38,223 nucleotides of DNA, taken from contig NZ_JAKRMS010000024.1 in the NCBI RefSeq assembly GCF_022346185.1, positions 1 to 38,223 of the forward strand, written 5' to 3'. Positions 1 to 38,223 of the stretch are shown in pieces. Source of the stretch: Cellulomonas sp. ACRRI. Lineage in GTDB: Bacteria > Actinomycetota > Actinomycetes > Actinomycetales > Cellulomonadaceae. The notes beneath the pieces are model-generated. The model searched no databases, was not told the origin of the DNA, and worked only from the letters and a program-made list of their open reading frames with translations. The translations under genes were made by a program, and so were the position numbers. Positions within the stretch are counted from its first letter, which is position 1. Each line of letters opens with the position of its first letter.

Positions 1-32
1 GTCGGGGGTGGGCGGGACCGTACCCCCGATCG

Positions 33-50
33 GGTGACGCGCGCGTCACC
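33..50. repeat. 18-bp perfect palindrome at the 3' end of the leftmost gene
   Basis: GGTGACGCG followed directly by its reverse complement CGCGTCACC. It overlaps the TGA stop of the small minus-strand gene that ends at 46. With no loop it is a poor hairpin, so it could be a protein-binding palindrome for whatever lies left of the window, or part of a terminator. The pairing is seen directly; the role is unknown. Confidence 0.5.
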
Positions 51-225
51 GTCCGGAGGGCGGCAGCGGCTGCTCCGCGAGGTCGCGGATCCACTGCGGG
101 GTCTCGTCACCGAGGCTCTCGTCCAGGGTCACCCGGAGCCGGGCCGCGGCCCGCTGCACCTCGGGGTCGCGGAGCACCGCCGCCCGGCGGAGCCGCTGCT
201 CCTCGATCTCCTGCTCGAACCGGTC
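46..225 (-). CDS. Small hypothetical protein (59 aa)
   Basis: I do not recognise a family. The product is short, charged and soluble, with a Glu/Arg-rich predicted helix at the N-terminus (DRFEQEIEEQRLRR) and a second around DPEVQRAAARLRVTL, and no membrane segment. The GTG start at 225 is chosen because a strong ribosome-binding sequence (AGGAAGAGG) lies six bases upstream and because G/C third-position bias begins in this frame there. An ATG at 273 in the same frame would add 16 residues but lacks such a site. The first 119 bases overlap the 3' end of the upstream membrane-protein frame, so translation may be coupled, or the two frames may be halves of one gene split by a frameshift. Confidence 0.55.
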   Translation of the reverse strand, partial: DRFEQEIEEQRLRRAAVLRDPEVQRAAARLRVTLDESLGDETPQWIRDLAEQPLPPSGR

Positions 226-586
226 CACCGGACACCTCTTCCTCGTCGTCGCGGCCCCCGGGTACGTCACCATCCTGCGGTGGCTCGTCGGCCCTGCTCA
301 ACCCCGCTTCGGTGAGCGCCCGGAGCAGCCGGCGCTCATCCCTCGTCGCGAGGTCGCTGCGGGCCAGGTGGTCCAGGACCGCGAGTCCGCGGGTCACGTG
401 CCCGCGGTGCGTGGACAGCGTCAGGCCGAGCGCCCACTCGGCCCGGCGCCACCACTGCTCGCGCCGGTCCGCGCGGTCGCGCTGCCGGATCGTCGCGATG
501 CCGACCGCCAGCGCGACCAGCGCCGCCGCCCCCGTGGCCACCGGCCCGAGCAGCGACAGCGCTCCGAGCCAGCCGGTCCCCGTCAT
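107..586 (-). CDS. Hypothetical single-pass membrane protein
   Basis: The predicted protein has 159 residues. An N-terminal hydrophobic segment (about residues 4-32, LGALSLLGPVATGAAALVAL) is followed by an Arg-rich stretch (RQRDRADRREQWWRRAEWAL) and a helical region with a DERRLLRAL motif. This resembles the small membrane proteins with one anchor and a cytoplasmic helical tail seen in many actinobacteria; no function can be assigned. The ATG at 586 follows CCTAGCGT, whose TAGCGT could be a -10 hexamer. Codon usage is normal until about position 225, after which the frame becomes atypical Gly/Pro/Arg and looks like an out-of-frame reading of the next gene. The true C-terminus is therefore uncertain: either a long overlap or a frameshift. 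Confidence 0.5.
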   Translation of the reverse strand: MTGTGWLGALSLLGPVATGAAALVALAVGIATIRQRDRADRREQWWRRAEWALGLTLSTHRGHVTRGLAVLDHLARSDLATRDERRLLRALTEAGLSRADEPPQDGDVPGGRDDEEEVSGGPVRAGDRGAAAPPGGGAPRPRGAAGRGPAPGDPGREPR

Positions 587-700
587 GCGGCCGACGCTAG
601 GGCGACGGCCGCGGCGTCGGTCCGCGCACGCGAGCCGCACTGGGGACCGCGCGCGCCTTCGCGCCTGTGGAGGACTCGCCGCCCGCCCGCGGCGCGGGCC

Positions 701-2512
701 TCAGCCCTCCACGGCCTCCGCCAGCGCCATCCACTTCTCCTCGACCTCGCCGACCTCGGCCTCGAGCGCCGCCTTGTCCTGCCCCAGCGCCGTCAGCCCG
801 ACGTAGTCGGCGGGGTCGTGCTCGGCCATCTTCTTCTCCAGCGCCTCGATCTGGCCGGTCAGCTTCGAGATCCGCCGGTCGAGCGCGCCGAGCTCCTTCT
901 TGGCCGCCCGCAGCTCGGCGCCGTCCAGGCCCGACGGCGCGACCTCGCCGCCCACGGCGCCCGACGCCTCGGTGGGCGCCCCCGTCGCCACCGCGCCGGC
1001 CCCCGAGCGCGACCGCTCCAGCAGCCGCAGGTACTCGTCGACGCCGCCCGGCACGTGCCGGAAGTGCCCGTCCAGCACCGCGTACTGCTGGTCGGTCACC
1101 CGCTCCAGCAGGTACCGGTCGTGCGACACGACCAGGAGCGTGCCCGGCCAGGTGTCGAGCAGGTCCTCCATCGCGGCGAGCATGTCGGTGTCCAGGTCGT
1201 TCGACGGCTCGTCGAGGACCAGCACGTTCGGCTCGTCGAGCAGGATCAGCAGCAGCTGCAGCCGCCGGCGCTGGCCGCCGGACAGGTCCTTGACCGGCGT
1301 CTGGAGCTGGACGGCGGTGAACCCGAGCCGCTCCAGCAGCTGTCCCGGGGTCATCTCCTTGCCGCCGGCGACGTAGGAGGTCCGGTACCGGGCGATGACG
1401 TCGTTGACCCGGGTGTCGGCGATGTCGGCGAGCTCGGCGAGCTCCTGCGTGAGGGTGGCGACCCGGATCGTCTTGCCGCGCTTGACCCGGCCGGTCGTCG
1501 GCGCGACGGCGCCCGTCACCAGGCCCAGCAGCGTCGACTTGCCCGCGCCGTTCACACCGAGCACGCCGGTGCGCTCGCCCGGCGCGATCCGCCAGGTCAC
1601 GTCGCGCAGCACCTCGTGGGCGCCGTACGCCACGGACACGTCCTCGATGTCGACGACGTCCTTGCCGAGGCGCGCGGTGGCCATCTGGGACAGCTCGACG
1701 GAGTTGCGCGGCGGCGGCACGTCCTCGATGAGCTGGTTCGCGGCCTCGATGCGGAACTTCGGCTTCGAGGTGCGGGCCGGGGCGCCGCGGCGCAGCCAGG
1801 CGAGCTCCTTGCGCATGAGGTTCTGCCGCTTGGCCTCGGTCGCCGCGGCCATCCGGTCGCGCTCGACGCGCTGCAGCACGTACGCGGCGTACCCGCCCTC
1901 GAACGGCTCGACGATCCCGTCGTGCACCTCCCAGGTCGCGGTGCACACCTCGTCGAGGAACCAGCGGTCGTGGGTGACGACCAGCAGGCCGCCGGCGTTC
2001 GCCGACCAGCGGCGGTTGAGGTGCCGGGCGAGCCAGGTCACGGCCTCGACGTCGAGGTGGTTGGTCGGCTCGTCGAGCATGAGCACGTCGTCGTCGCCGG
2101 CCAGCAGCGCGGCCAGGGCCACGCGGCGGCGCTGCCCGCCGGACAGGTCGCCGACGAGCTTGTCCCAGGGCAGGTCGCCGACCAGGCCGGAGACGACGTC
2201 GCGGACCTTCGGGTCGCCGGCCCACTCGTGCTCGGCGCGGTCGCCGACGACGGAGGCGCCGACGGTGAGCGCGGGGTCGAGGGTGTCGGTCTGGTCCAGC
2301 ACGCCGATCCGCACGCCGCCGCGGACGGTCACGCGCCCGGAGTCCGGGGTGAGCCGGCCGGCCAGCAGCGCGAGCAGGGAGGACTTGCCGTCGCCGTTGC
2401 GGCCGACGATCCCCACCCGGTCGCCCTCGTTGAGGCCCACGGTCACCGAGTCGAAGACGTTCTTGGTCGGGAAGGACAGGTGCAGCGCTTCGCCGCCGAG
2501 CAGGTGGGCCAT
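701..2512 (-). CDS. ABC-F family ATPase (Uup/Ettan-like)
   Basis: This 603-residue protein has two ABC cassettes and no membrane domain, the hallmark of the ABC-F family, whose members act on ribosomes or nucleic acid rather than in transport. The first cassette shows Walker A GRNGDGKSS (near residue 40), signature LSGGQRRR and Walker B VLMLDEPTNHLD. The second shows GVNGAGKST, LSGGQRRRL and VLVLDEPSNDLD. A linker of charged helices joins them (MAAATEAKRQNLMRKELAWL), and the C-terminal 80 residues form a predicted coiled coil (LDRRISKLTGQIEALEKKM), as in Uup. An ATG 54 bases further upstream would add an unlikely N-terminus; the chosen ATG begins with the conserved MAHLLGGEALHL and lies seven bases from a -10 hexamer. 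A housekeeping role in translation or DNA repair is more likely than antibiotic resistance, but the sequence alone cannot decide. Confidence 0.9.
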   Translation of the reverse strand: MAHLLGGEALHLSFPTKNVFDSVTVGLNEGDRVGIVGRNGDGKSSLLALLAGRLTPDSGRVTVRGGVRIGVLDQTDTLDPALTVGASVVGDRAEHEWAGDPKVRDVVSGLVGDLPWDKLVGDLSGGQRRRVALAALLAGDDDVLMLDEPTNHLDVEAVTWLARHLNRRWSANAGGLLVVTHDRWFLDEVCTATWEVHDGIVEPFEGGYAAYVLQRVERDRMAAATEAKRQNLMRKELAWLRRGAPARTSKPKFRIEAANQLIEDVPPPRNSVELSQMATARLGKDVVDIEDVSVAYGAHEVLRDVTWRIAPGERTGVLGVNGAGKSTLLGLVTGAVAPTTGRVKRGKTIRVATLTQELAELADIADTRVNDVIARYRTSYVAGGKEMTPGQLLERLGFTAVQLQTPVKDLSGGQRRRLQLLLILLDEPNVLVLDEPSNDLDTDMLAAMEDLLDTWPGTLLVVSHDRYLLERVTDQQYAVLDGHFRHVPGGVDEYLRLLERSRSGAGAVATGAPTEASGAVGGEVAPSGLDGAELRAAKKELGALDRRISKLTGQIEALEKKMAEHDPADYVGLTALGQDKAALEAEVGEVEEKWMALAEAVEG

Positions 2513-2518
2513 CGGGCA

Positions 2519-2545
2519 AGCGTAGGGCGCGCGGGGCGTCGTCAA
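2519..2545 (-). promoter_or_regulatory. Putative leaderless promoter of the ABC-F gene
   Basis: On the minus strand TTGACG (2540-2545) is followed 15 bases later by TACGCT (2519-2524), which ends six bases before the ATG at 2512. Transcription would then start at or next to the A of the start codon. The spacer is short for sigma-70. The -35 box lies inside LacI-type operator 1, so the neighbouring repressor might also affect this gene. Confidence 0.4.
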
Positions 2546-2574
2546 ACCGGTTGGCTCGATCGTCAAACCGCTTT
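2540..2574. promoter_or_regulatory. Tandem LacI-family operators, 21 bp apart
   Basis: The ten bases CGTCAAACCG occur at 2540-2549 and again at 2561-2570, a spacing of exactly two helical turns. Each begins a near-palindrome with a central CG step, AAACCGGTTG (2544-2553) and AAACCGCTTT (2565-2574), matching the AAACCGGTTT-type operators of LacI/GalR proteins. The pair lies between the divergent ABC-F and repressor genes and overlaps predicted promoter elements of both. It is the only substantial gap upstream of the sugar operon, so it is the likely control point for autoregulation and for the whole operon. Confidence 0.7.
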
Positions 2575-2580
2575 TACGGT
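2551..2580 (+). promoter_or_regulatory. Putative promoter of the LacI-type regulator and sugar operon
   Basis: TTGGCT (2551-2556), an 18-base spacer and TACGGT (2575-2580) give a plausible vegetative promoter. Operator 2 (2565-2574) sits between the two hexamers, where bound repressor would block polymerase. No other likely promoter is visible before the transport genes. Confidence 0.5.
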
Positions 2581-2610
2581 CGGGAGGACGTGCTGCACGA
2601 GGAGGTGAGC

Positions 2611-3627
2611 ATGAGCCGACCGACGATCTCGGACGTCGCCCGCGCCGCCGGCGTGACGAAGGCGACCGTGTCCCACGCGTACAGCGGCCACCGGCCCATC
2701 TCGGCGGCCACGAAGGCGCGGGTGTTCGCCGCGGCGGAGGAGCTGCGCTGGGTTCCCAGCAGCAGCGCTCGCGCGCTCGCGGCCCGCCGGGCGAACGCGA
2801 TCGGCGTCGTGCTCCGCCGGGACCCGTCGATCCTCGCGTCCGACACGTTCTTCCCCGCGTTCATCGCGGGTGTCGAGCAGACGCTCGCCGAGCGCGAGGT
2901 CGCGCTGGTGCTCCAGGTCGTCGGCAGCAGGGGCGCCGAGGAACGGGCGTACCAGGCGATGGCCGCGGGGCGGGCGGACGGCGTCATCGCGCTCGACCTG
3001 CACCGCGACGACTGGCGGGTGCCGTTCCTGGCCGGCCTCGGGCTGCCCGCCGTGCTGCTCGGCGCGTACGACGGACCGACCCGGCTGTCCTGCGTCCGCA
3101 CGGACGACGCCGCCCCGGTCCGGGCGCTGATCGCGCACCTGCAGGCCCGCGGCCACACCCGGATCGCGCACGTCGCCGGGCCGCTCGGGTACGTGCACTC
3201 GTACGCCCGGGCCCGCGCGTTCGTCCAGGCCGTCGGCTCGCGGGAGCTCGTGCGGGAGGGCGACTTCACGGCGGGCAGCGGGCGGGCGCACACCGCCGAC
3301 CTGCTCGCCCTGCGCGACCGGCCCACCGCGATCCTCTACGCCAACGACACGATGGCGATCGCCGGGATGTCCTACGCGCAGAGCCGCGGCGTGCGGGTGC
3401 CCGACGAGCTCGCCGTCGCCGGGTTCGACGACGACCACCTGTCCGCGCACCTCAGCCCGCCGCTGACCAGCGTGTCCACCGACCCCGCCCGCCGCGGCCG
3501 GGTCGCCACCGGCCGCCTGCTGGCCGACCTGGCCGGCGACGGGCCGCGGTCCGTCACGGTCGACTGCACCGTCCTGCAGCTGCGCGGGAGCACCGACGCC
3601 CCCGCGCCGACGCACCGTACGTCCTGA
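2611..3627 (+). CDS. LacI-family transcriptional regulator
   Basis: This 338-residue protein has the LacI/GalR layout. The N-terminal helix-turn-helix reads TISDVARAAGVTKATVSHAY, followed by a hinge helix (SSARALAARRAN) and a periplasmic-binding-protein-like effector domain from about residue 60 (AIGVVLRRDPSIL) to the C-terminus, with the usual FDDD and TSVSTDP segments. The recognition helix carries SHAYSG where many family members have SRVLNG, so its operator preference may differ. The ATG at 2611 is preceded by GGAGGTGAG. It starts an operon with a sugar ABC importer 18 bases downstream, so it most likely represses that importer and itself through the tandem operators at 2540-2574 and is released by an imported sugar. 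The effector is unknown; a mannoside or related glycan is inferred from the GH130 gene. Confidence 0.92.
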   Translation: MSRPTISDVARAAGVTKATVSHAYSGHRPISAATKARVFAAAEELRWVPSSSARALAARRANAIGVVLRRDPSILASDTFFPAFIAGVEQTLAEREVALVLQVVGSRGAEERAYQAMAAGRADGVIALDLHRDDWRVPFLAGLGLPAVLLGAYDGPTRLSCVRTDDAAPVRALIAHLQARGHTRIAHVAGPLGYVHSYARARAFVQAVGSRELVREGDFTAGSGRAHTADLLALRDRPTAILYANDTMAIAGMSYAQSRGVRVPDELAVAGFDDDHLSAHLSPPLTSVSTDPARRGRVATGRLLADLAGDGPRSVTVDCTVLQLRGSTDAPAPTHRTS

Positions 3628-3645
3628 GCTCGAGGAGGAGCCCCC

Positions 3646-4929
3646 ATGAGGTACATCCGCACCGCCGCGCTGCTCGGCGCCGTCGCCCTCACGATCACCG
3701 CCTGCTCCGGGTCCGACGGCGGCTCGGGCGGCGGGTCCGGGGAGGCCACCGGCGCCACCGGGCCGATCACCATCTGGCTGTCGAACAACGAGCAGGAGGT
3801 GGTCTGGGGCCAGGACGTCGTCGACGCGTGGAACGCGGACCACCCCGACGAGCAGGTGACGGCCCAGGAGATCCCGGCCGGCTCGTCCTCGGAGGAGGCC
3901 ATCACCGCCGCGATCACCGCGGGCACCGCGCCCTGCCTGGTCTACAACATCTCCAGCGCGGCCGTGCCGGGCTGGGTCCGGCAGGGCGGCCTGGTCGACC
4001 TGACGACGTTCGACGGCGGCGCCGACTACCTCACGGAGCGCGGTGGGGACGGCGTCTCCGTGTACGAGACCGACGGCGGCTACTACCAGCTGCCGTGGAA
4101 GTCGAACCCCGTGATGGTCATGTACAACAAGGCGCTGTTCGCCCAGGCGGGGCTCGACCCGGAGAACCCCGGCATGGCGACGTTCGACGAGTTCCTGGCC
4201 GGCGCGCAGCAGATCGTGGACTCCGGGGCGGCCCCCAGCGCGATCTGGCCGTCGCCGACCAACGACTTCTTCCAGCCGTGGTTCGACTTCTACCCGGTCT
4301 ACCTGGCCGAGACCGGCGGCACCGCGCTGGTCGAGGACGGGAAGGCCACGTTCGACGACGAGGCGGGCACGGCCGTCGCCGACTTCTGGGCGTCGATCTA
4401 CGCCGACGGGCTCGCCCCCCAGGAGGAGGCCACGGACGACGCCATGGTGTCCGGCCAGACCGCGATGCAGATGGCCGGCCCGTGGGCGATCGCGTCCTAC
4501 AAGGACAGCGTCGACGTCGGCTTCATGCCGGTGCCGACCTCCGACGGCCGCGAGGACGTGACGACGTTCGCCGACTCCAAGAACGTCTCGATGTTCACCT
4601 CCTGCGAGAACCAGGGCACCGCGTGGGAGTTCCTGAAGTACTCGACCAGCGAGGAGAGCGACGGCGCGCTGCTCGAGGCCACCGGCCAGATGCCGCTGCG
4701 CCAGGACCTCGCCGCGACGTACCCGGACTACTTCGCGGCGCACCCGGAGTACGAGGTGTTCGCCGACCAGGCCGCCCGCACCGGCGACGTGCCGAGCATC
4801 CCGAACTCGATCGAGGTGTGGCAGGCGTTCCGCGAGGCGTACACCTCGGCCGTGATCTTCCAGAGCACGAGCGTGGACGACTTCCTCAGCACCGCGGCGT
4901 CGAAGATCGACGACCTGGTGCAGGGCTGA
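3646..4929 (+). CDS. Sugar ABC transporter substrate-binding lipoprotein
   Basis: The 427-residue product is an extracytoplasmic solute-binding protein of the CUT1 (oligosaccharide) type. It begins with a lipoprotein signal: basic MRYIR, a hydrophobic core, and lipobox ITAC with the lipidated Cys at residue 20, followed by a flexible Ser/Gly linker. The mature part starts with the strand ITIWLSNNEQE and contains typical segments such as LPWKSNPVMVMYNKALF and the hinge AMQMAGPWAI. The protein would be anchored on the outer face of the membrane and deliver sugar to the two permeases encoded next. The start is supported by GAGGAGGAG eight bases upstream. Substrate cannot be read from sequence; the downstream GH130 enzyme suggests a manno-oligosaccharide or similar beta-linked glycan. 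Confidence 0.93.
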   Translation: MRYIRTAALLGAVALTITACSGSDGGSGGGSGEATGATGPITIWLSNNEQEVVWGQDVVDAWNADHPDEQVTAQEIPAGSSSEEAITAAITAGTAPCLVYNISSAAVPGWVRQGGLVDLTTFDGGADYLTERGGDGVSVYETDGGYYQLPWKSNPVMVMYNKALFAQAGLDPENPGMATFDEFLAGAQQIVDSGAAPSAIWPSPTNDFFQPWFDFYPVYLAETGGTALVEDGKATFDDEAGTAVADFWASIYADGLAPQEEATDDAMVSGQTAMQMAGPWAIASYKDSVDVGFMPVPTSDGREDVTTFADSKNVSMFTSCENQGTAWEFLKYSTSEESDGALLEATGQMPLRQDLAATYPDYFAAHPEYEVFADQAARTGDVPSIPNSIEVWQAFREAYTSAVIFQSTSVDDFLSTAASKIDDLVQG

Positions 4930-4930
4930 C

Positions 4931-5902
4931 GTGTCCACGGTGACGGCGGGCGCGGGGGCGGCGCCGGGCGCGGGACCGGGCGCGGGCTCCGGCCGCGCCC
5001 CGGCGCCCGCGCCCCTGGGCCCCGGCCGGCGGCGCTGGTGGGGCGGCCAGCCGCTCGGCACGCTGTTCGCGGCGCCCTACCTGGTGTTCGTGCTCGTCGT
5101 GTTCGCCTACCCGCTCGGGTTCTCGGCCTACATGGCGTTCCACGACTACTTCTTCACCGCGCCGGGCGTCGAGGTGCCGAAGCCGTTCGTCGGGTTCGAC
5201 AACTTCGCCACGGTGCTCACCGACCCGCAGGTCCTCGCCTCGTTCCGGAACACCGCGGTGTTCCTGGTGATCAACGTGCCGCTGACCGTCGGGCTGGCGC
5301 TCGTGCTGGCCTCGGCGCTGAACGCGGGCGTGCGGTGGGCGGCGGCGTACCGGGTCGCGTACTACGTGCCGTACCTGACGGCGAGCGTGTCGCTGGTCGG
5401 CGTCTGGATGCTGCTGTTCTCGTCGAACGGCCTGGTGAACTCGGTGCTGGGGCCGCTGGCGCCGGACCCGTCCTGGCTGGCGAACAAGGCGCTCGCCATG
5501 CCGACGATCGCGCTGTACGTCACGTGGAAGCAGCTCGGCTTCTACGTGCTGCTCTACCTCGCGGCGCTGCAGAACGTGCCCCGCGAGCTGTACGAGTCGG
5601 CCGAGACCGACGGCGCGGGCGGGTTCCAGCGGTTCCTCAACGTGACGGTGCCGGGCGTGCGGGCGGCGACGACGCTCGTCCTGGTCCTGGCGATCATCAC
5701 CGGCACCAACCTGTTCACCGAGCCGTACCTGCTGACCGGCGGGGGCGGCCCGGACGGGGCGTCCGTGACGCCCGTGCTGCTCATCTACCAGCGCGGCATC
5801 CAGCAGCAGAACCCCGACGTCGCGGCGGCCATCGGCATGGTCCTGGTCGTCGTCGTGGGGCTGCTGTCGCTGGCCGCGCAGCGACTGAACCGGGAGCGGT
5901 GA
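4931..5902 (+). CDS. CUT1 sugar ABC permease, MalF-like
   Basis: This 323-residue inner-membrane protein has about six hydrophobic segments, the first at LGTLFAAPYLVFVLVVFAY. The EAA loop that contacts the ATPase is present near residues 215-240 (YESAETDGAGGFQRFLNVTV, ending in P). It pairs with the second permease to form the membrane channel. The first 35 residues are an unusual Gly/Ala/Pro-rich cytoplasmic tail. Translation starts at GTG one base after the binding-protein stop; an internal GTG two codons later is a possible alternative. No ATPase gene for this importer occurs in the operon, so a shared MsiK-like ATPase encoded elsewhere is presumably used, as known for CUT1 systems in Streptomyces. 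Confidence 0.92.
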   Translation: MSTVTAGAGAAPGAGPGAGSGRAPAPAPLGPGRRRWWGGQPLGTLFAAPYLVFVLVVFAYPLGFSAYMAFHDYFFTAPGVEVPKPFVGFDNFATVLTDPQVLASFRNTAVFLVINVPLTVGLALVLASALNAGVRWAAAYRVAYYVPYLTASVSLVGVWMLLFSSNGLVNSVLGPLAPDPSWLANKALAMPTIALYVTWKQLGFYVLLYLAALQNVPRELYESAETDGAGGFQRFLNVTVPGVRAATTLVLVLAIITGTNLFTEPYLLTGGGGPDGASVTPVLLIYQRGIQQQNPDVAAAIGMVLVVVVGLLSLAAQRLNRER

Positions 5903-5903
5903 C

Positions 5904-6740
5904 ATGCGACGACGACGCGGCGGTGCCGTGCTGCGCCAGGTGCTCCTGACCCTGGCCGCCCTGGTGTTCGCCTTCCCCTTCTACTTCATGGTGGTCGGCG
6001 CGTTCCAGGAGAGCCCGACGAACACCCCGGACCGGCTGGTGCCGACCTCGGGGTGGACCACGCAGAACTTCGCGCAGATCGACGCGCGGATCGACCTGGC
6101 GGGCTCGCTGGTGAACTCCCTGGTGTTCACGGCCGGCGTGCTGCTCGGCACGATCGTGCTCGGGACGCTCGCGGGGTACGCCGTGGCGCGGCTGAGGTAC
6201 CCCGGCCGGCGGCTGACCTGGGTGCTGATGCTGCTGGTGCAGATGGTGCCGTTCCAGCTGCTGATGATCCCGCTCTACGTGCAGATCACCCGGGGCTACG
6301 GCCTCGGCGACACGTACCTCGGCATGATCCTGCCGTTCGCGATCAACACCACGGCGGTGTTCATCTTCGCCCAGTTCTTCGGGGCGCTGCCGCGGGAGAT
6401 GTTCGAGGCGGCGCGGATCGACGGCGCCGGCGAGCTGCGCATCCTGCGCTCGATCGCCCTGCCGCTGGTCCGTCCGGCCCTGGCGACCGTCGTGCTCGTG
6501 ACGTTCATCGGGCCGTGGAACGAGTTCCTCTGGCCGTTCCTCATCACCAAGGACGCGTCGCTGCAGCCGCTCGCGGTGTCCCTGGCGAACTACATCTCCA
6601 ACGTGTCGCAGACCGCGGCCAACCCCAACGGCGCGATCCTCGCCGGCGCCTGCGCGCTGGCGTTCCCCGTCGTCGTCCTGTTCTGCGTGTTCCAGCGGTA
6701 CTTCCGCACCACCGACCTCGGCTCCGCCGTGAAGGGCTGA
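5904..6740 (+). CDS. CUT1 sugar ABC permease, MalG-like
   Basis: The 278-residue product has about six membrane segments and the EAA motif FEAARIDGAGELRILRSIAL followed by P at residue 195 or so, closely matching the MalG group. It begins after a one-base gap from the first permease, indicating translational coupling, and is followed three bases later by the GH130 gene. Together with the upstream permease it makes the heterodimeric translocation pore. The C-terminus (FCVFQRYFRTTDLGSAVKG) is the conserved end of this family, so the gene is complete. Confidence 0.93.
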   Translation: MRRRRGGAVLRQVLLTLAALVFAFPFYFMVVGAFQESPTNTPDRLVPTSGWTTQNFAQIDARIDLAGSLVNSLVFTAGVLLGTIVLGTLAGYAVARLRYPGRRLTWVLMLLVQMVPFQLLMIPLYVQITRGYGLGDTYLGMILPFAINTTAVFIFAQFFGALPREMFEAARIDGAGELRILRSIALPLVRPALATVVLVTFIGPWNEFLWPFLITKDASLQPLAVSLANYISNVSQTAANPNGAILAGACALAFPVVVLFCVFQRYFRTTDLGSAVKG

Positions 6741-6743
6741 CCC

Positions 6744-7730
6744 ATGACCGTGACCACCCTGTTCACCGGCGCGACGTTCCCGCTCGGTCCGTTCGTGCCC
6801 TACGAGGGCAACCCGGTCCTGCGGCCCCGCGGCGGGTCCTGGGAGTCCGCCAACCTCTACAACCCGGCGGCGCTGGTCGTCGACGACGAGGTGGTGCTGC
6901 TGTACCGGGCGCACGCCGAGGACATCGTGTCCCACATCGGCCTGGCCCGGAGCCGCGACGGGTACCACTTCGAGCGCGAGGCCGAGCCGATCCTGTCCCC
7001 GCAGGAGGACTACGAGGAGTTCGGCTGCGAGGACCCGCGGATCGCGTACGTCGAGGGCACCTACTACCTGACCTACACCGGCTGGGACCGGAAGGCGGCG
7101 CGGCTGTGCCTGGCCACGTCCACCGACCTGCGCACCTGGACCCGGCACGGCCCGCTGTTCCCGGGCTTCGACACGTTCGCCACCGTCGACCCCCGGGGCC
7201 ACGAGTGGTCCAAGGCCGGGGTGATCGTGCCGGTGAAGATGCAGGGCCGGTGGTGGATGTACTTCGGCGAGGGCGGCCTCTACTGGGCGACCAGCGACGA
7301 CCTGATCCGCTGGACGCCGGGCACGCCGGACACCGAGCCGATGTACGCGCCGACGCCGGGGTCGTTCGACGCCGACCTCGTCGAGATCGGCACCTCGCCC
7401 GTGCTCACCGACAACGGGCTGCTGGTCATGCTGACCAACGGCGCCACCCGCACCGTGCACGACGACGGCACCGTCGACGTCGACTACCGGTGCGGCCAGA
7501 TCGCGATCGACCCCGACGAGCCCACCCGGGTGCTCGCCCGCCTCCAGGAGCCGTGGCTCCGGCCGCAGACCTTCGAGGACCGCAACGGGCTGGTGTCCAA
7601 CGTGACGTTCGTCGAGGGGCTGGTGCAGTTCCACGGGACGTGGTTCGCCTACTACGGGCAGTCCGACACCACGCTCGCCGTGGCCGTGCACGACCCCGCC
7701 CGGCCCTGGGGGTCGTCGCTCCGCGGCTGA
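6744..7730 (+). CDS. Glycoside hydrolase family 130 protein (mannoside phosphorylase/hydrolase-like)
   Basis: At 328 residues the protein matches the single five-bladed beta-propeller of GH130. Conserved segments include YEGNPVLRP near the N-terminus, NLYNPAALV, GLARSRDGYHFERE, GCEDPRI (the EDPR motif carries the catalytic acid in characterised members) and TYYLTYTGWD. GH130 enzymes break beta-1,4- or beta-1,2-mannosyl linkages by phosphorolysis or hydrolysis. No signal peptide is present, so it acts in the cytoplasm on glycan brought in by the importer encoded just upstream. Phosphorolysis versus hydrolysis depends on phosphate-binding basic residues that I cannot place with confidence. It is coupled to the upstream permease gene (three-base gap). 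Confidence 0.88.
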   Translation: MTVTTLFTGATFPLGPFVPYEGNPVLRPRGGSWESANLYNPAALVVDDEVVLLYRAHAEDIVSHIGLARSRDGYHFEREAEPILSPQEDYEEFGCEDPRIAYVEGTYYLTYTGWDRKAARLCLATSTDLRTWTRHGPLFPGFDTFATVDPRGHEWSKAGVIVPVKMQGRWWMYFGEGGLYWATSDDLIRWTPGTPDTEPMYAPTPGSFDADLVEIGTSPVLTDNGLLVMLTNGATRTVHDDGTVDVDYRCGQIAIDPDEPTRVLARLQEPWLRPQTFEDRNGLVSNVTFVEGLVQFHGTWFAYYGQSDTTLAVAVHDPARPWGSSLRG

Positions 7731-7767
7731 CCCCACCCGCACCACCCGACCAGGGAGACGAGAGACG

Positions 7768-9843
7768 ATGACGACTCGACGCACCTTCCTCGCCGCGGCC
7801 GCCGCGGTGCCCGCGCTCGTGGCGGCCGCACCGGACGCCGTCGTCGGCGTCCCCGGCCCGGCCGGGACGGCGAGCGCGCCCGGCCCCGCCGGCGGCACCC
7901 AGGCTCCGCCGGGGGCGCGGCTCGCCAACCCCGCGCACCTGCGGTTCCTCCTCGACACGGTGCCGCTGGCCGCGGTCGACGCGCACACCACGTACCGGAT
8001 CGCGGAGGAGCCCACGGCCCTCGCCCCGTGGACGTACGCCGACGCGGACGGCGGCACCTTCCGTCGGGTCGGGGGCGGGACCCTCGACCCCGCGACGGGG
8101 CACTGGAGCCAGGGCGCGTACAACGCCGACGACATCGCGCGCGCGGCGGTGGCGCTGCTGCGCGACTGGCGGGCCGCGGGCGACGCGGAGAGCCGGCAGC
8201 AGGCGTACCAGCTGCTCCGCGCGCTGACCTACCTGCAGGACGACTCCGGGCCGCACGCCGGCCGGGTGGTGCTGTGGCAGCAGCCCGACGGCGCGCTCAA
8301 CCCGAGCGCGGAGCCGGTCGAGCTGCCCGACCCGTCGAACTCGGCCGAGTCGTACTGGCTCGCCCGCACCGTCTGGGCGCTGGGGGAGGGGTACGCGGCG
8401 TTCGCGGCCGACGACCCGGCGTTCGCGCAGTTCCTGCTCGACCGGCTGCACCTCGCGGTCGGCGCGCTCGAGCAGGAGTCGCTGTCCCGGTACGGGCGGC
8501 GGGTGCGCAGCGACGGCGTGCCGCTGCCGGACTGGCTGATCGCCGGCGGCGCGGACGCCACCGCGGAGGCGGTGCTGGGGCTGGTGGCCGCGGTGCGGGT
8601 CCTGCCCCGGGACCGGCAGCTGTCCCGGGCGCTCGACAGGTACGCCGAGGGCGTCGCCGCGCTCGGCACGACCGACACCCGGCGGTGGCCGTTCGGGGCG
8701 GTGCTGCCGTGGACCGGGTCGCTCGGGTTCTGGCACGCCTGGGGTGCGGCGGCGCCCGAGGCGCTGGCCGCGGCGGGTGCGCTGCGCGGGCGGCGGGACT
8801 GGGCGCGGGCGGCGCTCGCGGACGCGGGCACCTTCACGCCGCTCGTCCTGGCGACCGGCGGGCCGTTCAACGCGTGGACCCCGACTCCGGGCGAGGCGCA
8901 GATCGCCTACGGCGCCCACGGGCGGGTCGCGGCGGCGCTGGCCGCGGCCGACGCCGGGGGCGGCGAGGGGCTGCGGGTCCTCGGCGGGCTGGCCGCGGGC
9001 TGGTTCTTCGGCGCGAACCCGGCGGGCGTCCCGGTGTACGACCCCGCCACGGGCGTCACGTTCGACGGCGTGGAGACCGACGGCCGGGTGAACCGGAACT
9101 CCGGGGCCGAGTCGACGATCCACGGCCTGCTCGCGATGCAGCTGCTCGACGCGCGCCCCGACGTCGCGGCGGTCGCCCGGTCGATCACCGGCCTGGCCGG
9201 GCACGACGGCCTGCGGGTCCTCGACGCCGAGGCCGCGCGGCTCGGTCCGGGCTGCGAGGTCGTCCGGCCCGCCGGGGGCGCGTGGACGGGCGAGGGCAAC
9301 CTCGTCGGCGGCGGGTACGTGCGGGTGCCGCCGGGGTCGGCGGTCGAGTTCGACGTCCCCGCCGCCGCGGGCGCCTGGGCGCTGCCGCTGGTGTGGCGGA
9401 CGGCCGCCCCGGCGGGGAGGGCGCGCTGGGAGGTCGTCGGCGGGCCGCGGCTGGGGCGCACCGAGAACGGCGGGACCGGCGCGGCGGGGCTCACCGAGGC
9501 CGACGGGAGCCTGGTGCCGCAGCTGCTCGACCGGCCGCTGGCGGGCGGTGCGTCGTCCGGCGGGACGGTCACGGTGCGGTGCGCCAACGAGGGCGCCGGC
9601 GACCTGCGGCTCGACGCGCTGCTGGTGCGGCCGGCGGTGGCGACGGCGCGCTGGTCGACCACCACGGGGACCGACGCCGTCCTGTACGCCGGGTCGACGG
9701 CCCGCGGCACGACCGCGCCGGCGCTCGCGGCCGGTTCCGGTGCTGCGTACCTGCCGGACGGCCGGGTCGACCGCCGGGTGGCCGCGCCCGGCCCCGGGGT
9801 CGCGGTCCCGGTGCCGGCGGGCGGCTTCACGGTCACGCGCTGA
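7768..9843 (+). CDS. Tat-exported (alpha/alpha)-barrel-like protein, probable glycan-active enzyme
   Basis: The 691-residue protein opens with a twin-arginine signal (MTTRRTFLAAAAAVPALVAA). From about residue 45 to 480 it is helical with repeated aromatic/acidic motifs typical of (alpha/alpha)6 toroid glycosidases and lyases: WSQGAYNADDIARAAVALLR, PDPSNSAESYWLARTVWALG, and NRNSGAESTIHGLLAMQLLD. The last 200 residues are beta-rich and resemble a carbohydrate-binding module (LVGGGYVRVPPGSAVEFDV). I cannot name a CAZy family. Its place at the end of the sugar operon, 37 bases after the GH130 gene with a GGGAGACGAGAG site before the ATG, suggests that it trims or releases the glycan outside the cell before import. 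No signal for cell-wall anchoring is seen. Confidence 0.7.
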   Translation: MTTRRTFLAAAAAVPALVAAAPDAVVGVPGPAGTASAPGPAGGTQAPPGARLANPAHLRFLLDTVPLAAVDAHTTYRIAEEPTALAPWTYADADGGTFRRVGGGTLDPATGHWSQGAYNADDIARAAVALLRDWRAAGDAESRQQAYQLLRALTYLQDDSGPHAGRVVLWQQPDGALNPSAEPVELPDPSNSAESYWLARTVWALGEGYAAFAADDPAFAQFLLDRLHLAVGALEQESLSRYGRRVRSDGVPLPDWLIAGGADATAEAVLGLVAAVRVLPRDRQLSRALDRYAEGVAALGTTDTRRWPFGAVLPWTGSLGFWHAWGAAAPEALAAAGALRGRRDWARAALADAGTFTPLVLATGGPFNAWTPTPGEAQIAYGAHGRVAAALAAADAGGGEGLRVLGGLAAGWFFGANPAGVPVYDPATGVTFDGVETDGRVNRNSGAESTIHGLLAMQLLDARPDVAAVARSITGLAGHDGLRVLDAEAARLGPGCEVVRPAGGAWTGEGNLVGGGYVRVPPGSAVEFDVPAAAGAWALPLVWRTAAPAGRARWEVVGGPRLGRTENGGTGAAGLTEADGSLVPQLLDRPLAGGASSGGTVTVRCANEGAGDLRLDALLVRPAVATARWSTTTGTDAVLYAGSTARGTTAPALAAGSGAAYLPDGRVDRRVAAPGPGVAVPVPAGGFTVTR

Positions 9844-9914
9844 GACCGGCGTGGCGGGTGCGACCGGCGTGCGTGCGCCGGGGACGCGGCCGCGGCGTCC
9901 CGGGCGGGTCCGGC

Positions 9915-9920
9915 TACCGT
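9915..9920 (+). promoter_or_regulatory. -10 hexamer of a probable leaderless promoter
   Basis: TACCGT fits TANNNT and ends seven bases before the GTG at 9928, so the transcript would begin at the start codon. No ribosome-binding sequence is visible before this GTG, which fits a leaderless message. Confidence 0.45.
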
Positions 9921-9927
9921 GGCACCC

Positions 9928-11391
9928 GTGCAGCCGCTCGACCGCGACCCCGACACGGCCGGCGTCCCCGACGTGACCCGCTCCGACCCTTCCCGCCCCG
10001 GTCCGTCCCGGCCGGGGCCGGAGCGTCCCGACGCGCGCGCCGACGACCCCGCGCGGGACGGCGACCCGGCCGCGCGGGCCGTCCCGGCTGCCGAGGTGCT
10101 CGCGGACCCCGACGCCCCGGGGTGGGGGCGTCCGCCGATCAGCCCGGACCAGCGCCGGTACGACGTGCTGCTGGCCGTCGGCCTGCTGATCGGCGGCATC
10201 CTCAGCCTGGCGCTGGGACGCACGGCCGGGATGTACGACGAGCCCGCCGAGGGCTGGGTCGCCGTGCTGTGCGTGCTGGCGGTCACCGCGCCGCTCGCGC
10301 TGCGCCGCCGGCAGCCCGCCGTCGTCGCCGTCGTGGTCGCCGCGGCGTTCGTGCTCGTCGGCGAGCTGCGGGTCCCGGAGACGCTGTTCGCCAACATCGC
10401 GCTGTTCATGGCGCTCTACACGGTCGGCGCGTGGGACCACAACCGGGTGCGGGCGCTGTGGGTGCGGGCGGGGATCGTCGTCGCGATGTTCGTCTGGCTG
10501 CTGGTCGCGATGTTCCAGGCGGTGACCGACCCGGAGGGCATCGAGGGCTTCTCGAACGCGGGGGCGTTCTCCCCGCTGGTGGCGTACCTGCTCATCCAGC
10601 TGCTCACCAACATCCTGTACTTCGCCGGCGCCTGGTGGTTCGGCGAGCACGCGTGGAACGCCGCGCGCGAGCGGGCCCGCACCGAGTACCGCGGGAAGCT
10701 GCTGGTCGGCGAGCGGCGCCGGGTCGAGGAGCAGGCCGTCGCGATCGAGCGGCTGCGCCTGGCGCGCGAGCTGCACGACGCGGTCGCGCACCACGTGTCG
10801 ATGATGGGCGTCCAGGCCGCCGCGGCGCGGATGGTCCAGGCGTCCGACCCGCAGCAGGCCGCGCTCGCGCTGGAGCAGGTCGAGGACTCGGCGCGCGAGG
10901 CCGTCGACGAGCTGCACGGCCTGCTGAGCACGCTGCGCGAGTCCGGGACCGAGGCGCACGCGACCTCCGCGGTCGGCTCGCTGTCCGTCGAGCGGCTGCC
11001 CGAGCTGGTGCAGCAGGCCGCGGAGACCGGCCTGGCCGCGCGGTACCAGGTGATCGGCGAGCCCGTGCGGGTGCCGCCGCTGACCTCGCTGAACCTGTAC
11101 CGGATCTGCCAGGAGGCGCTCACCAACGTGCGCAAGCACGCGGGCACCGGCGCCCGGGTGGACGTCCGGCTGCGGTACGACGCCGACGCCGTCGAGCTCG
11201 AGGTGGCCGACGACGGCACCGGGGCGCGCCGCGTCGTCCGGCGCGGGACGTCGGGCGGGCTCGGCCTGGTGGGCATGCGGGAACGGGTCGCCGCCGACGG
11301 CGGCACGCTGGAGACCGGCGCGCGCGGGCGCGGCGGGTACCTGGTCCGGGCGCGGGTGCCGCTCGGGCCGCGGACGGGAGGGGCACGATGA
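9928..11391 (+). CDS. NarL-type sensor histidine kinase
   Basis: The 487-residue protein has a disordered, acidic/Pro-rich cytoplasmic head of about 65 residues, then several membrane helices (YDVLLAVGLLIGGILSLAL through LLTNILYFAGAWWF). A HisKA_3 dimerisation domain carries the phospho-accepting His in LARELHDAVAHHVS, and a HATPase_c domain follows with its N box in LYRICQEALTNVRKHAG and a G box in GGLGLVGMRERV. It phosphorylates the response regulator encoded next (ATGA overlap). No large extracellular sensor domain exists, so it may sense membrane stress or work through the ABC pair downstream. I prefer the GTG at 9928 because of the TACCGT hexamer seven bases upstream; GTG at 9919 is an alternative that adds three residues. 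Confidence 0.9.
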   Translation: MQPLDRDPDTAGVPDVTRSDPSRPGPSRPGPERPDARADDPARDGDPAARAVPAAEVLADPDAPGWGRPPISPDQRRYDVLLAVGLLIGGILSLALGRTAGMYDEPAEGWVAVLCVLAVTAPLALRRRQPAVVAVVVAAAFVLVGELRVPETLFANIALFMALYTVGAWDHNRVRALWVRAGIVVAMFVWLLVAMFQAVTDPEGIEGFSNAGAFSPLVAYLLIQLLTNILYFAGAWWFGEHAWNAARERARTEYRGKLLVGERRRVEEQAVAIERLRLARELHDAVAHHVSMMGVQAAAARMVQASDPQQAALALEQVEDSAREAVDELHGLLSTLRESGTEAHATSAVGSLSVERLPELVQQAAETGLAARYQVIGEPVRVPPLTSLNLYRICQEALTNVRKHAGTGARVDVRLRYDADAVELEVADDGTGARRVVRRGTSGGLGLVGMRERVAADGGTLETGARGRGGYLVRARVPLGPRTGGAR

Positions 11392-12146
11392 CCGGGGCCG
11401 GCGCGGTGCGGTTCGACGACACGACCGGGGCCGACGCCGCGGACCGGGGCTTCGGCCCGGACCGGCCCGTGCGCGTCGTGCTCGCCGACGACCAGGCGCT
11501 GCTGCGCGCCGGTCTCGCGACGATCCTCGGCGCGCAGCCGGACCTCGAGGTGGTCGGCCAGGCCGGCGACGGCGCCGAGGCGGTCGAGCTGGCGCGGGCC
11601 CTGCGCCCCGACGTCGTCTGCATGGACGTGCAGATGCCGGGCGTCGACGGCCTGGAGGCCACGCGGCGGATCACGGCCGACCCCGACATCACGGCCGGCG
11701 TCCTCGTGCTGACCACCTTCAACCGGGACGACTACCTGCTGGAGTCGCTCCAGGCGGGCGCCGCCGGGTTCCTGCTGAAGAACTCCCGCCCCGAGCAGCT
11801 CGCCGACGCCGTGCGCGCCGTCGCCGCGGGGGACGCCCTGCTGTCGCCCGAGGTCACCCGCGCCGTCATCGCCCGGGCGGTCGTCGGCGACGGCTCCGCC
11901 GCCGGGGGGAGCGGCCCGGCGGTCCGGCGGGTGCCGGGAGCCCCGTCCGTCCCGGGGCTGACCGAGCGCGAGCTGGAGGTGCTGCGCCTGGTCGCGCGAG
12001 GGCTGAGCAACGACGAGATCGCCGCGGAGCTCGTGCTGGGCCGCGCCACCGTCAAGACCCACGTGTCCAACGTGCTCACCAAGCTCGGCCTCCGGGACCG
12101 GGTGCAGGCCGTCGTCTACGCGTTCGAGAACGGGCTGACGGACTGA
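11388..12146 (+). CDS. NarL/FixJ-family response regulator
   Basis: This 252-residue regulator has a receiver domain at about residues 24-145 with acidic pair ADDQ, phospho-acceptor Asp in VVCMDVQMPG, the switch Thr in LTTF and the conserved Lys in FLLKN. A LuxR-type helix-turn-helix occupies about residues 185-250 (LTERELEVLRLVARGLSNDE, ATVKTHVSNVLTKL). The ATG overlaps the kinase stop as ATGA, so the pair is translationally coupled. A roughly 24-residue N-terminal extension precedes the receiver. Its likely target is the promoter of the ABC pair that starts 133 bases downstream. Confidence 0.93.
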   Translation: MTGAGAVRFDDTTGADAADRGFGPDRPVRVVLADDQALLRAGLATILGAQPDLEVVGQAGDGAEAVELARALRPDVVCMDVQMPGVDGLEATRRITADPDITAGVLVLTTFNRDDYLLESLQAGAAGFLLKNSRPEQLADAVRAVAAGDALLSPEVTRAVIARAVVGDGSAAGGSGPAVRRVPGAPSVPGLTERELEVLRLVARGLSNDEIAAELVLGRATVKTHVSNVLTKLGLRDRVQAVVYAFENGLTD

Positions 12147-12172
12147 CCCCCTCCACCCCGGGACGGAGGCCC

Positions 12173-12201
12173 GGCCGCCCGGCAAGTTCCGCCCGGCGGC
12201 C
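12173..12201. repeat. Inverted repeat containing a direct repeat, 3' of the response regulator
   Basis: GGCCGCC (12173-12179) pairs with GGCGGCC (12195-12201). Inside it the octamer CCGCCCGG occurs twice, separated by CAAGTT. It could be a weak terminator after the regulator gene or part of the control region of the ABC operon, since it contains the GTTCCG element. Confidence 0.4.
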
Positions 12202-12232
12202 GAGGTGCCGGGACGCGGGGTGCTCCTAGCGT
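12186..12232 (+). promoter_or_regulatory. Putative activator-dependent promoter of the NatAB-like operon
   Basis: GTTCCG (12186-12191) lies exactly 41 bases upstream of TAGCGT (12227-12232), a TANNNT -10 hexamer preceded by TCC. There is no good -35 box, which suits an activated promoter. The same two elements at the same spacing precede the second ABC operon at 18025-18071. A NarL-type regulator gene lies directly upstream in both cases. Confidence 0.5.
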
Positions 12233-12279
12233 TGACCTCAGCGGACGACAGGTCCGCACAGGTCAGGACGGGAGACGAC

Positions 12280-13218
12280 ATGCTGCAGCTCGACGGGATC
12301 CACCGGTCCTTCGGGGACCGGCTGGTGCTCGACGACGTCGGCTTCTCGGTGGAGCGCGGCAAGCTCACCGGGTTCGTCGGCGGCAACGGCGCCGGCAAGA
12401 CCACGACGATGCGGATCATCCTCGGGGTGCTCACGCCGGACTCCGGCACCGTGACCCTCGACGGCAGCCCGCTGGGCGACGACCGCCGCCGCGCGTTCGG
12501 ATACATGCCCGAGGAGCGCGGCCTCTACCCGAAGATGCACGTGCTGGAGCAGATCACCTACCTGGCGCGGCTGCACGGCTACGAGCGCCGCACCGCGACG
12601 GAGAAGGCCCGGGACCTGCTCGAGAAGCTCGGCCTGGGCGAGCGGCTGACCGACCCGGTCGACGACCTGTCGCTCGGCAACCAGCAGCGCGCCCAGATCG
12701 CCGCCGCGCTGGTGCACGAGCCGGAGGTGCTGGTCCTCGACGAGCCCTTCTCGGGCCTCGACCCGATGGCCGTCGACCTGGTCCTCGGCGTCCTGCAGGA
12801 GTACGCGTCCCGCGGCGTGCCGGTGCTGTTCTCCTCGCACCAGCTCGACGTCGTCGAGCGGCTGTGCGACGACGTGGTCGTCATCGCGGGCGGGAAGATC
12901 CGCGCCGCGGGGGAGAAGGAGGCGCTGCGCGCCCAGCACGCGGCGCCGCGCTACGAGATCACCTCCGGCGGCGACATGGGCTGGCTGCGCACCGAGCCCG
13001 GCGTCCGGGTCGTCGAGTTCGACGGCGGCTACGCGCTGTTCGAGTCCGACGAGGCCTCCGCCCAGCGGGTCCTGCGCGCCGCGCTCGACGCCGCCCCGGT
13101 GCAGCAGTTCGCCCCCGTCCGCCCGCGGCTCGCGGAGATCTTCCGCGACATCGTCCGCGACGAGGAGCGCCACGACGACGAGCCCGCCACCACGAAGACC
13201 AAGGAGACCGTGCGATGA
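12280..13218 (+). CDS. ABC transporter ATPase, NatA-like
   Basis: The 312-residue protein is a single ABC cassette with Walker A GGNGAGKTTT (near residue 38), Q-loop region YMPEERGLYPKM, a degenerate signature LSLGNQQRAQI and Walker B VLVLDEPFSGLD. The EERGLYP segment and the C-terminal domain of about 90 residues are typical of the NatA group that powers ABC-2 exporters. The signature has LSLGNQQR instead of LSGGQ, as is usual in this subgroup. The ATG is preceded by GGGAGACGAC. It overlaps the permease gene by ATGA and is probably controlled by the upstream two-component system. Cargo is unknown; sodium, drugs or peptides are possible. Confidence 0.92.
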   Translation: MLQLDGIHRSFGDRLVLDDVGFSVERGKLTGFVGGNGAGKTTTMRIILGVLTPDSGTVTLDGSPLGDDRRRAFGYMPEERGLYPKMHVLEQITYLARLHGYERRTATEKARDLLEKLGLGERLTDPVDDLSLGNQQRAQIAAALVHEPEVLVLDEPFSGLDPMAVDLVLGVLQEYASRGVPVLFSSHQLDVVERLCDDVVVIAGGKIRAAGEKEALRAQHAAPRYEITSGGDMGWLRTEPGVRVVEFDGGYALFESDEASAQRVLRAALDAAPVQQFAPVRPRLAEIFRDIVRDEERHDDEPATTKTKETVR

Positions 13219-14378
13219 GCCGCCGCACCCCGATGATGTCGAACGCGCCGTCGTCCGGCCCCGCGCCCGCCGGCCGGCCGGCCGCCCCGAACACGGTGCA
13301 GGCGACGCTCATGGTCGCCGAGCGCGAGATCACGACGCAGGTCCGCAGCAAGTCGTTCCTCATCTCGACCGCCGTGCTGCTCGTCCTCGTGCTGGGCGGC
13401 ATCATCCTCACCTCGGTGCTGGGCGACCGGCTGGGCGGCGGGGACACCAAGGTCGCCGTCGTGCCCGAGACCGCCGCCGTGATCGCGGACGTCGACGGGC
13501 TGGAGGCGGTCGAGGCCGCCGACGCCGACGCGGCCCGGGCGCTGGTGGAGTCCGAGGAGGTGTCCGCCGCGGTCCTGCCGGACGACGACGCGGACAACCT
13601 GCTGGGCGTCGTCGTGGTCGGCCTCGACTCCGCGCCGGACGGCGTCATGAACGCCCTCGCGGTGACCCCGCCGGTGGAGCTGCTGGACGAGTCCGGCACC
13701 TCGGACGGCCTGCGCTACCTGGTGTCCTTCGTGTTCGGCATCGCGTTCTTCATGGCCGCCATGACGTTCGGCAGCACCATCGCGCAGAACACCGTGCAGG
13801 AGAAGCAGTCCCGCATCGTCGAGATCCTGCTGTCGACCGTCCCGCCGCGGGCGCTGCTCGCCGGCAAGATCCTCGGCAACACGGTGCTCGCCGTCGGCCA
13901 GATCGCCGCGATCGCCGCGGTGGCCGTCGTCGGCCTGGTGGTCACCGGCCAGGACGACCTGCTGGGGATGATCGGGGCGCCGGTCGCCTGGTTCGTGCTG
14001 TTCTTCCTCGTCGGGTTCGTGCTGCTGGCCGCGCTGTTCGCGTCCGCCGCCTCGCTCGTCTCCCGCGTCGAGGACACCGGCCCGGTGCTCACCCCGGTGA
14101 TGATGCTCGTGATGATCCCGTACTTCGGCGTCATCTTCTTCAACGACAACGACCTGGTGCTGACGATCATGTCGTACGTGCCGTTCAGCGCCCCGGTCGG
14201 GATGCCGGTGCGGCTGTTCCTCGGCGAGGCGTCCTGGTGGGAGCCGCTGGTGTCGCTGGTGATCCTCGCCGGGACCGCGGTCCTCGTGACCGGCATCGGC
14301 GCCCGGATCTACGCGCGCTCGGTCCTCCGCACCGGCCGCCGGGTCAAGCTCTCGGAGGCCCTGACGAAGGCGGCCTGA
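13215..14378 (+). CDS. ABC-2 type permease, NatB-like
   Basis: This 387-residue membrane protein partners the upstream ATPase. After a disordered Pro/Ala-rich start, the segment VAEREITTQVRSKSFLISTA leads into the first membrane helix (VLLVLVLGGIILTSVLGDRL). An extracytoplasmic domain of about 130 residues (TKVAVVPETAAVIADVDGLE onward) separates it from five further helices, beginning near YLVSFVFGIAFFMAAMTFGS. The motif VQEKQSRIVEILLSTVPP is the conserved coupling segment of the NatB/ABC-2 family. It forms an exporter with the NatA-like protein, and is followed by two strong hairpins that should end the transcript. Confidence 0.92.
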   Translation: MSRRTPMMSNAPSSGPAPAGRPAAPNTVQATLMVAEREITTQVRSKSFLISTAVLLVLVLGGIILTSVLGDRLGGGDTKVAVVPETAAVIADVDGLEAVEAADADAARALVESEEVSAAVLPDDDADNLLGVVVVGLDSAPDGVMNALAVTPPVELLDESGTSDGLRYLVSFVFGIAFFMAAMTFGSTIAQNTVQEKQSRIVEILLSTVPPRALLAGKILGNTVLAVGQIAAIAAVAVVGLVVTGQDDLLGMIGAPVAWFVLFFLVGFVLLAALFASAASLVSRVEDTGPVLTPVMMLVMIPYFGVIFFNDNDLVLTIMSYVPFSAPVGMPVRLFLGEASWWEPLVSLVILAGTAVLVTGIGARIYARSVLRTGRRVKLSEALTKAA

Positions 14379-14387
14379 CCCCGCCCG

Positions 14388-14436
14388 GACGACGCGCGCG
14401 GCGCCCGCAGGGGGGGGGTGTCCCGCGCGCGTCGTC
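14388..14436 (+). terminator. GC-rich hairpin terminator after the NatAB-like operon
   Basis: Fourteen-base perfect arms at 14388-14401 and 14423-14436 (GACGACGCGCGCGG and its complement) enclose a loop that contains nine consecutive Gs (14410-14418). No T-tract follows, as is common in high-GC actinobacteria. Confidence 0.65.
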
Positions 14437-14447
14437 GCGTCTGGGTG

Positions 14448-14515
14448 CCGCCGAGATGGCAACTCTCGGCTGTCCGCGGGGCCCTCGACGCAGCCGAGAG
14501 TTGCCATCTCGGCGG
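14448..14515. terminator. Large nested hairpin between convergent genes
   Basis: Perfect 25-base arms at 14448-14472 and 14491-14515 flank an 18-base loop. Each arm is itself a smaller hairpin: GCCGAGA, seven bases, TCTCGGC. The position between the plus-strand permease gene and the minus-strand MarR gene suggests a two-way terminator. The stem is far longer than termination requires. Confidence 0.7.
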
Positions 14516-14527
14516 GTGGGGCGGGCG

Positions 14528-15061
14528 TCAGGGGGTGTCGAAGGGGGCGACCAGGGTGCGGAGCAGGTCCGCGAGGCGGTCGCGCTCAGGGGCCGGGAGG
14601 GACGACAGGAGGTCGCGCTCGATCTCCAGGAGCGTCGACATCGCGGCGTCCACCCGGGTCCGGCCCTCGTCCGTCAGGCTGACCAGCACGCCGCGGCGGT
14701 CGTCGGGGGACGGCAGCCGCTCGACCAGCGCGCGGGACGCCAGCCGGTCGATGCGGTTGGTCATGGTCCCGCTGGTCACGAGGGTCTGGGTCAGCAGGGC
14801 GCCGGGCGACATCCGGTACGGCGCGCCGGCGCGGCGCAGCGCCGACAGCACGTCGAACTCCCACGGCTCCAGCCCGTGCCGGGCGAACGCCTGCCGGCGG
14901 GCCAGGTCCAGGTGGCGGGACAGCCGGGTGACCCGGGACAGCACCGACAGCGGCGCGACGTCCAGGTCCGGGCGTTCGCGGGCCCAGGCCTCCACGATCC
15001 GGTCGACCTCGTCCCGGGCCCCGGACGCCTCCGGGTGGGCGGGGGACTCGGCTGCCGACAT
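14528..15061 (-). CDS. MarR-family transcriptional regulator
   Basis: The 177-residue protein has the winged helix-turn-helix fold of MarR. Helices LDVAPLSVLSRVTRLSRHLD and EPWEFDVLSALRRAG lead to the recognition region SPGALLTQTLVTSGTMTNRI, and the wing contains LPSPDDRRGVLVSLTDEGR, a family signature. C-terminal helices form the dimer. It is a single gene that faces the ABC operon tail to tail, with no co-transcribed partner, so the regulated target may be itself or a distant gene. The ATG at 15061 is chosen because a -10 hexamer ends seven bases upstream; an ATG 57 bases further upstream would run into the tRNA gene. Confidence 0.92.
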   Translation of the reverse strand: MSAAESPAHPEASGARDEVDRIVEAWARERPDLDVAPLSVLSRVTRLSRHLDLARRQAFARHGLEPWEFDVLSALRRAGAPYRMSPGALLTQTLVTSGTMTNRIDRLASRALVERLPSPDDRRGVLVSLTDEGRTRVDAAMSTLLEIERDLLSSLPAPERDRLADLLRTLVAPFDTP

Positions 15062-15068
15062 GCGGGCG

Positions 15069-15074
15069 AGGGTA
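15069..15074 (-). promoter_or_regulatory. -10 hexamer of a leaderless promoter for the MarR gene
   Basis: On the minus strand TACCCT (TANNNT) ends seven bases before the ATG, so transcription would begin at the start codon. The region is squeezed between the gene and the 3' end of the tRNA at 15087. Confidence 0.5.
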
Positions 15075-15086
15075 CTCGACGCCCGG

Positions 15087-15158
15087 CTCCGCCCCCAGGA
15101 TTCGAACCCGGACCTCAAGGCTCCAAAGGCCTGCGTGCTGCCGTTACACCAGGGCGGA
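15087..15158 (-). tRNA. tRNA-Gln (anticodon TTG)
   Basis: The 72-base minus-strand sequence folds as a cloverleaf. The acceptor stem pairs TCCGCCC with GGGCGGA, with discriminator G. The D arm reads TGGTGTAACGGCAGCAC. The anticodon stem CAGGC/GCCTT has one mismatched end pair and a loop CTTTGGA, placing TTG at positions 34-36, which reads CAA/CAG glutamine codons. The T arm has the GGTTCGAATCC core. The CCA end is not encoded. Confidence 0.93.
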
Positions 15159-15276
15159 CCGCGGGACCGCAGGCCCCGCGTCGGCCGCCAGTCTGCCAGC
15201 CCGCGGCGGGTGCGCGTCGCACGCCCGGAGCGCCTCGGCAGACCCGCGCGGCGCCCGGATTTGCGAGGATGGCCCG

Positions 15277-16023
15277 ATGACCGCCGAGCCCCGCCGCGCG
15301 CCGCGGACCACGCGCGCCCGCATGACCGCGACCCAGCGGCGCGCGCAGCTGCTCGAGGTGAGCCGCACGCTGTTCGCCGAGAAGGGCTTCGAGGGCACGT
15401 CCGTCGAGGAGATCGCGGCCCGGGCCGAGGTGTCCAAGCCGGTCGTGTACGAGCACTTCGGCGGCAAGGAGGGCATCTACGCCGTCGTCGTCGACCGGGA
15501 GATCCAGGCGCTGACCTCCGCCCTGACCTCCGCGCTCGACGAGGGCGGCCACCCCAAGGTGATGGTGGAGCGGTCGGCGCTCGCGCTGCTCGGGTACATC
15601 GAGGACTCCGAGGACGGGTTCCGCATCCTGGTCCGCGACTCGCCGGTCGCCCAGGCCACCGGGACGTTCTCCAGCCTGATCGGCGACGTGGCGACCCAGG
15701 TGGAGCACCTGCTGGCCAACGAGTTCCGGCGCCGGCACCTCGACCCGCGCACCGCGCCGATCTACGCGCAGATGCTCGTCGGCATGGTCGCGCTCACCGG
15801 CCAGTACTGGCTCGACGCGCGCAGCCCGGACAAGGCCGACGTCGCCGCGGCGCTGGTCAACCTGGCCTGGAACGGCCTGTCCGGCCTCGAGCGCCGGCCC
15901 CGGCTGACGAGCACGCCCGGGCCGCGCGCCCGGGCCGGGACGGCGCGGGCGGCGCAGGAGGGCGCGAGCGGCGGCGACGCGCCGGGGACCCGCGGCGACG
16001 CGCCGGCGCCCCCCGGTGACTGA
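15277..16023 (+). CDS. TetR-family transcriptional regulator
   Basis: This 248-residue regulator has a TetR N-terminal domain: QRRAQLLEVSRTLFAEKGFE, then the helix-turn-helix TSVEEIAARAEVSKPVVYEH and FGGKEGIY. The ligand-binding C-terminal domain follows, ending in a Pro/Gly/Ala-rich disordered tail of about 40 residues from residue 208. The ATG at 15277 is preceded by GCGAGGA. The next gene, a histidine kinase, begins inside the last codons (8-base overlap), so a one-component and a two-component regulator share a transcript, an uncommon combination. The effector and operator are not evident; a short GTGCG-CGT-CGCAC repeat at 15210-15222 is a weak candidate operator. Confidence 0.92.
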   Translation: MTAEPRRAPRTTRARMTATQRRAQLLEVSRTLFAEKGFEGTSVEEIAARAEVSKPVVYEHFGGKEGIYAVVVDREIQALTSALTSALDEGGHPKVMVERSALALLGYIEDSEDGFRILVRDSPVAQATGTFSSLIGDVATQVEHLLANEFRRRHLDPRTAPIYAQMLVGMVALTGQYWLDARSPDKADVAAALVNLAWNGLSGLERRPRLTSTPGPRARAGTARAAQEGASGGDAPGTRGDAPAPPGD

Positions 16024-17296
16024 GCGAGCCGTGCCCGCGGCGCCCCCGCCGCCCGCGCGCGCGACCCTGCCCCGGGGCCTGCGGCGCGCGGACCTCGTGG
16101 CCGCAGGCGTCACGTTCGTGCTCGGCGTCGCCGGGCTGCTCGCGCTGCCGGCCCTCGCGGCGATGGAGCCGGCCGAGCCCGACCCGGCGCCGCCGGTCGG
16201 GGCACCGGGCTGGTGGCTCGTCGTGGCCGCCCTGGCGGTGCAGGCGGGCGCGGTCGTCGTCGCGCGGGTCGCCCCGCGGTCCGCGCTGCTCGTCGTCGCC
16301 GTCGTCCCGCTGCTGGTCGGCGCAGCGGGCGGCGGGACGGCGGTGGCCGCGTCCGGGCTGCTCACGCTGGCCGTGGTCGTCGCGGTCTACCGCGCCGTGG
16401 TCGCCGTCCCGCTCGCCCGCGTCCGCGCGGTGCTCGCGGCCGCGGTCGTGCTGCTCGCCGTCGCCTCCGCGCCCGCGGCGGCCGAGGCCGTCGACGCCCC
16501 GGAGCGGCCGCTCGTCGTGCTCGCCGCCGTCGCGCAGGCGCTGGCCGTCGTCGCGCTCGGGCTGGTGCCGGCGCTAATCGTGTCGTCCCGCCGCGCCGTG
16601 CGGGAGGCGCAGGCCGGCGAGCTGCGCGCCCTCGCCGGGGAGCAGGAGGCCCGCGTCCGCACCGCCCTGGCGGAGCAGCGGACGGCGATGGCCCGCGAGC
16701 TGCACGACATCGCCGCGCACCACCTGTCCGGGATCGCGCTGATGGCCTCCGCGATCGACCGGCAGATCGGCACCGACCCCGAGGCCGCGCGGCAGGGGGT
16801 GCGGGAGGTGCGGGACCAGAGCCGGGTCGTGCTGGCCGACCTGCGGCGGCTGGTCGGGCTGCTCCGCGAGGACGACGGGGCCGAGACGTCGGCGCTGACG
16901 CTCGCGGCGGTGCCGGACCTGGTCGGGGACGGCGTCACCCTGGAGGTGCTGCCGGCCGGCGCCGACCCGGGTGCCGGCGTCGGCCCGCTGGCCCAGCTCG
17001 CGGGCTACCGGATGGTGCAGGAGGCGCTGGCGAACGTCCGGGCCCACGCGCCGGACGCTTCGTGCCGCGTGACGGTCGACGCCCGCGCCGCCGACGCCGT
17101 GGTCCTGACCGTGCGGAACGGCCCGGCCGGCCGCGACCCGGTACCGTCCGAGCACGGCGGCCACGGCCTGCGCGGGATGCGCGAGCGCGCGGAGCTCGTG
17201 GGCGCCGACCTGCGGCACGGGCCGACGCCCGACGGCGGCTGGGAGGTCCGGCTCGTGCTGCCGCGCGAACCCCGACCAGAGGAGGTCGCCCCGTGA
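16016..17296 (+). CDS. NarL-type sensor histidine kinase
   Basis: The 426-residue kinase has an N-terminal membrane domain of about six helices (LVAAGVTFVLGVAGLLALPA through VAALGLVPALIV-like segments), a coiled linker (VREAQAGELRALAGEQEARV), a HisKA_3 domain with the phosphorylated His in MARELHDIAAHHLS, and a HATPase_c domain with YRMVQEALANVRAHAP and GGHGLRGMRERAEL. It starts with GTG inside the 3' end of the TetR gene and overlaps the response regulator start (GTGA). It lacks a clear extracellular sensor domain, which fits envelope-stress or intramembrane sensing, possibly with the MacB-like ABC pair downstream. Confidence 0.92.
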   Translation: MTERAVPAAPPPPARATLPRGLRRADLVAAGVTFVLGVAGLLALPALAAMEPAEPDPAPPVGAPGWWLVVAALAVQAGAVVVARVAPRSALLVVAVVPLLVGAAGGGTAVAASGLLTLAVVVAVYRAVVAVPLARVRAVLAAAVVLLAVASAPAAAEAVDAPERPLVVLAAVAQALAVVALGLVPALIVSSRRAVREAQAGELRALAGEQEARVRTALAEQRTAMARELHDIAAHHLSGIALMASAIDRQIGTDPEAARQGVREVRDQSRVVLADLRRLVGLLREDDGAETSALTLAAVPDLVGDGVTLEVLPAGADPGAGVGPLAQLAGYRMVQEALANVRAHAPDASCRVTVDARAADAVVLTVRNGPAGRDPVPSEHGGHGLRGMRERAELVGADLRHGPTPDGGWEVRLVLPREPRPEEVAP

Positions 17297-17964
17297 TCCG
17301 GGTGCTCATCGCCGACGACCAGCCCCTGGTCCGCGCCGGCCTGTCCGCGCTGCTCGCGGCCGAGCCGGACGTGGAGGTCGTCGGCGTCGCGGCCGACGGC
17401 GACGAGGCGGTCGCGCTCGCCCGCGCCGCCGCACCGGACGTGGCGGTCCTCGACATCCGGATGCCCGGGCGGGACGGGATCAGCGTCGCCCGCGAGCTGT
17501 GCGGCCCGGAGGCCGAGCGGCCCGTGCCGGTGCTCGTGCTGACGACGTTCGACCTGGACGACTACGTGTTCGGCGCGCTGGAGGCGGGCGCGTCCGGGTT
17601 CCTCCTCAAGGACGCGGAGCCCGAGGAGATCGTCCGGGCGGTGCGGCACGTCGCCGCGGGCCGGGGCACGCTCGACCAGGCGCTCACCCGCCGGGTGCTG
17701 CGCGAGTTCGCCGACCGGCGGCGGCTGCAGCCCGTGACCGTCCGGCGCGGCGCGGACGCCCTGACCGCCCGCGAGCAGGACATCCTCCGGCTGCTCGCCC
17801 AGGGGATGTCGAACGAGGAGATCGCCGCGGAGCTCGTCGTCGAGGTCTCGACGGTGAAGTCCCACCTCGCCCGGATGATGCCCAAGCTCGGCGTGCGGTC
17901 CCGGCTGCAGGCGGTCGTGTGGGCGTACCAGAACCGGGTGGTCACGGTCCCCGACGAGGGGTGA
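17293..17964 (+). CDS. NarL/FixJ-family response regulator
   Basis: The 223-residue protein has a receiver domain (residues 1-120) with ADDQ, phospho-acceptor Asp in VAVLDIRMPG, switch Thr in LTTF and Lys in FLLKD. A LuxR helix-turn-helix follows at about residues 155-215 (LTAREQDILRLLAQGMSNEE, STVKSHLARMMPKL). The GTG start overlaps the kinase stop and is preceded by AGAGGAGG. It probably activates the ABC transporter operon that begins 143 bases downstream through the GTTCCG/TAGCGT promoter. Confidence 0.93.
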   Translation: MIRVLIADDQPLVRAGLSALLAAEPDVEVVGVAADGDEAVALARAAAPDVAVLDIRMPGRDGISVARELCGPEAERPVPVLVLTTFDLDDYVFGALEAGASGFLLKDAEPEEIVRAVRHVAAGRGTLDQALTRRVLREFADRRRLQPVTVRRGADALTAREQDILRLLAQGMSNEEIAAELVVEVSTVKSHLARMMPKLGVRSRLQAVVWAYQNRVVTVPDEG

Positions 17965-17977
17965 CCGGCGGGGCGCC

Positions 17978-17995
17978 GTCCGCCGCGCGGCGGAC
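17978..17995. terminator. 18-bp perfect palindrome after the response regulator gene
   Basis: GTCCGCCGC meets its own complement GCGGCGGAC with no loop. It lies 13 bases after the stop codon and may end or attenuate the TetR-kinase-regulator transcript, or bind a dimeric protein. Confidence 0.4.
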
Positions 17996-18024
17996 CGGTT
18001 GCGTCGAAGGGTGCAGGCCCGCGG

Positions 18025-18071
18025 GTTCCGTCGCAGGCGGCTGGAGCGCGCGGGTGCCGGATTCCTAGCGT
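18025..18071 (+). promoter_or_regulatory. Putative activator-dependent promoter of the MacB/FtsX-like operon
   Basis: GTTCCG (18025-18030) and TAGCGT (18066-18071, preceded by TTCC) are 41 bases apart start to start, exactly as at 12186-12232 before the other ABC operon. Both lie between a NarL-type regulator gene and an ABC ATPase gene. In both, GTTCCG would sit around -53 to -48, a usual place for an activator dimer. Confidence 0.5.
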
Positions 18072-18107
18072 CGAGGGGACGCAGCAACCCGACACGAGGA
18101 GGCCGCC

Positions 18108-18899
18108 ATGAGCGCCACCGCACCCACCCCGACCAGCCCGGTGGGGCCGACCCCGACCCCGCCGCCCACCGCCGCGGAGCCCGCCGTCCTGCTGGACCGG
18201 GTCTACCGCTCCTACCCCGACGGCAGCGGGACGACCGCGGCGCTCGCGGGCGTCTCCCTGGCGCTCGCGCCCGGCTCGTTCACGGCGGTCATGGGGCCGT
18301 CCGGCTCGGGCAAGTCGACGCTGCTGAACGTCTCGGCGGGCCTGGACCGGCCGTCGAGCGGGCGGGTCGTCGTCGGCGGGTCCGACCTGACGGCGATGTC
18401 CCCCGACGCCGTCACCCGGCTGCGCCGGGACCGGATCGGCTTCGTCTTCCAGGCGTACAACCTGGTGGGCCACCTGACGGTCGCCGAGAACATCGCGCTG
18501 CCGCTGCTGCTCGGCGGCCGCGAGCCCGACGCGCACCTGCGCCGCTACCTCGTGGCGGCCGTGGGCCTGGAGGGTCTCGAGGACCGGCTCCCGGGCGAGC
18601 TGTCCGGCGGGCAGGCGCAGCGCGTCGCGATCGCCCGCGCGCTGATCACCCGGCCGGCGGTGGTGTTCGCCGACGAGCCGACCGGAGCGCTCGACTCGCA
18701 CACCGGCGGCCAGGTCCTCGAGGTGCTCCGCTCGACCGCCCAGACCCTGCAGCAGACCCTGGTGCTGGTCACCCACGACGCGCACGTCGCCGCCGCCGCG
18801 GACCGCGTGCTGTTCCTCGCCGACGGCCTCATCGCCGGGCACCTCGACGCGCCGACGACCGAGCAGGTCACGGCCCGGATGATCGAGCTGGGCCGGTGA
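18108..18899 (+). CDS. ABC transporter ATPase, MacB/LolD-like
   Basis: The 263-residue ATPase has Walker A GPSGSGKSTLLN (near residue 66), Q-loop IGFVFQAYNLVGHLTVAENI, signature LSGGQAQRVAIARAL and Walker B VVFADEPTGALDSHTGGQV. The phrase FADEPTGALDS is characteristic of the MacB/LolD subfamily, which uses FtsX-like permeases for mechanotransmission or lipid/peptide removal rather than ordinary transport. A Pro/Thr-rich head of about 25 residues precedes the cassette. The ATG follows GAGGAGGCC. It overlaps the permease gene by GTGA. Confidence 0.94.
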   Translation: MSATAPTPTSPVGPTPTPPPTAAEPAVLLDRVYRSYPDGSGTTAALAGVSLALAPGSFTAVMGPSGSGKSTLLNVSAGLDRPSSGRVVVGGSDLTAMSPDAVTRLRRDRIGFVFQAYNLVGHLTVAENIALPLLLGGREPDAHLRRYLVAAVGLEGLEDRLPGELSGGQAQRVAIARALITRPAVVFADEPTGALDSHTGGQVLEVLRSTAQTLQQTLVLVTHDAHVAAAADRVLFLADGLIAGHLDAPTTEQVTARMIELGR

Positions 18900-20842
18900 G
18901 CGCCGTCGGGGCGATGGCCCGGTCCGCCGTCCGGGTGCACCGCGGGAGCCTGGCGGGCAGCGCGCTGGTCGTGGGGCTCGCCGCCGCGCTGCTCACGGCC
19001 ACGGGCGTCTGGGTCGAGGCGGGCGTCCGGCTCGCGGCCGGCGCGGCGGACGACCCCGCCGCCTCGATGCTGCTCGCCGTGGCGTCGTCGTTCGCCGGGA
19101 CCGCGGTGCTCATCGCGCTGCTGGTGGTGGCGTCGACGTTCGCGGGGGCGCTCCGCCCGCGGGCCCGGGAGTTCGCGCTGCTGCGCGCGGTCGGCGCGAC
19201 GACGGGGCAGGTGCGGCAGATCGTCACCGCGGAGGTGCTGCTGGTGTTCGCGGTCGCCGCGCCGCTCGGGGCCGTGCCGGGGCTGCTGCTGGCGCCGCTG
19301 CTGTCCGGGGTGCTGGTGTCCGGCGGGGTGGCACCCGCGGGGTACACGCCGCCGCTGACGCCGTGGCCGGTGCTCGGCGCCCTGGCGCTGCTGGTGCCGA
19401 CGGCGCTGCTCGGCGCGCGGCTGGCGGGCCGGGAGAGCGCGCGCCTGAGCCCGGCGAGCGCCGTGCAGCAGGCCGCGGTCGAGCCGCGGGGCATCCCGCG
19501 GGTGCGCGCCGTGACGGCTGCCGTCCTGGTCGCCGCGGGGCTCGTCGCCGCGCTGGTGCCGTTCGTCCTGCCCGGGATCGCGGGCGCCGCGGCCGCGACG
19601 ACCTCGGCGATCGTGCTGCTCATCGCGGCCGCGCTGGTCGGGCCGCTGCTGGTCCGGTGGGGCGCGGAGCGCGGGCTGCGGCTCACCCGCGGGTCCCGCG
19701 CCGTGCCCACGCTGGCGCTGACCAACGCCCGCGGGTTCTCCCGGCGGCTCACCGGGGCGGTCCTGCCGCTCGCGCTGCTGCTGGCGCTCGGCACCGTGCA
19801 GTCCGGGGCGAACGCGGCGCTCGTCGACGCGGCGCAGGAGCAGGTGCGCGACGGCGTGGTCGCCGACGTGGTCGCGCAGGACCCCGGTGCGCCCGCCGGG
19901 GTGCCCGAGGACCGGGCCGCGGAGGTCGCCGCGCTGCCCGGGGTCGCTGCCGCCGGCGTGTCCGCCGCGGTGCCCGCGCAGGTCCGGGTCGACGCCGAGG
20001 ACGAGGACCTGCCGTTCCTCGACGGGCTGTCCTGGGAGCCGGCCGCGCTGCGCACGGTGCCCGCCGGGTCGACGCTGCTCGACCCGGGGGTGCGGTCGGG
20101 CTCGCTCGACGACCTGGCCCGCGACGGCACGATCGCGGTGAGCAGCGAGGCCGCGCTCGGCAGCACCGGGCTGGGCGAGCCGGTCGAGGTGCGGGTCGGC
20201 GGGGAGTCCGTGGAGTTGACCGTGGTGGCCGTCTACGACCGCGGGCTCGGTCTGGGCGACTACCTGGTGGGTTCCGGGTCGGCCGTCGCGGCGGGGGCCG
20301 AGGGCGGCGTGCTGCTGGTCCGGGCCGAGGACCCGGCCGCCGCCGGGGACGTGCGTGCGGCCGTCGCCGCGACCGGGCTCGACGTCACCGACCCCGCGGG
20401 CTACGCCCGGACGGTCCGGGACGCGGCGGCGGGGGAGCAGGGGCTGTCGACCGCGCTGCTGCTGGCGCTGCTCGCGTTCGTCGCGGTGGCGGCGGGCAAC
20501 ACGCTGGTGGCCCTCGTCGGCAGCCGGCGCGGGGAGCTCGCGCTGCTGCGCCGCACCGGGGCCACCCGCGCGCAGCTGATCCGGATGGTGGCCGTGGAGT
20601 CGGCGCTGATCACCGGGACCGCGGTCGCCGTCGGCCTGGCCGCGGTGCTGCCCGCGCTGCTCGGCGTCGGGCAGGGACTGCTCGGGGTGCCCGTGCCGGT
20701 GGTCGACGGGCCGGTGCTGGGCGGGCTGGTGGCCGTCGTCGCGCTCATCGGGCTGATGCTGCCGGTCGGGGCGGCGGTGCGCGCGACGCGCCCCGCCGCG
20801 GGCGCGCCCGGCTCCGCCGTGGTGCACCGGGCCCTCGGGTAG
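18896..20842 (+). CDS. FtsX-family ABC permease
   Basis: This 648-residue membrane protein has two FtsX cores. After an N-terminal membrane helix (SALVVGLAAALLTATGVW), the first core reads VASTFAGALRPRAREFALLR with AVGATTGQVRQIVTAEVLL, and further helices follow (residues 60-270). An extracytoplasmic region of about 200 residues (SGANAALVDAAQEQVRDGVV onward) leads to the second core (GNTLVALVGSRRGELALLRR, TGATRAQLIRMVAVESALI) and three final helices. This layout is common in actinobacterial bacitracin/peptide-response exporters of the BceB/MacB kind. The GTG start overlaps the ATPase stop. A 27-bp-arm palindrome eight bases after the stop should terminate transcription. Confidence 0.92.
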   Translation: MSAVGAMARSAVRVHRGSLAGSALVVGLAAALLTATGVWVEAGVRLAAGAADDPAASMLLAVASSFAGTAVLIALLVVASTFAGALRPRAREFALLRAVGATTGQVRQIVTAEVLLVFAVAAPLGAVPGLLLAPLLSGVLVSGGVAPAGYTPPLTPWPVLGALALLVPTALLGARLAGRESARLSPASAVQQAAVEPRGIPRVRAVTAAVLVAAGLVAALVPFVLPGIAGAAAATTSAIVLLIAAALVGPLLVRWGAERGLRLTRGSRAVPTLALTNARGFSRRLTGAVLPLALLLALGTVQSGANAALVDAAQEQVRDGVVADVVAQDPGAPAGVPEDRAAEVAALPGVAAAGVSAAVPAQVRVDAEDEDLPFLDGLSWEPAALRTVPAGSTLLDPGVRSGSLDDLARDGTIAVSSEAALGSTGLGEPVEVRVGGESVELTVVAVYDRGLGLGDYLVGSGSAVAAGAEGGVLLVRAEDPAAAGDVRAAVAATGLDVTDPAGYARTVRDAAAGEQGLSTALLLALLAFVAVAAGNTLVALVGSRRGELALLRRTGATRAQLIRMVAVESALITGTAVAVGLAAVLPALLGVGQGLLGVPVPVVDGPVLGGLVAVVALIGLMLPVGAAVRATRPAAGAPGSAVVHRALG

Positions 20843-20849
20843 CCCGCGG

Positions 20850-20904
20850 GAGTGGAAGGTCTGGCCGGACACGCCCCGGGCGTGTCCGGCCAGACCTTCC
20901 ACTC
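20850..20904. terminator. 55-bp near-perfect palindrome, two-way terminator
   Basis: Twenty-seven-base perfect arms meet around a single central base. The arms begin GAGTGGAAGGTCTGG and the right arm ends CAGACCTTCCACTC. It lies exactly between the convergent FtsX-like gene and ptsI. The short central loop would need to open in RNA, and the length exceeds that of normal terminators. Confidence 0.7.
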
Positions 20905-20919
20905 GTCGGTGGGAGCGGG

Positions 20920-22656
20920 TCAGCCCTCGCCGAGGAGGACCCGCGCCACGTCGGCGTCCAGGCCGGCGCGGACCGCCGCCCGGGCCGACGCCGCGTCCGG
21001 GGCGGCCAGCGCGGCGGCGGCCAGCGACCGGCAGGCGTCCAGGGTCAGGGACCGCAGCGCGTACCGGGCGGCGGGCACCCGGCCGGCCGCCATCGACAGG
21101 CTGGTGATGCCGAGCCCCGCGAGCACGAGCGCCATCAGCGGGTCGGAGGCCGACTCCCCGCACACGCCCACGGGCTTGCCGACACGCACGCCGGCCGCCG
21201 CGGTCGCCGCCACCAGGGACAGCACCGCCGGCTGCCACGGGTCGAGCAGGTCGGCGAGCTCGCCGCGCAGCCGGTCGGCGGCCATCGTGTACTGCGCGAG
21301 GTCGTTGGTGCCCAGGGACACGAAGTCGACCTCGGCCAGGATCGCCTCGGCCAGCAGCGCGGCCGCGGGGACCTCGACCATGACGCCGACCTTGACGATG
21401 CCCACCTCGCGCGCGGCCGCCGCGAACGCCCGGGCCTCGGCGGGGGTCGCGATCATCGGGGCCATCACCCAGACGTCGGCCTGCCGCTCGGCCGGCAGCG
21501 CGCGGACGGCCGCGCCCAGCGCCTCGAGCTGCCGGGACACGATGCCCGGCAGCGACCGGACCAGCCGGTAGCCGCGGACGCCGAGCGCCGGGTTCTCCTC
21601 GTCGGCCTGGGTGGCGAACGCCAGCGGCTTGTCGGCCCCCGCGTCGAGCGTGCGGATGACGACCTTGCGGCCGGCGTACGCCTCGATCACCTCGGCGTAG
21701 GCCGCGGTCTGGTCCGCGACGGCCGGCTCGGTGCGCGCGTCGAGGAACAGCACCTCGGTGCGGAACAGGCCCACGCCCTCGGTGCCCGCCGCGGCGGCGC
21801 GGGCGTCGGCGGGGGTGCCGACGTTGGCCAGCAGGGGAACCGGGTGGCCGTCCGCGGTGGCACCCGGGCCGACCACGGCCGCGACCAGGCGCTCGTCGTC
21901 GGCGCGGCGGGCCACCCGCTCGGCGGCCTCGGCGGACGGCGACACCTCGACGGTGCCGGCCGCCGCGTCCACCAGGACGGGCGTGCCGGCGGCGAGCGTC
22001 GTGGCGCCCGGGACGCGCACGACGCACGGCAGGCCGAGCTGGCCCGCGACGATCGCCGTGTGGCTGGTCGGGCCGCCGAGCTCCGTGACGATGGCCGCGA
22101 CCTTCGACAGGTCGAGCGCGGCGGTGTCGGCGGGGGACAGGTCGTCCGCGACGACGACGGCCGGGGCGTCCAGCGCGGCGAGGCCGGGCTCCGGGACGCC
22201 GAGCAGCCGGGCGACCGCGCGGTGCCGGACGCTGCGCAGGTCAGTGGCGCGCTCGGCGAGGTCACCGCCGGCGGCGGTGAACACCGCGGCGAAGCCCTCG
22301 ACGGCCTGGTCGACCGCGGTCGCCGGGCCGGTGCCCGCGTGCACCAGGCGCGCGGCCTCGGCTGCGAGCGCCGGGTCGCCGGCCATCGTGGCGGCGGCCT
22401 CGAGCATCTGCCGCAGGTCGGCGTTCGCGGTCGCGGCGGCGCGGGCGCGCAGGTCGTCGCCGACCTCGGCGAGCACGCCGCGGACCCGGGCCTCCCCCTC
22501 GGCCGCGTCCGCGGCGGCGGGCTCGTCGGCGGGGACGGCGGGCGGGGCGGCGACCAGGGCGACGGGGGCCAGCGCGACGCCGCGCCCCACGCCGATCCCG
22601 GCCAGCACGGTCCCGGCGGCGGGCGCCCCGGCCGGGGACGCGTCGAGGGTGGTCAC
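20920..22656 (-). CDS. ptsI: Phosphoenolpyruvate-protein phosphotransferase (PTS enzyme I)
   Basis: Enzyme I takes phosphate from phosphoenolpyruvate and passes it to HPr in the cytoplasm. The 578-residue protein shows the full set: an N-terminal HPr-binding domain (residues 20-150), the phospho-His loop GGPTSHTAIVAGQLGLPCVV with His near residue 198, the TIM-barrel segments LFRTEVLF, RTLDAGADKPLAF, LVRSLPGIVSRQLEA, VGVMVEVPAAALLAEAI, VDFVSLGTNDLAQYTMAADR, and the catalytic Cys in VGVCGESASDPL. The GTG start overlaps the HPr stop (GTGA), and GGAGC sits upstream. It is co-transcribed with ptsH from the RAT-controlled promoter at 23066-23095. Length is normal for the family (about 560-575). Confidence 0.96.
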   Translation of the reverse strand: MTTLDASPAGAPAAGTVLAGIGVGRGVALAPVALVAAPPAVPADEPAAADAAEGEARVRGVLAEVGDDLRARAAATANADLRQMLEAAATMAGDPALAAEAARLVHAGTGPATAVDQAVEGFAAVFTAAGGDLAERATDLRSVRHRAVARLLGVPEPGLAALDAPAVVVADDLSPADTAALDLSKVAAIVTELGGPTSHTAIVAGQLGLPCVVRVPGATTLAAGTPVLVDAAAGTVEVSPSAEAAERVARRADDERLVAAVVGPGATADGHPVPLLANVGTPADARAAAAGTEGVGLFRTEVLFLDARTEPAVADQTAAYAEVIEAYAGRKVVIRTLDAGADKPLAFATQADEENPALGVRGYRLVRSLPGIVSRQLEALGAAVRALPAERQADVWVMAPMIATPAEARAFAAAAREVGIVKVGVMVEVPAAALLAEAILAEVDFVSLGTNDLAQYTMAADRLRGELADLLDPWQPAVLSLVAATAAAGVRVGKPVGVCGESASDPLMALVLAGLGITSLSMAAGRVPAARYALRSLTLDACRSLAAAALAAPDAASARAAVRAGLDADVARVLLGEG

Positions 22657-22931
22657 GCCTGCTCCACGAGGTCCAGGTCGCTCTCCAGCAGGGCGGCCAG
22701 CTCGTCCAGCAGGGCCTCGGCGTCGTCGGACGCGGAGCTCAGCTCGACCTGGTCGCCGTGCTGGAGGCGCAGGCCCATGACCGACAGGATGCTCGAGGCG
22801 TCCACGCCGGGCTCGCCCTCGCGGCCGATCAGGACGGGGTGGCCGCCCTCGGCGGCCTTGCGGGTGACCAGCGACGCCGGGCGGGCGTGCAGGCCGGTGG
22901 CGGTGGCGACTCGTGCTCGACGTCGAGGCAT
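22653..22931 (-). CDS. ptsH: Phosphocarrier protein HPr
   Basis: HPr relays phosphate from enzyme I to sugar-specific PTS enzymes II. The 92-residue protein has the active-site His15 in ATATGLHARPASL and the conserved regulatory-site region DASSILSVMGL, with a Ser (residue 47) at the place phosphorylated by HPr kinase in Firmicutes; no such kinase gene is seen here. The C-terminus LLESDLDLVEQA is ordinary. The ATG is preceded by AAGGGA. It leads an operon with ptsI (four-base overlap). A 125-base leader with an antiterminator and terminator lies upstream, so its expression is likely to depend on an RNA-binding antiterminator. Confidence 0.95.
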   Translation of the reverse strand: MPRRRARVATATGLHARPASLVTRKAAEGGHPVLIGREGEPGVDASSILSVMGLRLQHGDQVELSSASDDAEALLDELAALLESDLDLVEQA

Positions 22932-22985
22932 CGGAACTTCCCTTCTCGTCGCACCGGCCGGCGTCGGACGGCGCGCCAGGGCAAC

Positions 22986-23030
22986 AAAAAAGACCTGAGG
23001 CGTCCGACGCTCGCCGGTGCCTCAGGTCTT
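22986..23030 (-). terminator. ptsH: Intrinsic terminator in the ptsH leader
   Basis: On the minus strand AAGACCTGAGGC pairs with GCCTCAGGTCTT across a 17-base loop, and the stem runs directly into a six-T tract and TTGTTG. It is the only classical T-tract terminator in the window and it lies inside the leader, about 55 bases before the ptsH start. Its 5' arm shares six bases with the RAT element, so the two structures exclude each other. Confidence 0.88.
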
Positions 23031-23054
23031 GCCTGAACCGCTCAGTAACAACCC
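23025..23054 (-). promoter_or_regulatory. ptsH: Ribonucleic antiterminator (RAT) of BglG/LicT/GlcT type
   Basis: The minus-strand 30-mer reads GGGTTGTTACTGAGCGG then TTCAGGCAAGACC. It follows the RAT consensus closely (GGnTTGTTACTG ... CAGGCAAGACC, as in Bacillus sacB). It folds as GG/CC, TTG/CAA and CTGA/TCAG stems, separated by the two asymmetric internal loops G/GA and TTA/G, with a five-base apical loop. Its last six bases are the start of the terminator stem. When bound and stabilised by a phosphorylation-controlled antiterminator protein, it would prevent termination and permit ptsH-ptsI expression. No antiterminator gene occurs in the window. Confidence 0.88.
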
Positions 23055-23065
23055 TGGTGCCGTCA

Positions 23066-23095
23066 GTTGTACGGGGGCGGCGGGCGCGACGTCAA
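23066..23095 (-). promoter_or_regulatory. ptsH: Promoter of ptsH-ptsI
   Basis: On the minus strand TTGACG (23090-23095), an 18-base spacer and TACAAC (23066-23071) form one of the best vegetative promoters in the window. Predicted initiation near 23059 would place the RAT within the first 5-10 transcribed bases, the usual position. Confidence 0.75.
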
Positions 23096-23130
23096 ACGCC
23101 GCCCGCCGCGCCCCGGCGGACGGGCCCGCC

Positions 23131-23568
23131 TCACCCCACGAAGATGCAGAACGGGTGGCCCGCCGGGTCGGCGAACACGTACAGGGGCTCGTCGGGGTCG
23201 TCGCGGCGGTCGAGGAGCAGGCGCGCCCCGAGGCCCTCCGCCCGGGCGCGCTGCGCGTCGAGCGTCGCGGTGTCGGGCACCGTCATGTCCAGGTGCAGCT
23301 GCTGCGGCACCGCCGGGTCCGGCCACGTCGGCGGCGTGATCTCCGGCACCTTCTGGAACGCCAGCGGCCACAGCCCGTCGCCCCGCAGGACCAGCCAGTC
23401 GTCGCCCTCCGGGTCCGGCTCACCGGGGGCGGGCGGCTCGTCGCCCGGGCGGTACTCCATGCCCAGCAGCGCGCGGTAGAACTCCGCGAGCCCCCGGGGA
23501 TCGGTGGTGTCCAGCACCGTCTGCACGACCCGGGGCCGTGCGGCGCCGGGGGCGGTCGCGTCCGTCAT
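23131..23568 (-). CDS. VOC-family (glyoxalase/bleomycin-resistance-like) protein
   Basis: This 145-residue protein has the paired beta-alpha-beta-beta-beta modules of the vicinal oxygen chelate fold. Module one runs from VVQTVLDTTDPRGLAEFYRA (LLGMEYRPG follows) and module two from QQLHLDMTVPDTATLDAQRA to DEPLYVFADPAGHPFCIFVG. Possible metal ligands are the His of QLHLD and a late acidic residue. Proteins of this type often are glyoxalase-like or antibiotic-binding, but sequence alone does not say whether this one is catalytic. The ATG at 23568 is preceded by AGGAG; an ATG 60 bases upstream lacks support. It is divergent from glmU and upstream of the ptsH promoter. Confidence 0.88.
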   Translation of the reverse strand: MTDATAPGAARPRVVQTVLDTTDPRGLAEFYRALLGMEYRPGDEPPAPGEPDPEGDDWLVLRGDGLWPLAFQKVPEITPPTWPDPAVPQQLHLDMTVPDTATLDAQRARAEGLGARLLLDRRDDPDEPLYVFADPAGHPFCIFVG

Positions 23569-23673
23569 GGCGGCTCTCCTCGCGGGGACCGGCGGGCGCC
23601 CCGCCGGCGCCCGCGCCGGTCCCATCATGGTGCCGCCCGACCGGACCCGCGACGGCGGGCTCCCCGGCGGCGG

Positions 23674-23679
23674 TAGAGT
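23674..23679 (+). promoter_or_regulatory. glmU: -10 hexamer of a probable glmU promoter
   Basis: TAGAGT fits TANNNT and lies 75 bases before the GTG start. The -35 region is not clear. It serves the glmU-prs transcript. Confidence 0.4.
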
Positions 23680-23754
23680 GCGTCAGCGCACGACGTCCCC
23701 GCCCGGCTCGCCCGTAGGGCGCGCGGGCAGACCTCTCACAGGGAGCACCCACAG

Positions 23755-25422
23755 GTGACCACCCCCCGCCCCGCCGCGGTCATCGTCCTCGCCGCAGGCG
23801 AGGGCACGCGGATGCGATCCGCCACCCCCAAGGTCCTGCACACCCTCGCCGGCCGGTCCATGCTCGGGCACGCGCTCGCGGCAGCCCAGGCCGTCGAGCC
23901 GCGGCGCACCGCGGTCGTGGTCCGGCACGAGCGCGAGGCCGTCGCGGCCCACGCCCGCGAGCTCATGCCGCAGGTGCTGGTGGCCGACCAGGACGACGTG
24001 CCGGGCACCGGCCGCGCCGTGCAGTGCGCGCTGTCCGTCCTGGACGCCGCCGCGCAGGCCGAGGCCGCGTCGGCCGGCGACCGGCCGGGGGAGGCCGGCT
24101 CGGTCTCCGGCGTGCTGGTCGAGGGTCCCGTGGTGGTGCTCGCCGGCGACATCCCGCTGCTCGACGGCGAGACCCTGGGCGAGCTGCTCGCCGCGCACGC
24201 CGCCGACGGCAACGCCGTCACCGTGCTGACCACCGAGGTCGCGGACCCCACGGGCTACGGCCGCATCCTGCGGGCCGGCCCCGACGCCCCGGACGCCGGA
24301 GACGTCCTCGGCATCGTGGAGGAGAAGGACGCCACCGACGCCCAGCGCGCGATCGCCGAGATCAACTCCTCGGTCTACGTCTTCGACGCCGCCGTGCTGC
24401 GCGGCGCGTTCGGCCGGCTCGGCCGCGACAACGCGCAGGGCGAGGTCTACCTGACCGACGTGGTGGCGATCGCCCGCGGCGACGGCGGCCGGGTGCGGGC
24501 CCTGCGCACCGACGACCCGGTGCTCGTCGAGGGCGTCAACGACCGCGCCCAGCTCGCGGTGCTCCGCGCCGAGCTCAACCGCCGGGTGCTCGACGGCTGG
24601 ATGCGCGCGGGCGTGACCGTGGTGGACCCCGCGACCACCTGGGTGGACGTCGACGTCGAGCTCGCGCAGGACGTGACGCTGCTGCCCGGCACCCAGCTGC
24701 TCGGCGCGACCTCGGTGGCGACCGGCGCCACGATCGGCCCGGACACCACGCTGCAGGACGTCGAGGTCCACGAGGGCGCCACGGTGATCCGGACGCACGG
24801 CTCGCTGGCCGTCGTCGGCGCCGGCGCCACCGTCGGGCCGTTCGCCTACCTGCGCCCCGGCACCGTGCTCGGCGAGCGCGGCAAGATCGGCACGTTCGTG
24901 GAGACCAAGAACGCGGAGATCGGCGCCGGGTCCAAGGTGCCGCACCTGTCGTACGTGGGCGACGCGACGATCGGCGTGGAGACGAACATCGGGGCGGCCT
25001 CGGTGTTCGTCAACTACGACGGCGTCCGCAAGCACCGCACGACGATCGGCTCGTACGCCCGGACCGGCTCGGACAACATGTTCGTCGCCCCGGTGTCCGT
25101 CGGCGACGGCGCCTACACCGGTGCCGGCAGCGTGATCCGGCACGACGTCCCGCCGGGCGCGCTCGCCGTGAGCGCGGGCGCCCAGCGCAACATCGAGGGC
25201 TGGGTCGCCCGCTCCCGCCCGGGCACCCCCGCGGCCGACGCCGCCGCCCGCGCCCGCGGCGACGACGCCGAGCTCTCGCCCCAGGCGCGCGCCGAGCGCG
25301 AGCGCGCCGGCCAGGCCGCCGGCCCCGCCGCCGGCGTGCACCGCACGCCACCCCCGACCCTGCCGGACCACCCGGTCCCGCTGCCCGACGCCCAGCCCAG
25401 CACGGAGGACACCGCACGATGA
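23755..25422 (+). CDS. glmU: Bifunctional UDP-GlcNAc pyrophosphorylase / glucosamine-1-phosphate acetyltransferase
   Basis: GlmU acetylates glucosamine-1-phosphate and then makes UDP-GlcNAc, precursor of peptidoglycan and of surface polysaccharides. The 555-residue protein has an N-terminal nucleotidyltransferase domain with [41 protein letters not shown] and IVEEKDAT. A left-handed beta-helix of hexapeptide repeats ([14 protein letters not shown] to [13 protein letters not shown]) forms the acetyltransferase, with [15 protein letters not shown] and GTNF-like active-site segments [16 protein letters not shown]. About 70 C-terminal residues beyond the helix are a disordered Ala/Pro/Arg tail, as in other actinobacterial GlmU. 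GTG is the start; GGGAGC lies upstream. It is followed by prs with an ATGA overlap, the usual actinobacterial order. Confidence 0.96.
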
Positions 25423-26402
25423 CCGGGATCGTCTCGCAGGACGGTGAGAAGCGGCTCGTCCTGGTCTCGGGCCGCGCGCACCCCGAGCTCGCCGCCGCCG
25501 TGGCCAAGAGCCTCGACATCGACCTCCTGCCCACCACGGCGTACGACTTCGCGAACGGCGAGATCTACGTGCGGTTCGCGGAGTCCGTGCGCGGCGCCGA
25601 CGTGTTCGTGCTGCAGAGCCACGCCGCGCCGATCAACCAGTGGCTGATGGAGCAGTTCCTCATGGTCGACGCGCTCAAGCGCGCCTCGGCCAAGACCATC
25701 ACCGTGATCGCGCCGTTCTACGGCTACGCCCGGCAGGACAAGAAGCACCGCGGTCGCGAGCCGATCTCGGCCCGCCTCATGGCGGACCTGTTCAAGACGG
25801 CGGGCGCGGACCGCCTGATGAGCGTCGACCTGCACGCCGCGCAGATCCAGGGCTTCTTCGACGGCCCGGTGGACCACCTGTGGGCCATGCCGATCCTCAC
25901 CGAGTACGTGCGGACGCGCGTCGACGTGCAGAACGTCACCGTCGTGTCCCCGGACGCCGGCCGCATCCGCGTCGCCGAGCTGTGGGCGCAGAAGCTCGGC
26001 GGCGGCCCGCTCGCCTTCGTGCACAAGTCGCGCGACATCCGGCAGCCGAACAAGACGGTCGCCAACCGCGTCGTCGGCGACGTCGAGGGCCGCACCTGCG
26101 TGCTGGTCGACGACCTCATCGACACCGCGGGCACCATCACGGGCGCCGTGCGCGTCCTGAAGGAGGCCGGCGCCAAGGACGTCATCGTCGCGGCGACGCA
26201 CGGCGTGCTCTCCGACCCGGCCACCGACCGCCTGCAGCAGTGCGGGGCCCGCGAGGTGATCATCACGGACACGCTGCCGATCCCGGACGAGCGCCGGTTC
26301 GACGGCCTCACGGTCCTGTCGATCGCGCCGCTCATCGCGCGCGCCATCCGCGAGGTGTTCGACGACGGCTCGGTGACCAGCCTGTTCGACGGCCAGTCCT
26401 GA
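25419..26402 (+). CDS. prs: Ribose-phosphate pyrophosphokinase (PRPP synthetase)
   Basis: Prs converts ribose-5-phosphate and ATP to PRPP for nucleotide, histidine, tryptophan and NAD synthesis. At 327 residues it is a standard class I enzyme: [20 protein letters not shown], the ATP-binding flexible loop region [40 protein letters not shown], and the PRPP-binding loop [16 protein letters not shown]. The C-terminus has [21 protein letters not shown], also typical. The ATG overlaps the glmU stop by four bases, so the two are coupled. A hairpin 33 bases after the stop likely ends the transcript. Confidence 0.97.
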
Positions 26403-26434
26403 CCCGTCGCGCGCCGGCCACCGCCGCGCGACGT

Positions 26435-26474
26435 CCGAGGCCCGCTCGCCCCGCGCCGGGGGAGCGGGCCTCGG
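26435..26474 (+). terminator. prs: Hairpin terminator after prs
   Basis: Thirteen-base perfect arms CCGAGGCCCGCTC (26435-26447) and its complement (26462-26474) enclose a 14-base GC-rich loop. No T-tract follows. The rest of the 307-base gap to rplY holds the promoter and leader described separately. Confidence 0.7.
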
Positions 26475-26542
26475 CGCGTCCGGGGGCGTGCGCGGGGCGC
26501 GGGGTGCTGCCGGCCCGGTTTCGTGCGGGGCGCGTGCCCGGG

Positions 26543-26548
26543 TAAGAT
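26543..26548 (+). promoter_or_regulatory. rplY: -10 hexamer of the rplY promoter
   Basis: TAAGAT is a close match to TATAAT and is preceded by GG; the -35 region (around 26519-26524, TTTCGT) is poor. Transcription from here would give a leader of about 155 bases. Confidence 0.55.
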
Positions 26549-26709
26549 CGACCAGTTGCCTCGGCGAGGGATGTCGGACGGTCACCGGAGAGACCCGGGT
26601 CCGCCGGTCCGTGATCGACAGGGTGGAACGCCTCCGCGTGCCCGTCCCGCGCCCCGCGTCGAGGCCACCACCGCTCGCCATCGCCCTTCTCAGCGCCCCA
26701 GGAGTCACC
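26549..26709 (+). promoter_or_regulatory. rplY: Long untranslated leader of rplY, possibly structured
   Basis: About 155 bases separate the -10 hexamer from the GTG start without a convincing small gene. TGTCG (26572-26576) can pair with CGACA (26616-26620) around a region that can fold further (GACGG with CCGGTC; GACCC with GGGTC). The heptamer GATCGAC occurs at 26546 and 26613. Ribosomal-protein leaders often bind their own product, so autoregulation is conceivable, but the fold is a guess. Confidence 0.35.
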
Positions 26710-27309
26710 GTGTCCGAGATCAAGCTCGCCGCCACCGCCCGCACCGAGTTCGGCAAGGGCGCCGCGCGCCGCCTGCGCCGTGCGCACCAGATCCCCGCCG
26801 TCCTGTACGGGCACGGCACCGAGCCGGTGCACGTCGCCCTGCCGGGCCACGAGACGATGCTCGCGGTCAAGGGCGCGGCGAACGCGCTGTTCGAGATCCA
26901 GCTCGACGGCAAGCCGGTCCTGGCCCTGGCCAAGGACGTCCAGCGCGACCCGGTCAAGAACGTCATCGAGCACGTCGACCTGCTGATCGTCCGCCGCGGC
27001 GAGAAGGTCACCGTCGAGGTGCCCGTGACGGTCGTGGGCGAGTCGGCCCCCGGCACCATCCACATCGTCGAGACCCAGACGCTGACCCTCGAGGCCGAGG
27101 CCACGCACCTGCCCGAGCACGTCGAGGTCTCCATCGAGGGCCTCGAGGCCGGCACCGCGCTGACCGCCGGCGAGCTGACCCTGCCGAAGGGCTCCGTGCT
27201 CGAGGGCGACGCCGAGCAGGTCATCGTGACCGTCACGGTCCCGAGCGTCTCCGCCGAGGACCGCGCCGCGGACGAGGCCGAGGCCGCCGAGGCCGCTGCC
27301 GCGGAGTGA
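26710..27309 (+). CDS. rplY: 50S ribosomal protein L25/general stress protein Ctc
   Basis: The 199-residue protein is the long, two-domain (Ctc/TL5) form of L25 that binds 5S rRNA. The N-terminal L25 domain (residues 1-92) has TARTEFGKGAARRLRRAHQI, PAVLYGHGTEPVHV, LDGKPVLALAKDVQRDPVK and IEHVDLLIVRRGEKV. The C-terminal TL5 domain has the typical TIHIVETQTLTLEAEATHLP and SIEGLEAGTALTAGELTLPK, followed by an acidic Ala/Glu tail. GTG at 26710 is preceded by GGAG with four-base spacing. It is followed by a hairpin and then pth, the usual actinobacterial neighbour. Confidence 0.95.
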   Translation: MSEIKLAATARTEFGKGAARRLRRAHQIPAVLYGHGTEPVHVALPGHETMLAVKGAANALFEIQLDGKPVLALAKDVQRDPVKNVIEHVDLLIVRRGEKVTVEVPVTVVGESAPGTIHIVETQTLTLEAEATHLPEHVEVSIEGLEAGTALTAGELTLPKGSVLEGDAEQVIVTVTVPSVSAEDRAADEAEAAEAAAAE

Positions 27310-27344
27310 CCCGCACGGCGCGCCGGGTGCGCGCCGACGCCGTC

Positions 27345-27378
27345 CGGACGCCCGGTACCGTGAGGTGCCGGGCGTCCG
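27345..27378 (+). terminator. rplY: Hairpin between rplY and pth
   Basis: Fifteen-base arms (27345-27359 and 27364-27378; CGGACGCCCGGTACC with GGTGCCGGGCGTCCG, one wobble pair) close on a GTGA tetraloop. It ends 40 bases before pth and should terminate or attenuate rplY read-through. Confidence 0.7.
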
Positions 27379-27417
27379 GCGTTCCATGAGGTGGACGACG
27401 GAGGGAGTGGCGCCGCG

Positions 27418-28035
27418 ATGAGCGACGTCTGGCTGGTGGTCGGGCTGGGGAACCCCGGGCCGCAGTACGCCGGCAACCGGCACAACGTCGGGCAGATGGT
27501 GCTCGACGAGCTCGCGCGGCGTGCGCAGGCGTCGTTCGGGTCGAAGGGCGGCGTGCTGTCCCGGCGCCCGCAGGCCGCGACCGCGGAGGTCCGGATCGGC
27601 ACCCTGCCCGGCGGCGCGCCGGGTCCGCGAGCCGTGCTCGCGAAGCCGACCACGTACATGAACACGTCCGGCGGCCCGGTGGCCGCGCTCGCGCGGTACT
27701 ACGACGTGCCGCCGGAGCGCGTGGTCATGGTGCACGACGAGCTCGACATCCCGTTCGGGGAGATCAAGCTGAAGATCGGCGGCGGCGAGGGCGGCCACAA
27801 CGGCCTGCGCGACACCACCAAGGCGCTCGGCACCAAGGACTACCTGCGGGTGCGGGTCGGCATCGGCCGGCCCCCGGGGCGGATGGACGCGGCCGACTTC
27901 GTGCTGCGGGACTTCGCCAAGCCGGAGCTCAAGGAGCTGCCGCTGCTGCTGGACGACGCGGCCGACGCCGTCGAGCTGCTCGTGACCGAGGGCCTGGAGC
28001 GCGCGCAGCTCCGGTTCCACACCCGGACCGCGTAG
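27418..28035 (+). CDS. pth: Peptidyl-tRNA hydrolase
   Basis: Pth frees tRNA from peptidyl-tRNA dropped by ribosomes. The 205-residue protein has the catalytic set: [20 protein letters not shown] with the conserved Asn and His, the Asn of [16 protein letters not shown], the Asp of [20 protein letters not shown], and [18 protein letters not shown]. The lid helix near the C-terminus ([20 protein letters not shown]) is also present. The ATG at 27418 is chosen for the GGAGGGAG upstream and the conserved [14 protein letters not shown]; a GTG 27 bases earlier is possible. Its length is normal. Two hairpins follow the stop. Confidence 0.96.
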
Positions 28036-28057
28036 CGCCGCCGGCACCGCACGCGAC

Positions 28058-28091
28058 AGAGGCCGCCACCCCGCCGGGGGTGGCGGCCTCT
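28058..28091 (+). terminator. pth: Hairpin terminator after pth
   Basis: Perfect 15-base arms (AGAGGCCGCCACCCC and its complement) with a GCCG tetraloop, 23 bases after the pth stop. Strong stem, no T-tract. Confidence 0.8.
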
Positions 28092-28120
28092 CGCGCGTCC
28101 CGGCGGGCGCGGCGCCGAGT

Positions 28121-28179
28121 GGGTACCCGACACGTCGAGCGAGTCGTCGCCGACTACTCGCTCGACGCGTCGGGTACCC
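28121..28179. repeat. Large inverted repeat downstream of pth
   Basis: Arms of 24 bases at 28121-28144 and 28156-28179 pair with one mismatch around an 11-base loop. The arm starts with the palindrome GGGTACCC and continues CGAC[A/G]CGTCGAGCGAGT. It stands 30 bases beyond a complete terminator, so termination alone does not explain it. It resembles in size the hairpins at 14448-14515 and 20850-20904. Confidence 0.65.
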
Positions 28180-28182
28180 CCT

Positions 28183-28228
28183 GGGCGAGGGCGCGCCGCG
28201 GGTGCGGGCGAGGGCGCGCCGCGGGTGC
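28183..28228. repeat. Perfect tandem duplication of 23 bp
   Basis: The 23-mer beginning GGGCGAGGGCGCGCC occurs at 28183-28205 and again immediately at 28206-28228 without a mismatch. It lies in noncoding DNA, just after the large inverted repeat. It may be a recent slippage product. Confidence 0.75.
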
Positions 28229-28541
28229 CCCGGCGACGGGCCGCGCGGCGGTGCCCGGTCCGGACGGCCGGGTGAAAGGGGACGGCCCGCGCCCTCGTGG
28301 CCCCCGGGGAGGGGGTCTGGGACGGTGCCGCGTCGGTGCTGGTCACGGGCCTTCGCCCTGGTCACCGGTACCCGCCGCGGGTACTCCGGGAGAGGGCTGT
28401 CCGGGTGCGTTCGTGCACGTCAGAGCGACGCCGATCGCCCAAATGGGTGTGAAAGGGGTGAAAACGGACACATAGGGCGGACTGGGGCAAACCCGCTGAT
28501 ATAGCCTCAAGTCACACCAAAGCCGCCCTGGGGGATCCGAC
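28229..28541 (+). promoter_or_regulatory. Long noncoding region upstream of the exopolysaccharide operon
   Basis: This stretch holds no plausible gene. It includes a 17-base palindrome (28368-28384, GTACCCGC-C-GCGGGTAC) and a locally AT-richer part with two copies of GTGAAA (28449-28454 and 28458-28463). TATAGC at 28500-28505, 36 bases before the ATG, is a likely -10 hexamer; no good -35 box is seen, so an activator may be needed, with the GTGAAA pair a candidate site. No known riboswitch pattern is recognised. Confidence 0.45.
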
Positions 28542-30185
28542 ATGAGTCTGCTCGACGATCACGACGTCTCGCGCTCCCCGCAGCGCGACGTCGCGGCCCC
28601 GGGCACGGCGGCACCGAGCGGCACGGCGGTTCCCACGGGGTCCGTCGAGCGCCCCGCGGAGCAGCCTGCCACGGGCCAGCCCGCCGCCGAGCGCGCCGCG
28701 GCCGACCACGCCGCCGAGCGCCGCCGCGACACCCGCGGCCCCCGGCTGTCCTGGGCCTCGGACCGCCCGTTCCACGAGCCGCTCGGCCACGCCGCGCCCT
28801 CGGGCTGGCGCGGCTCGCACGCCGCGTACCAGGTCGAGACCCTGGCCCGGGACGTCGTCCTGGCCACCTGCGTGCCCACCCTGCTGCTGTTCCTCATGCA
28901 CGGGGTGACGCTGCTGCAGCTGTCCTGGGGCCTGATGATCGGGCTGGTGTACGTCGCGTTCGTCGCCGTGGAGCGGGGCTACGACCGCCAGGTGATCGGC
29001 GACGGGCACCAGGAGTTCGAGGCGGTGATCCGCGGCGGCGTGCTGACCGCGGCCGCGCTGGCGGTGTTCGCGGTCGGCGCCGACGTGGACGTGCCCCGCA
29101 CGATCGTGTTCCTCGCGCTCCCGGTGGTCGCGGTGCTGCTGCTCGGCGCCCGCCACCTGGCGCGCCGCTCGCTGCACAAGCGCCGGGCGCAGGGCGAGTC
29201 GATGCGCCGCACCCTCGTGGTGGGCGACGCGTCCTCGATCACCCACGTGGTCGACGACCTCAGCGGCCTGCCGCAGTACGGGTACAACATCGCCGGCGTG
29301 TGCGTGCCGTCCTTCGACGGCCCGCTGCCCGCGCTGGGCGTCCCGGTGCTCGGCACGGTGTCGGACGTGGTGCAGGTGGCGGTGGACGGCGAGTTCGACG
29401 TCGTGATCGTCACCGGCTCGGAGCTCTCCGGGCAGGCGCTGCGCCGGCTGTCCTGGGCGCTGCAGCGCACCGACACCGAGCTCGTCGTCGCCCCGGGCAT
29501 CGTCGAGGTGTTCGGCCCGCGCGTCACGCTCGAGCCGACCGCCGGCCTGTCCCTCATCCACGTGAACGCCGCGGAGTCCCGCCGGTCCCGGATCCTCGCC
29601 AAGCGGGCGTTCGACACGGCGTTCGCGCTCGGCGCCCTGATCCTGCTGTCGCCGGTGCTGGCCGTCACGGCCGTCGCCGTGAAGCTCACCAGCCCCGGCC
29701 CGGTGCTGTTCAAGCAGACCCGGGTCGGAAAGGAGGGGCGAGAGTTCTCCATGCTGAAGTTCCGCAGCATGGTGGTCGACGCCGAGGAGCGGCTGGCCGC
29801 GCTGCGCGCCGCGAACGAGGCCGACGGCCCGCTGTTCAAGATGGACCGGGACCCGCGGATCACCCGGATCGGCCACTTCCTGCGCAAGCACTCGCTGGAC
29901 GAGCTCCCGCAGCTGATCAACGTGGTCAAGGGCGAGATGGCACTGGTCGGGCCCCGCCCGCCGCTGCCGTACGAGGTCGCCCAGTACCGGGAGTCCGCCC
30001 GTCGCCGCCTGCTCGTGAAGCCGGGCCTGACCGGCCTGTGGCAGATCAGCGGCCGTGCCGACCTCGCGTGGGAGGAGGCGGTGAAGCTGGACCTGCGCTA
30101 CGTGGAGAACTGGTCCATCGCCTTCGACCTCATGATCCTGTGGCGCACCGTGCACGTCGTCGTGAGCGGCCATGGCGGGCGGTGA
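28542..30185 (+). CDS. Exopolysaccharide polyprenyl-phosphate sugar-1-phosphate transferase (WbaP/CpsE-like)
   Basis: Enzymes of this family start polysaccharide repeat units by moving a sugar-1-phosphate from a nucleotide sugar to undecaprenyl phosphate at the inner membrane. The 547-residue protein has a disordered Ala/Pro-rich head (residues 1-85), about four membrane helices (residues 105-205), a Rossmann-like middle domain (TLVVGDASSITHVVDDLSGL) and, from residue 352, the catalytic domain: KRAFDTAFALGALILLSPVL, KQTRVGKEGREFSMLKFRSM, HSLDELPQLINVVKGEMALV, GPRPPLPYE and VKPGLTGLWQISGR. The sugar (glucose, galactose or other) cannot be read. The ATG follows GGGGGA. The next glycosyltransferase gene begins 14 bases inside its 3' end. 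Confidence 0.94.
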   Translation: MSLLDDHDVSRSPQRDVAAPGTAAPSGTAVPTGSVERPAEQPATGQPAAERAAADHAAERRRDTRGPRLSWASDRPFHEPLGHAAPSGWRGSHAAYQVETLARDVVLATCVPTLLLFLMHGVTLLQLSWGLMIGLVYVAFVAVERGYDRQVIGDGHQEFEAVIRGGVLTAAALAVFAVGADVDVPRTIVFLALPVVAVLLLGARHLARRSLHKRRAQGESMRRTLVVGDASSITHVVDDLSGLPQYGYNIAGVCVPSFDGPLPALGVPVLGTVSDVVQVAVDGEFDVVIVTGSELSGQALRRLSWALQRTDTELVVAPGIVEVFGPRVTLEPTAGLSLIHVNAAESRRSRILAKRAFDTAFALGALILLSPVLAVTAVAVKLTSPGPVLFKQTRVGKEGREFSMLKFRSMVVDAEERLAALRAANEADGPLFKMDRDPRITRIGHFLRKHSLDELPQLINVVKGEMALVGPRPPLPYEVAQYRESARRRLLVKPGLTGLWQISGRADLAWEEAVKLDLRYVENWSIAFDLMILWRTVHVVVSGHGGR

Positions 30186-31374
30186 CGGGGCGGTCGCGCT
30201 GGCGCACGACTACGCCACGCAGCGCGGCGGGGCGGAGCGCGTCGCGCTGGTGATGGCGGACGCGTTCCCCGGGGCCCCCCTCTACACGACGCTCTACGAC
30301 CCGGACGGCACGTTCCCCGAGTTCGGGGCGCTCGACGTCCGCACCAGCCCGCTGGACCGGGTCGGCGTGCTGCGCCGGCACCACCGGCTGGCGCTGCCCC
30401 TGCTGGCCCCGGCCGTGGGCGCGACGCCGATCGACGCGGAGGTGCTGCTCGCCTCGTCGACCGGCTGGGCGCACGGCTTCCCGACCACGGGGCGCAAGGT
30501 CGTCTACTGCCACGCCCCGGCGCGCTGGCTCTACCAGTCGGACCGGTACCTCGGCCCGGCGCGCGGTGGCGCGGGCGACGCCCCGGGCGGCGGGGCCCAG
30601 CGCAGGCTCGCGGCCGCGGCCCTCGGGCTGCTCGCCCCGGCCCTGCGTGCGTGGGACCGCCGCGCGGCGGGCACCGCGGACCGGTACCTGGCCAACTCGA
30701 CCGTCACCGCGCGGGCGATCCGCGAGGTGTACGGGATCGAGGCGGAGATCGTGCCGCCGCCGCCCGCCATGCTGCCCGGCGGCCCGGAGACGCGGGTCGA
30801 CGGCGTCGAGCCCGGCTTCCTGCTCTGCGTGGCGCGGCTGCTGCCGTACAAGAACGTGGACGTCGTCGTCGAGGCCGTGCGACGCACCCCGGGTGCCCGG
30901 CTGGTCGTGGTCGGCGACGGCCCCGAGCGTGCCGCGCTCGAGCACCGGGTGCGCGACCTGCCCCGCGTGCACCTGGCGGGACGCGTGGACGACGCCCGGC
31001 TCCGCTGGCTGTACCGGAACAGCGCGGCCCTGGTCGCCGCCTCGTACGAGGACTACGGCCTGTCCCCGCTGGAGGCCGCCGCCTTCGGCCGCCCGTCCGT
31101 CGTGCTGCGCGACGGCGGGTACCTCGACACCGTCCGCGACGGCGTCACCGGGGAGTTCTTCGACGCCCCCGACCCCGACCTGGTGGCCGAGGCCGCCGGG
31201 CGCGCGCTGGCCCGCACGTGGGACCCCACGGTGCTGACCGCGCACGCCGACGACTTCGCCGCCGAGCGGTTCGTCGAGCGGCTGCACCGCGTCGTGCGCG
31301 AGGAGCGCGCGGCCGGCCGGCCCGACGGCCCCGCCCGGCTCGACCCCGTCCCGACCGAGAGGCGCTCCCGATGA
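30172..31374 (+). CDS. Glycosyltransferase family 4-like protein
   Basis: The 400-residue protein has a GT-B fold, adding a sugar to the lipid-linked repeat unit on the cytoplasmic face. The N-terminal half begins VALAHDYATQRGGAERVALV, with the conserved acceptor-site GGAER loop, and includes VVYCHAPARWLYQ. The C-terminal half has the donor-binding segment FLLCVARLLPYKNVDVVVEA, RLVVVGDGPE and the E-x7-E motif in YEDYGLSPLEAAAFGRPSVV (near residue 295). The start codon lies 14 bases inside the upstream gene and the stop overlaps the next ATG, so it is fully embedded in the operon. Donor and acceptor are unknown. Confidence 0.92.
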   Translation: MAGGDGAVALAHDYATQRGGAERVALVMADAFPGAPLYTTLYDPDGTFPEFGALDVRTSPLDRVGVLRRHHRLALPLLAPAVGATPIDAEVLLASSTGWAHGFPTTGRKVVYCHAPARWLYQSDRYLGPARGGAGDAPGGGAQRRLAAAALGLLAPALRAWDRRAAGTADRYLANSTVTARAIREVYGIEAEIVPPPPAMLPGGPETRVDGVEPGFLLCVARLLPYKNVDVVVEAVRRTPGARLVVVGDGPERAALEHRVRDLPRVHLAGRVDDARLRWLYRNSAALVAASYEDYGLSPLEAAAFGRPSVVLRDGGYLDTVRDGVTGEFFDAPDPDLVAEAAGRALARTWDPTVLTAHADDFAAERFVERLHRVVREERAAGRPDGPARLDPVPTERRSR

Positions 31375-33281
31375 CCCTGCAGGACATGTTCCGGACCATC
31401 TGGTTCGGCAAGTGGCTGGTGCTGGTGTCCGTGCTCGCCGCCCTCGGCGGCGCGTACCTCTACGTCTCCCGGCAGGAGCCCCAGTACGCCAGCACGGCGA
31501 CGGTGCAGATCGTCGACGCCGAGACGCTCGCCGCCGCCGGTGTGCGGCTGGAGAGCGACCCGAGCCTGGTGACCAGCGACTCCGTGACCGCGGCCGCCGC
31601 GAAGGAGCTCGGCGACCCGGGCCTGGCCGACGGGCTCGCCGCGTCCTCCACCGCCGAGTACGCGACCGACAGCCCGAGCAACGTCATCATCACCGAGACC
31701 GGCCCCGACGCGGACGCCACGGTCGACCGGGCCAACGCGATCGCGAAGGCGTACGTCGCCGCGCTCCAGGCGCAGTTCGACGACGACCTCGCGGCGATGC
31801 AGGAGCGGCTGAGCAACCTCGCGACCAGCATCGACCAGCAGCAGAAGGCGATCACGGACGCCCGGCGCGCCGCCGCGGCGGCCACGTCGGCGACGAACCC
31901 GAACGCCCAGGTGGACCCGGTCGACGGCCTGCTGGAGGCGCAGTACTCGACCACGATGGACCAGTACCAGACGCTGTCCGGCCAGCTCACCCAGGCCCAG
32001 CTGCTCGCCTCCCCGGCCACGATCCTGCAGAACGCCGTCGGCAGCGCCCTGGTGAGCCTCCCGGGCAGCCTCGTGTACCTGATCGCCGGCCTCGCGGGTC
32101 TGCTCGTCGGCATCGGCCTCGCGGTCGTCCGCCGCGGCCTGGACACCAAGGTGCGCACCTCGGGCCAGGCCCGCCGGTCCGCCGGCGCCCCGGTGCTCGC
32201 GCGGCTGTCGGGCACCGGCGCCGCCCTGAAGTCGGCCGAGACCGAGGGCACGCTGCCCGTCGCCCGGCGCGAGGCCACCGCCTACACCCGGTCGATCCGC
32301 GAGCTGCGCACCGCCCTGCAGGCGGCGGTCGAGAACGAGTCCGGCAGCGCCGTGATCGTCGTGACCGCGGCCGACGTCGAGACCCCGCGGTCGTTCCTGG
32401 CCGCGAACCTGGCGGCGTCCTGGGCGCTGTCCGGCCGGAGCGTCGTCGTCCTGTCCGGCGACCTGCGCCAGCCGCGGCTCAACGCCCTGCTGCCCGCCGA
32501 CGCCGACGCGCCCGTGCGCCCCGGCCGGGGCGGCGGCCGCGCCCGCACGGCGGTGGTGCCGACCGCGATCCCGCACCTGGCGGTGCACCCCGCGCTGCAG
32601 ACCGAGCTCGACCCGGCCGACTTCCTCGCCTCCGCCGACGTGCGGGCCCTGGTCGAGCAGCTGCGGGCGACCGCGGACGTCGTCATCATCGACGCCCCGC
32701 CCATGCTGGTCGCGGCCGACGCGACCATCCTCGGCTCCTACGCCGACGGCGTGCTGCTCGCGGTGACGCTGGGCCACACCCACGTCGGCGCGGTCGAGGA
32801 GTCCGCCGAGCGCCTGCGCGCCGCGAACGCCGCGCTGCTCGGCCTGTCGGTCGACGGCACCACGGAGCGCAGCGAGGCGACCTACGCGGCGACCTACGCC
32901 TTCGCCGGGGCCGAGGAGGTCCCCCAGGAGCCGGCGCAGGACGCCGAGGGCGACCGGGCCGGGGACGACCGGGCCGCGGACGACCGGGCGGCGGACGACC
33001 GGGCCGGGGACGACCGGGCCGCGGACGCGCCGGCGGAGGACGCCGCGACCGGCGGGGAGCCGGCGGACGGCGCTCAGACGCCCGCCGACCGCGACGCGAC
33101 CCCGGCCGCGGACGCGCCGGCGGACGCGGAGTCCGAGGTGCCCGCGCCCCGCGCCGACGGCCAGCACCGCGCGGCCGACCGGCCGGCCGAGGCCGCCGAG
33201 GCCTCCCCGGACGAGCCGGCGGACGACGCCGCCGCCCGGTCCGGGGAGGACCGCGCGCCGGTCGCCGCCGAGTCGAAGTGA
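31371..33281 (+). CDS. Wzz/chain-length protein fused to a degenerate BY-kinase-like domain
   Basis: The 636-residue protein combines a Wzz-type polysaccharide co-polymerase with a P-loop-like domain. Membrane helices lie at about residues 12-33 (WFGKWLVLVSVLAALGGAYL) and 230-252 (LVYLIAGLAGLLVGIGLAVV), with a periplasmic coiled-coil region between. The cytoplasmic part aligns with BY tyrosine kinases, but the Walker A site is gone: TAADVETPRSFLAANLAASW stands where family members have PGEGKS/T before the ANLA helix. Walker A' is altered (VVLSGDLRQPRL instead of IDADLRRP) and only Walker B is intact (VVIIDAPP). No C-terminal Tyr cluster exists; residues 510-636 are an acidic, low-complexity tail with a 5-residue repeat. 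It probably sets chain length or scaffolds the polymerase without kinase activity. Confidence 0.85.
   Translation: MTLQDMFRTIWFGKWLVLVSVLAALGGAYLYVSRQEPQYASTATVQIVDAETLAAAGVRLESDPSLVTSDSVTAAAAKELGDPGLADGLAASSTAEYATDSPSNVIITETGPDADATVDRANAIAKAYVAALQAQFDDDLAAMQERLSNLATSIDQQQKAITDARRAAAAATSATNPNAQVDPVDGLLEAQYSTTMDQYQTLSGQLTQAQLLASPATILQNAVGSALVSLPGSLVYLIAGLAGLLVGIGLAVVRRGLDTKVRTSGQARRSAGAPVLARLSGTGAALKSAETEGTLPVARREATAYTRSIRELRTALQAAVENESGSAVIVVTAADVETPRSFLAANLAASWALSGRSVVVLSGDLRQPRLNALLPADADAPVRPGRGGGRARTAVVPTAIPHLAVHPALQTELDPADFLASADVRALVEQLRATADVVIIDAPPMLVAADATILGSYADGVLLAVTLGHTHVGAVEESAERLRAANAALLGLSVDGTTERSEATYAATYAFAGAEEVPQEPAQDAEGDRAGDDRAADDRAADDRAGDDRAADAPAEDAATGGEPADGAQTPADRDATPAADAPADAESEVPAPRADGQHRAADRPAEAAEASPDEPADDAAARSGEDRAPVAAESK
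32951..33025 (+). repeat. Five 15-bp in-frame tandem repeats in the Wzz-like gene
   Basis: Five copies of CGACCGGGC[C/G]GGGGA or CGACCGGGCCGCGGA run without a break and encode repeats of D-R-A-[G/A]-D. Copies 1 and 4, and copies 2 and 5, are identical in sequence, so a 45-bp duplication probably occurred as well. Confidence 0.85.
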
Positions 33282-34486
33282 CCGCCGTCCCCGCACCGGG
33301 CGCCGCACCGCGCCCGGTGCGGGTGGTCGTCCTCGACCACACCGCCCAGCTCGGCGGGGCGGAGCTCGCGCTGCTGCGCACGTGCCGGGCGCTCGACCGG
33401 GCCGCGGTCGAGGTGACCGTGGTGCTGTTCGCCGACGGCCCGCTCGCCGGGCGGCTGCGGGACGCCGGGGTCGCGGTGCGCGTGCTGCCGCTGGACCCCC
33501 GGATCGCGCAGACCGACCGCGCGGCGGCCGGCCGGTCCGCCCTCGGCGCGGCGCGCTCGGCGGCGGCGACGCTGCCGTTCGTGGCCCGCCTGGCCCGGCT
33601 GCTGCGGGACCTGCAGCCCGACGTCGTGCACACGACCTCGCTCAAGGCGGACCTCATCGGCCTGCCCGCCGCCCGGCTCGCCCGCCGCCCCCTGGTCTGG
33701 CACGTGCACGACCGGATCGCCGAGGACTACCTGCCGGGCCCGGTCGCCCGGGTCGTCCGCGTGCTCGCCCGGCGCGGGCCGCGGCACGTCGTGGTGAACT
33801 CGCAGGCCACCGCCCGCACGCTGCTGCCGCTCCCGCGCGGCTGGACCCTCGCGTACCCCGGCCTCGCCCCCGAGCAGGTGGCCGCCGACCCCGCCGCCCG
33901 CCCGGCGCCGGCGAGCCCGGTCGTCGGCCTGGTGGGACGCATCAGCCCGACCAAGGGGCAGCGCGAGTTCGTGGAGGCCGCCGCGCTGCTCGCCGAGCGG
34001 TTCCCGGACGCGCGGTTCCGCGTCGTCGGCGCCGCGCTGTTCGAGGAGCAGGCGTACGAGGAGGAGCTGCGCGCCCGGGTCGCCGCGCTCGGGCTGACCG
34101 ACCGCGTCGAGCTGACCGGCTGGGTGGCCGACCCGGTGGGGGAGATCGACCGGCTGTCCGTGCTGGTGCACGCGTCGCCGGTGCCGGAGCCGTTCGGCCA
34201 GGTGGTCGTCGAGGGCATGGCCCGCGGGGTGCCCGTGGTCGCGACCGCGGGCGGCGGCGTGGACGAGATCGCGGTGGCCGGCGACGGCACGCCGCGGTGC
34301 CTCGTGGTGCCGCCGCGGGACGTGCCGGCGCTGGCGGACGCGGTCGCGCGGGTGCTCGACCGGCCGGAGGAGGCCGCGGCGCGGGCCGACCGGGCGTGGA
34401 AGGACGTGCAGGCGGACTACGCGATCGCCCGCACCGCCGAGCGGCTCACCGCGGTGTGGCGGCGGGCGACTCCCGCACGCGGCTGA
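33278..34486 (+). CDS. Glycosyltransferase family 4 protein
   Basis: This 402-residue GT-B enzyme starts with VVVLDHTAQLGGAELALLRT, the GT4 acceptor loop, and has LVWHVHDRIAEDYLPG in the first half. The donor-binding half contains VGLVGRISPTKGQREFVEAA, FRVVGAALFEEQAYEEEL and the E-x7-E-like motif in SPVPEPFGQVVVEGMARGVP. The GTG start overlaps the upstream stop by four bases, and no ribosome-binding site is evident, so translation is probably coupled. It is the last plus-strand gene of the locus; its final 41 bases overlap the convergent minus-strand gene. Donor and acceptor are not predictable. Confidence 0.92.
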   Translation: MTAVPAPGAAPRPVRVVVLDHTAQLGGAELALLRTCRALDRAAVEVTVVLFADGPLAGRLRDAGVAVRVLPLDPRIAQTDRAAAGRSALGAARSAAATLPFVARLARLLRDLQPDVVHTTSLKADLIGLPAARLARRPLVWHVHDRIAEDYLPGPVARVVRVLARRGPRHVVVNSQATARTLLPLPRGWTLAYPGLAPEQVAADPAARPAPASPVVGLVGRISPTKGQREFVEAAALLAERFPDARFRVVGAALFEEQAYEEELRARVAALGLTDRVELTGWVADPVGEIDRLSVLVHASPVPEPFGQVVVEGMARGVPVVATAGGGVDEIAVAGDGTPRCLVVPPRDVPALADAVARVLDRPEEAAARADRAWKDVQADYAIARTAERLTAVWRRATPARG

Positions 34487-35687
34487 GCACCGCCTGCATC
34501 TCGCGCACCCGGTCGGACCAGCGCGGCACGTCCGCCGGCGCCGGGCCGATGCCGGCCGGGCGGCCCTCCGCGAGCACCCGCACGACGGCGTCGGCCAGGT
34601 TCTGCGGCGAGGCGGTGGTGACCCGGTCGGCGGGCTGGTCCCGGAACCCGGCGACGGGGGTGGCGACGACCGGGCGGCCGACGGCCAGGTACTCGTAGAG
34701 CTTGATCGGGTCGAGCGAGTCGGTGAAGCCGTCGACCACGTGTGGCACCAGCAGGACGCCGGCGTGCTGCAGGTACCCGGGCACCAGCGCGGCCGGCCGC
34801 GGCCCGAGCACCACCGCGCCCGCCGCGTCCAGCCGGGTCAGGTCCAGCGGGTCGAGCAGCGCCGGGCCGACGAGCACCAGGTGCGCGCCGGTCGCGCGCA
34901 GGTGGGTGGCGACGCGCAGGCAGGCCGCCACGTCGAGCCGGTCCGGGTGCATCGTGCCGACGTACACCGCGTACGGCCCGTCCGGCAGGTCGGCGGGGCG
35001 GGCCTGCGGCGTGCGGTAGGCGTCGACGTCGACGGCGTTGGTGAGCAGCGTGACCGGGCGGTCGGCGCCCTTGGCCCGGGCCAGCGCCGGGGAGCACACG
35101 ACCACCTCGGCGCACCGCTCGACCAGCAGCGCCTCGGCCGCCCGCGTGCGCTCGAGCTCGGCGGGCTCGCGGACCGCGCGCAGCCAGTCGTCGGTCACGT
35201 CGTACAGCGACCGCCAGCCGGTGGCGCGCAGCACGGCGGCGCCGTCGGGGTCGTTCACCCAGAGCACCGGGTCGGCCATGCCGAGCCGGCGGGCCACCCG
35301 GGCCACCGTGCGGGCGCGCCGGTCGTCGCCGGCGGGGTCGAGGCGCCGCGGCAGCCACTTGGTCGGCCGGTACGCCCAGGCGCGGCCCGCGGGCGCGCCG
35401 TCGTCCGGGCCGAGCCGGCGCAGCCGCCGGCCGAGCGTGGGGGAGGCGCCGCGGCGCAGGTCGTGCAGGTGGTCGACCGGGGGCTCGACGAACAGCACGC
35501 GCAGGCCGGGGTCGGTGGCGAGCAGGCCGGCCACCAGGTGCTGGTTGCGGCGCCACACCTCGTCCCACGGCTCGAGGGAGAGGACGACGAGGTCGCGGCG
35601 GTCGTCGCCCGGACGGGCGGGGGCGGCGACCGCCGGCCTCCCGGGGGCCGCGGACGGCCCCGCGTCGTCCCGGGTCCGGGCGCTCAC
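34446..35687 (-). CDS. Glycosyltransferase (GT4-like)
   Basis: The 413-residue protein has a disordered Ala/Pro-rich head of 30 residues, then DLVVLSLEPWDEVWRRNQHL, a start shared with actinobacterial GT4-type transferases. WRSLYDVTDDWLRAV marks the middle, and the donor half has YAVYVGTMHPDRLDVAACLR, GAHLVLVGPALLD and DSLDPIKLYEYLAVGRPVVA, which corresponds to the C-terminal E-x7-E region, here without the first Glu. The GTG start overlaps the stop of the upstream gene by four bases. The 3' end overlaps the convergent plus-strand gene by 41 bases. Its role is probably repeat-unit assembly or decoration. Confidence 0.88.
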   Translation of the reverse strand: MSARTRDDAGPSAAPGRPAVAAPARPGDDRRDLVVLSLEPWDEVWRRNQHLVAGLLATDPGLRVLFVEPPVDHLHDLRRGASPTLGRRLRRLGPDDGAPAGRAWAYRPTKWLPRRLDPAGDDRRARTVARVARRLGMADPVLWVNDPDGAAVLRATGWRSLYDVTDDWLRAVREPAELERTRAAEALLVERCAEVVVCSPALARAKGADRPVTLLTNAVDVDAYRTPQARPADLPDGPYAVYVGTMHPDRLDVAACLRVATHLRATGAHLVLVGPALLDPLDLTRLDAAGAVVLGPRPAALVPGYLQHAGVLLVPHVVDGFTDSLDPIKLYEYLAVGRPVVATPVAGFRDQPADRVTTASPQNLADAVVRVLAEGRPAGIGPAPADVPRWSDRVREMQAVLSRVRESPAATPR

Positions 35688-36778
35688 GGGGTCACCCCCG
35701 CCGACGGGGCGGCCGACGTCGACGGGGCGGCGGGCGAGCCCGGCCCGAGCGGCGCGCCGAGCACCGCCGCGTACACCGCCGCGATGCCGTCCGCGTGCGC
35801 CTCCGGCCCGAACCGTCGCTGCTGCAGCGCCCGGAGCTCCTCGCCGTACGCCGCGCGCCGCTCGGGGTCGCGCGCGAGCCGGGCCAGCGCGGCCCCGGCG
35901 GCCGCCACGTCGTCCGGCGGCACGAGAACCGCGCCGTCCGCGGCCCCGACGGTCTCGCGGTGCCCGCCGCCGCGGCCCGCGACCACGGGGGTGCCGTGGG
36001 CCATCGCCTCGACGACCGACAGCCCGTACGGCTCGTCGCCGCGCGGCGCGAAGAAGATCCCGGCGGTGGCCAGCAGGGCCGGCATGTCGGCCCGCATCCC
36101 CAGGAACCGGACCGACCCGCCGAGGCCGAGCGACCCCGCGAGCGCCTCCAGCTCCGGCCGCAGGGCGCCGTCGCCCGCGAGGTGCAGCTCCCACCCGTCG
36201 GCGGCCAGCCCGGAGGCGGCCCACATCCGCAGTGCGACGTCGGTGCGCTTCTCGGCCTCGAGCCGCTGCGCCATCAGCACCACCCGGCGGCGCTCGGGTT
36301 CCGCGCCGGTGCGCGGCACGGTGGGGACGCCGGGGTGCACGACGGTCGAGGGGCCCTCGACCCGGTCGGCGACGTACGCGCTGATCGCGACCTGGGCGGC
36401 GATGCGCGGCGCGACGAACCGGCCGACCGCGCGGCCCACCGCCGACGACCCGCGGCGGTCCGCGAAGTGCCGGGTGGCGACCACGGGGGCCCGGGCGGCG
36501 GCGGTCGCGGCCAGCTCGGCGGCCGTCATGTGCGCGTGCACCAGCCGGGCGTCCACGCGGCGCAGCCCGGCCGCGGCCCGCAGCGGGGTCGGCGCGGCCG
36601 CCCACCGCACCCCGGAGCCGGCGAGCTCGGCGGGCATCCGGTCGGCCGCGCCGCCGAGCACCTGCACCCGCAGGCCCCGCGCGTCCTGGGTGCGGGCGAG
36701 CGTCGTGACGTACCGCTCGACCCCGGCGAAGGCGTCGGTGCACACCACGTGCACGACGTCGACCGGCGCGGCGGTCAC
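35684..36778 (-). CDS. Glycosyltransferase family 4 protein
   Basis: The 364-residue enzyme is a compact GT4 transferase: VVHVVCTDAFAGVERYVTTL with the GVERY acceptor loop, ARLVHAHMTAAELAAT, VVLMAQRLEAEKRTDVALRM, WELHLAGDGALRPELEALAG and the E-x7-E motif in DEPYGLSVVEAMAHGTPVVA. It has no membrane segment and should work on the cytoplasmic side. The GTG start overlaps the TGA of the polymerase-like gene (read in its final frame) by four bases, and its own stop overlaps the next gene by four bases. This tight packing supports one minus-strand operon of three genes. Confidence 0.92.
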   Translation of the reverse strand: MTAAPVDVVHVVCTDAFAGVERYVTTLARTQDARGLRVQVLGGAADRMPAELAGSGVRWAAAPTPLRAAAGLRRVDARLVHAHMTAAELAATAAARAPVVATRHFADRRGSSAVGRAVGRFVAPRIAAQVAISAYVADRVEGPSTVVHPGVPTVPRTGAEPERRRVVLMAQRLEAEKRTDVALRMWAASGLAADGWELHLAGDGALRPELEALAGSLGLGGSVRFLGMRADMPALLATAGIFFAPRGDEPYGLSVVEAMAHGTPVVAGRGGGHRETVGAADGAVLVPPDDVAAAGAALARLARDPERRAAYGEELRALQQRRFGPEAHADGIAAVYAAVLGAPLGPGSPAAPSTSAAPSAGVTP

Positions 36779-38223
36779 GAGCGCTCCCGGTGGCCGACGG
36801 GCAGCGGGCCGCGCCGGCGGCGGGGGCGGCCGCCCACGACGGCCTCGCGCAGGTGCCGGGCGCGCCGGCCCGCGGGCCGCCCCGCGGGCCGAGCGCGGCG
36901 GGGGCGTCCTCCTCCTCGCCGGAGCGCTGCGCGTGCGCCTGGGCGCCGAGGCAGATGCCCGCGATGACGAACGGGATCGACACCTGGGCCGCCACCCAGA
37001 ACAGGTCGAACTGCCCCTGCACGAACCGCATGAGCACGAGGACGAACGCGAGGGTGCCGTACCGGGAGTCGACCCGCCACAGGATGACGAGGATCGCCAG
37101 GAACATCACCAGGAAGCCGACCAGGCCGACGACCCCGCCGGAGGACAGCATCTCGAACTCGGCGTTCGGCGGCTGGAAGTTCTCCTCGAACCGGTCGGTG
37201 TACCACCAGCGCAGGCCGGCGCCGAACCAGGGGTACTCCTGCCAGATCAGCAGCGACTGCCGGAACCAGATGAGCCGCTGGTAGGCCGAGTTGTACTGGT
37301 TGCCGGACTCGAGCTGGTCCTGCACCAGCGTCCCGATGACGACGGCGGCGCCGGCGATCGCCAGCAGCACGATCTTCGACCGGTGCCGGTGGGGGTCGGG
37401 CCGCAGCGCGACGACCGCGATCGCCACCGCGAGGCCGATCAGCGCCTGCCGCGACTGCGCGACGAGGATCCCGGCGAGGAACAGCCCGAACAGCGCGAGG
37501 CAGACCAGGTCGTTCCACCGCAGCCAGCGCGGCCGGGCGTAGACGATGATCGCCGCGAACGCGAGCACGCACCCGATGTAGTTCTTGTGCATGAGCAGCG
37601 GCTCGTTGAGGTACACCGGCCCGGTGTTGCCCGACGCGAGGTTCACCGCGAACTGCGCGAGGGCGGCCAGCGCCACGACGACCGACCCCCCGACGTACAG
37701 GCCCAGCGCGAGCCGGGCGTGCCCGGCCGCCCCGATCGCCCAGCCGACCAGGAGCGCCCCGCCGACCAGCAGCCACTCGTGGAACCACTCGACCGCGTTC
37801 GCCGCGTACGGGTTCGCGATCACGGTGAACAGCACCGTGGCCTGGTAGAACGCCGAGGCCCACAGCACGTTCCGCATCGGGCGGGTCAGCGGGCGCCGGC
37901 AGAACAGCAGGGCCGGCCAGAACGCGGCGAACAGCACGAAGTCCGACACCGACAGCGCCCCGCCGACCCGGTTCACCAGCAGCAGCAGCGGCATGCCGAG
38001 CACCGGCAGCGCCATCGGCATCCGCAGCGTGAGGCCGACGACGAGCACGGCCGCCGCGACACCGAGCGCGAGCAGCGGCTGGGTGGAGGTGACCGCGGCG
38101 ACCACCAGGCCGACGGCGACCAGGCCGCCGCCGGCGAGCGCGCGGCGGCCGGCGGTGGTCGCGGGGAGCCGCTCGGCGACGGCGCCGCCGAGGGCGGTCC
38201 GGTGCGGGCGGACGCCGGGGGCG
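36775..38223 (-). CDS. O-antigen ligase/polymerase-like membrane protein, 5' partial, apparent frameshift near the 3' end
   Basis: The coding frame is open to the right edge, so the start lies outside the window. About ten membrane helices are visible, including QPLLALGVAAAVLVVGLTLR, FVLFAAFWPALLF, LVCLALFGLFLAGILVAQSR and VVGLVGFLVMFLAILVILW. The segment SRQALIGLAVAI and the extracytoplasmic loop WFRQSLLIWQEYPWFGAGLR are typical of Wzy/WaaL-type proteins, which join or ligate repeat units. Up to about 36906 the reading frame is one; from there to the end, natural codon usage and a GTGA overlap with the next gene occur in the -1 frame (ending VGHRERS). Without a shift, the first frame stays open through the next two genes to 34446. 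I read this as a single-base loss or sequencing error in the GC-rich tract at 36856-36906. Confidence 0.8.
   Translation of the reverse strand, partial: RPRRPPAPDRPRRRRRRAAPRDHRRPPRARRRRPGRRRPGGRRGHLHPAAARARCRGGRARRRPHAADADGAAGARHAAAAAGEPGRRGAVGVGLRAVRRVLAGPAVLPAPADPPDAERAVGLGVLPGHGAVHRDREPVRGERGRVVPRVAAGRRGAPGRLGDRGGRARPARAGPVRRGVGRRGAGRPRAVRGEPRVGQHRAGVPQRAAAHAQELHRVRARVRGDHRLRPAALAAVERPGLPRAVRAVPRRDPRRAVAAGADRPRGGDRGRRAAARPPPAPVEDRAAGDRRRRRRHRDAGAGPARVRQPVQLGLPAAHLVPAVAADLAGVPLVRRRPALVVHRPVRGELPAAERRVRDAVLRRGRRPGRLPGDVPGDPRHPVAGRLPVRHPRVRPRAHAVRAGAVRPVLGGGPGVDPVRHRGHLPRRPGARAALRRGGGRPRRARPAGRPAGRRARHLREAVVGGRPRRRRGPLPVGHRERS

Follow-up and report, generated by a model that had tools for sequence, protein, structure and literature searches.

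A predicted RAT antitermination switch in the leader of a ptsH-ptsI operon in Cellulomonas

Background

In Bacillus subtilis, a ribonucleic antiterminator (RAT) overlaps a terminator before ptsG, glcT lies adjacent, and EII-phosphate acting on PRD1 inactivates GlcT (PMC12445079, available part). According to the same part of this source, GlcT-dependent read-through affects ptsHI relatively little, and ptsHI has a strong promoter of its own. In LicT, phosphorylation by HPr-phosphate makes the active dimer possible (PMC1489936, as far as accessible). In Enterococcus faecalis, a RAT overlapping a terminator was found with a covariance model, and binding by NagY was shown (accessible sections of PMC9981650). 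In Corynebacterium glutamicum, ptsI and ptsH are under the DeoR-type repressor SugR, and the BglG-family gene of strain ATCC 13032 is a pseudogene (PMC2222622, in the portion available).

We recognised no description of a RAT before an actinobacterial ptsH in the open-access literature, judged by titles and the openings of abstracts. Here we analyse the leader of such a gene in a 38,223-nucleotide stretch of DNA from Cellulomonas sp. ACRRI, which we call the window. The best explanation of this leader is a BglG/LicT/GlcT-type switch in which a protein controls transcription antitermination, to which we assign a probability of roughly 0.87 based on sequence analysis.

Results

The leader of ptsHI lies on the minus strand and consists of a promoter, a RAT and a terminator, all of which a preliminary description of this DNA had placed correctly to the base. 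The sigma-70-type promoter (TTGACG-18-TACAAC, 23066-23095) is an exact match to the pattern used, and this pattern matches only once within the window. The RAT (23025-23054, core GGGTTGTTACTGAGCGGTTCAGGCAAGACC) is a hairpin with two asymmetric internal loops. The intrinsic terminator (22986-23030, AAGACCTGAGGC...GCCTCAGGTCTTTTTT) has a 12-bp lower stem and six T, which are the only run of at least five T on either strand of the window. The 3′ side of the RAT and the 5′ arm of the terminator have six bases in common (23025-23030), as had also been proposed, and the arrangement is mutually exclusive.

The terminator stretch folds with -29.7 kcal/mol, and none of 200 shuffled sequences reached this value (z -5.7). 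On its own, the RAT stretch has a folding energy of -15.0 kcal/mol, and 26 of 200 shuffles were as good. This unexceptional energy is unsurprising, because an element of the RAT type is stabilised by protein. The hexamer TANNNT is absent from the 54-base stretch between the T run of the terminator and ptsH, so no escape promoter for ptsH is evident. A simple promoter and terminator scan of positions 20000-27000 reported neither the promoter nor the terminator of ptsH, presumably because its fixed hexamer and loop limits make it blind to both.

The first gene, ptsH (22653-22931, minus strand), encodes the phosphocarrier HPr with a GLHARPAS site (PF00381, 65.5 bits; TIGR01003). Its stop codon is overlapped by the start codon of ptsI (20920-22656, minus strand), whose product is an enzyme I with GGPTSH and CGE motifs (PF05524, PF00391, PF02896, TIGR01417). 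Elsewhere in the window, Rfam identifies a tRNA gene (15087-15158, minus strand).

Two covariance models bear on whether the element is a RAT. Model R1 (alignment A1) represents 24 RATs of Cellulomonadaceae, including that of the window and others from the genus, while model R2 (alignment A2) represents 13 RATs, all at positions other than directly before ptsH. R2 gives the RAT site 44.5 bits (E 1.1e-9) and the next best site in the window 9.2 bits, so that the previously noted match of 30 bases to the RAT consensus is supported by a model that contains no RAT directly before ptsH. R1, of which the window sequence is a part, scores the same RAT at 50.8 bits. Applied to the bgl region of E. coli K-12 (8 kb), R1 found two strong sites (39.0 and 37.9 bits; the next has 7.0), one upstream of bglG and one between bglG and bglF, which we take to be the proven bgl RATs.

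A strict gapped RAT pattern matched in 19 of the 81 genomes of the genus, and a reversed control pattern in none of them. Searches of Rfam at the gathering score, and also with E-values up to 1, returned no match to a RAT family. We rejected a pattern with a fixed 8-base loop, which matched in 2 of 150 family genomes and missed the window RAT with its 7-base loop, and used the gapped pattern and the covariance models instead.

According to R1, the genome of the window contains five RATs, every one at a PTS operon. Besides that of ptsHI, one precedes a second HPr gene and a GH1 6-phospho-beta-glucosidase-family gene at C206, and a divergent one at C206 belongs to EII206-AT206. The fourth RAT is at EII207-AT207 (C207), and the fifth at AT233-EII233-GH1 (C233). 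As the preliminary description had stated, the cognate antiterminator is not encoded locally: the window contains no antiterminator gene. A search of the genome for CAT-RBD/PRD proteins, which that description had advised, found three BglG-type antiterminators with CAT_RBD and PRD domains (AT206, AT207 and AT233), all on other contigs.

Beta-glucoside IIABC is the best family for EII206, EII207 and EII233, although only EII206 scores above the cut-off. For the three antiterminators, the LicT equivalog NF046042 is the best of four matching families, with scores below the curated cut-off of 300 (257.5 for AT206, 190.7 for AT207 and 255.1 for AT233). Scores for the GlcT equivalog NF047357 (196.1, 161 and 187, respectively) are likewise below its cut-off of 320. 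AT206 and AT207 retain four putatively phosphorylatable PRD histidines: H100, H159, H208 and H270 of AT206 and H99, H158, H207 and H270 of AT207 align with the four PRD histidines of LicT. Compared with plasmid records, AT207 matched 277, all with less than 60% identity.

A RAT-like element before AT233 (L036:6375-6403, minus strand, at C233) has no T run longer than 2 in the next 160 bases. The same element occurs in L080 (6266-6294, minus strand) and L248, likewise without such a run, and another RAT-like kind without a T run longer than 2 precedes EII genes in L067, L069, L070, L071 and L072. These elements are conserved across species and may act by a route other than intrinsic antitermination. 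A short EIIB-like reading frame (L034:8461-8658, plus strand) lies close behind the AT206-type antiterminator gene, and similar frames follow such genes in many genomes, at L073, L074, L079, L082, L083, L084, L131-L136, L142 and L144. Such a frame could encode a dedicated phosphodonor for the antiterminator.

RATs found by R1 are present in 21 of the 81 genomes of the genus, and CAT_RBD in 22. Among the 221 genomes of the family Cellulomonadaceae, 33 have RATs and 34 have a CAT_RBD antiterminator gene, and all 33 are within the 34. With relatedness ignored, the hypergeometric log10 p of this overlap is about -18 for the genus and about -38 for the family; the genomes are related, so the underlying events are not independent. 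Only G205 in the family has CAT_RBD but no R1 match; inspected by eye, its EII gene is preceded by a T-tract hairpin and a degenerate stretch resembling a RAT. Based on a comparison of RAT and HPr gene coordinates, a RAT directly precedes ptsH in all 21 RAT-bearing genomes of the genus and in 27 of the 33 of the family, which answers the preliminary description's call for a pattern or covariance-model search across Cellulomonadaceae.

Other arrangements also occur in the family. In G063, G047 and G092 (L137, L138 and L139), a single cluster behind one RAT has the order EII207-antiterminator (AT207)-ptsI-ptsH. These clusters have a ptsGHI-like arrangement with the antiterminator inside. The HPr gene of G099 is at the end of a RAT-led EII-glycosidase-antiterminator cluster, and for G009 and G067 the segments of roughly 10 kb that were examined showed no ptsH.

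Beyond the family, RAT-EII206-AT206 and RAT-ptsHI form the same divergent pair in Demequina pelophila, Arcanobacterium bovis has RAT-EII207-AT207-HPr-EI, and in Streptomyces sp. S3(2020) a RAT occurs nearly 2 kb before ptsHI. Among the 80 named loci that are nearest in enzyme I, 5 have RATs. A class-wide covariance-model search in 394 genomes, using stricter filters that lose weak matches, matched 11 genomes including that of the window. Seven of the ten other loci are at EII or antiterminator-EII genes, while L094, L096 and L097, possibly chance matches, correspond to none of our PTS queries. No further ptsH RAT is among the ten loci of this sample.

The ptsH RATs exhibit compensatory changes. 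Across 18 distinct ptsH RATs, we count 10 cells with changes on both sides, compared to 2.5 +/- 1.2 in shuffles (0 of 500 as high), and the covariation score is 0.175, compared to 0.080 (0 of 500), although the relatedness of the genomes means that these changes are not independent events. Two weaker measures give less: there are 3 pairs with a change on both sides versus 1.5 (a value reached by 28 of 500 shuffles), and further pair types are less numerous than in the shuffles, 499 of 500 of which reach the observed value. For the 24 mixed RATs, the count of cells with both-side changes is 24 versus 7.0 in shuffles (0 of 500), while both-side-changed pairs (4 versus 2.9; 103 of 500) and pair types (9 versus 8.6; 253 of 500) are unremarkable.

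All compensatory changes are located in the upper stem, where 3 of 4 pairs are changed on both sides in the 18 ptsH RATs, with variants such as CTGA/TCAG, CCGA/TCGG and CCAC/GTGG. Five of the six pairs in the lower stem are invariant and thus test nothing on covariation; the sixth, the A-U flank, fails to pair in 5 of the 18. Relatives keep the RAT and its upper stem compensates, and the genome does encode CAT-RBD proteins, both the opposite of what the preliminary description had named as evidence against its own reading.

We also aligned 11 leaders of the same ptsH type as that of the window. Averaged over all pairs, identity reaches 0.97 for the -35 box, 0.83 for the -10 box and 0.64 for the promoter spacer, 0.96 for the RAT, 0.92 and 0.95 for the two terminator arms and 0.77 for the inner part of the terminator, and only 0.61 for the 54 bases beyond it. 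All 24 distinct ptsH-linked leaders examined, a set that takes in the second HPr of the window genome and Demequina, have an overlapping terminator with a 5′ arm that begins within the RAT. One of these (L079) has an interrupted T run. The pairs of the terminator lower stem are retained across the 24 leaders; pairs 7-12 are variable with pairing mostly kept, and a few breaks occur in pairs 9-12.

These observations suggest the following mechanism. RNA polymerase would start at the promoter (23066-23095), and by default the strong terminator would form and stop transcription before ptsH. In the presence of an inducing sugar of the presumed class, the cognate EII would no longer phosphorylate PRD1 of the antiterminator, and HPr~P would probably also act on PRD2. 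The active CAT-RBD/PRD antiterminator, encoded elsewhere in the genome, would then bind and stabilise the RAT, which uses six bases of the terminator 5′ arm, and ptsH and ptsI would be transcribed. Part of the sugar-uptake machinery (HPr and enzyme I) of this soil actinobacterium and many relatives is thus probably itself turned on by imported sugars. Positive feedback from HPr~P via the antiterminator to ptsHI is plausible.

The preliminary description had such feedback acting on the general proteins of the PTS as a whole, which does not agree with the gene content: the genome has a second enzyme I at C223 (61% identity over 539 residues to that of the window), beside an EII that by eye resembles the fructose type, and two further HPr matches besides the window ptsH. 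As its ptsI is one of two enzyme I genes, the HPr-enzyme I pair in the window looks dedicated to beta-glucosides, and any feedback would act on that pair. The second HPr gene is in an operon with the GH1 6-phospho-beta-glucosidase-family gene that has its own RAT (L034:3333-5198, minus strand). Where L034 has HPr-GH1, the genomes G157, G071 and G202 have ptsH-ptsI-GH1.

As a tentative extension, HPr and enzyme I of Cellulomonadaceae and Demequina might close a double loop as the output of a BglG-type switch: they would phosphorylate, and so activate, the very antiterminator on which their transcription depends, which would make beta-glucoside PTS competence a bistable, sugar-locked state. In G071, a single-contig genome, the only enzyme I N-terminal domain found is that of the RAT-controlled ptsI, so if this idea is true, the whole PTS there would be gated by one RNA switch.

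As to which antiterminator acts on the ptsH RAT, we somewhat favor AT207, which is encoded at C207 with a beta-glucoside-family EII. The window RAT and the EII207 RAT of the same genome agree in the flank, the lower stem and both internal loops (AGGGTTGTTAC...GGCAAGACCTGAG), while the upper stems differ but are each paired (CTGA/TCAG and CCCGC/GCGGG, respectively). G109 encodes a single CAT_RBD protein, which is orthologous to AT207 (82%) and whose operon diverges directly from ptsHI. Of the 11 genomes whose ptsH leaders were aligned, 10 contain an AT207 protein or a RAT of the EII207 type, as listed with an ORF filter that is incomplete and missed several antiterminators. Evidence against AT207 as the unique partner comes from G185, whose ptsH RAT is of this kind but whose only antiterminator is a different one, and from G199 and G194, in which the match of the lower part fails (GGATTG in the EII207 RAT, GGGTTG in the ptsH RAT).

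A less probable version of the same switch has AT206, encoded at C206 with EII206 and the second HPr-glycosidase operon, as the cognate protein, or involves cross-talk between antiterminators. AT206-type genes lie beside a RAT-led ptsH or ptsHI in G157, G071, G177, G203, G155, G102, G202 and Demequina pelophila, and the lone CAT_RBD gene is of this type in G177, G155 and G050; AT206-type proteins must serve ptsH RATs in other genomes. However, the AT206 locus of the window genome already has its own divergent HPr RAT (GGATTGTGACTGA...), and the lower part of the window RAT, GGGTTG, is that of the EII207 RAT in this genome.

The ptsHI operon had been called stand-alone. This is correct for the window and for G166, G187 and G193, in which gloA adjoins ptsH and the neighbouring PTS operon is absent, but not in general, as several relatives have an EII-glycosidase-antiterminator or EII207-antiterminator operon directly beside ptsHI. 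Specifically, an EII-GH1-antiterminator operon lies between ptsH and gloA in G153 (whose HPr is 100% identical to that of the window), G199, G165 and G194, and G210 has another such operon at this position. Either the operon was lost in lineages of the window type or it was gained by the relatives. In both cases, with no antiterminator in the window, ptsHI there would depend on a trans-acting protein.

The close similarity of G153, in which a PTS operon with an antiterminator separates the ptsH RAT from gloA, would fit a scenario where the ptsH RAT of the window is a relic of a lost local PTS operon and its antiterminator, and ptsHI is transcribed by leaky read-through or unexpressed. We consider this improbable, given that the conservation of the promoter, RAT and terminator matches that in relatives having the neighbouring operon, that three CAT_RBD+PRD antiterminators are still in the genome and that G166, G187 and G193 retain the RAT without the operon. 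An ordinary attenuator or bidirectional terminator with a coincidental RAT match is highly improbable: the terminator by itself would serve as a constitutive attenuator, but the E-value of R2 in the window, the two strong E. coli bgl sites of R1 and the CAT_RBD genes in 33 of 33 RAT genomes of the family all argue against coincidence.

Discussion

An antitermination switch in the window would extend RAT control in actinobacteria directly to HPr and enzyme I. It would also predict an inducible, substrate-dedicated phosphorelay with positive feedback. In addition, our models yield a set of RATs with nearby antiterminators with which RNA specificity and cross-talk can be studied in high-GC bacteria.

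The window resembles GlcT/ptsGHI of B. subtilis in its RAT-terminator overlap, in the CAT/PRD antiterminator and in the downstream PTS genes (PMC12445079, available part). Unlike in B. subtilis, the promoter, RAT and terminator directly precede ptsH, the unit has no EII gene and the window has no antiterminator. Because the promoter of ptsH itself lies before the RAT, the arrangement is a variant. The GlcT system, which the preliminary description had cited as a precedent, does represent the same type of switch, but is a weaker precedent than implied, as the Bacillus ptsHI genes largely escape the switch via their own promoter (PMC12445079, same part).

The E. coli bglGFB and the B. subtilis and Streptococcus mutans LicT-bgl systems are similar in RAT sequence and structure, and in having regulators alongside beta-glucoside-family EIIs and GH1 genes. 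They differ in their targets, which are EII or glycosidase genes, whereas the switch in the window would act on an HPr-enzyme I pair. The spacing from promoter to RAT is close to that of S. mutans bglP (PMC1489936, as far as accessible). The NagY system of E. faecalis is that of a Firmicute and consists of a nagY-nagE operon and a lyase gene, unlike the window (accessible sections of PMC9981650).

With C. glutamicum, the window shares actinobacterial ptsH and ptsI genes that are induced by PTS sugars, which we infer in the case of the window. In C. glutamicum strain R, bgl operons are under BglG-type control. The predicted mechanism of the window switch is ordinary, while its target and lineage are new as far as the open-access literature shows.
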